From Cyanobacteriota bacterium (GTDB lineage Bacteria > Cyanobacteriota > Cyanobacteriia > PCC-6307 > Cyanobiaceae): a DNA stretch of 50,208 nt. Below are positions 1-50,208 of the stretch, piece after piece. A program made the position numbers and the translations under genes. A model generated the notes under the pieces. It saw only the letters and a list, made by a program, of their open reading frames with translations, ran no database searches and was not told the DNA's origin. The DNA lies in the NCBI GenBank assembly GCA_026389265.1, contig JAPLIE010000152.1:1-50208 (forward strand). The letters are read 5' to 3'. Position 1 is the stretch's first letter; the number at the start of each line of letters is the position of its first letter.

Positions 1-207
1 CGCTTCGCTGGGCTCCTCACCGCCGGAGCGCATCGTGAGCTCCTCACGCAGCTCTTCCAGCGCCATCAGCTCCTGCACCTGACGCCCCAGGGTGATCTCC
101 TGCTCATGGCTCAGCAGAGGCACCCGACCGATGTCCCGCAGGTAGGAGCGCACAAGGTCGCCGTCAAGGGGCATGGCGGCGGTACCGGCCAAGGTCACGG
201 AGGGCAT
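1..207 (-). CDS. Group 2 RNA polymerase sigma-70 factor, N-terminal part (cut by window edge)
   Basis: The reverse strand reads MPLDGDLVRSYLRDIGRVPL and continues with LLSHEQEITLGRQVQELMALE. This is the sigma region 1.2 signature of cyanobacterial primary-like (group 2) sigma factors, which direct RNA polymerase to alternative promoter sets under stress, dark or nutrient shifts. Two in-frame ATG codons are available, at 207 and 174. The longer version adds 11 residues; the shorter begins right at the conserved block, so 174 is equally possible. Only about 58-69 residues are inside the window, and regions 2-4 lie outside it. The gene is divergent from the pseudouridine synthase gene, with about 160 bp between them that must hold both promoters. 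Which sigma paralogue this is cannot be decided from the fragment. Confidence 0.85.
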   Translation of the reverse strand, partial: MPSVTLAGTAAMPLDGDLVRSYLRDIGRVPLLSHEQEITLGRQVQELMALEELREELTMRSGGEEPSEA

Positions 208-364
208 TGCGGGAACAGCAGCAGCGATCGGTGAAAGACGGGTTAAGAAACCCTTTTGGTTCGTAATTTACCACCCTTTCCCGGAATCGATCCGACCTGG
301 ACCGTGAAATCGGAGCCGCTCCGGCTCAACCGGGCCAGCGCCAAGCGCCTGCCAGGGGACACTG

Positions 365-1132
365 GTGGCGACCTTCTCGGACGGGTCAATGCGTCCAGCT
401 CCCGAATCCGATCCGTTCGGTGCCGAACGGCTGCAGAAGCTGATCGCCGCCGCCGGGGTCTGCTCCCGCCGCCGGGCCGAAGAGCTGCTGCGGCAGGGCC
501 GGGTGCGTCTGAACGGCCGCGCTGCAACCCTCGGGGAGCGAGCGGATCCGGCCCGCGATCAGATCAGCATCGACGGCCGCCCTCTGGCGCCCCGGCCCGT
601 CTCGCTCACCCTGCTACTCCACAAGCCGGTCGGGGTGCTCTCCACGTGCCACGACCCCCAGGGACGACCGACGGTGATGGATCTGCTGCCGCCGGAGCTG
701 AGGCGGGGGCAGGGTCTCCATCCGGTAGGCCGGCTCGATGCCGACAGTCGCGGCGCCCTGCTGCTCAGCAACGACGGGGATCTGACCCTGCGGCTCACCC
801 ATCCCCGCTTCGGCCATCGCCGCACTTACCGGATCTGGATCGAGGGGCATCCGAGGCCGGCAACCCTGGAGCGCTGGGCCGCCGGGATCCCCCTCGATGG
901 CCATCGGTGCCAGCCGGTGCGGATCCGGCTACTCGAGGCCAGGGGGGAGAACACCCGGCTGGAGTTGGTGATGCTGGAGGGACGCAACCGGCAGATCCGC
1001 CGGACCGCCGAGCTGCTCGGCCATCCGGTCCTCGACCTCCAACGCGTGGCCATCGGTCCCCTGCGGCTGGCCGACCTGCCCGAGGGCAGCTGGCGCCGGG
1101 TGACACCCTGCGAAGTCCTTGGCCCAGACTGA
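365..1132 (+). CDS. Ribosomal large/small subunit pseudouridine synthase (RsuA/RluB family)
   Basis: This enzyme converts specific uridines in rRNA to pseudouridine during ribosome assembly. An S4 RNA-binding domain (about residues 22-52, with VCSRRRAEELLRQGRVRLNG) is followed by the catalytic domain. GRLDADSRG supplies the expected catalytic Asp at residue 125, and the family-typical LEGRNRQIRR lies near the C-terminus. The 255 residues fit the family. The start chosen is GTG at 365, preceded by an AGGGGA Shine-Dalgarno-like stretch 6 nt upstream; an ATG at 389 is the alternative. Whether the target is 23S (RluB/RluE) or 16S (RsuA) rRNA cannot be told from sequence alone. The gene is followed 23 bp later by the RodZ-like gene on the same strand, suggesting an operon. 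Confidence 0.9.
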   Translation: MATFSDGSMRPAPESDPFGAERLQKLIAAAGVCSRRRAEELLRQGRVRLNGRAATLGERADPARDQISIDGRPLAPRPVSLTLLLHKPVGVLSTCHDPQGRPTVMDLLPPELRRGQGLHPVGRLDADSRGALLLSNDGDLTLRLTHPRFGHRRTYRIWIEGHPRPATLERWAAGIPLDGHRCQPVRIRLLEARGENTRLELVMLEGRNRQIRRTAELLGHPVLDLQRVAIGPLRLADLPEGSWRRVTPCEVLGPD

Positions 1133-1155
1133 AGGGCCCCGCAAGGCTGGCTTCC

Positions 1156-2127
1156 TTGGTTCCGCCCCTACCCCCCGTCGCCGCCAGGCTGGCCCGGCGC
1201 CTGCAGCTGCCCCTGGCCGCTCCGGGACCGGCGGAACCCGCCAGCAGCGCCCCACTTGAGCTGGATCCGCTCCAGGAAGCGGGCCGTCAACTGCGGCTGG
1301 CCCGGGAAGCCCGGGGGCTCGGCCTGCGCCAGTTGGCCCAGGAAACCCGCATCAGCACCGCGGTGCTGGAGGCCCTGGAGCGGGGCTGGCGAGATCGGCT
1401 GCCGGAACGCACCTACCTGCGCACGATGATTCCCCTGCTGGAGCGCCACCTGGCGATGCCTACCGGCAGCCTCCAGCCCGTGGTGCCGCCCAACCCAAGG
1501 CAACTCAACGAGGGAGCGGTTGGCAAAGGCCGGCTACGGCGCTTCACGCCGGGTTCGATCGATGTGTTCACGAGCTGGCAGGCCACCCTGCTCTATGCCC
1601 TCCTCACCCTCGGGCTCATCCATCTGCTCAACCTCCAGCAATTCCAACTCGCCTCCCGGGGGATCCTCAGCACCCATCCCCTCCCGCCCCTGAAAGAGCC
1701 GGCAGCGGCGGCAGCAGCGTCCGCCCAAACGGGCGCCGAGCTGCTGGGGGCCTTCCCGGATCTACAGCCCATCAGCCAGGCCGCTTCGGGAAAGGGCCTG
1801 CGGCTGCTTCGCAAGCAAGCCCGCACCGGAGGGCCCGACCTCAGCCTGGGCATCCTGAACCTCACCACCCCCACCCCAACGCGGGTGGAGATCCGCAGCG
1901 ACCGGGGCGGCACCACCACCCTCAGCGGCGTGGAAGGGGAGCTGGCCCTGCCCGTGCTGCCCCCCTTCCGACTGACCCTCAGTCCGGAACCCCAAGGGGC
2001 AGCGGTGCGCTGGCGGGGAGCTGTTCTGGCTCCGCAGTCCGGTGAAGGAGGGACCTACGCCGTGCCACCGACCCAGGCCACCCCATCCACGGCCGGAGGG
2101 CGAGCTCCAGCTCCATCATCCCCGTGA
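1156..2127 (+). CDS. RodZ-like protein: N-terminal helix-turn-helix, single membrane segment, C-terminal extracytoplasmic domain
   Basis: RodZ proteins couple the cytoskeleton to cell-wall synthesis through a cytoplasmic HTH, one transmembrane helix and a periplasmic DUF4115-like domain. Here an XRE-type HTH is visible at about residues 42-75 (LRQLAQETRISTAVLEALE), followed by RTYLRTMIPLLERHL, and a hydrophobic segment at about 141-160 (WQATLLYALLTLGLIHLLNL). An Ala-rich linker and a beta-rich tail containing LNLTTPTPTRVEIRSD follow. The reading frame is open far upstream, but that part is antisense-like shadow over the pseudouridine synthase gene. No ATG is available, so TTG at 1156, with AAGG about 10 nt upstream, is the most plausible start. 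The domain order is clear; equivalence to RodZ is inferred, and many cyanobacteria carry such proteins without tested function. Confidence 0.7.
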   Translation: MVPPLPPVAARLARRLQLPLAAPGPAEPASSAPLELDPLQEAGRQLRLAREARGLGLRQLAQETRISTAVLEALERGWRDRLPERTYLRTMIPLLERHLAMPTGSLQPVVPPNPRQLNEGAVGKGRLRRFTPGSIDVFTSWQATLLYALLTLGLIHLLNLQQFQLASRGILSTHPLPPLKEPAAAAAASAQTGAELLGAFPDLQPISQAASGKGLRLLRKQARTGGPDLSLGILNLTTPTPTRVEIRSDRGGTTTLSGVEGELALPVLPPFRLTLSPEPQGAAVRWRGAVLAPQSGEGGTYAVPPTQATPSTAGGRAPAPSSP

Positions 2128-2142
2128 GAGCGCTGAGGGGAC

Positions 2143-3687
2143 TCATCCCTGGCCTTGCACCCCAGGAGCCCTGCCATAGCGAGCAGCCATGGCGCCGTAG
2201 CCGTGCACAGCCCCAGCGAGACGCTCCAGGGGGAGATCCAGACGCCAACTCCAGTTCCCCGAAGCCGTCCCAGGGGTATTGAAGCGGGCCCGATCATCGA
2301 GCTCTAGGAGATCTTGCACCGGCACCACCGCCAGATCGGCGCTCGAGGCGAGGGCCAGCTCCAGGAGCTGCCAGGAGGGGGAATGCACGCTTCCGCCCAC
2401 CAAGGACGCGAAGCGCCAGCGGGAGTCCTGATCGAGGCTGTTCCACCACCCAAGGCTGGTGGCGTTGTCATGGGTGCCGGTGTACACCACCCAGCGGCTA
2501 CCCAAGGTGTTGGCGGGGAGGTAGGGGTTGTCGGCCGCGCCATCGAAGGCGAACTGGAGCACCTTCATGCCCGGCAGCGCGAAGCGATCCCGCAAGGCCT
2601 CCACCGGCGGGGTGATCACCCCGAGGTCCTCCGCGATCATCGGCAAAATCCCACCGGGCAGGAGGCGGCCCCGGCGGCGACAGCGGCGGCGCAGCAGCTC
2701 CAGCAGCACCCCTCCCGGCGACGCGACCCACACCCCCGCCTCGGCGGTCCGGTCGGCCCCCGGCACGCACCAGAAGGCCTCAAGGGCGCGGAAATGGTCG
2801 AGGCGCAGCAGATCGAAGAGATCCAGCTGTCGGTCGAGACGCTCCAACCACCAGCGGAAGCCCCCCAGCCAGTGGCGCCACCAGCGATACACCGGCGTGC
2901 CCCAGAGCTGGCCGGTGGCGGAAAAGTAGTCGGGAGGCACACCGCTCTGGCTGACCAGCTGGCCATCGGGCCCCACGGTGAACAGCCCGGGCCGGCGCCA
3001 GACATCGGCACTGTCATGAGCGACATAGAAGGGCAGGTCGCCCAGCAGCCGCACCCCAGCCTGGCGGGCACGTTGCCGCAGGGCCTGCCATTGCTCCTGG
3101 AGCTGCCACTGCAAGAGGGCCTCGGCCAGCAACTCCTGACCCCGGTCCCGGATCTGTTCGGCAAGGGCACGCCGCTCCCGCCGCGCCAGGGGGCCGGGCC
3201 ACTCCCACCAGGGTCTGCCCTGCAGGTGGCGGCGAATCACCATGAACAGGCCGTGGTCGTCAAGCCAGGAGCGCTGCTGACGCCGCCAGCGCCGGAAGGC
3301 CTGCTGCCGCTCGGCCCCCTGGGAGGGCCAGTGGCGAGCCAGGGCAGCGGCGATCGCCTCGGAGCGGACCGTGGCCAGGGCCGGATCCAACCGTTCCGCA
3401 GAGCCGGAGGGGAGCTGGGCGTGGTCGCCGGAGCTGATCAGGCCGGCGGCGAGCAGGTCATCCGCATCGATCAGCCAGGGGTTGAGGGCGGATCCGCTTG
3501 GGGAGCTGTAGGGGGAGCCGGTGCCATCGGTGGGGGCCAGGGGAAGGAGCTGCCACACCCCCACCCCCTCCCTCCCGAGCAGATCGATCCAGGAGCGGGC
3601 GAAGGCTCCGAAGGTGCCGCTGCAAGGGGTGCCGGAAAAGGCGGTGGGATGGAACAACACGCCGCAGCCACGGTCTGAGGAACTCAC
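2143..3687 (-). CDS. malQ: 4-alpha-glucanotransferase (amylomaltase, disproportionating enzyme), GH77
   Basis: The enzyme transfers alpha-1,4-glucan segments between malto-oligosaccharides during glycogen breakdown. Counting from the GTG at 3687, the GH77 catalytic residues are visible: nucleophile Asp297 in LLRLDHFRALEAFW, acid/base Glu353 in MIAEDLG, and Asp407 in YTGTHDNAT. NPWLID and the GLFTVGPDGQ region are also family-typical. The 514 residues fit MalQ. The open frame extends 30 codons upstream, but the GTG at 3687 overlaps the stop of the preceding gene by 4 nt (GTGA), which strongly favours it. The gene is therefore probably co-transcribed and translationally coupled with the chlorophyll reductase gene upstream. 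It converges on the RodZ-like gene with a 15-bp gap. Confidence 0.95.
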   Translation of the reverse strand: MSSSDRGCGVLFHPTAFSGTPCSGTFGAFARSWIDLLGREGVGVWQLLPLAPTDGTGSPYSSPSGSALNPWLIDADDLLAAGLISSGDHAQLPSGSAERLDPALATVRSEAIAAALARHWPSQGAERQQAFRRWRRQQRSWLDDHGLFMVIRRHLQGRPWWEWPGPLARRERRALAEQIRDRGQELLAEALLQWQLQEQWQALRQRARQAGVRLLGDLPFYVAHDSADVWRRPGLFTVGPDGQLVSQSGVPPDYFSATGQLWGTPVYRWWRHWLGGFRWWLERLDRQLDLFDLLRLDHFRALEAFWCVPGADRTAEAGVWVASPGGVLLELLRRRCRRRGRLLPGGILPMIAEDLGVITPPVEALRDRFALPGMKVLQFAFDGAADNPYLPANTLGSRWVVYTGTHDNATSLGWWNSLDQDSRWRFASLVGGSVHSPSWQLLELALASSADLAVVPVQDLLELDDRARFNTPGTASGNWSWRLDLPLERLAGAVHGYGAMAARYGRAPGVQGQG

Positions 3688-4904
3688 GGTGTCGGCAGGG
3701 TGTAACGGGCCACGATGCGGCGGGCGAAGGCGGGAATGTGGCGCTCCACAAGCTCCGGGTGGTGGCGCTGAAGCCACAGGGCGTTGCGGGTGAAGTGGGA
3801 ATCGATCGAGAAACGGCCGTACTCCAAGCCTTTAGGCCCAAAGCGCTGCACGAAGAAGCCGATCACCTCCGCCAGCCAGAGGGGCAGTTTCACGGCCTTG
3901 TCGTAGGCGCCAATACCCTGCTGCACGGCGGCGCGGCGGTCGCCCCGGCTGGTCACCGCGGCGGTGTCGAGCTCGGCCTCCACCAGATCGAGCAGCCGCT
4001 GGCCACGGGGATTGCGAACGGTGATCAACTGGTGGCCGAATTCGGCACCCATGTAGCCCACCACCAGGTCGGCGCCGGCGTTGGTGTAGTCGAAGCAGCT
4101 CAGACAGCTGGGAGCAAACACATCCTTGAGGGCAGGGGTGTCGAGGCCGAAGAAAGGCACCGTCTCCTCGCAGCCGTCGGCATGCCGGAAGTGGATGCGA
4201 AAATCCTGCATGAATTCGTAATGCACCACCGTATCGGGAGAGCGGCTGGCGCTGTTCAGGAAAGTCTGCAGACCCTCGCGACTCACGTTGTCGACACAAG
4301 GCAGACCGAGCACATAGAGCTCCTCGAGCGGAAGGGTGGCCTGAACGGCCCGCAGGGCCTGCACCTGACAACCCACGCCGATGGCGAGCAGCCGGCGAAT
4401 ACCGCTGCCTGGCAGCTGCTCAAGCACCCGCAGGTTGGGGGAGAGGGTGGGCTTGTTCACCCGGGCCGCCAACACCTCGGCGGGGGTGCGCGCCAGTACG
4501 GGCACGGGTGTGAAGCGATCGTCGGGGCTCTGTTGGACGCACAGCACCGCATCCACCAGGCCGCTCTCTAGGGCCCGCACACCGAGGCGGCTCACGATGC
4601 CGCTCCACTGGGCGCCCTCAATCGGGGCGGCGAGTCGGGCGCTGAGCATGCGCTGCTGCACGCCGAAGTAAAGCTCGTCCTCGTTGTCAAGGTTGCGCGA
4701 GCGGCCATGGGCTTGGTGCTCCATCAACTCGAAGCGTTGCTCGAGGAAGGCGCAGGAGCTGCGCACGTAGGCCACCCAGCGGCTGTCGCAAAGGCCGCAC
4801 TGGCTGCAGAGATCCTTCGCCGGATAGGTGCTGCCGGGAGGAAGGGGCCGCGCCCGTTCATGGGGCAGGAGCGGGGACTGGGACGCGGACTGGGCGGCAG
4901 ACAA
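3684..4904 (-). CDS. bciB: Ferredoxin-dependent divinyl (proto)chlorophyllide 8-vinyl reductase, BciB / slr1923 type
   Basis: BciB reduces the 8-vinyl group of divinyl chlorophyllide to give monovinyl chlorophyll. It belongs to the FrhB family (F420-reducing hydrogenase beta subunit-like) and carries Fe-S clusters and flavin. An N-terminal Cys cluster LCSQCGLCDSR (Cys33, 36, 39) and a second CLSCFDYTN provide the cluster ligands. The motif VGCQVQALR and the region GYMGAEFGHQLITVRN are typical of cyanobacterial members. The length of 406 residues fits. No ATG is present near the N-terminus, so TTG at 4904 is the best available start. The assignment implies monovinyl chlorophyll, as in phycobilisome-containing Synechococcus and unlike Prochlorococcus. 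Related F420/FrhB-like proteins (for example hydroxymethyl chlorophyll reductase) are the main alternative. malQ follows with a 4-nt overlap. Confidence 0.85.
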   Translation of the reverse strand: MSAAQSASQSPLLPHERARPLPPGSTYPAKDLCSQCGLCDSRWVAYVRSSCAFLEQRFELMEHQAHGRSRNLDNEDELYFGVQQRMLSARLAAPIEGAQWSGIVSRLGVRALESGLVDAVLCVQQSPDDRFTPVPVLARTPAEVLAARVNKPTLSPNLRVLEQLPGSGIRRLLAIGVGCQVQALRAVQATLPLEELYVLGLPCVDNVSREGLQTFLNSASRSPDTVVHYEFMQDFRIHFRHADGCEETVPFFGLDTPALKDVFAPSCLSCFDYTNAGADLVVGYMGAEFGHQLITVRNPRGQRLLDLVEAELDTAAVTSRGDRRAAVQQGIGAYDKAVKLPLWLAEVIGFFVQRFGPKGLEYGRFSIDSHFTRNALWLQRHHPELVERHIPAFARRIVARYTLPTP

Positions 4905-5009
4905 AGGAGGGCCGGCGGATCACCACAATGCTCAACCTATCGGTCCCCGGGCGGGCCCAGCGGTCCATCGCTGGGTCAGAGTGGATCCCTCCTGGCCCTC
5001 ACCGGCTCC

Positions 5010-6047
5010 ATGCCTCCCCGCAGGGATTCCCCACCGTCCTCCCGAGCATCAAGCCAAAGTCGCGACAGCGGACGAACCCGGGGGGGCTCCAGCAAGGCCG
5101 CAGGTGCTCGGTGGCGATGGCCTGCTCTGCCGCGGCCGACGAAGGGAAACCTGGTCACGGGAGGTTTCCTGGTCCTGGGAGCGCTGGCTGGTTCCCTCCT
5201 GCTGGGGCTGGTCTGGCGTGAACCCGACCGGGCCGGTAGCGACAGCCCGGAGATCAGCCCCTCCACCCTGGCAGAGAAACCACGGCGGCCGATCACCGTG
5301 CTGGTGATCGGCCTGGATAGCGAGCGGATCGGTGATGCTGTGAACCATGCAGCCCCGGCGGGTCCCCCAGGAGCCGACGCCCTGCTGCTGGTGCGGGTGA
5401 ATCCCAAGGGCCCCCTTCAGGTTCTCAATCTTCCTGTGGAGCTGGCGGTGAGGATTCCAGGGTCGGCGGCGCCGGTGGGGTTGGGCGCCCTGTACCAGCG
5501 GGGCGGCGTAGCCCTGACCGCCGATGTGGTGCGGGAGCTGGTGGGTCTGGAGCCCCCGCGACCCGACCGCTATCTGGTGCTGCCCCGTTCCGCCCTGCGG
5601 CGCATCGTGGATCGGGTGGGGGGCCTGGAACTGAGCCCTCCCCAGGTCATGCGCTACCAGGACAAGGCCCAGAAATACAAGATCGATCTCCAAAGCGGTC
5701 TGCAGCGCCTGAACGGCAGCCAGGTGGAGCAGCTGGTGCGCTTCCGCGATCCCGGCCTAGGCGACTCCGGCCGCCGCATCGACCACCAGCTGGTGGAAAC
5801 AGGGCTGCGGGAGCGTTTCCGCCGCCCTGAACAGGTGTCCCAGCTGCCCGATCTGCTCCGCGATCTCCAGGGCCAGGTGGAAACCAACCTCTCGGCCCGG
5901 GAGAGCCTCAGCCTGCTGGCGGCAGGCCTTGACGACCAGCGACCGATCCAGTTCACGCGGCTGCCGCTCAAGCCGGCCAACAAGGACTTCGGCGGTCTGC
6001 GCCAGCTCGACGTCCCGCCCGACAAGGCGCTCTGGAAGACACCCTGA
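5010..6047 (+). CDS. LytR-CpsA-Psr (LCP) family cell-wall polymer transferase
   Basis: LCP enzymes attach polyprenyl-linked glycopolymers to the cell wall. The protein has a Ser/Arg/Pro-rich cytoplasmic tail (about residues 1-46), one membrane helix at about 48-69 (GNLVTGGFLVLGALAGSLLL), and an extracytoplasmic LCP domain starting near ITVLVIGLDSERIGD. Family features include ADALLLVRVNP, the stretch LNGSQVEQLVRFRD, and DSGRRIDHQ, corresponding to the conserved Arg/His-Gln motif that binds pyrophosphate. The start ATG at 5010 is the first one in the coding stretch. The gene is divergent from bciB (105 bp apart) and ends 5 bp from the convergent unknown gene at 6053. The length of 345 residues is a little short for the family but complete in motifs. 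Confidence 0.85.
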   Translation: MPPRRDSPPSSRASSQSRDSGRTRGGSSKAAGARWRWPALPRPTKGNLVTGGFLVLGALAGSLLLGLVWREPDRAGSDSPEISPSTLAEKPRRPITVLVIGLDSERIGDAVNHAAPAGPPGADALLLVRVNPKGPLQVLNLPVELAVRIPGSAAPVGLGALYQRGGVALTADVVRELVGLEPPRPDRYLVLPRSALRRIVDRVGGLELSPPQVMRYQDKAQKYKIDLQSGLQRLNGSQVEQLVRFRDPGLGDSGRRIDHQLVETGLRERFRRPEQVSQLPDLLRDLQGQVETNLSARESLSLLAAGLDDQRPIQFTRLPLKPANKDFGGLRQLDVPPDKALWKTP

Positions 6048-6052
6048 CCCCC

Positions 6053-6622
6053 TCAGGCCAGCCGGTCCCGCCACCGACTCCAGCTCAGCAGCAGCATGGC
6101 GGCAGGGTCGGCACCAGGATCCGCTCCCTCCGTATCGCCGAGCTGGCCCAGCCAGGGAAGTCGGTCCCGGCGCCGCGCCGAGGCGTCCCACCCCCCCCCC
6201 CACTGGAGCAGCCCCAATAGGGGCACGGACCAACGCTCCAGCAGAGCCGTCGCGGCGGCGGGAATGCCGGTGACGAGCTGCGCCTGATCCACCACCAGCA
6301 GAGTCGGCTGACGCCAGGCCCCGAGGGCCTCGGCCCAGCTGCCTTGGACCAGGGCAAGACCGGGGTCGAGGGGCAGGGGTGCAAGCCAGGGCCCGGACGC
6401 GGCTAGGAGGTCCGCCAGGGCCTGGGGCGGAGAATCCGGGCGTGAGATCGACCGCAGCGGTAGCCCAGTGGCCCGGGAGAGTCGCTGCGCCACCGCCGGC
6501 AGGAGCGCTGCGGGAGCCGCCGGATCGGAGGGAGTCCCGAGACACACCAGCACCAGACGGGGCTGGTGGGGGGCCTCACCGGTCGGGGGCGGTGCAACCC
6601 CAGGCTGAGCAGCGGGTAGCAA
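6053..6622 (-). CDS. Conserved-type hypothetical protein of about 189 residues
   Basis: I do not recognise a family. The protein is rich in Leu, Ala and Pro and looks soluble. It alternates hydrophobic strands (RLVLVCLG, PTLLVVDQAQLVTGIPAAA) with helices, as in an alpha/beta nucleotide-binding-like fold, but no P-loop is visible. The only available start is TTG at 6622. The gene contains an uninterrupted run of eleven G on its coding strand (6191-6201 on the plus strand are all C), read as Trp-Gly-Gly-Gly-Trp; a slip there would shift the frame. It is convergent with the LCP gene (5 bp) and divergent from prs (82 bp). The codon usage and the lack of stops over 190 codons in a gap otherwise without genes support it as real. 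Confidence 0.55.
   Translation of the reverse strand: MLPAAQPGVAPPPTGEAPHQPRLVLVCLGTPSDPAAPAALLPAVAQRLSRATGLPLRSISRPDSPPQALADLLAASGPWLAPLPLDPGLALVQGSWAEALGAWRQPTLLVVDQAQLVTGIPAAATALLERWSVPLLGLLQWGGGWDASARRRDRLPWLGQLGDTEGADPGADPAAMLLLSWSRWRDRLA
6191..6201. repeat. C11/G11 homopolymer inside a coding region
   Basis: Eleven consecutive C on the plus strand (G on the coding strand) lie inside the unknown gene at 6053-6622. Such tracts are prone to slipped-strand mispairing and to sequencing error, either of which would break the frame. Confidence 0.85.
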
Positions 6623-6704
6623 GGCAGCTGAAGCAAAGATTCGCGACCCGGAAGGGGCGGCTCACCCCTACCATCGCTGATGCGCCGCTTCGTTCGCGTT
6701 CGCC

Positions 6705-7712
6705 GTGACCACTTTCTCGACCGCAGAACGGGTGGAACCAGGCGAAGCCCAGGCCAACACCATGCAGGACACGCGCCGCCTCAGGCTGTTCAGCGGCAAT
6801 TCGAATCCCGAGCTGGCCCGCGAGATCGGGGCATACCTCGGTGTTCCAGATGGCCCCCGCGTGATCAAACGCTTTGCCGATGGCGAGCTCTATATCCAGA
6901 TCCAGGAGTCAATCCGAGGCTGTGATGTGTTTCTCATCCAGCCCACCTGCGCTCCGGTGAACGACCACCTGATGGAATTGCTGATCATGGTGGATGCCTG
7001 CCGGCGAGCCTCGGCTCGGCAGATCACCGCTGTGGTTCCGTACTACGGCTATGCCAGAGCCGACAGGAAAACCGCCGGGCGGGAATCGATCACCGCCAAA
7101 CTGGTGGCCAACTTACTCGTGAAGTCGGGGGTCGATCGGGTCTTGGCCATGGATCTTCACTCTTCGCAGATCCAGGGCTATTTCGATATCCCCTGTGACC
7201 ACATCTACGGTTCGCCAGTGCTGGTGGATTACCTCAGCTCCCGGAATCTCGAGCAGATGGTGGTGGTTTCACCCGATGTCGGTGGGGTGGCCCGTGCGCG
7301 GTCCTTCGCCAAGCAGATGCATGATGCCCCCTTGGCCATCATCGACAAGCGCCGCAGTGGTCACAACGTGGCCGAGAGTCTTACGGTGATCGGTGATGTG
7401 ACCGGCAAGACTGCGATCCTCATCGACGACATGATCGATACCGGCGGCACCATCTGCCAGGGGGCGAAGCTGTTGCGCCAGCGCGGAGCGGCCCGGGTGC
7501 TGGCCTGCGCCACCCATGCCGTGTTCTCTCCTCCCGCTGTGGAGCGGCTCTCTGAACCCGGTCTTTTCGAGGAGGTGGTGGTGACCAACAGCATTCCCAT
7601 GGTGCAGGAACGACGCTTCCCTCAACTGCGGGTGTTGTCCGTGGCCAACATGCTGGGGGAGGCTATCTGGCGCATTCACGAGGAGAGCTCCGTGAGTTCG
7701 ATGTTCCGCTGA
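6705..7712 (+). CDS. prs: Ribose-phosphate pyrophosphokinase (PRPP synthetase)
   Basis: Prs makes 5-phosphoribosyl-1-pyrophosphate from ribose 5-phosphate and ATP for nucleotide, histidine, tryptophan and NAD synthesis. Visible landmarks are LRLFSGNSNPELAREIGAYL at the start of the conserved region, the divalent-cation site MDLHSSQIQGYFDIP, the flexible-loop region YARADRKTAGRESITAKL and the PRPP-binding loop ILIDDMIDTGGTI. The 335 residues include an N-terminal extension of about 20 residues if the GTG at 6705 is used; ATG at 6762 is the alternative start and would match the usual 310-320-residue length. The next gene starts 11 bp downstream on the same strand, but that one encodes a secreted hydrolase with no obvious metabolic link. 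Confidence 0.97.
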   Translation: MTTFSTAERVEPGEAQANTMQDTRRLRLFSGNSNPELAREIGAYLGVPDGPRVIKRFADGELYIQIQESIRGCDVFLIQPTCAPVNDHLMELLIMVDACRRASARQITAVVPYYGYARADRKTAGRESITAKLVANLLVKSGVDRVLAMDLHSSQIQGYFDIPCDHIYGSPVLVDYLSSRNLEQMVVVSPDVGGVARARSFAKQMHDAPLAIIDKRRSGHNVAESLTVIGDVTGKTAILIDDMIDTGGTICQGAKLLRQRGAARVLACATHAVFSPPAVERLSEPGLFEEVVVTNSIPMVQERRFPQLRVLSVANMLGEAIWRIHEESSVSSMFR

Positions 7713-7722
7713 CCCAGGCTGC

Positions 7723-9144
7723 GTGAACGGTCCCGATCCCCCGTCAGCGCCGGAGCAGCTGGCGCCATTTCGGCGCCACGCTCACCTGAAGCGGCTGCTG
7801 CCGGTCAGCCTCACGCTGATGGTTTCGGCCGTTCTCCAGTTGCTGGGCCACCTCGGGGGCGGCCCCCGGGCCTTGGCGGGCGAAGGTCCGGCTCCGGGGG
7901 AACGGCGGGTGGGGGTCTGGCTCACCAACAGCCCAAGCCCGCTCTATTACGACCCGGCCCGAATCGACGCGGCGGTGGAGGCGCTGGCGGCCACGGGATT
8001 TAACACCCTCTATCCCAATGTTTGGAGCCGAGGCGCCACGTTCCATCGCAGCCGCTGGGCCCCGATCGAACCGGCCCTGGCCGAGGTGAATCCCGATTTC
8101 GATCCCATCTGCCGGCTCACCGAGTCGGCCCGACGCCGCGGCATGCAGGTGGTGCCCTGGTTTGAATACGGCCTGATGGAGCCTGGTGATGCCGAAGTGG
8201 TGCGCCGGCATCCCGACTGGGTGCTGCGCCGCTCCGATGGCAGTGCCCTGTTCGCCATGCATGGAGCCAACCTGGCCACCTCACCGCTGAAGGATCTGCG
8301 GGTCTGGCTGAACCCTGCCCACCCCGGCGTCCGGCAGCGCTTCATCGGCCTGATCACCGAGATCGTGCAACGTTGCGGTGTGGCTGGCATCCAGCTCGAC
8401 GACCACTTCGCCTGGCCGGTGGAACTGGGTTACGACGACACCACCCGGGCCCTCTACCGAGCCCAAACGGGCCAGGACCCTCCCCTGGATCCATACGACC
8501 GCTTCTGGATGCGCTGGCGGCGTCAGCAGCTCACCGCCCTGCTGCGGGAACTGCGCGCCAGTCTCCAGAAGGCATCGGGCCAGCGACGCATCGTGATCAG
8601 CCTTTCGCCGGGCCCCTTCCGCTTCGCCTACAACCAATGGCTGCAGGACTGGGAGCTCTGGGCCCTGGGGGGACTGATCGACGACCTGGTCGTGCAGAAC
8701 TACGCCTATTCGATCACCGGATTTGCCAAAGATCTCGACCAGCCGGCCCTCGTGAAGGCCCGCACCTGGGGGATTCCGGTGGAGATCGGCATCCTGGCCG
8801 GCTTCGGCACCCGCACCACCAGCATGGAAAACCTCAGCCAGAAGGTTCAGCTGGTGGCCCAGCGGGGCCATGGGGTGATCTATTTCTACTGGGAGGGCCT
8901 CTGGGGAACCTATGCCGGCAAAGAAGGTGGACCCTATCGGCAGGCCACCTTCGCCCAACTCCACAAGGCCCACTTCGGAGTGGGGAGGGGTGCCGTCACG
9001 GCCCCCTTCCGACCCGCCCCCCCCACCTTCAAGATGCCGCCGCCACTACCCGCGGCAACCAGCTTCCCCACCCAGCCCCTGCGCCCGCCGCGCACCGTGT
9101 GGCGAAGGCCCCAGCCGCCACCACCACCTCCCCTTCCGGATTGA
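7723..9144 (+). CDS. Secreted family-10-like glycosyl hydrolase (GHL10 / DUF187)
   Basis: GHL10 proteins are TIM-barrel enzymes, often secreted, presumed to cut polysaccharides or peptidoglycan-like glycans. An N-terminal hydrophobic stretch (LLPVSLTLMVSAVLQLLGHL) ending near ALAGE serves as signal peptide. The barrel begins RRVGVWLTNSPSPLYYDP. Family landmarks are GFNTLYPNVWSRG, GMQVVPWFEYGLM, WLNPAHPGVR, the probable catalytic-region GIQLDDHFAWP, and GVIYFYWEGLWG. A Pro-rich tail of about 55 residues (ending PPPPPPLPD) follows the barrel. The start GTG at 7723 leaves a long n-region before the signal helix. About 140 bp of this gene (8020-8160) recur as a remnant near 11394-11535, showing the gene was part of a duplicated unit. 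Substrate is unknown. Confidence 0.85.
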   Translation: MNGPDPPSAPEQLAPFRRHAHLKRLLPVSLTLMVSAVLQLLGHLGGGPRALAGEGPAPGERRVGVWLTNSPSPLYYDPARIDAAVEALAATGFNTLYPNVWSRGATFHRSRWAPIEPALAEVNPDFDPICRLTESARRRGMQVVPWFEYGLMEPGDAEVVRRHPDWVLRRSDGSALFAMHGANLATSPLKDLRVWLNPAHPGVRQRFIGLITEIVQRCGVAGIQLDDHFAWPVELGYDDTTRALYRAQTGQDPPLDPYDRFWMRWRRQQLTALLRELRASLQKASGQRRIVISLSPGPFRFAYNQWLQDWELWALGGLIDDLVVQNYAYSITGFAKDLDQPALVKARTWGIPVEIGILAGFGTRTTSMENLSQKVQLVAQRGHGVIYFYWEGLWGTYAGKEGGPYRQATFAQLHKAHFGVGRGAVTAPFRPAPPTFKMPPPLPAATSFPTQPLRPPRTVWRRPQPPPPPPLPD

Positions 9145-9439
9145 GCCGCCAGCAGCGGGAGCTCAGGAAAAAAACACACCCGATTTCAGCGCTACCAGCC
9201 GGAAAGCGGCGCGAATCGACCAGGAGCCCGGCGATGCCGCTGCAAAGGGAACCGGCAGCAATCCAGCTCCTTAGACGCTTTCGGGCCAAGCCGCTATCGC
9301 CTGGTCCGAGAGCAACCGCATGCAGGCAAGGAAAGCAGGCGACGTAGGAGAGTTCGGACCAGATAGCAAAGCGGATTTATGCAACATCTATGCAGTAGTT
9401 GCGAATCCAATTTGATGAAGTCCGCAGCAAAGCCCTCCC
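9145..9439 (+). other. Spacer between hydrolase and protease genes
   Basis: No convincing gene is seen in these 295 bp. The segment is conserved in pieces in the second unit (around 11552-11780), including the part just upstream of the protease (9365-9425), so it probably carries the protease promoter and leader. A short open frame from 9399 matches the N-terminus of the second-copy protease ORF better than the annotated frame does, which leaves the true start of copy 1 open. Confidence 0.5.
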
Positions 9440-11329
9440 GTGCCCAACAGCAACTCTCCATCCGTTGTTGCACTGCTCTTCAGCACAATCGATCAAGCAG
9501 GCCTCAGCAATAGCCAGCGGTGGTTGGAGCCTCATACCGCCCACTCCGCCGGAAGCATTGCATCGATTCCGACCCTCTCCGTGCCGGAGCTGAACCTCTC
9601 GCTCCACCGACCTACGGCCAGAAGCGGGAACGTGAAAACAGCCGCACCGTTCGATCCGCAAGCAGCGGGGCTGCTGCAGGCGATCACCCGGAGCCCCGGC
9701 GGGCCCCGACCGGCCTCCACCAGAACAAGCGCTCCTCTGGGCCGTAGCACTCTGAGCCTGGCCCTGCGGCAGGAGACCCCTGGGGGGACCCGCCGGGCCG
9801 AACAACAGAGCGGGGATGTCCAGAGGTTGGCGGCTCCCCAGGCGACAGAGGCAAATCCGGTGGATTTCAGCAACGACAACGACCTACGCGAGGCGACCGT
9901 GGTGGCTGGCTCCGACCTGACCAGCACCGTGGCCCTGATGGATCTGGGCTGGACCTTTCAACTCCATTCCTCACCGACATCCAGCAAGGTGATCTACCTC
10001 GATTTCAACGGCCACACCACCACAGGCTATGGCATCCGGGCCGTGATCACCGGCTATGGTCCCTCCTCCAGCGTCGCAGGAGGCATCGCGATTGCAAACA
10101 GCTTCAATGCAGCCACGGATACGCCCTGCTTCATCTACAACAAAAGTCTCACAGGTGCGGCTGAAGCGGTGAGCCATGAGGTGGGCCATAGCCTCGGACT
10201 TTCCCACGACGGCACCAGCAGCAATGCCTACTACTACGGCCACGGCAGCGGCGAAATCAGCTGGGCACCGATCATGGGGGTTGGCTATAATAAAAATGTC
10301 ACATCCTGGGACAACGGTACCTACTACGGCAGCACCAACGGATCCGCCTCAGCCAACTATGGCCATGGCCCCAATGATATGGCTGTGATCAGCACCTTCA
10401 ATGGCTTTGGCTATCAACTCGACCAGATCGGCAACGATCTCAGTAGCACGGCAGCCCTTACGATCGCCGGCGGCGTGGTGAGTCAGTTTGGCAGGATCGA
10501 AACCTCCCTCGATAGCGACTGTTATTCCTTCCAGCTCCAGAGCAGCGGCAATGTGAATCTGAAGTTCGATCCCTATTGCTATCGGGCCTTTGTGGATCGT
10601 GATGGGGACTGGGGTGGTAGCAATCTGGTCTACACCGCACCGGTAAGCGATGGAAATAGCGGCACCCCCTATGCAGACAACGGCACAAATCTCGATCTCT
10701 CGGTGGGACTGTATTCGAGCTCCGGAAGCCTGCTCGGCAGCTTCAACAATGCGGGACTGGCCACCACCCTGGTCTGGTCCAACCTGGCGGCGGGTACCTA
10801 CTACGTGAAGCTCGATGGGGTTGGCACTGGCAACCCCACCAGCAGCACACCGAGCGGCTACAACGACTACGGCAGTGTCGGCAATTACCTGATCAGCGGC
10901 ACGATCGTCAACGCCCTCGACAGTGGCACTCCGCTGGCTACGACAACCGCACTGGCCCCCAAAGACTCAACACTCACCGCCGCGTTCAGCACCCCCACCA
11001 AAGCAGCGGCCCCTGCCGCCGGCCCCAGGGATTCCATCACCGGCATCACCGCCGGCTCCGTTCCCTCCCTGGCGACTCAATCCGACCCCCTATTGGCACC
11101 CCGTCTCACCGTTAAAATGATTGGTCAGGCATTCATGGGGTTCGGGGCCGACAGAATCGCCGGCCTCCAGGAGGGACCGATCGCTGCCCCGGCACTCCCC
11201 CCGCTGCTGGGTTCCTTGGGCGAACCCTCCCGATCCCCGTTCGCCGCTGATCTCCCGACAGCATTCGGGGCTCCGGGGCTGGGCAGCGAGCGGCTCTACA
11301 CAGAGCGGCCGGCCTGGTTCCTGGCCTGA
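9440..11329 (+). CDS. Secreted metzincin-type zinc metalloprotease with C-terminal PPC-like domain, copy 1 (internal deletion)
   Basis: The zinc-binding signature HEVGHSLGLSHDG gives His246, His250, Glu247 and third ligand His256, followed by the substrate-site stretch WAPIMGVGYNKN with the metzincin Met-turn (IMGVGY). After the protease part a pre-peptidase C-terminal (PPC) beta-sandwich follows (about residues 325-490, with YVKLDGVGTG), then a Pro/Ala/Ser-rich tail. The N-terminal 145 residues look like a low-complexity leader without a clear signal peptide. At Gly196/Tyr197 (nt 10027/10028) HTTTG is joined directly to YGIR; related proteins, and copy 2, carry a segment here including RVAADFAPFDVNVTT. 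About 65 residues therefore seem to be missing in frame, so activity is doubtful. Start GTG at 9440 is uncertain. Confidence 0.75.
   Translation: MPNSNSPSVVALLFSTIDQAGLSNSQRWLEPHTAHSAGSIASIPTLSVPELNLSLHRPTARSGNVKTAAPFDPQAAGLLQAITRSPGGPRPASTRTSAPLGRSTLSLALRQETPGGTRRAEQQSGDVQRLAAPQATEANPVDFSNDNDLREATVVAGSDLTSTVALMDLGWTFQLHSSPTSSKVIYLDFNGHTTTGYGIRAVITGYGPSSSVAGGIAIANSFNAATDTPCFIYNKSLTGAAEAVSHEVGHSLGLSHDGTSSNAYYYGHGSGEISWAPIMGVGYNKNVTSWDNGTYYGSTNGSASANYGHGPNDMAVISTFNGFGYQLDQIGNDLSSTAALTIAGGVVSQFGRIETSLDSDCYSFQLQSSGNVNLKFDPYCYRAFVDRDGDWGGSNLVYTAPVSDGNSGTPYADNGTNLDLSVGLYSSSGSLLGSFNNAGLATTLVWSNLAAGTYYVKLDGVGTGNPTSSTPSGYNDYGSVGNYLISGTIVNALDSGTPLATTTALAPKDSTLTAAFSTPTKAAAPAAGPRDSITGITAGSVPSLATQSDPLLAPRLTVKMIGQAFMGFGADRIAGLQEGPIAAPALPPLLGSLGEPSRSPFAADLPTAFGAPGLGSERLYTERPAWFLA
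9887..10028 (+). repeat. 142-bp identical block, copy 1
   Basis: Identical base for base to 12257-12398, although flanking homologous sequence differs visibly. It begins within the codons for LREATVVAGSDL and ends at ACAGGCT, exactly where the internal deletion of copy 1 begins. Confidence 0.9.
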
Positions 11330-11393
11330 ACGCCAGCCACGGAGCGAATTGCTTCTGCCGCAGGGATGCGGTGGCAGCGATTCGCCTTTTTCG

Positions 11394-11535
11394 TATTTGG
11401 AGTCGGGGTGCCACGTTCGATCGCAGCCGCGGGGCCCGATCGAACCGGCCCAGGCCAGGGTGAATGCCGATTTCGATCCCATCTGCCGGCTCACCGAATC
11501 GGCCGAGCGCTGCGGCATGCAGGCGGTGCCCTGTT
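11394..11535 (+). pseudogene. Remnant of the GHL10 hydrolase gene
   Basis: The frame around 11430-11535 reads PIEPAQARVNADFDPICRL and then TESAERCGMQAVP, nearly the same as hydrolase residues from about 8068 to 8157 in the intact gene (PIEPALAEVNPDFDPICRL). Only about 45 codons survive, without start or continuation, and the sequence jumps to the post-hydrolase spacer after about 11540. The rest of the gap 11330-11752 holds the 3' tail of unit 1 (to about 11381) and the protease upstream region of unit 2 (from about 11715). No intact gene is seen in this 424-bp stretch. Confidence 0.85.
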
Positions 11536-11752
11536 CGCCAGCGGCTCTCTGACCGGAAGGCGGCGCGAATCGGCCAGCGGAGCGCCGATGCCGCCGGGGA
11601 AGGGGAACGGCAACAAGCCAGAACATCAGGCGCATTCGGCCCAGGACGCCCTCACCGAGACTAATCATGACGCCATGGCCATAGCGAAATAGTCTTCTTA
11701 GGCGAATCAGGACCAGTAAACAAAGCGGCTTTGCGCATCATATGTGCTGTAG

Positions 11753-13821
11753 ATGCAAACCCAACTTGACGAAGTCTGCAGCGGTTCAATCCAGGGACCC
11801 GCAGCTACTGTCCATTCGTTGTTGCACAGCTTTACAGCCAGATCGATGGATCAGCTTGGCCTCAGCAAGAGCCCACGGTGGCAAGATCTTTCTGCCCCCA
11901 ACTCCGTCGGCACCTACGCATCGATTCCGATCCTCTCCGTGGCGAATCTGAACCTGACCCTTCATCGCCGACCAGCCGCCAGCAGAAAGGCTGAAGCTCT
12001 TCGCAGCCGGCGATCCCCCGGCAACGGGGTCAGAGCAGGCGATCACTTTGAGCCCCGGCTTACCCCGACCGGTCTCTCTCAACAGCAGCGCCTTCCTGAG
12101 CATCGCCGTTCTGAACAAAAACCTCAGGCAGCAAGACCCTTGGGAGACGCGCCGGGCCGATCACCCAACTTGAACAGCGGAGATTGCCTCAACTTGGCAT
12201 CACCCAAGATGCCGGAATGCCATCTAGTGGAGTTCAGCGAGGACCACGACCTGCTGCGCGAGGCGACCGTGGTGGCTGGCTCCGACCTGACCAGCACCGT
12301 GGCCCTGATGGATCTGGGCTGGACCTTTCAACTCCATTCCTCACCGACATCCAGCAAGGTGATCTACCTCGATTTCAACGGCCACACCACCACAGGCTGA
12401 GCCGAATCCAGCAGATCTGGCAGCGGGTGGCTGCTGATTTCGCGCCCTTTGATGTGAATGTCACCACCCAGGCACCACCAACCGACTGGCTGATCAAGAG
12501 CAACCGCAGCGATCCGAACTACGGCATCAGGGTCGTGATCACCAGCTATGGTCCATCCTCAAGCGTCGCGGGAGGCATCGCGATCGCAAACAGCTTCAAT
12601 GCAGCCACGGATACACCCTGCTTCGTCTATAACAAAAGTCTCACAGGTGCGGCTGAAGCGGTCAGCCATGAGGTGGGTCATACCCTCGGGCTCTCCCACG
12701 ACGGCACCATGAGCAGCAGCTACTACTACGGCAATGGCAGTAGCGAAACAAGTTGGGCACCGATCATGGGAGTGGGCTACAACAAAAATGTCACATCTTG
12801 GGACAATGGTACCTACAACGGTAGCAACAACGGATCCGCCTCAGCCAACTATGGCCGTGGCCCCGATGATATGAGCGTGATCACAAAATTCAACGGCTTT
12901 GGCTATCAGCTCGACCAGATCGGCAACAATCTCAGCAGCGCCGCAGCCCTCACGATCACCGGCGGCGTGGTGAGGCAGTTCGGCAGGATCGAAACCTCCC
13001 AAGACAGCGACATTTACTCCTTCCAACTCAAGAGCAGCGGCGATGTGAACCTGAAATTCGATCCCTATTCCTATCGGGCCTTTGTGGATCGTGACGGTCT
13101 CTGGGGGGGGAGCAAACTCGTTTACACCGCACCGGTAAGCGATGGCAACAGCAGCACCCCCTATACGGACAGCGGCACCAATCTCGATCTCGCGGTGGGT
13201 CTGTTTTCGAGCTCAGGCAGCCTGCTCGGCACCTTCAACTCAGCGGGTCTGGCAACCACTCTGCCCTGGTCCAACCTAGCGGCGGGTACCTACTACGTGA
13301 AGCTCGATGGGGTTGGCACTGGCAACCCCTCCAGCAGCACACCGAGCGGCTACAACGACTACGGCAGTGTCGGAAACTACCTCATCACTGGCACGATCAA
13401 CAAAGCCCTCGACAGCGGCACGCCGCTGACAACCACAACCGCATTAGCCCCCAAAAGCTCAACCTTCACCGCCGCGACCAGCACCTCCGGCAATGCGGCG
13501 ATCCCCGCCTCCGCACCCAGGGATTCCATCACCGGCATCACCACCGGCTCCGTTCCCTCCCTGGCGGCTCAATCTGACCCCCTGCTGGCACCCCGTCTCG
13601 CCGCCACGATGCTGGGTGCGGGATTCTCAGGGTTGTGGGCGAACAGAACCGCCGGCCTCCAGGAGGGACCGATCGCTGCCGCGGCAGTCGCCCAGCTGCT
13701 GCCTTCCTTGGGCGAACCCTCCCGATCCCCGTTCGCCGCTGATCTCCCGACAACATTCGGGGCTCCGGGGCTGGGGATCGAGCGGCTCAACACAGAGCGG
13801 CCGGCCTGGGCCCTGGCCTGA
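11753..13821 (+). pseudogene. Metzincin-type protease, copy 2, broken by a stop/frame change at 12398-12400
   Basis: The 5' part (11753-12400) runs as one frame from ATG through VIYLDFNGHTTTG and stops at TGA. The protease continues in another frame from CTG at 12397: LSRIQQIWQRVAADFAPFDV, then NYGIRVVITSYG, HEVGHTLGLSHDG, IMGVGYNKN and the PPC-like domain to 13821. The sequence expected between HTTTG and LSRIQQ in this family (about 30 residues) is absent, so a deletion both removed codons and changed frame. Unlike copy 1, copy 2 keeps the RVAADFAPFDV segment. Apart from this junction the 3' frame is clean, suggesting the break is recent. A separate internal start for the 3' part is not obvious. 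Confidence 0.8.
12257..12398 (+). repeat. 142-bp identical block, copy 2
   Basis: Exact match to 9887-10028. It ends at the point where the reading frame of copy 2 meets a stop and the deletion begins, so both copies share the left breakpoint but have different right breakpoints. Confidence 0.9.
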
Positions 13822-13929
13822 AGGCCAGCCACGGAGCGGATTGCTTCTGCTGCAGAGATGCGGTGGTATCGATCCAATTTCTCTTGTTGGGAAGACGCAA
13901 CCGGCATCCAGCTCTAGAAGAACAGGGAT

Positions 13930-15114
13930 GTGAAGGGCGTGGTGGCGCAGTCCGACCTAGCCGTGCGGGCCCGCACCCGGAAAGGCCAGCTGCGGCTGGC
14001 GGGTCTGCTGCATCCCTTCAGCTGGGGAGCGCAGGCCCCGCTGCTCAACCGTGAGGCCATGGCCAAGCAACTGGCAGCCCCCCTGGGCATCACCACCGTC
14101 CGCTCCCCGCAGCCCGGGGAGGCCGGGGCGCACCAGCTGAGCCTGAACCGGCTAGGCCCCCACTGGATCGCCGCTTGGGTGGGCACGCCGTTTCAGATCG
14201 TGGCTGCGCAGCCCCAGCCCACGCTGATCCTTCCCCGGGGTGGCCGGCTCGAATGGGAACACAACGGCCGTTGGCAACGACTAGATCCAGGCTGGTTGCT
14301 GGTGCTCAACGGCGGAGGCGCCTACCAACTGCGTTCCGGCGTGTGTTCCCTGGTGGCAATCGGCATGGAGGCCAGCCGCTTGGAGGAGAAGATCCGACAG
14401 TTGAGGGCCCCTTGCATGGACTCCGAATATTGGCGGCGCAAACTGCAGCGGCCCTTGCTGATCGGGCCGGGTCGCGGCGGCTGGGACGAGCTGGGTGAGG
14501 GTCTGAACCGGCTGTTGGCGTTGTTCGAGGTGCTGGAGGGCATTGACCCCAGGCTGGCCACACGGCTGGGCCTGGATGCCAGCCTCGAAGGGCTGGTGGC
14601 GGTGCTGCTGCTGGCGAGCGCATCGGGGCGGGAAGCCGTGAATCTGGCGGAGGCCACCGGGCCAATGCCCGAGCGGAACTCCAGCTTTGATGAGCTACTT
14701 AGCCGTATCCGCTCCCATCTTGAGGAACCGCTGGATCTGGCTCGGCTGGAGGGCTGGGCGCACACCTCCCGGCGAAGCCTGCAGGTGGTGTTCCAGGACC
14801 GCCTGGGATGCACCCCCATGCAATGGGTGCGCCAGGAACGGCTGAACCTGGCGCTGCAACGCCTGAAGCATCCGGCTCAGGACGACACTGTGGCCGGTAT
14901 CGCCAGTGCCTGTGGCTACTCCTCTCCATCACGGTTCAGCGCTGAATTCCGACGCCAATACCGTTTCCCTCCCTCGGCCCTGTTGCGGAACAGTCGGCGA
15001 CAAACCCAAGCCGGCGACGTTGAGCCCAACGACCACGAGGGGTCAATCCACGCGGAGGAAGACTCCTCGGGCAGCACGCCTCAGGCTGAGGTTAAGGGCC
15101 TCAGCCACCGGTGA
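13930..15114 (+). CDS. AraC/XylS family transcriptional regulator
   Basis: The C-terminal 100 residues form the AraC double helix-turn-helix: LLSRIRSHLEEPLDLARLEG, TSRRSLQVVFQDRLGCTP, then MQWVRQERLNLALQRLK, and the second HTH VAGIASACGYSSPSRFSAEF with the conserved GYSSPSRFS-x-x-FRRQY. The N-terminal 280 residues form a sensing part with a cupin-like stretch (QPTLILPRGGRLEWEHNGRW), as in regulators that lack a strict AraC sugar pocket. Start GTG at 13930 is preceded by CAGGGA. A hydrophilic tail of about 50 residues follows the DNA-binding domain. The gene lies directly downstream of the duplicated protease unit, so those secreted enzymes are possible targets, but nothing in the sequence proves it. 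Its 3' end overlaps pepN by 14 bp, convergently. Confidence 0.88.
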   Translation: MKGVVAQSDLAVRARTRKGQLRLAGLLHPFSWGAQAPLLNREAMAKQLAAPLGITTVRSPQPGEAGAHQLSLNRLGPHWIAAWVGTPFQIVAAQPQPTLILPRGGRLEWEHNGRWQRLDPGWLLVLNGGGAYQLRSGVCSLVAIGMEASRLEEKIRQLRAPCMDSEYWRRKLQRPLLIGPGRGGWDELGEGLNRLLALFEVLEGIDPRLATRLGLDASLEGLVAVLLLASASGREAVNLAEATGPMPERNSSFDELLSRIRSHLEEPLDLARLEGWAHTSRRSLQVVFQDRLGCTPMQWVRQERLNLALQRLKHPAQDDTVAGIASACGYSSPSRFSAEFRRQYRFPPSALLRNSRRQTQAGDVEPNDHEGSIHAEEDSSGSTPQAEVKGLSHR

Positions 15115-17833
15115 GGCTCAGGTTCACCACTTCCCGGGTGTTGTCTGACAGGGGGGCCGCGGCCAGGCGCTCAAGGGCTTCGGCCATGCGGGCGGAGCGG
15201 AGCGCGCCGTAGCTGCGCCAGCGGCTGAAGACCTTGGCGAGCCGCGAGGCCGTGATCGGATTGCGGCTGTCGAGCTCGGCGATGCGGTCGGCCAGAAAGC
15301 GATAGCCACGACCATCGATGGCATGGAACACCGGCGGATTGCCCGCCAGTCCGCCGAGCACAGCCCGGACCGAGTTGGGTGCCATCGGATCGAAGCGGGG
15401 ATGGACCAGCAGGCGCTCCACCCGCTCCAACCCATCAACGAAGGGAGCAGAGGCCTCCAGGGCAAACCAGGCATCGAGGATCACGGGCTTGGTCTGCCAG
15501 CGGTCATGGAAGGCGGCAAGGGCCGCCTCCCGCTGCGGCAGGGCATGGCACTGCAGAGCCCGCAGGCCGGCACGAGCCAGGGTCATGGAGCTTCCCTCCA
15601 CGGCAGCGCGGGCGGAGGCGATCGCCCCGGCATCGCCGGCGGCCACCCGCCAGCTCCAGATCAGGCCCGTGAGGCTCCGGTCGCCGCTGCCCTCCGGCCA
15701 GGCCAAAGACCACTGGGGGGTGATCCGTTCGAGGGCCTGGTGCAGGGGTTCGGCCAGGGCCTCTCCGAAACGTCGCTGCAGGGCGAGCAGGGCGGCGAAC
15801 AGGGCCGGGGGATCGGGCTCGGCCATCGCCTCCTCCAGTTCCGGCAACCCCGGCAAAGCCAGCAGGGCGGCCCGACTCACTTCGGAGAGGGAAGGGTCGG
15901 CCAAGATGCGGCCGAAGGCTTCAATCAGCTCCTCCTCCAGGCCATGGTCGGACTCGCCGCCGGCACGGGCCAAGGCCGCACTGCGCAGCAGCTGCTGGCC
16001 GGCATCCCAGCGGGCGAAGGCATCGCTATCGGTGGCGAAGAGGTGGACCAACTCGCCGATCGGACGGCCGATCTCCAGGCGCACCGGTGCTGAAAAATGG
16101 CGCAGCAGCGAGAGGGCTGGAGGATGGGCCTGGGGCGGCAGGCCCTCGAATACAACCCTGTTCTGGCCCTCTTCCAGCACCAGGAGCCTGGTGCCCCGGC
16201 CCCAGCGGTTCGGCTCAAGGGTCGCGGCGATGGCGTCAGCTGAATCCTCCCCCTCCAGACGCGGCAGCAGGGGCTCCCCGGCTCGGTCGAGCAGGCCGAT
16301 GGCCAGGGGAATCACCAGGGGCTCCTTGTGGGGCTGGCCCGGGGTGGCCGGGGTGTGCTGGTGGAACGTGAGCTCCAAACGGCCGCTGCTTCCATCCCAA
16401 TGCCGCTGAATCCGCACCACCGGCGTGCCGGCCTGGTGGTACCAGCGGCGAAAGCGCCCGAAACTAAACGGCGGCCGCCGCGCAACCTCGGCGGCCGCGC
16501 CGCCGGCCGCCGCATCCTCCATGGCACGAACAAAGTCTTCGCAGGTGGCGGCGCTGCCGTCATGGCGGGCCACATAGAGGGCTATACCGCGCTGAAAGGT
16601 GTCATCGCCGAGCAGGGTGTGGAGCATCCGAATCAGCTCGGATCCCTTTTCATAGATGGTGGTGGTGTAAAAATTATCGATCGCCTCATAGCGATCCGGC
16701 TGAACCGGGTGGGAGGTGGGACCAGCGTCTTCGCGGAACTGCGTGTTGCGCAGCAACGCCACATTTTCGATCCGATTCAGTGATTCACCATGCTGATCAG
16801 CACTGAAGCACTGGTCGCGAAAAACGGTGAGACCCTCCTTGAGCGAGAGCTGGAACCAGTCGCGGCAGGTGATGCGGTTGCCGGTCCAGTTATGAAAGTA
16901 TTCGTGGGCGATCACACTTTCAACGCGCTCAAGTTCCGCATCGGTGGCCGTTTCGGCATCGGCGAGCACGAGTTTGGAATTGAAGATATTCAGACTCTTA
17001 TTTTCCATGGCACCCATGTTGAAATGGCGCACGGCAACGATGTTGTACTCCTCCAGGTCGTACTCCAATCCATACACCTTTTCATCCCAGCTCATGCTGC
17101 GCTGCAGCGATGCCAGGGCATGGGCGGTGAACGGGGCGTCGCCCGGATCAACGTGCAGCCGCAGGGCCACCGGGCGGCCGCTGGCGGTGGTGAAGGTGTC
17201 GCGCACCTCCTCCAGCTCGCCGGCCACCAGGGCGAAAAGATAGGAGGGTTTCGGGAAGGGGTCGTCCCAGACTGCGAAGTGGCGCCCGTTTGCGCCCGAC
17301 CCTTCACCATCCGCTGTCGCGGGCAGATCGCCACTGGCAATGCAATTGCCGTTGGAAAGCAGCACCGGGCAGGTGCTGCGATCGGCCTCGATCCGCACCC
17401 GAAAGCGGCTGAGCAGATCGGGACGATCCGGGTGGAAGGTGATGCGCCGGAATCCCTCGGCCTCGCACTGGGTGGTGAACAGTCCTCCACTCACGTACAG
17501 CCCCTCAAGGGTGGTGTTCGTGTGGGGGGTGATCCGCACCCGGCTCTCAAGCACGAAGGGGCGCTGAGGCGGGGCTAGCAGCAGGAGCCGATCGCTATGG
17601 CGCTCAAACAATTGGGCCGCCAGGGGAGAACCATCGAGCCGGAGATCTTCCAGCTCCAGGTCCACCCCCATCAGCTCCAAGGGCTGACCTCCCGAAGCCT
17701 CAGCCTGGGAATTGGGCAAGAAGGCCAGCCGGGCCTCCACGAGGGTGTGGTCGGCATGGAGCTGCACCGCGAGGTCGGTGCGCTCCAGCAGATAAGGGGC
17801 CGGCCGATAATCGCTGAGATGAACGGCGGCCAT
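15101..17833 (-). CDS. pepN: Aminopeptidase N (M1 family zinc metallopeptidase)
   Basis: PepN removes N-terminal residues from peptides in the cytoplasm as part of protein turnover. The exopeptidase motif GAMEN is at residues 274-278, the zinc site HEYFHNWTGNR at 310-320, and the third zinc ligand Glu333 in SLKEGLTVF. Domain order is N-terminal beta domain, thermolysin-like catalytic domain, a small beta domain and a helical C-terminal domain (DUF3458), as in E. coli-type PepN. The length of 910 residues is slightly longer than the E. coli enzyme. ATG at 17833 is the natural start. The next gene upstream on the same strand ends at 17852, with a G11 homopolymer in the short spacer. Confidence 0.96.
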   Translation of the reverse strand: MAAVHLSDYRPAPYLLERTDLAVQLHADHTLVEARLAFLPNSQAEASGGQPLELMGVDLELEDLRLDGSPLAAQLFERHSDRLLLLAPPQRPFVLESRVRITPHTNTTLEGLYVSGGLFTTQCEAEGFRRITFHPDRPDLLSRFRVRIEADRSTCPVLLSNGNCIASGDLPATADGEGSGANGRHFAVWDDPFPKPSYLFALVAGELEEVRDTFTTASGRPVALRLHVDPGDAPFTAHALASLQRSMSWDEKVYGLEYDLEEYNIVAVRHFNMGAMENKSLNIFNSKLVLADAETATDAELERVESVIAHEYFHNWTGNRITCRDWFQLSLKEGLTVFRDQCFSADQHGESLNRIENVALLRNTQFREDAGPTSHPVQPDRYEAIDNFYTTTIYEKGSELIRMLHTLLGDDTFQRGIALYVARHDGSAATCEDFVRAMEDAAAGGAAAEVARRPPFSFGRFRRWYHQAGTPVVRIQRHWDGSSGRLELTFHQHTPATPGQPHKEPLVIPLAIGLLDRAGEPLLPRLEGEDSADAIAATLEPNRWGRGTRLLVLEEGQNRVVFEGLPPQAHPPALSLLRHFSAPVRLEIGRPIGELVHLFATDSDAFARWDAGQQLLRSAALARAGGESDHGLEEELIEAFGRILADPSLSEVSRAALLALPGLPELEEAMAEPDPPALFAALLALQRRFGEALAEPLHQALERITPQWSLAWPEGSGDRSLTGLIWSWRVAAGDAGAIASARAAVEGSSMTLARAGLRALQCHALPQREAALAAFHDRWQTKPVILDAWFALEASAPFVDGLERVERLLVHPRFDPMAPNSVRAVLGGLAGNPPVFHAIDGRGYRFLADRIAELDSRNPITASRLAKVFSRWRSYGALRSARMAEALERLAAAPLSDNTREVVNLSLTGG

Positions 17834-17840
17834 CAGAAAC

Positions 17841-17851
17841 GGGGGGGGGGG
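17841..17851. repeat. G11 homopolymer between two genes
   Basis: Eleven consecutive G on the plus strand fill most of the 18-bp gap between the start of pepN and the stop of the small secreted-protein gene. On the minus-strand transcript this is a C11 run just upstream of the pepN start codon, where length change could alter translation. Confidence 0.85.
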
Positions 17852-18271
17852 TTACTTGGAAGGGGCCGGTGCCTTGGCACCAGCCTGCTTCAGAGCCGCC
17901 TCAACCTTCTTCATCACCTCGGGCGGCACTGATTTCGGACAGATCTCAGCGGCGCCGAGCACGGCCGAATTGATCGACCCCTTGCGCAACTCCTCGATCG
18001 TGAGGGTCTTGCCGGGTACCTGCTGGATCTGGCCTTGATGCTGGCCCTGGATCAACTGGGCGATGGTCTCGCCGGCGATGGCCACAGATTTGTCAAAGTC
18101 AACCCCAGCGGTACGGGAAATGCAGACATTCACCGCTGCGATGCGGGTGTACAGGTTCATCTCCGCCTGGGTAGCTGGGGCAGCCTGGACGGCTCCACCA
18201 GAGAGCAGCAGGGGAAGGACCACAAGTGGTGCCACCAGTAGGCGCCGGGCACCGCGAACGGGGAAGGACAA
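17852..18271 (-). CDS. Small secreted protein of unknown function
   Basis: The 139-residue product begins with a classical signal peptide: basic MSFPVRGARR, a hydrophobic core LLVAPLVVLPLLLSGG, and a likely signal peptidase I site at VQAAPA. The mature part, about 110 residues, is helical and has two Cys (in NVCISRTAGVDF and AAEICPKSVPP) that could form a disulfide in the periplasm. It ends in a Lys/Ala/Pro tail. The stretch YTRIAAVNVCISRTAGVDF looks like a cyanobacterial conserved-hypothetical family, but I cannot name a function. The gene is 18 bp upstream of pepN on the same strand and may be co-transcribed. Confidence 0.7.
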   Translation of the reverse strand: MSFPVRGARRLLVAPLVVLPLLLSGGAVQAAPATQAEMNLYTRIAAVNVCISRTAGVDFDKSVAIAGETIAQLIQGQHQGQIQQVPGKTLTIEELRKGSINSAVLGAAEICPKSVPPEVMKKVEAALKQAGAKAPAPSK

Positions 18272-18338
18272 GGGAGACTGATTCGGACCTTCCTATGCTG
18301 CTGCATCGGGGGTGTCCTGCCGAGGGGTCGGTTGGGAT

Positions 18339-18935
18339 TCAGGCCACTCCTTCCAGCGGCTCTCCCGCCCCCTCCAGCCGGATCTCGTGGTGCATCTCCG
18401 TGATCTCCAGCACACCCTCACGCCACGAAAAGATTGAGCGTGCCCGATATCGATCCTGATCAACTAGGCGAATATGCTCCACAATCGACCACTGCTGGTA
18501 GTGAGATTCGAGCATCAATTCGTGTTCATCCACCTGGCGGATCTGACTCTTGCTGGGGGCGCTATCGAGATAGCTGCCGCTGCGACGGAGCTGGTGGCCG
18601 CAGAGATAGGCCACCATCGACCCCTCGCGCGAGTAACTGGGCTTGCGTTCGAAGAAGTCGTATTCCTTTTCTGGCCACCAGGTGAAGCGATAGGCCGCAT
18701 CCCCCTCCGCCGGTTGGCTGAAGCTCTCGACCCGCACCAGCATGTCGACGCGCATCACCTCGTCATCGGGGAAGAAGTAGATGCGGCGTGAGCGCCACAA
18801 CCCCAGATTACGGGAAAACCAGCGGCGAAGGCTGCTATCGAGCTGGATCCGGCTCGGGACCGCACCTTCGGAGCGAGACGGGCGCGGCGAGGGAAGGTGA
18901 GGATTACCCAGGTTCGGCTCAGGCGGCATCGTCAT
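18339..18935 (-). CDS. Calycin/lipocalin-like protein, possibly related to CpcS/CpeS phycobiliprotein lyases
   Basis: The 198-residue product has a Pro/Ser-rich N-terminus followed by LGLWRSRRIYFFPDDEV, which resembles the GxWxSxR-type opening strand of CpeS/CpcS lipocalin-fold bilin lyases. Alternating strands follow (MRVDMLVRVESF, YRFTWWPEKEYDF, MVAYLCGHQLRRSGSYLD, HELMLESHYQQWSIVEHIRL, RYRARSIFSWREG, LEITEMHHEIRLE), as in a beta barrel. CpcS-type lyases attach phycocyanobilin to phycobiliprotein subunits. The fold resemblance is what I see; lyase function is inference, and a different lipocalin-like family is possible. The gene stands alone, divergent from sasA with 93 bp between, and no phycobilisome genes are nearby. 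Confidence 0.5.
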   Translation of the reverse strand: MTMPPEPNLGNPHLPSPRPSRSEGAVPSRIQLDSSLRRWFSRNLGLWRSRRIYFFPDDEVMRVDMLVRVESFSQPAEGDAAYRFTWWPEKEYDFFERKPSYSREGSMVAYLCGHQLRRSGSYLDSAPSKSQIRQVDEHELMLESHYQQWSIVEHIRLVDQDRYRARSIFSWREGVLEITEMHHEIRLEGAGEPLEGVA

Positions 18936-19028
18936 TGGATGGGAGGTGCCTTCTTGGGGCCTTTTGGCTAAGGAGCCTTTGCTGCAGTCCTAGCCAGATC
19001 AACACGGATTGCCCAAGGGACCCATAAG

Positions 19029-20258
19029 GTGGCGTCGAGCCGCCGAATGCCGGTGCCCGCCGCAGGGCCGATCCAGGATCCCGACAGCCCCCGCAATGGA
19101 CCGGGGGCGGCGGTTGGGCGGCCCAAACTGAAACTGCTCCTGGTGGCAGCCAACTACCACCTTGCTACGCCTGATCTTCGCAATCTGGTGGCCTTCCTCC
19201 ATAGCGAGGAGTGCGCTTCCCCGATATCCCTGGAGATCGCCGACCCCGCCCACCATCCGGAATTGCTGGAACTGCACCGGCTGGTGGCAACACCAGCTTT
19301 AGTGAAGCTCTCCCCAGAGCCGCGCCAGGTGTTCGCGGGCACCACCCTGGCCATGCAGGTGCGGAGCTGGCTGCCCCGCTGGCGCCAGATGGAGGTGGTC
19401 AGCAGCCTCGGCCTCAGCCTTAGACCCGCCGAGATCGATGGCAGCCGCACGGCCCGGGAGGTCCAGCTCGAGGACCAGTTGCTGGTGCTGCGTCAGGAGA
19501 ATGAAACCTTGATCGAGCGGCTGGGGGTGCAGGAAAGGCTGCTGCGAATGGTGGCCCACGAACTGCGTACCCCCCTCACCGCGGCCAAGCTGGCTCTCCA
19601 GAGTCATGGCCTCGGGCAGATCGACGAGAACCGCTTCCGCGACGTGCTCAACCGGCGCCTTGATGACATCGAAGCGCTCTCCCTCGACCTGCTGGAGGTG
19701 GGCACCACCCGCTGGGAGGCCCTCTTCAATCCCCAGCGCCTCGCCCTCGGCCGGGTGGCTGCTGAGGCCATTCTCGAGCTGGAGAAGCTCTGGGTGGGCC
19801 GCGACCTGGATCTGATCACCGACATCCCGGCCGACCTGCCGGATGTTTATGCCGATCAACGGCGCATGCGACAAGTGTTTCTCAACCTTCTGGAGAACGC
19901 CCTGAAGTTCACGCCCGCCGGAGGCAGGGTGACCCTCACCCTGTTGCACCGCACCAGCCAGTGGGTGCAGGCGAGTGTCTGTGACAGCGGTCCCGGGATC
20001 CCCCGGGAAGAGCAGCAGCGCATCTTTCAGGATCGGGTGCGCCTGCCCCAGACCTCGGGCAACACCTCCGGCTTCGGCGTGGGGTTATCGGTGTGCCGGC
20101 GGATCACGGAAGTGCATGGGGGCAGAATCTGGGTGGTCTCAGAACCCGGGGAGGGAGCCTGTTTCCACTTCACCGTGCCGGTCTGGTTCGGCCAGACCTC
20201 TCCCGATATCAGCGAGCGGCGGGCGGGGGGCAAGCTCCTTGACGAAGGGTCCCCCTGA
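19029..20258 (+). CDS. sasA: Adaptive-response sensory histidine kinase SasA (circadian output)
   Basis: SasA reads the KaiC phosphorylation state and phosphorylates RpaA to drive circadian gene expression. The N-terminal KaiB-like thioredoxin-fold domain spans about residues 33-120 ([20 protein letters not shown], then the [17 protein letters not shown] region). A short coiled-coil ([20 protein letters not shown]) leads to the HisKA helix with phospho-acceptor His177 in [14 protein letters not shown]. The ATPase domain has [16 protein letters not shown] and [12 protein letters not shown] at 19029 gives 409 residues with an N-terminal extension; ATG at 19047 is the alternative, leaving the KaiB-like domain intact. 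No kai genes or rpaA are in the window. tRNA-Glu lies 42 bp downstream on the same strand. Confidence 0.95.
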
Positions 20259-20300
20259 ACCGTAGTTTCCGTCTGTCGGAGCCATGAGCCCGACGGCCTC

Positions 20301-20373
20301 GCCCCCATCGTCTAGAGGCCTAGGACACCTCCCTTTCACGGAGGCGACAGGGGTTCGAATCCCCTTGGGGGTA
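20301..20373 (+). tRNA. tRNA-Glu (anticodon TTC)
   Basis: The 73-nt cloverleaf has acceptor stem GCCCCCA pairing with TGGGGGT, discriminator A, anticodon stem CCTCC/GGAGG around loop CTTTCAC (anticodon TTC), and T-arm AGGGGTTCGAATCCCCT. CCA is not encoded. In cyanobacteria tRNA-Glu also supplies glutamate for 5-aminolevulinate and so for chlorophyll and bilin synthesis. Confidence 0.97.
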
Positions 20374-20380
20374 TACGGAG

Positions 20381-20410
20381 CGGTGGAGGTCCCACCGTTA
20401 AAAATTGTTA
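20381..20410 (+). terminator. Possible tRNA-Glu terminator
   Basis: A 6-bp stem CGGTGG/CCACCG with a 5-nt loop begins 8 nt after the tRNA and is followed by an AT-rich stretch (TTAAAAATTGTT). The T-run is imperfect, so termination strength is uncertain. Confidence 0.4.
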
Positions 20411-20450
20411 TTAAAAATTGCTGGTGATCGCTTGAGTCATCGGGGAGGCA

Positions 20451-21023
20451 TCACACGGTTGCGGCCCTACGCAAAGCCTCCTTCTGGACACCCCGCAGGT
20501 TGCTGGCGAGATCCTGTTGGAGTCGTTGCTCGATCAAGCCGATCGGCATTCCAGGTTTTCCCTGAACGGTGAGTTCGTAGAGAAGCCAGCTGCTGCTCGC
20601 ATCGGTACCGATGCACCAGACACCTTCGAAACAGCGGAAATCGCCCTCCAGCATCCGGAAACTGAGGCGCCCCTGATCCTTGAGTTCGGTGAGTTCAAGC
20701 TTCACCCGGGCTGAGAAGCGCAATCCGCAGAACTGCTGAGTGCCCACCTGTTCCAGGCCCACCCGGTTGCCCTGGCGCCAGAGGAGGCTGGAACTGGTCA
20801 GGTTGGGGATGAAGCGGGAGAGGTTCTCGTAATCGGTGAGAACATCCCAAAGAAACAGAGGATCCAATTTGAGGCGAAGCTGAACGGCCAGTCGCCGGAT
20901 CCCTTGGGGAAGCCGCTCCATGTCCTGCTGGATGGTGTCCAGCCCACAGATCATCGGCGTTGAAGGGTTCTCAAGCAAGCGACCCTGAGGGGAAGGGGTA
21001 AAGGTTGCCGGGAGCTGCGCCAA
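20451..21023 (-). CDS. SRPBCC (START-like) domain protein, polyketide cyclase/dehydrase-related
   Basis: The protein has 190 residues, with a helix-grip fold suggested by the run IRRLAVQLRLKLDPLFLWDV, LTDYENLSRFIPNLTSS, the strands VGLEQVGTQQFCGLRFSARV and LELTELKDQGRLSFRMLEGD, FEGVWCIG, and a long C-terminal helix (LIEQRLQQDLASNLRGVQKE). LTDYENLSRFIPN is the hallmark of the cyclase/dehydrase COQ10-like group, whose members bind lipids or other hydrophobic ligands. No ligand can be named. The start codon at 21023 precedes about 30 poorly structured residues; an internal Met at MERLPQG is possible. It is divergent from petH across about 120 bp. Confidence 0.75.
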   Translation of the reverse strand: MAQLPATFTPSPQGRLLENPSTPMICGLDTIQQDMERLPQGIRRLAVQLRLKLDPLFLWDVLTDYENLSRFIPNLTSSSLLWRQGNRVGLEQVGTQQFCGLRFSARVKLELTELKDQGRLSFRMLEGDFRCFEGVWCIGTDASSSWLLYELTVQGKPGMPIGLIEQRLQQDLASNLRGVQKEALRRAATV

Positions 21024-21089
21024 GGGGGAATCAGGGCAGAAGCGAGAGCTAGTCCGCGGGCCAACCTAGCTGTATTTGCCGATCGAGTG

Positions 21090-22368
<1,279 letters not shown>

Positions 22369-22387
22369 ACCCTCCACCCTGCTCTCT

Positions 22388-22410
22388 GCCCGCCTCCGGC
22401 GGGCTTTTTT
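22388..22410 (+). terminator. Rho-independent terminator of petH
   Basis: A perfect 7-bp GC stem GCCCGCC/GGCGGGC with loop TCC is followed by six T (22405-22410). It begins about 20 nt after the petH stop and separates petH from zwf. Confidence 0.9.
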
Positions 22411-22553
22411 CATGGGCCCGCCTTTGACCTGAGCCCGGTGAAGGCGATCCACTCCGATCCGAAAACGCACACACAGCAACGGCACGGGCCTTGCGAAGCA
22501 GCCAAGGCCCGCCGCCGCCGTTAAACCAGAACCATCCGGCCGCTTTCAACAGC

Positions 22554-24077
22554 ATGACCACCCTCCTCACCAATCCCCTACGGGTGGGGCTGCGGCAGGA
22601 GCGGGTGATCTCGCCGCAGTGCATCGTGATCTTCGGGGCCAGCGGCGACCTCACCCACCGCAAGCTCGTGCCCGCTCTGTTCGAGCTCTTCCGCCAGCGG
22701 CGCCTTCCCAGCGAATTCGCCGTGCTCGGCTGCGCCCGGCGCCCCTGGAGCGACGAAGAGTTCCGCTTGAAGATGGCCGAGGCGATGGCCGAAACGATTG
22801 CCGAGCACCCAGGAGCCTGGGAGCAATTCGCCCAGGGCATGTTCTACGAGCCGGTGGATCTCCAGCAGAGCGACCATCTGGTGCGACTCGGCACGCGGCT
22901 GGAAACCATCGATCGGTTGCGGGCCACCCGCGGCAACCGCACCTTCTACCTCTCGGTGTCGCCGGAGTTCTATGGCAGCGGCTGCCGGGCCCTGGCCGCC
23001 GCTGGCCTGCTGGCCGACCCGGAGCGCAGCCGGGTGGTGATCGAAAAACCCTTCGGCCGCGATTACGGCAGCGCCCAGGCCCTCAACAAGGTGGTGCAGG
23101 CCTGCGCCAAGGAGAGCCAGATCTTCCGGATCGACCACTACCTCGGCAAGGAAACGGTCCAGAACATCCTGGTGCTGCGCTTCGCCAACACCATTTTCGA
23201 GCCGATCTGGAACCGCAACTACATCGCCAACGTGCAGATCACCGCCGCCGAAACGGTGGGGGTGGAGGAGCGGGCCGGCTACTACGAAAGCTCCGGCGCC
23301 CTACGGGACATGGTGCAGAACCATCTCACCCAGATCCTGGCCCTCACCACGATGGAGCCGCCGGGCCGCTTTGATGCCGAGGCGATCCGCAACGAAAAGG
23401 CCAAGGTGCTCCAGGCCGCACGCCTGGCCAATGAGCTGGAACCCTGGCAGTGCTGCGTGCGGGGCCAGTACTCCTCCGGTGGAACCGCCGCCCGGCCGCT
23501 GAGCGGCTATCGCGACGAGCCCGGCGTAAACCCCAACAGCACCACGGAAACCTATGTGGCGATGAAGCTGTTCATCGACAACTGGCGCTGGCAGGGGGTG
23601 CCCTTCTATCTGCGCACTGGCAAGCGGCTGCCCAAACGACTTTCGGAGGTGGTGCTCACCTTCCGCGAGGCCCCGGTTCACCTCTTTGATGCCGCCGGTG
23701 GCGCCCCGACGCCCAACCAATTAATTCTGCGCATCCAGCCCGATGAGGGCGCCGAGTTCAAGTTCGAAGTGAAGGCCCCCGGCTCGGGCATGCGCAGCCG
23801 CCCGGTGGACATGGGCTTCTCTTACGACGACTCATTCGGGGAACCCTCTGATGAGGGCTACGTGCGTCTGCTCGCCGACGCCATGCTGGGAGATCCAACC
23901 CTCTACACCCGAAGCGATGAGGTGGAGGCCGCCTGGCGCCTCTACACCCCCCTCCTTGAATTGATCGAGGAAGCCCCCTGGCAGCTTCCGGTGCACCCCT
24001 ACGAAGCCCGCACCTGGGGGCCCGCCGCAGCCGACAACCTGCTGGCTGACGAAGGCCTGATCTGGCGGCGCCCCTGA
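22554..24077 (+). CDS. zwf: Glucose-6-phosphate 1-dehydrogenase
   Basis: Zwf oxidises glucose 6-phosphate to 6-phosphogluconolactone with NADP+, the entry step of the oxidative pentose phosphate pathway that supplies NADPH at night in cyanobacteria. The NADP-binding loop is IVIFGASGDLTHRKLVPAL and the active-site signature is RIDHYLGKETVQNILVLRF with its catalytic His downstream. Other family landmarks are RVVIEKPFGRD and FYLRTGKRLPKR. ATG at 22554 gives 507 residues, the expected size; the open frame extends upstream but without family similarity. opcA follows in the same orientation 89 bp downstream. A weak 6-bp hairpin (GAAACT/AGTTTC) sits at the zwf stop codon. Confidence 0.97.
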   Translation: MTTLLTNPLRVGLRQERVISPQCIVIFGASGDLTHRKLVPALFELFRQRRLPSEFAVLGCARRPWSDEEFRLKMAEAMAETIAEHPGAWEQFAQGMFYEPVDLQQSDHLVRLGTRLETIDRLRATRGNRTFYLSVSPEFYGSGCRALAAAGLLADPERSRVVIEKPFGRDYGSAQALNKVVQACAKESQIFRIDHYLGKETVQNILVLRFANTIFEPIWNRNYIANVQITAAETVGVEERAGYYESSGALRDMVQNHLTQILALTTMEPPGRFDAEAIRNEKAKVLQAARLANELEPWQCCVRGQYSSGGTAARPLSGYRDEPGVNPNSTTETYVAMKLFIDNWRWQGVPFYLRTGKRLPKRLSEVVLTFREAPVHLFDAAGGAPTPNQLILRIQPDEGAEFKFEVKAPGSGMRSRPVDMGFSYDDSFGEPSDEGYVRLLADAMLGDPTLYTRSDEVEAAWRLYTPLLELIEEAPWQLPVHPYEARTWGPAAADNLLADEGLIWRRP

Positions 24078-24166
24078 AACTGCGGAGTTTCTCCAGGCAA
24101 CTCGCGGCTGGACCTCCGCTATCCAGGCCACACAGTCTTCTATCCCGTCCCTTCATCCATAACGCC

Positions 24167-25477
24167 ATGTCCGCCCAGCTGACCCTGCAGGCCCCCCTGG
24201 ATGTCCCTCCAGCGGAGGTCACGCCCTACCTGGATCGCCTCTGGAATGGGATGCTGGAGGGCTCCAGCGGTGCCGCCACCTTCACCCTGTTGGTGTGGGA
24301 GCCCTCCTGGCTGGAGCAGCAGTTGGTGCGGGTGGGACTGATCGATGGCCCGATTCGGGGCTTCGACCGCAGTGATCTGATGACGGCCGCCCGCCAGGCC
24401 TTGAGCGACTGCGGACTGCCCCTGAGCACCGCCCCGATGGATCCCCGCCTGGCCTGGGCTCTGGGCCAGAAGCCTGGCCACCAGAGCTCAGCCGACCTGC
24501 GGGGCCAAGTGGTGGAAAGCGCCATCAGCGCCCACATGCCCCGCCGGCTGATCACCCTGGCCCCCACCCTCGATGCGGGAATGCCCCTGGAAACGATGGT
24601 GGCGGCCTACTGCCCTCTGCCGGAGGAGGGAGGCACGGGAGCGGTCTGTGGCGACGCGGTGGTGCTGCGGGGCGGCATGGGGGCCATCCAGCAAAACCTT
24701 GACCTGATCAAGCCCTTGGTGGGCGATGACCTGCCCTGCTGGGTGTGGTGGAACAGCAGCCTCGACGAACCCCTCGACATGCTGGAGGCTCTGGCGACGC
24801 TGCCGAGGCGTCTGGTGATCGACACCTCCCTGGGCAGCCCCCGCCGTTGCTTGGATGTACTGGTGGCCCGGATCGAGGCGGGCCAGGCCGTGAACGATCT
24901 CAATTGGCTGAGGCTGCGCAGCTGGAGAGAATCGCTCGCCATGGTGTTCGATCCCCCCTCGCGGCGCGATGCCCTCGCCCACGTGGTGCAACTCGACATC
25001 GACGTGGAAGGCGATCACCCCGTGAAGGGCCTGCTGCTGGCGGCCTGGATCGCGGATCGGCTCGGCTGGCATCTGATCGCGAGCCGTCCGATCCCCGCCG
25101 ACTCCGGTTCATCGTCGGAGAGCGGGGGGATCGCCGCCGAATTCGAACGCACCGATGGGGTGAGCGTGCGCTTCCGGCTGATGCCGGTGCCCATGGGGAT
25201 GCCCAAGGCCCACCCCGGGGCGATCGTGGGCCTGCGCCTGATCTGTGAACCTATGGGCCGGCCCCAGCTCTGCGTGATCCTCTGCTCCGAATCGGGGGGC
25301 TGCATGCGGCTCGAATCCGGCGGCATGGCGGCCCTGGAGCTCGCCGAGGAACTGGTTCCCCTGCCCGAGGAACACGAGGAGATGGAGATGGCGCGCCTCC
25401 TCTCCGGTGGCCACGACTCCACCAACCCCCTGCTCGCCTCCGCCGCCCCCCTGGCTGCCCGGATCCTGCCGGACTAA
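24167..25477 (+). CDS. opcA: Glucose-6-phosphate dehydrogenase assembly protein OpcA
   Basis: OpcA is needed for assembly and redox-tuned activity of Zwf in cyanobacteria and is usually encoded directly after it, as here. The 436-residue protein matches the family in the opening LDVPPAEVTPYLDRLWNGML, in ARTFTLLVW-like FTLLVWEPSWLEQQLVRVG, in the stretch VHRPCRVITL-like HMPRRLITLAPTL, and in DLPCWVWWNSSLD. The C-terminal half includes the conserved VNDLNWLRLRSWRESLAMVF. The start ATG at 24167 is the first in the frame. The fixed order zwf-opcA and shared strand support co-regulation. Cys residues (for example in CGLPLS, CGDAV and CCSESGG-like CSESGGCMRL) could mediate the redox control known from other cyanobacteria. 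Confidence 0.95.
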   Translation: MSAQLTLQAPLDVPPAEVTPYLDRLWNGMLEGSSGAATFTLLVWEPSWLEQQLVRVGLIDGPIRGFDRSDLMTAARQALSDCGLPLSTAPMDPRLAWALGQKPGHQSSADLRGQVVESAISAHMPRRLITLAPTLDAGMPLETMVAAYCPLPEEGGTGAVCGDAVVLRGGMGAIQQNLDLIKPLVGDDLPCWVWWNSSLDEPLDMLEALATLPRRLVIDTSLGSPRRCLDVLVARIEAGQAVNDLNWLRLRSWRESLAMVFDPPSRRDALAHVVQLDIDVEGDHPVKGLLLAAWIADRLGWHLIASRPIPADSGSSSESGGIAAEFERTDGVSVRFRLMPVPMGMPKAHPGAIVGLRLICEPMGRPQLCVILCSESGGCMRLESGGMAALELAEELVPLPEEHEEMEMARLLSGGHDSTNPLLASAAPLAARILPD

Positions 25478-25568
25478 GGCTCTCCTGGGGCATGGGACGA
25501 GTGTCCCCCCGCTGGAGGCCGAGCGGCTGGCAAGCTGCCTCCGGCCCGTTCCCAAGCAGCGTTTACCC

Positions 25569-27107
25569 ATGGCCTGCCTGATCGCCGCGCCCTGCAGCGG
25601 CAGCGGCAAGACCCTGCTCAGCCTCAGCCTCGCCGCCGTGGCCTGCGACCGGGGGGAAAGCCTCCAGCCCTTCAAGGTGGGGCCCGACTACCTCGACCCC
25701 CAGTTGCTCTCCACCGTGGCCGGCCGGGAGTGCCGCAATCTCGATCCGATCCTCTGCGGGGAGCCCTGGGTGCAAAGCAGCTTCCGCTGGCATGGCAGCC
25801 GGGCGGAGCGCGTGCTTGTGGAAGGGGTGATGGGGCTGTTCGATGGACGGGGGCCCAGCTCCGAAGGAAGTTCGGCGGCGGTGGCTGCCCTGCTGGATCT
25901 TTCCGTGGTGCTGGTTGTGGAGGCCTCCCGGCAGGCCGGCTCCCTTGCCGCCCTGGTGCGCGGTTTCCGGGACCACGGGCCGCCGCGGGTGCGCCTGGCC
26001 GGGGTGGTGCTCAACCGGGTGAGCAGCGAGCGGCACCGGGCCCTACTAGCGGAAGCCCTGGCCAGCATCGAGGTCCCCCTGCTGGGGGTGTTGCCAAATC
26101 ACCCCTCCCTGGAGCTCCCCTCCCGCCACCTGGGACTCCTGCCGCCCCAGGACCTTCACGACCTGGGAGAGCGACAGCCGCTCTGGGTGGAGCTGGCGCG
26201 GCGCCACCTGGATCTCGAAAAGCTCTGGCCGCTGCTGGCCCCTGTGACCCCCGATCCCGGCCTCTGCGATCCGATCGTGTCCCTGCTAGGCCCGCCTCCC
26301 CCCAGGCCAGCCCTGCCGGTGGCCATCGCCGCCGACGCCGCGTTCCACTTCCGCTACCCGGAAACCACCGAACTGCTGCAGGCGGTGGGACTCAAACCGC
26401 TGAGCTGGAGTCCCCTGGCGGATCAGCCGCTGCCCGCCAATACCCAGGCGATCCTGCTGCCTGGTGGCTACCCGGAACTCCATGCCGAACGGCTGGAGAA
26501 CTGCCGGCGCAGCCTGGGACAACTGGCTGCAGCAGCGGCGCGGGGTGTGCCGATCGTGGCGGAATGCGGAGGGCTGCTGCTCTTGGGCACCACCTTGGAC
26601 GATGGCACGGGCCAGCCGCGGTCCATGGCAGGCGTGCTGCCGTTCCAGGCCCGCCGAGGTGAGCTGAGCCTGGGCTACCGCAACGCGCAGGCCGATGCGG
26701 ACGGCCTGCTGGTGCGCCGGGGGGAGATCTATCAGGGGCACGAATTCCACCGCTGGCAGATCGCCATCGAGCCCGAGCCCCGGTCGGCTGGGCCACTGGG
26801 AGCGCCCCTGTGGCGGTTGGGGGGGTGGGGAGCGGCGAGCCGGCCGGAGGGCTGGACCGGCGCTGACCTGCACGCCAGCTGGCTGCATCTCCACTGGGCC
26901 GGATCTCCCCAATTGGTGAAACGCCTTGCGGCCCGGATCGAGGCAAGGGCCGATCAGGAGTCGCAGTCGCGGCCCTCGTCGGGGGAGGGAGGGAGGATGC
27001 CGGCTTTGACAGGGGGTTCTGCGGAGGAACGGGTGGAGGAGGCACGCAACGAACCGGAGGGCGGGCGGCGGCCACGGAATTCGGCCTCCAGCACCCGGTC
27101 GAGATAG
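25569..27107 (+). CDS. Cobyrinic acid a,c-diamide synthase (CbiA/CobB family)
   Basis: The enzyme amidates the a and c side chains of cobyrinic acid using glutamine and ATP in cobalamin synthesis. The N-terminal ATPase has the P-loop-like APCSGSGKTLLSL and the conserved FKVGPDYLDPQLLS; EGVMGLFDG follows. The C-terminal class I glutaminase domain has the nucleophile Cys333 in IVAECGGLLLLG, preceded by LLPGGYPELHA, and a His in HEFHRWQI. ATG at 25569 is the start; upstream frame is shadow over opcA. The length of 512 residues is some 50 more than typical, because a hydrophilic tail after LHLHWAGSPQLVKRLAAR runs over the opposite-strand gene at 26954-27445. Either that tail or the antisense gene end is unusual. 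Confidence 0.92.
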   Translation: MACLIAAPCSGSGKTLLSLSLAAVACDRGESLQPFKVGPDYLDPQLLSTVAGRECRNLDPILCGEPWVQSSFRWHGSRAERVLVEGVMGLFDGRGPSSEGSSAAVAALLDLSVVLVVEASRQAGSLAALVRGFRDHGPPRVRLAGVVLNRVSSERHRALLAEALASIEVPLLGVLPNHPSLELPSRHLGLLPPQDLHDLGERQPLWVELARRHLDLEKLWPLLAPVTPDPGLCDPIVSLLGPPPPRPALPVAIAADAAFHFRYPETTELLQAVGLKPLSWSPLADQPLPANTQAILLPGGYPELHAERLENCRRSLGQLAAAAARGVPIVAECGGLLLLGTTLDDGTGQPRSMAGVLPFQARRGELSLGYRNAQADADGLLVRRGEIYQGHEFHRWQIAIEPEPRSAGPLGAPLWRLGGWGAASRPEGWTGADLHASWLHLHWAGSPQLVKRLAARIEARADQESQSRPSSGEGGRMPALTGGSAEERVEEARNEPEGGRRPRNSASSTRSR

Positions 27108-27445
27108 GGCTTGTCATGAATCACATGGCGCCGCCGCCGGAGGGGCCTGAACAGCCCCCAAAAATCCTCGGAGCTGGTGCGGAACCAGTCGCGGAAGCGG
27201 GACTCCTGTCGCAGAGCCAGCAGGAGGAGCACCAGCAATGGAATCAGGGCCAAGGCCAGGGGTGCCGGTGGCAGGGCCCGGAGGTCAGCCTGAAGCTGCG
27301 GCGACCTGGGAAGGGAGGTGGTGCCGTCGCTGGTCTCCACTAGGGCGACCTGATCGGGAAGCTCGTTCGCGGCTAGACGGAACGAGCCGCTGGGTGCCAG
27401 GAAAACATTTGACTGAATGCTTACCTCTACCACGAAATAGCTCAT
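26954..27445 (-). CDS. Small single-pass membrane protein of unknown function
   Basis: The 163-residue ORF starts with MSYFVVEVSIQSNVFLAPSG, has a polar segment, then one strongly hydrophobic helix (APLALALIPLLVLLLLALRQ, about residues 61-80), followed by an Arg-rich cytoplasmic part with DWFRTSSEDFWGLFRPLRRR and HVIHDKPYLDRVLEAEFRGR. The last 50 residues overlap the 3' end of the diamide synthase gene on the other strand (154 bp). The central, non-overlapping part reads like a real protein, and no plus-strand frame competes there. I do not recognise a family. The ATG lies at the edge of an AT-rich gap; TATGAT at 27459-27454 on the minus strand is a possible -10 box. Confidence 0.55.
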   Translation of the reverse strand: MSYFVVEVSIQSNVFLAPSGSFRLAANELPDQVALVETSDGTTSLPRSPQLQADLRALPPAPLALALIPLLVLLLLALRQESRFRDWFRTSSEDFWGLFRPLRRRRHVIHDKPYLDRVLEAEFRGRRPPSGSLRASSTRSSAEPPVKAGILPPSPDEGRDCDS

Positions 27446-27821
27446 ATTCAGTCATCATAACCCGTTGCGAGCATTCAACAGAGGATTCAAATTTTTTACA
27501 TTAAGGCACCTCGAAAATTCGAGTTCCAGCGGGATGCAGCAATTGAGACTCATTCCCGCATCAGCCCCAACTTGAGAACGAATTCTCTCGATAGGTGATT
27601 TTTCGAGGTGCCCATTATTATCTCATCATTCATATTTGCTCCAAAGCAGCCACCCCCGACACCAGCGAAAAGCACAATTTTTTTACGAACTTACCGTCTG
27701 CCTGCCGTCCCCGCGCCCTGGGCCTAGCCAGCCTCCGACCAGTGGCCGGGCAGCGCGATCCGTGCCAGCGTGAGGTGGGTCGTATCTAGCGGGCCCACTC
27801 CTTGCCACAGCTCCTAACGCC
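27446..27821. other. AT-rich intergenic gap
   Basis: No convincing gene is seen in these 376 bp. Up to about 27690 the segment is much richer in A/T than the surrounding genome and contains the inverted-repeat element at 27499-27617; after about 27700 GC returns. A 64-codon open frame (27595-27789) starts inside the element and has no coding character. Promoters for the divergent genes at 27445 and 27822 must lie here. Confidence 0.6.
27499..27617. mobile_element. MITE-like or structured-RNA element with 13-bp terminal inverted repeats
   Basis: GGCACCTCGAAAA (27505-27517) is the exact reverse complement of TTTTCGAGGTGCC (27600-27612). CATTA occurs directly outside both arms (27499-27503, one base away, and 27613-27617), as a target-site duplication would. 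Between the arms two smaller hairpins can form: GCGGGA/TCCCGC (27529-27534 with 27554-27559) and GAGAA/TTCTC (27574-27587). The left arm can also fold on itself (CTCGAA-AA-TTCGAG, 27510-27523), competing with the long stem. The element has no coding capacity. A non-autonomous transposon derivative and a structured leader RNA are both possible; only one copy is in the window. Confidence 0.5.
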
Positions 27822-28247
27822 ATGGACAGTCGCGAACACGCCAGACGCCTCGGCGACCCCGGGCTCGGTCGAATGGACAGCGATTCCCTGGCATCGGCCC
27901 GGCGCCTGCGGGGCCGGCGGACCGCCGCCCTGGAACGGCGTTTTCTCCAGCCCAGTCACCCCCGCAACGCCAGCCCGGCCGAACGGTGGCGCCTGATGGT
28001 GAGGGGTCGGGTGCAGGGGGTCGGCTACCGCGCAGGCTGCTGTCGTCGGGCCAACGAACTGGGGCTGAGCGGCTGGGTGCGCAACCTGTCGGATGGCTCC
28101 GTGGAGGTGGAGGCGGAGGGCCTCCCCCAGCAGCTCGCCGAACTGGTGCTCTGGTGCGAGAAGGGCCCGCTGCGGGCCCAAGTGACCGGGCTAGGCACCA
28201 CCCGGGTGGCGGCGACCGGCGACGACTGGTTCGAGATCCGGAATTGA
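27822..28247 (+). CDS. acyP: Acylphosphatase with N-terminal extension
   Basis: Acylphosphatases hydrolyse carboxyl-phosphate bonds such as in acetyl phosphate or carbamoyl phosphate. The domain occupies about residues 55-141: RLMVRGRVQGVGYRAGCCRR contains the phosphate-binding loop and catalytic Arg, and LGLSGWVRNLSDGSVEVEAEG contains the catalytic Asn. The standard enzyme has about 90-100 residues; here some 50 extra residues, Arg-rich and low in structure, precede it when the ATG at 27822 is used. ATG at 27873 shortens this to about 35. The extension may be mis-called or real; the downstream Met (27996) would cut into the first strand. The next gene follows 78 bp later on the same strand. 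Confidence 0.88.
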   Translation: MDSREHARRLGDPGLGRMDSDSLASARRLRGRRTAALERRFLQPSHPRNASPAERWRLMVRGRVQGVGYRAGCCRRANELGLSGWVRNLSDGSVEVEAEGLPQQLAELVLWCEKGPLRAQVTGLGTTRVAATGDDWFEIRN

Positions 28248-28325
28248 AGGCGAGGGGCCTGGGCTTGGCGGTGCCGTTGCTGAGCGCCTTGGACCCAGCG
28301 GTAGGGTCCACAATGGGACTAATCA

Positions 28326-29033
28326 GTGTCCATCGCTGGGTCGCTCCTGAACCTCCTCGGCCTCGGTGCTGAACTGGCTGGCTTCGGCCTGGCCATCGCC
28401 TTCAGCCCGCTCCACATCGCCCTGCTGCTGCTTCTGCTCTTGGGGCCCGACCCACTGCGGCGGGGCGGCTGGTTCGTAACCGCCTGGTTGCTGACCTCGG
28501 CACTGGAACTCGCCATGATGCTCAGCCTTGGCCATGGACTGGTGCTGCCGATGGAGAAAGGAAGCCTGCACCGCACGGGTCTGGATCTGCTGGCGGCCGG
28601 GGCCCTGTTGGCGCTGGGCCTGCGGGAACTCCTGAGCGCCGGGGAGGAGGGGGAGCCGCCGGGCTGGAGCCGTCGACTCGTTAGTTTCGGTGCCCTGCCC
28701 CTGCTTCCCCTGCTCGGCCTGAGTTCGCTGGTGCAGGTGGTGAGCCCCGACGATCTCTTTCTCTACGCCAAGGCCAGCGGCAACTTGCTGGCGGCAGGTC
28801 TTGACCGAAGCGGGGAATGGCTCATGGGTGGATTTTTCTCCTTGAGCACAGCCCTGCTGCTGTTGTTGCCGCTGCTGGCCCTGGTCCTGCTGGGCCGGGA
28901 GCGGGTGATCCCGGGCCTGGAAGGGGGAAAATCCTGGCTGCTCAGGAATGCCGACCCCGTCGTGGGCCTGGTGAGTCTGGCCCTGGCGGTCTACCTGGGC
29001 TGGCAAGGCATTGAGGGCCTGCGACTCGGCTAA
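28326..29033 (+). CDS. GAP-like (Sap) polytopic membrane protein, paralogue 1
   Basis: This 235-residue protein is almost entirely hydrophobic, with about six membrane segments. It opens with LGLGAELAGFGLAIAFSPLH, where the AFSPLHI signature is shared with the product at 45590-46276. LLLLLGPDPLRRGGWFVTAW follows, like LLLLGKEPLRRSFAYVLGW in that paralogue. The pattern resembles the GAP/Sap family (sulfolipid-1-addressing protein-like), small-molecule exporters of uncertain substrate in actinobacteria and cyanobacteria. Substrate here is unknown. Start GTG at 28326 precedes the first helix directly. Its stop overlaps the stop of the opposite-strand helicase gene by 4 bp. Confidence 0.7.
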   Translation: MSIAGSLLNLLGLGAELAGFGLAIAFSPLHIALLLLLLLGPDPLRRGGWFVTAWLLTSALELAMMLSLGHGLVLPMEKGSLHRTGLDLLAAGALLALGLRELLSAGEEGEPPGWSRRLVSFGALPLLPLLGLSSLVQVVSPDDLFLYAKASGNLLAAGLDRSGEWLMGGFFSLSTALLLLLPLLALVLLGRERVIPGLEGGKSWLLRNADPVVGLVSLALAVYLGWQGIEGLRLG

Positions 29034-30517
29034 CCGCCGCTCGGCTCCAGCACACCGTCCCGCAGCCAGGTGCCCCAGCCCTCCCGATCGGATCCCCGCC
29101 GCGCCACCAGGCTGACCGCGCTGCTGGCCCGGCTCACCGCCACGTAGATCAGCTGACGCCGCAGCACCGGATCCTTCGGCCAGAACACATCGGCATCCAC
29201 AAACACCTCTGAGAAGGTGCTGCCCTGGCTGCGATGCACCGTGAGCACCGCGGCTGGCCCCAACCAGGCGAAGGAATCACGAAGCAGAAAAAAACGACGC
29301 CAGAGGGCCCGGCCCTCCTGCCTGCCGGCCTCGCGGGCCTCCTGGCGCAGCCGCTGCAATGCCCCATCGAGCGCCAGGCGCCCCGGGGACCCCAGCGGCG
29401 GCAGGAGGCGCAAGGCCAGCTGGCTCGCGCCTGCTTCCACCGTGGCGGTGAGGGTGTCGATCACCGGGACCTCCTGGCCCCCAAAGGTTCCGCTGGCGAT
29501 GCCGAAGTCGGCCAAATCACAGCGCTCCGGGGCCACATCCCGCACCACCAGCTCCCGGTTGGAGCCCAGCACCATGTCGGGCTCCTCGCCACCCTCCTCC
29601 CCCGAACGGCAGGCCGGCGCCATCACCGCGGTGCGGGTGATCAGCACCTCGCCCGGCAGCACCGGCAACTGGTCGGCCATGGAGCCATGCAGGGCCCGCC
29701 GCGCGATCGGGACCAACTGCTCCAGGGAGCGGTTTGTGTAGCAGAGAATGCGGGCGAGATCGGGGGCATCGGCTGCGGCGCTGCGGCGCAGGGCCTCCTG
29801 GGCCGCCACCAGCCAGCTGGCGCGATCGAGGGCACACACCATGCCCTGGTCCGTGCGGACCGGCAGCAGGGGGGGCGGGGGGCTGCAGGGAAGCGCTCCC
29901 TCCCGCAGGCCGGAGGCCAGGCGCAGCACGGGACCCTGGTGGCGCACCACCTGCAGCAGGCTGGCGCAACGGGCCCGCCCCAGGGCGAACACGGGGCTTA
30001 TGGCCTCTCCAACCGGCGGAAGCTGGGCCGGATCGCCCACGAACACGATCCGGGTCCCGAAGGGATGGGCACAGCGCAGGGTGATCTCCAGCAGGGCGCT
30101 GTCGACCATGGAGGCCTCATCGACCAACACCAGACCCAAGTGTTCCAGGGCCTGGGCGGTCTGCTCGGTTTCCTCGCAGCGCTCCAGATCCCGTTCCCGC
30201 TTCAGCCGCAACCGCAGCAGGCGATGGATCGTGGAGGGAAACCAGGTAGGCCTTAGGCCCGCCAGCTCCAACTGCCCCCTCAACACGCCCACGGCCTTGT
30301 GGGTGGGGGCGACCACGGTCCAGCAGAGGCCGGCCGTTTCCACCAGGGCGAGCAGCCGGATGGAGAGAAAGGTCTTGCCGCTGCCGGCGTAGCCACTGAG
30401 CACAAAGGGGGTGCCATCGGCAGGAGCGGCCAGCCAAGTGGCGAAGACGGCCTGCACGGCCTGCTGGTCAGGGGTGAGGGCCTGATCCCCTACCCCCACT
30501 CCGGGGAGGGCGCTCAC
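29030..30517 (-). CDS. RecD-like superfamily 1 DNA helicase / AAA ATPase
   Basis: A standalone SF1B helicase of the RecD2/Dda type, which unwinds DNA 5' to 3'. Motif I is LSGYAGSGKTFLSIRLL, motif Ia VVAPTHKAVGVLRG, motif II LVLVDEASMVD, motif III VGDPAQLPPVGE, and the C-terminal motifs V and VI are AVLTVHRSQGSTFSEVFVDA and LIYVAVSRASSAVSL. With 495 residues it lacks the N-terminal extension of RecD2 and the RecBC partners. The GTG at 30517 overlaps the stop of the divergent PAP2 gene by 4 nt (GTGA), so translation is likely coupled. Cellular role (repair or fork restart) cannot be read from the sequence. Confidence 0.85.
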   Translation of the reverse strand: MSALPGVGVGDQALTPDQQAVQAVFATWLAAPADGTPFVLSGYAGSGKTFLSIRLLALVETAGLCWTVVAPTHKAVGVLRGQLELAGLRPTWFPSTIHRLLRLRLKRERDLERCEETEQTAQALEHLGLVLVDEASMVDSALLEITLRCAHPFGTRIVFVGDPAQLPPVGEAISPVFALGRARCASLLQVVRHQGPVLRLASGLREGALPCSPPPPLLPVRTDQGMVCALDRASWLVAAQEALRRSAAADAPDLARILCYTNRSLEQLVPIARRALHGSMADQLPVLPGEVLITRTAVMAPACRSGEEGGEEPDMVLGSNRELVVRDVAPERCDLADFGIASGTFGGQEVPVIDTLTATVEAGASQLALRLLPPLGSPGRLALDGALQRLRQEAREAGRQEGRALWRRFFLLRDSFAWLGPAAVLTVHRSQGSTFSEVFVDADVFWPKDPVLRRQLIYVAVSRASSAVSLVARRGSDREGWGTWLRDGVLEPSGG

Positions 30518-31068
30518 CCAACCGGGCTCGGCACGCGGGTGAGCAGCCCGGCCAGATGAAGGGGGGAGCCCACCAGGGCCAGGCCGAGCAGGGCCACCAG
30601 GGGACCGATCAAGCTTCCTACCAGAACTTGGAGCCTGGTGTGGCCGATGTTCTCCTTGAGTGGATGTTCCCAGATGGCACCGCCGACATCGCCGTTCCGC
30701 TCCCTCCCTTGGGCCAGGGCGTTCACCCGGGCGGCGGTTTCACCCGCGGCCCGGCGCACGCCGGTCGCGTCGTAGAGAACGATGAAGGCCACGGCGGCCG
30801 CCAGGGCAAAGAGCGGATCCTGGTAGCCCTGATACCAACCCACCCCCGCGGCGGTGCCGGTCATCAGGGCGGAATGGCTGGAGGGCATGCCGCCGGTCTC
30901 GAGGAGCACCTCGGGGCGCCAGCGTCCGTGGAGCACGAACTCCACCGCGAGCTTGGAGAGCTGGGCCACACCGCAGGCGGCCAGACCCCACCAGAGCACG
31001 GCATTGTCGAAGAGATCGCGCACCATCAGCAGCAAATGGCCGGAATCACTGGAAATCGGTGGGGTCAT
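30514..31068 (-). CDS. Divergent PAP2 family membrane protein (DUF212)
   Basis: This 184-residue membrane protein has about four hydrophobic segments. The family signature is visible: [38 protein letters not shown] and [19 protein letters not shown]. These correspond to the phosphatase-like motifs of the acid phosphatase / vanadium haloperoxidase-related group, though catalytic activity is not established for this branch. The ATG at 31068 overlaps the crtE stop by 4 nt (ATGA), and its own stop overlaps the helicase GTG, making a chain crtE-PAP2-helicase. The link to crtE suggests a possible role with prenyl phosphates; that is inference from position. Confidence 0.85.
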
Positions 31069-32012
31069 CGGTCGCGGCTGGTGATGTAATCGGCGAGGGA
31101 CAGGAGTGGGGCCGCCCGGTCCCGCCAGGGTTCGAGCGCCGCCTTGGCCTCGGCCACCAGGCCATCGGCCCGGCGCCTCGACTCCTCCAGCCCTAGCAGC
31201 TTGGGAGAGGTGGTCTTGTCGGCGGTGAGATCCTTGCCGGCCGTCTTGCCGAGCACATCGCTGCTGGCGGTCACATCCAGGATGTCATCGATGATCTGGA
31301 AGGCCAAGCCGATTCCACGGGCATAGGTGTGCAGGGCGACCTGCAGGGTGGCATCCGCACCGGCGACCAGGGCGCCGGTGATCACACAGGCCCGCAGCAA
31401 TGCACCTGTCTTATGGAGGTGAATGTATTCCAGGGTCTCGAGATCCACCGATTTGCCCTCGCTCTCGAGGTCCACCACCTGGCCGCCCACCAGCCCCGGT
31501 GCCCCCGACGCCAGCGAGAGCTCCCCCACCACCTGCAGCAGCCGCTCGGCGGACACCCCGGGGCTGCGCAGAGACACCATCTCGAAGGCCCGGGTCAGCA
31601 GGGCGTCTCCGGCCAGGATGGCGTTGGCCTCGCCGAACATCTTGTGGTTGGTCGGCCGACCCCGGCGCAGGTCGTCGTTGTCCATAGCGGGGAGGTCGTC
31701 ATGGATCAGCGACATGGTGTGAATCATTTCCAGCGCCACCGCCGTGGGCAAGGCCAGGTCGCCCTCCCCACCGGCGAGCTCAAAGGCCGCCAGACAGAGG
31801 ATCGGCCGCAGCCGCTTGCCCCCAGCCAGAAGCGAATAGCGCATGGCTTCCCGCAGCGACTCCGGCCGCTCCGGAGCCAAGGAACCATCCAGGGCAGCCT
31901 CCACGCGCAGGCGAGCCGCCTCCAGGTACGCGGCGAAATCGAACGCCCCGGGGGCCACGGCAGGGGGTGCCGACTCGGCAGTGTCCTGGGACGTGCTCAC
32001 CGCCGCAGCCAT
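31065..32012 (-). CDS. crtE: Geranylgeranyl diphosphate synthase
   Basis: The enzyme condenses isopentenyl diphosphate units to C20 geranylgeranyl diphosphate, the precursor for carotenoids, phytol of chlorophyll and quinones. The first Asp-rich motif is [17 protein letters not shown] and the second is [13 protein letters not shown] with [17 protein letters not shown] downstream. [16 protein letters not shown] is the family opening. The residues before the first Asp motif, [14 protein letters not shown], are as in cyanobacterial/plant GGPP synthases rather than short-chain FPP types. At 315 residues the length fits. ATG at 32012 is the start. The next gene overlaps by 4 nt. An unknown gene and folD lie upstream on the same strand. 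Confidence 0.93.
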
Positions 32013-32133
32013 GACTTCGTAGGTTCTGCAGTCATTGTCTCAGGCCGTTGACCCGGAACCGGAGAGGTGGGGGCCCGGAGTCATGGACCGAAGCAACCGG
32101 GGCCCAGAGCGAGGCTCCGTCGAGCGGGATCGC

Positions 32134-32874
32134 TCAGGGCTCCGGTGAAGACGACCGCTGCGGGGCTCTGGAGTGGGGAAGGAGGTAATCCCGGGCGATG
32201 GCGAAGAGCGTGGCGTCGTCAAGCTTGTCGGCCTCGAGGGAGAGCACCCCCACCCCCCGTTCACGCAGATCGGGCCGCTCCTGCTCCAGCAGATGGGTGA
32301 GGTGCAGCAGGCTCTCATCGCTTTCGTCCTCCGAGGCGCCGGCGAGGGAATCGACCACCTTGGTGATGCTGCTGAGCTGGCCGACCAGCAGGGCCCGTTC
32401 GATTCGCTCCAGCATCGCCACGATCCGGCGCACGTAGGGCACCGTGCGCTGATCCCGATGCAGGGTGATCTCGCCGTGCAGCCAGCGACCCAGCGACAGG
32501 GTGGAGGCATCGCTCAGCCCCTGATCATTGATCCAATAGACGCGGGTGGCCTCCTGGCCCACCCAGAGGATCGCCGCCCCCATCGGCGTCGGCACGCTGG
32601 CTGCGCCCCCCACCTCTCGCAACAGGCCGGTCTGACGCAACACCAATTGGAGGCGCGTCAGGGCGGCTGGATCCAGCCCGGATCCGGTCTGGATCGGCGC
32701 CTCCCCCAGCATCCAAAGGCCGCTGCGATCGCCTCGCGAGATCTGCCAGTGGTGGTTGTCCACACTGCGGATCAGGACGCCATGGGCCCGCAGCAGGGCC
32801 TCCACATCGGTGAGCCTGAGGCTGCCCCGCAGCGCTCCCGGGGGAATGGTTCCTCCCAGTGGGCCTTCCTTCAT
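32134..32874 (-). CDS. Conserved-looking protein of unknown function between folD and crtE
   Basis: No family recognised. The 246-residue protein seems soluble and shows no signal or membrane segment. It opens MKEGPLGGTIPPGALRGSLR, contains VLIRSVDNHHWQISRGDRSG, a strand-rich centre (GAAILWVGQEATRVYWINDQ), and a helical second half (VPYVRRIVAMLERIERALLV, SITKVVDSLAGAS, ESLLHLTHLLEQERPDL), ending near FAIARDYLLPH with a Ser/Pro tail. The start ATG at 32874 follows folD by 123 bp, and crtE begins about 120 bp after its stop, so it may share the transcript or be separate. The regular amphipathic pattern and codon choice support it as real. Confidence 0.65.
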   Translation of the reverse strand: MKEGPLGGTIPPGALRGSLRLTDVEALLRAHGVLIRSVDNHHWQISRGDRSGLWMLGEAPIQTGSGLDPAALTRLQLVLRQTGLLREVGGAASVPTPMGAAILWVGQEATRVYWINDQGLSDASTLSLGRWLHGEITLHRDQRTVPYVRRIVAMLERIERALLVGQLSSITKVVDSLAGASEDESDESLLHLTHLLEQERPDLRERGVGVLSLEADKLDDATLFAIARDYLLPHSRAPQRSSSPEP

Positions 32875-32997
32875 GCTCGTTCCCCCAGTTTGACTGTGGT
32901 TCCAGGCTCTTGACCGCGCCCCGGGGTAGAGGGCCGCTGCGGCAAATCAGGGCGCGATGGGCTGCAGGGCAGGGGAATGGCCGGGCAGATCTGCAGC

Positions 32998-33909
32998 TCA
33001 GATGAGCAGGTCGGCCAGGGGAGTGGCATCAAGACCATGGCGGCGGCACCAGGCCACCACTGTGTTGACCAGCAGCATGCTGACCGTCATCGGGCCCACG
33101 CCCCCCGGAACCGGGGAGATGGCGGCGGCCAGGGGCTCCACCTCCTCGTAACGCACATCTCCACACAGCCGGCTCCGGGCACCGGGCCCTTCGCCGGGAT
33201 CGGGATCGAGCCGGTGGATTCCCACATCCACCACCACGGCACCAGGTTTCACGTGCTCGGCTCCCACCAAGCGGGGTCGGCCGGCGGCCACCACCAGCAC
33301 ATCGGCGCTGCGGGTCAGGGCCGCCAGATCGGTGGTGCGGGAATGGGCCACGCTCACTGTGGCGTTCGCGGCCTGGAGCATCAGGGCCATCGGCTGACCC
33401 ACCAAGATGCTGCGACCCACCACCACCGCCCGGCGACCGGCCAGCTCCACACCGGCATCAGCCAGCAGGGCCATCACACCGGCCGGGGTGCAGCTGCGGG
33501 GCCCCGGCTCACCCTTCAGCAGCCGTCCGAGGTTGAGGGTATGGAGGCCATCGGCATCCTTATCCGGGTCGATCGCCGCCAGCAGAGGACCCTCCGCCAG
33601 CCCCGTCGGCAGCGGTAGCTGCAGCAAGATGCCATCAACGGCCGGATCGGCGTTGAGCCTTTCGATGCAGGCCTGCACGTCGGCCGCAGGCGTGGTGGCG
33701 GCCAGATGGGCCCCAAGGTTGCGGATACCGATCCGGCTGCAGGCCTTCTCCTTATTGGCCACGTACACCCCGCTGGCGGGATCTTCACCGACCCGGAGCA
33801 CTGCCAGCCCCGGGGGCCGGCCCGCCGCCTCCAGTCCGGCGGCCACCACCGTCTGCAGCCGCTGCTCGATCCTGGCGGCCAGGCGGCGTCCGTCGAGCAA
33901 CGTTGCCAT
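32998..33909 (-). CDS. folD: Bifunctional methylenetetrahydrofolate dehydrogenase / cyclohydrolase
   Basis: FolD interconverts 5,10-methylene-, methenyl- and 10-formyl-tetrahydrofolate for purine, formyl-Met and methyl metabolism. Landmarks include [20 protein letters not shown], then NKEKAC with the catalytic Lys, [29 protein letters not shown], the Rossmann stretch [20 protein letters not shown], and the C-terminal [23 protein letters not shown] at 33909 gives 303 residues, a bit longer than the usual 285 or so because of a few extra C-terminal residues. The frame is open for another 300 codons upstream but this is antisense to the HD-domain gene, which is divergent and starts 97 bp away. 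Confidence 0.97.
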
Positions 33910-34005
33910 CACACACCGTGCACATGGTGCCAGCATGGCTCGGCCCGGGGAATGCGCCAGTCCGCGCCGGCCTCGACAGCGGGCGCCTCGAACTAGCTTG
34001 AACCC

Positions 34006-36081
34006 ATGGCACAAAGGCTGAAGCTGCTGTGGCGGCAACTGCTGCGGCTTGAGCGGCCGCGTCAAGCTCTGGTCCGGTGGCGGGCCGCTGGCATGGCGGC
34101 CGTACTCCTCTCCTGCCTGGTGGTGGCACTGGTATCGAGCTGGCCCTGGTTGGTGGAACCCAGCCTGCGGCCGGGGCTCCCCGCTCCCTTCAGCGTGCGC
34201 GCCCCGCGGGACAGCCGTGTGATCGACAGCGCCGCCCTGGAACGGCGCCGCAGCCAGCTGGGCCCCCGGTCCCAAGTTCAAATGGTGGACCCGGAAGCCA
34301 ACAAGATCCTCCAGGCAGATCTGGAACGGCGCCTCAGCCAGGTGCGCCGGCAAAGCGGTGGCGATCCCCATCAGCTCGACGCCCTCAATCTCACTGCCGA
34401 GGAGAGCCGCTGGCTCAATGTGCAGACCCCGGCCCAGCTGATTGCCTGGGAGACCGCCGTGCGGCAGGTCCTGTTGCGCATGCTCACCCAGGGGGTGGTG
34501 GCAAGCCTGGCCGATGAGTCGCTGCGCTCGGCGGCCAACCTGCACCTCGATGGCCAGCCAACCCCGGCCCGCAGCCTGGGCAGCCGGCTCGTGGCCGAAG
34601 TGCTGCAGGGCCGCACCAACCTGCGCACCGATGCCCTGCTCACCCAGCGGCGGATCGAGCAGATCGTGACCCAGCAGGGGCTCCCCACCCTGGCGGTGAA
34701 ACGGGGCGACCTGATCAGCCGGCAGGGCGAGCCGATCACACCCCAGGCCTTTGATGTGCTCGACCACTTCAATCTGATTAACCGCCGACCCCTGCTGCTG
34801 CCGTGGCTGCTGCATCTGGTTGAGGCCTTGGCGGCATCGGCCGTGATGCTGCTGGTGATGCGGCGCTGGCGGGCCAGCCTGGAACCCCGTCAGGCCCTGC
34901 TGGCCCTGGCGATGCTGCTGGTGGTGCAGAGCTGCAAGCTCTGGCTGGGGGACCAGGTGAGCCCCTTGGCCCTGCTGGTGCCCCCCACCCTGCTGCTGGC
35001 CCAGGGCCTGGGCACGCCTGCCGGCCTGGCTTGGCTGGCGGTGGCCAGCCTCCTCTGGCCCTACCCGCTGGGCAGCAACCTCGAACCCCGGCTCGTGGTG
35101 GCCGCCTTGGTGGCCGCAGCCGCGGCGGTGCTGGCCGGGCGCCAGCGGAACCGCGCCCAGCTGCTCCAGCTAGCGGTGCTTCTGCCCCTCGGCGCCCTGC
35201 TGCTTCAGGTTCCCCTGCTGCGTCTGCACCGGGGGGCACCGGCAGGGGTGACCATGGCCGCCGATGGCGATCTCCTCGGTGAGGCCGTGCTCGTGGGCGG
35301 ACTGCTGATGGGCGGCCTGTTGCTGGCCCCTCTGGTGGAAAGCTTCTTCGGCCTGCTCACCCGGGCGCGGCTGATGGAGCTGGCCGATCTGGAGCGACCG
35401 CTGCTGCGACGACTCTCCACCGAAGCCCCCGGCACCTTCGAGCACACCCTGATGATCTGTGGCCTGGCGGAGGAGGGCGCACGGGCGATCCAGGCCGATG
35501 TGGACCTGATCCGCACTGGGGCGCTCTATCACGATGTCGGCAAATTGCATGCCCCCTCCTGGTTCATCGAGAACCAGGATGAGGGCCTCAACCCCCACGA
35601 GCAGCTGAACGATCCCCTGGCTAGCGCGGCGATACTCCAAGCCCACGTAGATGAGGGCCTCAAACTCGCCCGCCGCCATCACCTGCCGCGTCCCCTGGCG
35701 GATTTCATCCCCGAACACCAGGGCACTCTCAAGATGGGCTACTTCCTGCATCAGGCGCGGGAAAGGGATCCGGGCATTGCCGAGGCCCGATTCCGGTACC
35801 ACGGACCCATTCCGCGCAGCCGCGAAACGGCCATCCTGATGCTGGCCGACGGCTGCGAGGCCGCCCTGCGCTCCCTCCCTCCGGGCACCTGCGAAGCCGA
35901 AGCCCGCGCCATGGTGCACCGCATCGTTGAGGCCCGTCAGCAGGATGGTCAGCTGGCCGCCAGCGGCATCAGCCGGGGCGAACTGGAATTGGTGATCCGC
36001 GCCTTCGTGCGGGTGTGGAAACGGATGCGCCACCGGCGAATCCCCTATCCGATCCCCGCCCGCAAGGGCTTCAGCGCCTGA
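34006..36081 (+). CDS. 7TM-HD (PgpH-like) membrane phosphohydrolase, putative c-di-AMP phosphodiesterase
   Basis: PgpH-type proteins hydrolyse the second messenger c-di-AMP by a cytoplasmic HD domain. Here an N-terminal membrane helix ([20 protein letters not shown], about 30-50) is followed by a large extracytoplasmic 7TMR-HDED-type region (about 60-250), then six or so membrane segments (about 262-455), and the HD domain: [37 protein letters not shown] with the His-Asp pair, [20 protein letters not shown], and [13 protein letters not shown]. The 691 residues fit. ATG at 34006 follows the divergent folD gene. Cyanobacterial members are proposed to act in c-di-AMP turnover, linked to night survival and osmotic control; substrate here is inferred. 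The 3' end overlaps the crcB gene on the other strand by 11 bp. Confidence 0.88.
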
Positions 36082-36472
36082 GCCGCGGCCGGCATCGGGC
36101 CAGCCTTCCGGCCAGCCCCCGACCCGTTAACACCGCCAGGACCCCGGCGACCAGTTCCAGCAGCAGCAGGGCCACCCCGCTCATCGATCCACGCCCCAGC
36201 GCGCTCTCCAGGGCCAGGATCCAGCCGCTGAAGGTGGTGAGCGAACCACAGAAACCGATGCCCACCAGCAGCATGGCCCGTGGGCGGGCTGGCTTAGAAA
36301 CGGAGACGATGCCGATGACCAGGCAGCCGAGCACATTGGCCAGGGGATCGGCCTGAAGCAGCCAGCGCAGCAGGGCACCGGGAACGGCCCCGAGGGCCAC
36401 CAGTAGCAGCTCCTCCGGGCGGGGAGGGGGGGACTTCCCTTGTGATCCTTCACGGCGGGACGAGGGAGTCAT
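36071..36472 (-). CDS. crcB: Fluoride channel CrcB (Fluc), second of a pair
   Basis: Fluc channels export fluoride as dual-topology dimers; some genomes use two genes for a heterodimer. This one has four membrane segments: LLLVALGAVPGALLRWLLQA, NVLGCLVIGIVSVS, MLLVGIGFCGSLTTFSGWIL and VALLLLELVAGVLAVLTGRG. Fluc features visible are GAxPGAxxR, Asn in ANVLGC and the channel motif GFCGSLTTFSGW (Phe box and Thr/Ser track). The ATG at 36472 overlaps the stop of the upstream crcB by 4 nt (ATGA); an upstream ATG at 36481 is less likely. The tail is Arg-rich. Its partner is at 36469-36870. No fluoride riboswitch was recognised upstream. Confidence 0.9.
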   Translation of the reverse strand: MTPSSRREGSQGKSPPPRPEELLLVALGAVPGALLRWLLQADPLANVLGCLVIGIVSVSKPARPRAMLLVGIGFCGSLTTFSGWILALESALGRGSMSGVALLLLELVAGVLAVLTGRGLAGRLARCRPRLRR

Positions 36473-36870
36473 CCCAGCCAACCCCCCAGCCCCCGGCCCG
36501 CCAGCAGCGCCAGCAGGCCCCCCAGCAGTGAACCGAGGGCAAGACCCAGGGCCTGGCGGCGTTCCCCCTGCCGAAGCGAGGCCTCCAGTTCGGCGGCCAG
36601 GGTTGAGAAGGTGCTCAAGCTGCCCAGAAAACCGGTGCCGAGCAACAGGGGCAGGGCGGAGGCGGCCCTACCCCGCTCGTGGTGCCCGGCGGCGATCAGC
36701 AAGCCCAGTCCGAAGCAGGCCGCCAGGTTCACCGCAAAAGTGCCCCAGTGACGCCGGGGCAGGCGGGGCTCCAGCTGATTCACCAGCCAGAAGCGGAGCC
36801 AGGCGCCCGGCACGGCACCAAGGGCCACGAGCAGGGCCGCTTCGGGCGGCGGCAGGGGGGCCAGGGCCAT
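36469..36870 (-). CDS. crcB: Fluoride channel CrcB (Fluc), first of a pair
   Basis: The 133-residue product is the classic version: LLVALGAVPGAWLRFWLVNQ, HWGTFAVNLAACFGLGLLIA with the conserved Gly-Thr-x-x-x-Asn, LLLGTGFLGSLSTFSTLAAE with the GSLSTFST channel motif, and a last helix ALGLALGSLLGGLLALLAGR. It is more canonical than its partner at 36071, which has Trp after TFSG in place of Thr. Together they probably form a hetero-oligomeric fluoride exporter. The gene is 8 bp downstream of the SemiSWEET gene on the same strand, so the three form one transcription unit. ATG at 36870 is the start. Confidence 0.92.
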   Translation of the reverse strand: MALAPLPPPEAALLVALGAVPGAWLRFWLVNQLEPRLPRRHWGTFAVNLAACFGLGLLIAAGHHERGRAASALPLLLGTGFLGSLSTFSTLAAELEASLRQGERRQALGLALGSLLGGLLALLAGRGLGGWLG

Positions 36871-36878
36871 CGGGGGGC

Positions 36879-37166
36879 TCAGCCGTGACGGCGCTCGAAT
36901 TCCGCCTTCAACCGCCGCTGCAGCACCAAACTGGCCGGCAGGAGCGTGATCAAGTTGGCGGCGATCAGGGGTCCATCGCCCACCAGCAGGCCATAGACGG
37001 CCCAGGCCGTAATCCCGATGGTCAGCAGGCCATAGCTGCGGAGCGAGATGCCGCTCACATCGGCGCCCCGCAGGGTCTTGATGGCCTGAGGAAAGAAGCT
37101 CAGTGTGGTCAGGGAGGCGGCGGCATAGCCGAGCAGGGTGACGGCGAAACCGGCCTGGGGCGCCAT
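36879..37166 (-). CDS. SemiSWEET-type (PQ-loop/MtN3) small transporter
   Basis: SemiSWEETs are three-helix proteins of about 85-100 residues that pair to move sugars across membranes. From ATG at 37166 the product has 95 residues and three helices: VTLLGYAAASLTTLSFFPQA with the SFFPQ PQ-motif, SYGLLTIGITAWAVYGLLVG, and GPLIAANLITLLPASLVLQR. The stretch LRGADVSGISLRSY is also characteristic. The open frame extends 36 codons upstream but without sense. The crcB pair follows 8 bp later. Sugar specificity cannot be told. The ATP-grasp gene is divergent, 52 bp away. Confidence 0.9.
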   Translation of the reverse strand: MAPQAGFAVTLLGYAAASLTTLSFFPQAIKTLRGADVSGISLRSYGLLTIGITAWAVYGLLVGDGPLIAANLITLLPASLVLQRRLKAEFERRHG

Positions 37167-37218
37167 GGGTAGGGGGCGGGATCCCTCAGCATGGTCCAGA
37201 TCCCGCCGCCCTGCCCCG

Positions 37219-38745
37219 ATGGCCCTGAGCTTCCGAGACCTCCAGCGGCAGCTCCGGCCGGAATGGATTGGCACAGCCGCTGGAGAGGCGGCGGATCTGG
37301 ATGTGCTGGTGCTGCCCTCCCTGTCGATGGACCGGGCCCAGATGGCCCTGGTGACCGGAGCCCATCACTACGAGGAACGCCAGCTCTTCGCTCTGGTGCG
37401 GCTGCGGGATCCTGGAGTGCGGATGGTGTACGTGAGCAGCAAGCCCCTGGCCGATCTGGTGGTGGATGCGGTGCTGGAGCTGCTGCCGGGCATCCCCGCC
37501 TCCCATGCCCGGCGGCGTCTCCACCTCTTCGATGCGGACGACGCCTCCGACCGGCCCCTCACGGAGAAGCTGCTGGAGCGACCGGCCCTGCTGGAGCGCA
37601 TCGCCGAGCTGCTGCGGCCCGGGCGCAGCTTCATCCAGTGCTACGTGGTGACGGAATTGGAGAAGGAACTCTCGGAGCGCCTGCAGGTGCCCCTGCTGGG
37701 CACCGACCCGGCCCTGGGTTGGTGGGGTAGCAAGAAGGGGAGCCGGGATCTGTTCGCCCGCTGCGGGGTGCCCCACCCCGCAGGCAGCGATCTGGTGCGG
37801 GACCTCGATGGGCTGGCGGAGGCGACCGCCACCCTTTGGGAAAGCCAGCCCGAGCTGGCACGCTGCGTGGTGAAGCTCAACAAAGGCTTCAGTGGCGAGG
37901 GGAATGCCCCTCTTGCGCTCAGTCCCTTTGCGCTCCATGAGCTCAGCGCACCAGAACGGCGGCAGCGGCTGCGGGAGGCCCTGGAAACTCTGCCAATGCC
38001 GGCGTTGAGCTGGCGGCAACGGGTGGCGGAGCAGGGGGCCCTGGTGGAGGCCTGGCTGGAGGGAGGGGAGGGCCTGAGCTCACCGAGCGTGCAGGGGTTC
38101 ATCCATCCCGGCGGTGCAGTCGAGGTGCTCTCCACCCATGAACAGATCCTCGGCGGACCCAGTGGCCAGACCTACCTCGGCTGCCGCTTTCCGGCCGATG
38201 GCGCCTACCGCCAGCTGCTGATGGACCATGGCCAGCGAGTGGGTCAGGCCCTGGCCGCCGAGGGTGCCCTGGAACGCTTCGGCGTGGATTTCATCGCCCG
38301 CTGCATGGCAGGACATTGGGATGTTCAAGCGATTGAGGTGAACCTGCGCCAGGGCGGCACCACCCACCCCTACATGGCCCTCTGCGCCCTCACCACGGGT
38401 CGACTGGATCCGGCGAGCGGCCTCTTTCTCAGCCCCACAGGGGAAGCCCTGCATTACCAGGCCACCGACAACCTCTGCGACGAAAGGCTGCGGGGTCTGC
38501 TGCCGATCGATTTGATCGACATCGTGGCGGAGGCCGGCCTCCACTACGACCCGGCCCGCCTGCGCGGAAGCGTGTTTCACCTGCTCGGCTGCCTTTCGGA
38601 ATTCGGCAAGCTGGGCATGACCAGCATCGGCCGTGATGATCAGGAGGCGGATGCCGTGTTTGAGGCCACGGTGGAACGCCTGCTGGCCGGAGCCAGCCAG
38701 CGGCGCTCGGCCAGCCTCGACCAGCTAAAGCTGGCCCGCCGCTGA
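37219..38745 (+). CDS. ATP-grasp ligase, peptide ligase PGM1-related
   Basis: PGM1-like enzymes join a carboxylate to an amine or peptide using ATP; the named member builds the peptidyl antibiotic pheganomycin. The 508-residue product has a pre-ATP-grasp part (VLVLPSLSMDRAQMALVTGA, HHYEERQLFALVRLRDPG) and an ATP-grasp fold: GWWGSKKGSRDLFARCGVPH, CVVKLNKGFSGEGNAPL with the ATP-binding Lys, ALVEAWLEGGEGLSSPSVQG, and VDFIARCMAGHWDVQAIEVN ending in NLRQGGTTHPYMAL with metal-binding residues. A long C-terminal part (LLPIDLIDIVAEAGLHYD onward) follows. Start ATG at 37219. Similar proteins are common in cyanobacteria with no known product. Downstream lie a coiled-coil membrane protein and a coupled micro-ORF on the same strand. 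Confidence 0.82.
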   Translation: MALSFRDLQRQLRPEWIGTAAGEAADLDVLVLPSLSMDRAQMALVTGAHHYEERQLFALVRLRDPGVRMVYVSSKPLADLVVDAVLELLPGIPASHARRRLHLFDADDASDRPLTEKLLERPALLERIAELLRPGRSFIQCYVVTELEKELSERLQVPLLGTDPALGWWGSKKGSRDLFARCGVPHPAGSDLVRDLDGLAEATATLWESQPELARCVVKLNKGFSGEGNAPLALSPFALHELSAPERRQRLREALETLPMPALSWRQRVAEQGALVEAWLEGGEGLSSPSVQGFIHPGGAVEVLSTHEQILGGPSGQTYLGCRFPADGAYRQLLMDHGQRVGQALAAEGALERFGVDFIARCMAGHWDVQAIEVNLRQGGTTHPYMALCALTTGRLDPASGLFLSPTGEALHYQATDNLCDERLRGLLPIDLIDIVAEAGLHYDPARLRGSVFHLLGCLSEFGKLGMTSIGRDDQEADAVFEATVERLLAGASQRRSASLDQLKLARR

Positions 38746-38790
38746 ACCACAGGGCAAGATCAGGAAAGGTTCTCCGCCTGCCCCGACACC

Positions 38791-39240
38791 ATGCCCCAGC
38801 CGCCGGAATCCCCAGCAGCGCCGCCTTGGTTGGGCTGGTTCCAGTTGGGCCTGAGCTCGATGCTGGCGGTGCTGTTTTTGGTGATGCTCGCCTGGAGCCG
38901 GGAACAGGGAAGGGATCTACGGCAGCTGCGGATGCGGGTAGAGACCCTCGAGAGCAGCAGTTCGCTGGAGAAGGCCGCCGATCAGAACGGCCAGCTCCGC
39001 ACCCTGACCCAGCGGTTCGAGCAGCTCGAGGCCCGGGCCACGGAGCAGCTGGAACGGTCGGAGGCGGAACGGCTTCGGCTCCAGCAGCTCTTGGTGGAGA
39101 TGCGCGAGCGGGCTGGCAGCTCTGGCCAGGAGCCGCGGGCTGCAGGCCCAGGCCGCGATCCCCAGCCCAATCCGGTGACGTCCTCCGGAGCCCCGGTATT
39201 GCGACCGACCCCACCACCGCCGATCCCCACGGAGCCGTGA
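38791..39240 (+). CDS. Membrane-anchored coiled-coil protein of unknown function
   Basis: The 149-residue product has a Pro-rich N-terminus, one membrane helix (about 14-35, LGWFQLGLSSMLAVLFLVML), and a long charged coiled-coil (about 38-108, with repeating Leu/Glu/Arg as in RQLRMRVETLESSSSLEKAA and LTQRFEQLEARATEQLERSE), followed by a Pro/Gly-rich tail. No enzymatic domain is visible. It follows the ATP-grasp gene by 45 bp. Its stop TGA overlaps the GTG of the micro-ORF at 39237 by 4 nt. A scaffolding or membrane-organising role would fit the architecture, but nothing specific can be claimed. Confidence 0.7.
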   Translation: MPQPPESPAAPPWLGWFQLGLSSMLAVLFLVMLAWSREQGRDLRQLRMRVETLESSSSLEKAADQNGQLRTLTQRFEQLEARATEQLERSEAERLRLQQLLVEMRERAGSSGQEPRAAGPGRDPQPNPVTSSGAPVLRPTPPPPIPTEP

Positions 39241-39344
39241 GCGAGAGCGCCTGGGAAGCGTTGGCCCAGAAGTTGGCAGCCTCCACGGCATCGCCGCTGG
39301 CCTTCGGCATCGCCGTTGGCATTGGCTGGCATTGGGCAAAATGA
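39237..39344 (+). CDS. Putative 35-residue small membrane protein, overlapping the preceding gene by GTGA
   Basis: The ORF reads VSESAWEALAQKLAASTASP followed by LAFGIAVGIGWHWAK (initial V as Met) and stops at TGA. It has one short hydrophobic segment of about 15 residues (LAFGIAVGIGWHW) preceded by an amphipathic helix. The GTG-TGA 4-nt overlap is a typical sign of translational coupling, as seen elsewhere in this window between well-supported genes. The ORF is too short for statistical support by itself. It could be a small membrane protein or, less likely, a peptide precursor; chance is a real alternative. Confidence 0.45.
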   Translation: MSESAWEALAQKLAASTASPLAFGIAVGIGWHWAK

Positions 39345-39427
39345 AACGCCGCAGGTTGATTCGGTTGTCCTTAAGCCGGGAGCGATAGGCTTCTGAAGGC
39401 CCAACTTGGGTTTCAACAACACTGAGT

Positions 39428-40408
39428 GTGCAGATGCAAGGATCTTTCTACCTTGATTCGTTGCCATTAGCAGAGCGCCTTTATCGAAATCAACCTGACC
39501 AAGTAGCAAGAATCTATTCGGACCCCATTCAGCGGTACCTATCGGATGGCGTTGTCATCCTGCCCGGGGTTATCCCCTTGGATGTTCTGGATCAACTTGA
39601 TCGTGATCTTGAAACCCTTGCTGATCTGAAAGCGGCGCCAGAGATTCTTGGGTGCATCGAAATCGATGGGCCTAGGAAGTATTATGAAGCGCGATTTCTG
39701 CGTAACCTTGGCGCCAGAGATTTCCGCCAAGAGCCCCCCGGCTTAAAGCTGGTTGACTTGCAGCGCTTTTTTGATTCGGCCAAGCGGTTGGCTTTTGCTG
39801 ACTCAGTAACAGCCTTTATGGAAGAGCTATTTGGCTCTCCGGCGGCGCTGATTCAAAGCTTGACCTTCTGGAAAAGTAGCGAGCAGTCGATACACCAAGA
39901 CTTTTCCTATGTGCATCATCACAGGCAGCTTGGACAGCTCGCCGCAGCCTGGATTCCCCTGGAGGATATCCAGGCTGAGGCCGGACCACTTGTTTACTAT
40001 AAAGGGTCCCATCTTCCGGATCAATTAGGCTTCTATGACTGGGGTCAGGGTTCAATCCTTGCCAGTCGAGATGCCGATTCAAGTGTTTTCGCATCATACA
40101 CAAAACATCTCGAGGAGATTGTTCGAAGCCGGGAGCTGCAGCCCAGTATCTTTTTGCCGAAGCGTGGTGATTTATTGATCTGGCATGGTGCCTTGATTCA
40201 TGGCGGAACCCCGATGCAGAATCCTGGGCTGACGCGCCGATCTTTTATTTGTCATTACACAAGCATGGCGTCCCATAAGCTGGCCCAGCGATTCCGAGTC
40301 GGCAATGGCTATAGTTTTGATCTTCCACCTGCCCTGCCTTACAAGCCTTCAACACCTCGCCGAATCGTGAGCAAAATGACAAGGATGATCGATCGTATTA
40401 AAAGATAA
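39428..40408 (+). CDS. Phytanoyl-CoA dioxygenase (PhyH) family Fe(II)/2-oxoglutarate oxygenase
   Basis: PhyH-like enzymes hydroxylate small molecules or lipids using Fe(II) and 2-oxoglutarate. The iron ligands are seen as His and Asp in SIHQDFSYVHHHRQLGQL and the distal His in LIWHGALIHGGTPM; a 2-oxoglutarate-binding Arg follows in LTRRSFICHYTS. Also typical are YLSDGVVILPGVIPLDVLDQ near the N-terminus and AAWIPLEDIQAEAGPLVYYK in the core. The 326-residue length fits. GTG at 39428 or ATG at 39434 can start it. The base composition is strikingly richer in A/T than every neighbour (many TTA, ATT, GAT, AAA codons), suggesting acquisition by transfer. Similar genes often sit in cell-surface or natural-product loci. 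Substrate unknown. Confidence 0.85.
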   Translation: MQMQGSFYLDSLPLAERLYRNQPDQVARIYSDPIQRYLSDGVVILPGVIPLDVLDQLDRDLETLADLKAAPEILGCIEIDGPRKYYEARFLRNLGARDFRQEPPGLKLVDLQRFFDSAKRLAFADSVTAFMEELFGSPAALIQSLTFWKSSEQSIHQDFSYVHHHRQLGQLAAAWIPLEDIQAEAGPLVYYKGSHLPDQLGFYDWGQGSILASRDADSSVFASYTKHLEEIVRSRELQPSIFLPKRGDLLIWHGALIHGGTPMQNPGLTRRSFICHYTSMASHKLAQRFRVGNGYSFDLPPALPYKPSTPRRIVSKMTRMIDRIKR

Positions 40409-40429
40409 CTATATGCCCTCTCCCCACTC

Positions 40430-41293
40430 TCAGCCCTTGACGGCATCGCCGCTGGCATTGGGAAGGATGAATCGTTGCAGGAGAATGAAGAGCAGCAGCA
40501 CCGGTAGGATGGATACCACCGAACCGGCTGCCACCAGGCGCCAGTCGAGGGAAAAGCTGCTTGCCAGTTGTTGCAGGCCCAGCGGCAGGGTGTAAAGGCC
40601 GGGATCGTCCAGGATGATCAGGGGCCAGAGAAAATCGCTCCAGCTACCGATGAACACGAACATCGCCAGCGTGATCAAGTCGGAGCGGGCAGCCGGGATC
40701 ATCACGTTCCACCACTCGCCCAGGGGCGAGCAGCCATCGATGCGGGCCGCCTCCTCCAGTTCCACCGGCACCCCCAGGAAACTCTGGCGCAGCAGGAAGA
40801 TGCCGAAAGCGGTGGCCGCCTGGGGAAGGATCAGGGCCCAGAGACTGTTGCGGAGCCCCATCTGCACCATCAGCAGGTAGAGGGGGATCATCACCACCTG
40901 GAACGGAATCAGGATGGTGGCCACCACCAGAGCGAGCACCAAACCGCGGCCGCGGAAGCGGAGGCGGGCGAGGGGATAGGCCGCCAGGGAGCAGAAGAGC
41001 AGGTTGGCCAGCACCGCCAGAGCGCTCACCAGGGCGCTGTTGCGCAGGTAGGTGAGCATCGGGTTGGCGGCGAACAGCTGGCCGTAGGCGGCCAGGCTGG
41101 GCTGGGAGGGAAGCAGGGCCGGGGGACTGGTGAAGATGTCCTCAGCCGGACCCTTGAGGGAGGTGCTCACCAGCCACACCAGGGGGAGCAGGACCACGAG
41201 GGCCAACAGCAGCAGGAGCGTGAGCTGCAGGGCCACGGCCCGGCCAGAGGCCTGAGGGCCTGGAGAAGCTGGGCGCATGGAGGGTCTGGGCAT
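40430..41293 (-). CDS. Carbohydrate ABC transporter permease, MalG/UgpE type
   Basis: One of the two permeases of a CUT1 sugar importer. The 287-residue protein has six membrane segments: first LQLTLLLLLALVVLLPLVWL, then the periplasmic loop with SLKGPAEDIFTSPP, and later VVATILIPFQVVMIPLYLLM. The cytoplasmic coupling EAA loop is ELEEAARIDGCSPLGEWWNV. These features are characteristic for MalG-like permeases. The binding protein, the MalF-like partner and the ATPase are not in this window, so their genes lie elsewhere, or the system is partial. In cyanobacteria such transporters often import compatible solutes like glucosylglycerol or trehalose; this is not resolved here. leuA lies 38 bp upstream on the same strand. 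Confidence 0.9.
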   Translation of the reverse strand: MPRPSMRPASPGPQASGRAVALQLTLLLLLALVVLLPLVWLVSTSLKGPAEDIFTSPPALLPSQPSLAAYGQLFAANPMLTYLRNSALVSALAVLANLLFCSLAAYPLARLRFRGRGLVLALVVATILIPFQVVMIPLYLLMVQMGLRNSLWALILPQAATAFGIFLLRQSFLGVPVELEEAARIDGCSPLGEWWNVMIPAARSDLITLAMFVFIGSWSDFLWPLIILDDPGLYTLPLGLQQLASSFSLDWRLVAAGSVVSILPVLLLFILLQRFILPNASGDAVKG

Positions 41294-41331
41294 TTCGCCA
41301 CCACAGATTGGAGGCCGTCAGGCCCAGCTCT

Positions 41332-42957
41332 TCACAGCCGCGGTAACTCCGCCACCGGCAGCGGCGCTTTCTGAGGATGGAGCGGCGCCCGCTGTCGGCC
41401 GGCCACCAGACGGTTGAGGGCATTCACGAAGGCTTGAGCCGCCGCCACCACGATGTCGGTGTCGGCCGCATGGCCGGAATAGAGCACCCCCTCGGCTCGC
41501 AACCGGATGGTGACCTCGCCCATGGCATCGATGCCCTCGGTGACGCTCTTCACCGAGAACTCCACCAGCTCATTGGGGACCCCGGCCAGGCGGTTCAGAG
41601 CCTGGCAAACCGCATCCACAGGCCCGGTACCAATGGCGGCCTCGCTGTGTTCACAGCCATCGCCCGTTTCCAGGCTGACCGTGGCGGTGGGGAGAAGACC
41701 GGTGCCGCAGCTCACCTGCACCCGCCGCAACAGGAAGCGCACTTCCCCCTGTTGCTGCACCTGCTCGCTCACGATCGCCTCGAGGTCTCGGTCGGAGATC
41801 TCTCGTTTGCGATCGGCCAGCTCCTTGAAGCGCACAAAGGCATCGTTGAGGTCTTCGCCCTCGAGGCTATAGCCGAGGTCTTCAAGACGGGCGCGAAAGG
41901 CGCTGCGGCCCGAGAGCTTGCCGAGGGAGATGCGGTTATCGGTGAGCCCAACGGTGCGGGCGTCGATGATTTCGTAGGTGAGCGGGTTCTTGAGCACGCC
42001 ATCCTGGTGGATGCCCGATTCATGGGCGAAGGCGTTGGCCCCCACGATCGCCTTGTTGGGCTGCACCGCCATTCCGGTGAGGTTGCTCACCAGCCGCGAG
42101 GTTTTGGTGATCTCCTCGGTGCGCACGCCGGTGAGCGGCTCCGTGCTCTCGGCCGGGCGACCGAGGAAGGGGTTGTAATAGCTGCGGCGGACATGCAGGG
42201 CCATCACCAGCTCCTCAAGGGAGGCGTTTCCGGCCCGCTCGCCGATGCCGTTGATGGTGCATTCGAGCTGGCGGGCGCCGTGTTTCACCGCCTCGAGGAA
42301 ATTGGCCACCGCCAGGCCGAGGTCGTTGTGGCCGTGCACGGAGATCACGGCCTGGTCGATGTTGGGCACCGAGCGGTTGATGCCGGCGATCAGGTCACCG
42401 AATTCGGCCGGTGTGGCATAGCCCACGGTGTCGGGGATGTTGATGGTGGTGGCGCCAGCGCTGATGGCGGCCTCGATCACCTGATGCATGTACTCCGGAT
42501 CGCTGCGACCGGCGTCCTCGCAAGAGAACTCGACGTCGTCGACCAGGGATCGGGCGTAGGCCACCATCTCGCGGGTAATCTCCAGCACCTCGGCACGGCT
42601 CTTGCGCAATTTGTGCTCCAGATGGATGTCGCTGGTGGCGATGAAGGTGTGGATGCGGCGGCGGGCCGCCGGAGCCACCGCCTCGGCGCAGGCCCTGATG
42701 TCGCCGGCGGCGGCGCGGGCCAGGCCGCAGATCACCGGGCCCTCGGGGGTGCCGACGGTGGCGGCGATCCGCTGGACGGCGTTGAAGTCACCGCTGCTGG
42801 CAAAAGGGAAACCGGCCTCGATGATGTCGACCCCAAGGCGGGCGAGCTGCTGGGCGATGGCGAGCTTCTCCTCCAGATTCAGGCTGGCGCCGGGCGACTG
42901 CTCGCCATCGCGGAGGGTGGTGTCGAAGATCAAAACCCGACCGGGATCGCGCGCCAT
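41332..42957 (-). CDS. leuA: 2-isopropylmalate synthase
   Basis: LeuA condenses acetyl-CoA with 2-oxoisovalerate in the first committed step of leucine synthesis. The N-terminal TIM barrel begins [20 protein letters not shown], includes [20 protein letters not shown] (metal-binding His) and [20 protein letters not shown]. After the subdomain with [20 protein letters not shown] comes the C-terminal LeuA dimer domain, which binds leucine as feedback inhibitor (starting near [18 protein letters not shown]). The length of 541 residues fits. ATG at 42957 is the start, without a visible Shine-Dalgarno. The upstream 200 bp holds no gene or recognisable leucine leader peptide. Confidence 0.97.
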
Positions 42958-43164
42958 GGGAAGGAAGGAAGAGCTAAGCGGAATGACTATGAGTTAGATC
43001 CATTCTAGGGCCAGTGCCAGGGGCTGGCCGCCGGTAGGGGGAGCTGACAAGGGTCCGGTCCTGATGCGAGCTGGCTGATGCTCAAGCTGGCGTGCCCTTC
43101 CGTGGGGCCACCGAGTCCGTGGGCCGCCGCGAAGACGGAAGGGCCCTGTTCGGAACGCGGCTCC
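42958..43164. other. Intergenic region upstream of leuA
   Basis: These 207 bp hold no convincing gene. They contain the 3' flank of the NYN-domain gene and the leuA promoter region, including an AT-richer patch near 42985-43005. No transcription attenuator or riboswitch is recognised. Confidence 0.5.
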
Positions 43165-43743
43165 CTAAGAGCGGCTGAACACCGGCTGCTGTTGGGCATC
43201 CGCCTTTTCCAGCTTCGGCCGCAGGCTGGCGAGATCCACGAACTGGTCGGCCGCGTTGCGCAGTTCCCGCGCCACCATGCCCTCGGTGCTCACCAGCACC
43301 GTGCGCAGGCCCCGGGCCCGCAGCACCTCCACCAGACGCTCCAGATCCCGGCTGCCGCTCAGCAACCACACTTCATCGGTGCGATCAGCCACGCTGAGCA
43401 GGTCGATGGCCACCTCCACATCAAGGTTGGCGCGGGTGAAGTGGCGCTGGGGTTCGCCTTCGCCGGCCCAGCCGCTGCCCCCACCGCCACTGCCGCTCGG
43501 AAGTTCCCGCAGGGGTTTGGTGCGCACGGTGTAGCCCAGGCCGGTAAGGGCATCGCGAAAGGGTCGCTGGTCGGTGGGATCCTTCAGGCCGGCGTACCAG
43601 AAGGCACTGGCCAGCTCCACCCCCTCGCCAGCTGACGCCAAAGCAAGCAGGCGGCGGGGATCGAAGAACCAGCCCACCTTCTGCTGGGCATAGAACATGC
43701 TGTGGCCGTCCACGGCCAGCACCCTCGCCAGAGCCCTTCCCAT
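43165..43743 (-). CDS. NYN domain protein, LabA/DUF88-like
   Basis: NYN domains are PIN-like nucleases; the cyanobacterial LabA/LalA members influence circadian output through RpaA. The 192-residue protein opens with the Asp-containing strand ARVLAVDGHSMFYAQQKVGW. It has PRRLLALASAGEGVELASAF and ANLDVEVAIDLLSVADRTDE with acidic residues, the stretch VWLLSGSRDLERLVEVLRAR corresponding to the SGDxDF-type motif, and GLRTVLVSTEGMVARELRNA. The canonical DxxN is DGHS here, so nuclease competence is uncertain. An inserted Gly-rich loop (SGSGGGGSGWAGEGE) sits mid-domain. It is divergent from the GH57 gene by 73 bp. Assignment to the LabA branch versus a general NYN protein is inference. Confidence 0.75.
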   Translation of the reverse strand: MGRALARVLAVDGHSMFYAQQKVGWFFDPRRLLALASAGEGVELASAFWYAGLKDPTDQRPFRDALTGLGYTVRTKPLRELPSGSGGGGSGWAGEGEPQRHFTRANLDVEVAIDLLSVADRTDEVWLLSGSRDLERLVEVLRARGLRTVLVSTEGMVARELRNAADQFVDLASLRPKLEKADAQQQPVFSRS

Positions 43744-43816
43744 CCCGAGCGCATTCCCTATTAGGGCCAGAGCCTAGGGGGCACGAGATCTAAACTCTCA
43801 ACACTGCGGATGAGCC

Positions 43817-45388
43817 ATGGCCTCCGGCGATCTGGCCCTGGTTCTTCACGCCCATCTTCCCTACGTCCGCTCCGGGGAGCCCGGCTCCCTTGAGGAAGAC
43901 TGGTACTTCCAGGCCCTGCAGGAGTGCTATCTGCCCCTGGTGCAGCTGTTGGAGGATGCCGCCGCCGACCCGACCGCGCAGCCCAGGCTCACCCTCGGCC
44001 TCTCCCCCACCCTGCTGGCGCTGCTGAGCGACGCCGAGCTGAACCGGCGTTTCCTGCCCTGGCTGGAGCAGCGCCGCGAGCTGCTGGCTGAAGCGGATCG
44101 CCGCTTTGCCGAGGCCGCCGCCGATCTCGAGGGCCAGCTTCAGGCCGCAGCCGACCAGTTCCGCGGCTGCGGTGGCAACCTGCTGCCCCGTTTCCGCGCC
44201 CTTCAGCAGGCCGGCGTGCTTGATCTGATCAGCTGCGCCGCCACCCACGGCTACCTGCCCCTGCTGCGCGACACACCGGAGGCGGTGCATGCCCAGCTGG
44301 TGACGGCCATACGGCAGCACCAGCGGCTGCTGGGGGAGCGTCCCCTCGGCATCTGGCTGCCGGAGTGCGCCTACTACGAGGGCCTCGACCGGTTGATGGC
44401 CCGCTGCGGCCTTCGCTACAGCCTGCTCGATGGCCATGGCCTGCTCCATGCCCTGCCTAGACCCCGCTACGGCGTGTACGCACCGATCTGCTCCCCTGGG
44501 GGGGTGGCCTTCTTCGGCCGTGACAACGAATCCACCCTGCCGGTGTGGAGCGCCAGCCAGGGCTATCCGGGCGATGGCGCGTACAGGGAGTTCCACCGCG
44601 ACCTGGGCTGGGATCTGCCCGAGGAGCGCCTGGAGGCGGCGGGAATCCGCAGCCTCAGGCCCCTGGGCCTGAAGCTGCACCGCGTCACCGGCCAGGCCTG
44701 CTCCCTCGATCAGAAACAGCCCTACGCCCCCCGGCGCGCGGCCGAACGGGTGGTCGAGCACGCCGCTGCCTACCTTCAGGGCCGTGCCGCCTTGCTCGAC
44801 AACCTGGCCGCTACGATCGATCGCCCCCCCCTCCTGGTTGCTCCCTTCGATGCGGAACTGTTCGGGCACTGGTGGTTCGAAGGTCCCCGCTTTCTGGCGG
44901 AACTCTTCCGGCAGGGACCGGCCGCGGGGGTGCGCTTCACCCACCTTCGGGAGGTGCTGAGCCGCGGCGAGGCCCTGCAAGTCTGCCGACCCTCTCCCTC
45001 CAGCTGGGGACAGGGGGGCTATCACAACTACTGGCTCAACGACACCAACGCCTGGGTGGTTGCCGAATGGCAGCGGGCTTCGCGGGCGATGGTGGGGCGT
45101 GTGAACCGGGGCGTGGGCAGCGATGCCCAGCGGCGCTGGCTCACCCAGGCCGGCCGGGAGCTGCTTCTGGCCCAAAGCTCCGACTGGAGCTTCATCCTGA
45201 GGGCCGGCACCACCACCGAGCTGGCCCGAGAGCGGATCAACCGCCACCTAGATCGCTTCTGGCGCCTGCTCGACGCCGTGGAGCGCGGCACCGCCCTGCC
45301 GGAGGCCTGGCTGCGAGCGGTGGAATGGGAGGACGGTCTGTTCCCCGACCTGAACGCCGTCGACTGGGCAACCCTGCCGGCTCTCTGA
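43817..45388 (+). CDS. Glycoside hydrolase family 57 alpha-glucan enzyme (putative 1,4-alpha-glucan branching enzyme)
   Basis: GH57 enzymes remodel alpha-1,4-glucans such as glycogen. The five conserved GH57 regions are seen: LALVLHAHLPYVRSGEPGSL (His-Ala-His), AATHGYLPLL, GIWLPECAYYEGLDRLMARC with the nucleophile Glu, APFDAELFGHWWFEGPRFLA with the acid/base Asp, and the C-terminal helical SSWGQGGYHNYWLNDTNAWV. After the barrel a domain with SSDWSFILRAGTTTELARER fits the DUF1957 branching-enzyme subgroup. Length 523 residues, start ATG at 43817. In cyanobacteria this acts with GlgB and MalQ on glycogen; malQ is found at 2.1-3.7 kb in the same window but far away. Substrate outcome (branching versus amylase) is inferred. 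Confidence 0.9.
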   Translation: MASGDLALVLHAHLPYVRSGEPGSLEEDWYFQALQECYLPLVQLLEDAAADPTAQPRLTLGLSPTLLALLSDAELNRRFLPWLEQRRELLAEADRRFAEAAADLEGQLQAAADQFRGCGGNLLPRFRALQQAGVLDLISCAATHGYLPLLRDTPEAVHAQLVTAIRQHQRLLGERPLGIWLPECAYYEGLDRLMARCGLRYSLLDGHGLLHALPRPRYGVYAPICSPGGVAFFGRDNESTLPVWSASQGYPGDGAYREFHRDLGWDLPEERLEAAGIRSLRPLGLKLHRVTGQACSLDQKQPYAPRRAAERVVEHAAAYLQGRAALLDNLAATIDRPPLLVAPFDAELFGHWWFEGPRFLAELFRQGPAAGVRFTHLREVLSRGEALQVCRPSPSSWGQGGYHNYWLNDTNAWVVAEWQRASRAMVGRVNRGVGSDAQRRWLTQAGRELLLAQSSDWSFILRAGTTTELARERINRHLDRFWRLLDAVERGTALPEAWLRAVEWEDGLFPDLNAVDWATLPAL

Positions 45389-45589
45389 GTCTCGGCATTA
45401 TTCATTTTTATCCCAGCGATCGATCCGGCGCTTGGCCGCCGCTGCCTCTGCCGGATCGGAGCTTGTGGCCCCGATCCTTCAGCCTGGGGGTGCGCGGGAA
45501 GGGGAGATTCCCGGGCGTGGGAGCCGCCCCGCCGGCCCCACAGAGATCGTTAATGTGACCGACACGACTGAATGCCAGGCCCGCCGCCG

Positions 45590-46276
45590 ATGAGTCCATC
45601 CCTGGTCGCCCAGTCGTCGCTGTATGGTATCGGCATCGCCTTCAGCCCCCTGCACATCGGCGTAGTGACGCTGCTGCTGCTGGGCAAGGAACCCCTACGC
45701 CGCTCCTTCGCCTACGTGCTGGGCTGGAGCCTGGCGAACCTGCTGGCGGTGCTCCTGCTGCTGTTGCTGGGCGGCTCGATGGCCCTCACCCCAAACCACG
45801 GACATCGCGACCAGGTGCTGATCGACCTGATCGGCGCCGGGGGGCTTCTGGCCCTGGGCCTCTACCAGCTCACGCCTCAGGCGCTGATCGGCGAGGAAGG
45901 CATGGCCCTGCGCCTGATGAACAGGCTGCCGGAGATGGCCACCTGGCTGCTGGTGCTGGTGGGCGCCGCCGGTGCACTGCTCACCCCGGAAAATCTGGTC
46001 TTCTATCTCAAAGAGGCCGGCCTGCTGCTGATCAATCATCCCGGCCTGAAGGCCGATGTCGAGGTGAGTGGCCTCTTTGTGCTGGCGGCCAGTTCCCTGT
46101 TGCTGCTGCCGCCCCTGGCCTGGATCGTGACCTCGGGCTCGATCCGCGGGCCGATCGCCGCCCTGGAGGAATGGCTGCAGCACAAGGCCGAATGGCTGGT
46201 GGGGGTGCTAGCCCTGATCTTCGCCGCCTACCTCTTTTATGAGGGGCTGCATGGGCTTGGGATGCTGGCGGGGTGA
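45590..46276 (+). CDS. GAP-like (Sap) polytopic membrane protein, paralogue 2
   Basis: The 228-residue product has about six membrane helices. LVAQSSLYGIGIAFSPLHIG and LLLLGKEPLRRSFAYVLGWS match the first paralogue (28326-29033) in the AFSPLHI and PLRR signatures; the C-terminal helix is VGVLALIFAAYLFYEGLHGL, like YLGWQGIEGL there. The family is presumed to transport small molecules, with unknown substrate. ATG at 45590 starts just before the first helix; an in-frame ATG six codons upstream (45572) is also possible. The 200 bp before it hold no gene. The function of keeping two divergent paralogues 17 kb apart is unknown. Confidence 0.7.
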   Translation: MSPSLVAQSSLYGIGIAFSPLHIGVVTLLLLGKEPLRRSFAYVLGWSLANLLAVLLLLLLGGSMALTPNHGHRDQVLIDLIGAGGLLALGLYQLTPQALIGEEGMALRLMNRLPEMATWLLVLVGAAGALLTPENLVFYLKEAGLLLINHPGLKADVEVSGLFVLAASSLLLLPPLAWIVTSGSIRGPIAALEEWLQHKAEWLVGVLALIFAAYLFYEGLHGLGMLAG

Positions 46277-46448
46277 GTTGAAGCCCTCAGCTCCCGATCA
46301 GGCCAAGATTTCATCGTGGCGTGAATTACAGGAGGCGATCAACACACCAGGCCACCGCATCGGTCTTAAACCCTGATTGCCGGCGTCACCACCGGGCTGA
46401 TTCAGCAACCTTTGATGATCAGGATCCAGCCACGGAAACACCCCACCA

Positions 46449-47231
46449 TCAGAGGATCTGATCGAGAAAGCGCCGCGAGCGCTCCTGAGCTGGGTTGGTG
46501 AAGAACGCCTCCGGTTCGGCCACCTCCACGACCTCGCCCTCGGCCATCAGCACCACCCGGTGCGCCACCTGGCGGGCGAACTTCACCTCGTGGGTCACCA
46601 CCACCATGGTGATGTCGTCGGCGGCCAGGTTCTGCATCACCTCGAGCACCTCGCGCACCATCTCCGGATCGAGGGAGCTGGTGGGCTCATCGAACAGCAG
46701 GATGCGGGGCTCCATGCAGAGGGCCCGGGCGATCGCCACCCGCTGCTGCTGGCCGCCGGAGAGTTGACCGGGGTATTTGTCGGCCTGCTCGGCGATCCCC
46801 ACGCGCTGCAGAAGGGCGAGGGCCTGCTGGCGAACCTCCGCCTTGGAGCGCCTGCGCACCAGCACCGGTGCCAGGCAGAGGTTGTCGAGCACGGTGAGGT
46901 GCGGGAAGAGATTGAACTGCTGGAACACCATGCCCACCTCACGGCGGATGGCATCGATGTGGCGCAGGTCGTCGCTGAGGGTGATGCCATCCACCGTGAT
47001 GCTGCCCTTCTGGAAATCCTCCAGGGCGTTGAACGTGCGGATGAAGGTGCTCTTGCCCGAGCCCGAGGGCCCCATGATCACCACCACCTCGCCGCGGTTC
47101 ACGGTGAGATCGCAACCGCGTAGGGCGTGGTAGCCGTTGGGGTACCACTTCTCGACGCCACGGGCCTCGATCATCACGTCGCTGGGGGAAGCGGCGCTGC
47201 TGCTCAGGGTGGAGGGGCTGGGCTGACTCAT
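46449..47231 (-). CDS. aapP: Polar amino-acid ABC transporter ATP-binding protein (AapP type)
   Basis: The ATPase drives uptake of amino acids. Walker A is VVIMGPSGSGKSTFIRTFNA, the Q-loop VGMVFQQFNLFPHLTVLDN, the ABC signature YPGQLSGGQQQRVAIARALC and Walker B ILLFDEPTSSLDPEM, followed by the switch His in VVVTHEVKFARQVA. The length of 260 residues includes an N-terminal Ser-rich extension of about 20 residues; the domain begins at IEARGVEKWYPNGYHALRGC. Together with the two permeases and the binding protein upstream on the same strand it forms an AapJQMP-type uptake system. A 154-bp gap without recognised signals separates it from aapM. ATG at 47231 is the start. Confidence 0.95.
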   Translation of the reverse strand: MSQPSPSTLSSSAASPSDVMIEARGVEKWYPNGYHALRGCDLTVNRGEVVVIMGPSGSGKSTFIRTFNALEDFQKGSITVDGITLSDDLRHIDAIRREVGMVFQQFNLFPHLTVLDNLCLAPVLVRRRSKAEVRQQALALLQRVGIAEQADKYPGQLSGGQQQRVAIARALCMEPRILLFDEPTSSLDPEMVREVLEVMQNLAADDITMVVVTHEVKFARQVAHRVVLMAEGEVVEVAEPEAFFTNPAQERSRRFLDQIL

Positions 47232-47385
47232 GGGGGAGGCTGCGGTGGCGCGGCTGAGGAGCGGAGAGACGTTGGAGACGGATTAGAGGCGGACTAGCGG
47301 CTGGGGAGGTAGGGCAGCTGGCTTGAGGTCTCGGACACCGGTGCGGACAACGTCATGGGGAGAAACCGGGGGGAGAGGGAACGGA

Positions 47386-48597
47386 TCAGCCGGATCGGGC
47401 AATCGCCGCCGGATCAAGCCGCCGTTCCAGGGCCCGGCTGCCCAGGCCCAGGGCGGCGCAGCAGCACCAGAAGAGCACCGCCAGGGTGAAATACACCTCG
47501 GCGTTGCGGCCCAGGAAGGCCGGGTTGGCCATCACCGTGCGGGCGGTACCGAGCAGCTCCATCAAACCGATCAGGGACAGCAGGGTGGTGTCCTGCAGGA
47601 GGGAGATGAACTGGCCCACCATGCTCGGCAGCGCCACCCGCAGAGCCTGAGGCAGCACCACGCTGGTGAAGGCCTGCGGCATCGACATGCCCAGGGAGCG
47701 GGCCGCCTCCAGCTGGCCCCGCGGCACCGCCGCCAGACCAGAGCGCACGGCCTCGGCCAGGTAGGCCGCGGCGAACAGGGTGAGCACCCAGGCAGCCCGC
47801 CAGACCCGCTCGGGGGCCAGCCCCCCCGGCAACAGGAAGCCGAGCATGTTCTGGCCGAGGAACAGCAAAGTAATCAGCGGCGCGCCACGGATGAACTCGA
47901 TGTAGAGCACCGAGCCCCAGCGCAGTAGGGGCAGCTCACTGCGCCGCCCCAAGGCAAGCAGCACGCCGAGCGGGAAGCAGAGCAGGATCGCGAAGCTTGA
48001 TTGGAGCAGAGTAAGAAGCAGGCCGCCCCATTCCGAAGGCGAGACCGAGACAAGGCCAAGACCACCGCCGATCAGCACCATGCCGATCAGGTAGAGCAGC
48101 GGCAGGCCAAGCGGGAGCAAACGCTTAAACGGCGCGGGCAGCTGGGGGCCGAAGCGGCCCGCCAGCCAGCGCAGCAGCACCAAGACGGCCGTGATGGACA
48201 GCCAGCGCAGTTGAATCGAAAGGCTGAGGCCCAGCATCCAGGGCAGGAGCAGGCTGAGCACCACCAGCAAACCCACTGCGATCCGGTCATTGCGGGGCCA
48301 GAGGGTGCCGCCGCGGTCGGGGCGGGGGTGGGATCGCAGCATCCCCCAGGTGATGCCGGTGGCCGCCGCCAGCAGGGCGGTGAGCAGCCAGAGGCGCCAC
48401 TGCTGATCCATCGGATAGCGCCCCACGGCAAACAGGGTGCTGTTGGCCTGGATCACGGCCCAGCGCGCCTGGCTGAAGGCCCAGCGCAGGAAGGAGGCGC
48501 CGCCGGCGCCGATCACGGCCAGAAGCGCCACGGTGATCAGCCCGTCGGCGGGGGTGGCGAAGAGGTCGTGGCGGAGGCGCCGCAGCAAGGGATTCAT
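47386..48597 (-). CDS. aapM: Polar amino-acid ABC transporter permease (AapM type)
   Basis: The 403-residue permease has an extra N-terminal block of membrane segments before the HisM/GlnP core, as in AapM. The core includes GLLLTLLQSSFAILLCFPLG, the stretch LYIEFIRGAPLITLLFLGQN, the EAA-type loop VPRGQLEAARSLGMSMPQAF and VVLPQALRVALPSMVGQFIS, followed by LQDTTLLSLIGLMELLGTAR. The N-terminal half contains three additional helices and a basic loop (LRSHPRPDRGGTLWPRND). ATG at 48597 starts one base after the aapQ stop, so the two are in one operon. It forms a heterodimer with AapQ; the specific amino acids cannot be told from sequence. Confidence 0.93.
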   Translation of the reverse strand: MNPLLRRLRHDLFATPADGLITVALLAVIGAGGASFLRWAFSQARWAVIQANSTLFAVGRYPMDQQWRLWLLTALLAAATGITWGMLRSHPRPDRGGTLWPRNDRIAVGLLVVLSLLLPWMLGLSLSIQLRWLSITAVLVLLRWLAGRFGPQLPAPFKRLLPLGLPLLYLIGMVLIGGGLGLVSVSPSEWGGLLLTLLQSSFAILLCFPLGVLLALGRRSELPLLRWGSVLYIEFIRGAPLITLLFLGQNMLGFLLPGGLAPERVWRAAWVLTLFAAAYLAEAVRSGLAAVPRGQLEAARSLGMSMPQAFTSVVLPQALRVALPSMVGQFISLLQDTTLLSLIGLMELLGTARTVMANPAFLGRNAEVYFTLAVLFWCCCAALGLGSRALERRLDPAAIARSG

Positions 48598-48598
48598 C

Positions 48599-49621
48599 TC
48601 AGCGCTCCCGGATCTGAACGAGTCGGTTGAGGCCGTTCATCAGCAGCGAGATGAACAGGTCGAGAGCCAGGTAAGTGCCGAGCAGAACCAATACCACCTC
48701 CACGGCTCGGCCGGTTTGATTGAGGGTGGTTTCGGCCACCGAGTAGAGGTCGGAGAAGCCCACCGCCACCGCCAGCGAAGAATTCTTGGCCAGGGAGATG
48801 TACTGGGTGTTGAGGCCCGGCACGATCACCCGCAGGGCCTGGGGCAGCACCACCTGACGCAGGGTTTGAATCCAGCTCAGCCCCAGGGAGGAGGCCGCTT
48901 CCCACTGGCCCTTCGGCACGGCGGCGATGCCGCCGCGCACCACCTCGGCGATGAAAGCCGATGTATAGGCGATCAGGCCGGTGAGCAGAGCACCGAACTC
49001 GACGGACCAGCGCAGCGGCGCCTGCCAGACGCCATTGACCAGATGGGGGCCCATCCAGCGCAGACCCTCAACGAAGCCGGCGAGATAGAGGCCCGACTTG
49101 GCCAGGACCACCCCCGGCAGCTGGATGGCGGCGGTGCCATTGGGCAGGGAGAGAAACACCACGAAATACCAGAACACCAACTGCAGCAGCAGGGGGATGT
49201 TGCGCACCACCTCCACGTAGAGGCGGGTGAGGCCCCGCAGCAGAGCGTTGCCGCTGAACGAGGCCATGCCCAGCAGGGTGCCCAGAAGAGTGGACCCCAG
49301 CAGGCCCGCCACCACCACCCGCAGCGAGTTGACCAGCCCGGCCAACAAGCCCCGCCAGTAGGGATCACTGGCTTGGAAGGGAAGGATGGTTTCGGCGATG
49401 TCGAACCCGGCGGGCTGGTTCAGCCAGCCCCAGCTCAGTAGCAGGCCGGCGGCGGTGAGGTTGCGGATCAGGTTGCCCAGCAGGAAGGCCACCACCACCA
49501 GCACCGTGAGGCCCACGGCGCCCTGCACCAGCCAGGGGATCACGCGGCGGTTGCGCCACCAAGGCACCGGCGCCGCAGCCCCCAGAGCGGAACGCGGCAC
49601 CGAGGAAGGGGTCACGCCCAT
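48599..49621 (-). CDS. aapQ: Polar amino-acid ABC transporter permease (AapQ type)
   Basis: With ATG at 49621 the product has 340 residues; the A of the ATG is shared with the TGA stop of the binding-protein gene (TGATG), which fixes the start. An N-terminal helix (WLVQGAVGLTVLVVVAFLLG) and a periplasmic domain with AGLLLSWGWLNQPAGFDIAE precede the permease core: GLLAGLVNSLRVVVAGLLGS, the region RLYVEVVRNIPLLLQLVFWY, and the EAA loop VPKGQWEAASSLGLSWIQTL with VVLPQALRVIVPGLNTQYIS. AYTSAFIAEVVRGGIAAVPK is a HisM-like signature. Both permeases have the coupling loop that contacts AapP. Confidence 0.94.
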   Translation of the reverse strand: MGVTPSSVPRSALGAAAPVPWWRNRRVIPWLVQGAVGLTVLVVVAFLLGNLIRNLTAAGLLLSWGWLNQPAGFDIAETILPFQASDPYWRGLLAGLVNSLRVVVAGLLGSTLLGTLLGMASFSGNALLRGLTRLYVEVVRNIPLLLQLVFWYFVVFLSLPNGTAAIQLPGVVLAKSGLYLAGFVEGLRWMGPHLVNGVWQAPLRWSVEFGALLTGLIAYTSAFIAEVVRGGIAAVPKGQWEAASSLGLSWIQTLRQVVLPQALRVIVPGLNTQYISLAKNSSLAVAVGFSDLYSVAETTLNQTGRAVEVVLVLLGTYLALDLFISLLMNGLNRLVQIRER

Positions 49622-50208
49622 CAGCGGAACGGCGGCGAGTAGATCAGGCCGCCCTCCTTCCACTGCTTGTTCACGCCGCGATCCAGCTTGAGGCGGGAGC
49701 CGGGGCCCACGTTGCGATCGAAGATCTCGCCGTAGTTGCCCACGGCGCCGATGATCTTCGGCACGAAGTCGGCCGGCAGGCCCAGCTGCTTGCCGAATTC
49801 ACCCTCCACGCCGAGGAAGCGGCGCAGGTCGGCCTGGTTGGCCTTGGCCTTGGCCTCGGCCACCTTGGCAGCCACGTTGGCCTTGGTGATGCCCAATTCC
49901 TCAGCCTGGAACAGGGTGTTCACGGTCCAGCGAACGGCATCGGCCCACACCGGATCGGCATTCACGGTGGCCGGGGTGAGCGGCTCCTTGCTCATCACAT
50001 CCGGCAGGAGGGTGTGGGCATCGGGGCTGGGGAAGCTGCTGCGCTTGCCCGCCAGCTGGGAGCGGTCGCTGGTGACCGCCACACAGCGGCCCTGCAGGTA
50101 GGCGGCGTAGGTCTGGTCACCGGTCTGAAACTTGAGCGGGGTATAGGGGATGCTCTGCTCGCGCATCCGATCGGCCAGGTTGAGCTCGGTGGTGGTGCCG
50201 CTCTCGAC
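49621..50208 (-). CDS. aapJ: Polar amino-acid ABC transporter substrate-binding protein, C-terminal part (cut by window edge)
   Basis: The frame is open to the window edge (first visible residues VESGTTTELNLADRMREQSI), so only the C-terminal 195 residues are seen. They include YLQGRCVAVTSDRSQLAGKR, the type 2 periplasmic-binding-protein core, and the AapJ-typical end with GVEGEFGKQLGLPADFVPKI, IGAVGNYGEIFDRNVGPGSR and a C-terminal NKQWKEGGLIYSPPFR. AapJ/BztA proteins bind glutamate, glutamine, aspartate and related polar amino acids in the periplasm; which of these is bound here cannot be read out. The signal peptide lies outside the window. The stop overlaps the aapQ start by 1 nt. Confidence 0.93.
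   Translation of the reverse strand, partial: VESGTTTELNLADRMREQSIPYTPLKFQTGDQTYAAYLQGRCVAVTSDRSQLAGKRSSFPSPDAHTLLPDVMSKEPLTPATVNADPVWADAVRWTVNTLFQAEELGITKANVAAKVAEAKAKANQADLRRFLGVEGEFGKQLGLPADFVPKIIGAVGNYGEIFDRNVGPGSRLKLDRGVNKQWKEGGLIYSPPFR

Follow-up and report, generated by a model that had tools for sequence, protein, structure and literature searches.

Probable assembly artefacts at the two deletion junctions that end a 142-bp identity block in tandem cyanobacterial protease genes

Background

Contigs that MEGAHIT or metaSPAdes breaks at repeats share end sequences as long as the largest word used (maxK), and a MEGAHIT k-list with 141 as its last value has been described (COBRA, PMC10914622); local assembly errors are also on record for metagenome-assembled genomes (PMC7111523). 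The locus considered here resembles these cases in its exact 141-bp shared ends, in its breaks at repeat nodes and in what is probably wrong local sequence at repeats. It differs from plain MEGAHIT contig ends in that the shared word lies inside a contig and is followed by missing sequence without any N, so that an extra joining step is needed.

Two natural processes invite comparison. Homology-facilitated illegitimate recombination (HFIR), known from Acinetobacter baylyi, Streptococcus pneumoniae, Pseudomonas stutzeri and Escherichia coli, combines a homologous join at one end with an illegitimate join at the other and produces deletions (PMC3240628); the locus may share with it such a pair of borders and a deletion linked to the copying of sequence. 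Gene conversion among tandem paralogues leaves diverged neighbours with a stretch over which they are identical, as is also seen here, but conversion alone would not yield two different deletions at the edge of the patch. The genes themselves are akin to the metzincin-like peptidases (Reprolysin_3, PF13582) in zinc motif and profile match, and differ, as assembled, by lacking 71 codons or 91 bp before the zinc site.

Results

The locus and its two protease genes

The window, that is, the whole stretch of DNA that was analysed (50,208 nucleotides), is the entire contig C64 of a draft genome assembled in 214 contigs that total 3.49 Mb. The reference is G023 (Cyanobium sp. LBMAG_Cyanobacteria_epi.bin3), a close and syntenic relative of the same genus. 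At the same place (locus L027) it carries a single intact protease orthologue with a 723-aa frame, in which the order is HTTTG, then TSWNN...NNEELSRIQQ, then DSNYGIR. The window contains the following features.

1-141, no strand: contig start, common with the start of contig C194; marks k = 141
9440-11329, + strand: protease copy 1, comprising the N-terminal region, the 142-bp block and the metzincin body from YGIR (open reading frame, Pfam match, alignment to G023)
9887-10028, + strand: identical block, copy 1 instance; 9887-10027 is exactly 141 long and T10028 is common by coincidence
10027-10028, no strand: junction 1; 213 bp (71 codons) carried by relatives are missing (alignment to L027 and relatives)
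11396-11533, + strand: gene remnant homologous to 8021-8159 (88%) within the upstream 473-aa gene (7723-9144); a small indel breaks its frame
11533-11553, no strand: place of the missing duplicated upstream gene and spacer, about 1 kb (L027:5995 to 7034)
11553-12256, + strand: copy 2, N-terminal part; identity to G023 about 70%, several indels
12257-12398, + strand: identical block, copy 2 instance, an exact match to the copy 1 instance
12397-12398, no strand: junction 2; 91 bp carried by relatives are missing and the frame breaks at TGA 12398-12400
12397-13821, + strand: body of protease copy 2 from LSRIQQ onward, 474 codons, no stop
50068-50208, no strand: contig end, of which exactly 141 bp recur as reverse complement at the end of contig C192; marks k = 141

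Copy 1 is one open frame of 629 aa, with a Reprolysin_3 match at E=8.9e-6, above the cut-off. Copy 2, as assembled, is split into 11753-12400 and a second frame ending at 13821; a programmed frameshift was considered and rejected, no slippery sequence being seen by eye at CACCACAGGCTGAGCC. A PF13582 match above the cut-off and the motif HExxHxxGxxHD are found alike in copy 1, copy 2 and G023. The zinc motif of metzincin peptidases, HExxHxxGxxH, is present as HEVGHSLGLSHDG and HEVGHTLGLSHDG, with HEVGHxLGLSHDG in both tandem genes, and a sequence-only search of the PDB returned no significant match. Upstream of the zinc motif the catalytic domain is incomplete as assembled in both copies, by the 71 codons and the 91 bp respectively; these parts are probably not missing in the real genome. 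Comparison of the two bodies gives a dN/dS of about 0.35, and neither contains a stop, indicating that both were constrained for most of their history. Purifying selection on both bodies is thus probably real, and constraint of such duration does not fit an old inactivation by the two deletions.

Changes specific to copy 2 affect 22% of sites in its N-terminal part (11553-12256) and 6% in its body (12520-13818); the two parts have had different histories or constraints.

The remnant lying between the protease copies marks a lineage-specific tandem duplication followed by a loss of about 1 kb. The composite between the copies is absent from the other genus members searched, and the tandem duplication with its gene remnant is probably real.

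The identical block

The preliminary description of this DNA had reported that 9887-10028 and 12257-12398 match at every base while their flanks have diverged. Both statements hold: the match is exactly 142 bp long, bounded by an A/G mismatch on the left and another on the right, and about 32% of sites differ up to the left boundary against 12-13% on the right. The block is present at these two places only in the whole 3.49-Mb assembly. The sharpness of its left boundary comes from the strong divergence of copy 2 there, with 95 changes specific to copy 2 and 34 specific to copy 1 over 428 sites.

Identity between the copies has to be judged against the conservation of the block itself, which is strong (94% identical to G023, with 8 differences in 140 compared sites). 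Scaled by the right flank, about 5.6 differences between the copies would be expected and none is found (P ~0.004-0.009), so that the identity exceeds constraint only moderately. Identity of the copies over at least 141 bp is probably real and gene conversion its likely source; it is plausible that this stretch, if not more, was converted recently. The points that stand out are the common left breakpoint and the length, 142 = 141 + 1. Further long identical runs, of 51, 43 and 49 bp, occur between the protease bodies and hint at conversion.

Sequence missing at the junctions

Alignment to L027 bears out the earlier claim of a common left breakpoint with different right breakpoints, the left edge being ambiguous by 1-2 bp. 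Positions 10027 and 12397 each correspond to L027:7910, directly after ACAGGC. In copy 1 the alignment resumes at L027:8123, so that 213 bp are missing and the frame is kept; in copy 2 it resumes at L027:8002, and the 91 bp missing there, a length of 3n+1, cause the frameshift. Microhomology at each junction, compared with L027, is 0-2 bp. The full-length sequence between HTTTG and YGIR, which the preliminary description had proposed to look for in sister genomes, is indeed present in an open frame in the genus relatives that have this part of the gene. A search of the assembly for the missing 91 bp and 213 bp matched the two copies only and turned up neither segment at another place.

A word-size signature in the assembly

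In a de Bruijn graph, a contig ends at the first word common to another path, exactly k bases past the point where the flanks diverge. A census of 1.77 Mb, about half the genome, found 35 pairs of contig ends overlapping by exactly 141 bp. Such end overlaps point to a de Bruijn assembler with a final k of 141. The block fits one k-word, since 141 bases run from the last left-flank difference to ACAGGC and are followed by a T shared by chance. In the same 1.77-Mb sample it is the only exact repeat above 137 bp with both instances in contig interiors, the next longest being 137 bp. A k = 141 unitig cannot contain one 142-mer twice; its double occurrence in C64 therefore implies joins of another kind, that is, some joining step, in the contig.

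A run of 23 Ns stands in contig C149 (L195) at 6935-6957, in an apparently coding region where G026 has about 65 bp. It may be a scaffold gap or a mask; it is compatible with scaffolding, at which it hints.

A second locus with the same anatomy

Contig C102 carries a comparable arrangement. Its first 141 bp recur exactly at 7615-7755, and directly after 7755 about 170 bp of G023, and a longer equivalent stretch of G026, are missing before the sequence becomes collinear again. A carboxysome shell gene with a BMC domain is truncated here (C102, L146, 7615-7756) at its start codon, exactly where the repeated 141-mer ends; the stretch lost includes this codon and the ribosome-binding site of the gene. 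Natural loss of this gene start is unlikely, and an assembly error there is likely. The anatomy of a 141-mer followed by missing sequence is thus found at three places in the assembly, the two junctions of C64 and the one of C102, and three losses at the exact end of a repeated 141-mer make it most likely that the C64 junctions are of the same artefactual kind.

Sequence of the carboxysome region also exists in two versions about 90% alike, C102:1-1621 and C76:1589-3229; this pair suggests either a bin that mixes two related organisms or a duplication.

Discussion

Judging from the sequences, we put at about 0.8 the probability that the two deletion junctions are assembly artefacts. The junctions, and with them the frameshift of copy 2, are accordingly described here as probably false. 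The tandem paralogues would be truly identical over at least 141 bp, probably as a result of recent gene conversion. An assembler working at a final k of 141 would then halt each copy at the first common 141-mer, exactly 141 bp past the left-flank difference, and the pieces would have been abutted to the next downstream contigs, the sequence between being omitted without an N run. The downstream contigs would start with ATGGC or TATGGC for copy 1 and with GAGCC or TGAGCC for copy 2. Such a course would account at once for the length (141 plus a chance T), for breakpoints that agree on the left and differ on the right, and for the frameshift of copy 2; we infer that both genes are full length in the real genome. 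An assembly error over a repeat was among the explanations offered in the preliminary description, and the 141-bp overlaps of contig ends and the second locus on C102 lend it support. Gene conversion ending at a deletion, also proposed there, survives in part: conversion may well account for the identity, but it need not have ended at a deletion.

Several observations count against an artefact. Blunt junctions are not made by a de Bruijn assembler alone, and the artefact requires the assumption of further scaffolding or merging; a tool for either purpose that sets contigs end to end with no Ns between them would suffice, and a program of this kind presumably lies behind the joins. In addition, the right-hand pieces have no shared 141-mer of their own at their start, and the omitted 91 bp and 213 bp did not turn up in the rest of the assembly. 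Finally, real decay has occurred nearby, in the form of the remnant gene and the indels in the N-terminal part of copy 2, and real deletions would fit there too.

Were the junctions real, the most economical account would be one recombination event from one paralogue into the other, one-sided and with an illegitimate join on the right. HFIR between the tandem paralogues might have run as follows. Copy 1 would have had its 213-bp deletion first; a broken end of copy 2 would have paired with copy 1 over the block and been repaired from it, and at the end of homology it would have been joined illegitimately to downstream copy 2, so that its 91-bp deletion began at the left edge of the older one. 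The opposite direction would serve as well. One event would then cover an identity that ends exactly at a deletion junction in both copies, and both the absence of differences in the block, where about 5.6 are expected, and the identical runs of 51, 43 and 49 bp, which hint at repeated conversion, are in its favour. We nevertheless consider this course unlikely. The length of the copied tract coincides with k + 1 of the assembler, a 142-mer should not occur twice inside a k = 141 contig, and the same anatomy recurs on C102 in an unrelated and conserved carboxysome gene. The case also departs from known HFIR in that the donor would be the neighbouring paralogue and that the 0-2 bp of junction homology fall short of the usual 3-10 bp (PMC3240628). 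Should the junctions be real after all, for which the chance is small, one tandem paralogue would have been repaired from its neighbour on one side, with a short patch copied and the edge of the deletion set by the donor's own deletion.

It is still less probable, and indeed very unlikely, that the bin contains two co-occurring species, that the contig fuses their copies of one locus and that the tandem arrangement itself is false. The bin does appear to hold two versions of some regions (C76 and C102) with about 90% similarity, and the composite between the copies occurs in this genome only. On the other hand, the duplicated upstream gene is present as a frame-broken remnant in a spacer that runs on with no 141-mer seam, which is what an old tandem duplication should leave. 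The unit shows no break between 10028 and 12256, and each protease body resembles the other more than it resembles G023.

Least credible of all are two independent decay deletions sharing their left edge through a hot spot at HTTTG, whether a hairpin, slippage or an excised element. The surroundings, with a decaying remnant gene and a deletion of about 1 kb, would suit them, but no relative is deleted at this point, and the identity and its length would be left unexplained. Neither the hairpin raised in the preliminary description nor slippage was borne out, single-strand folding around the breakpoint showing no structure beyond that of shuffled sequences (z +0.94 to -1.26). Nor did its other suggestion, an insertion excised at HTTTG, find any sign: the missing segments show no terminal repeats and are ordinary conserved protein sequence in the relatives, which are intact there.

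In assemblies of the metagenome type, missing sequence directly behind an identical block as long as k (here 141) can be recognised as a seam, and any pseudogene or deletion hot spot claimed at one calls for a comparison with the word size of the assembler. This comparison also flags the carboxysome shell gene on C102, which would otherwise be taken as truly truncated.

A third, distant protease paralogue, with 42% identity, is found at G000 contig C122:45744-46823; it lies in a long protein whose peptidase region is intact and whose C-terminal domains are repeated.
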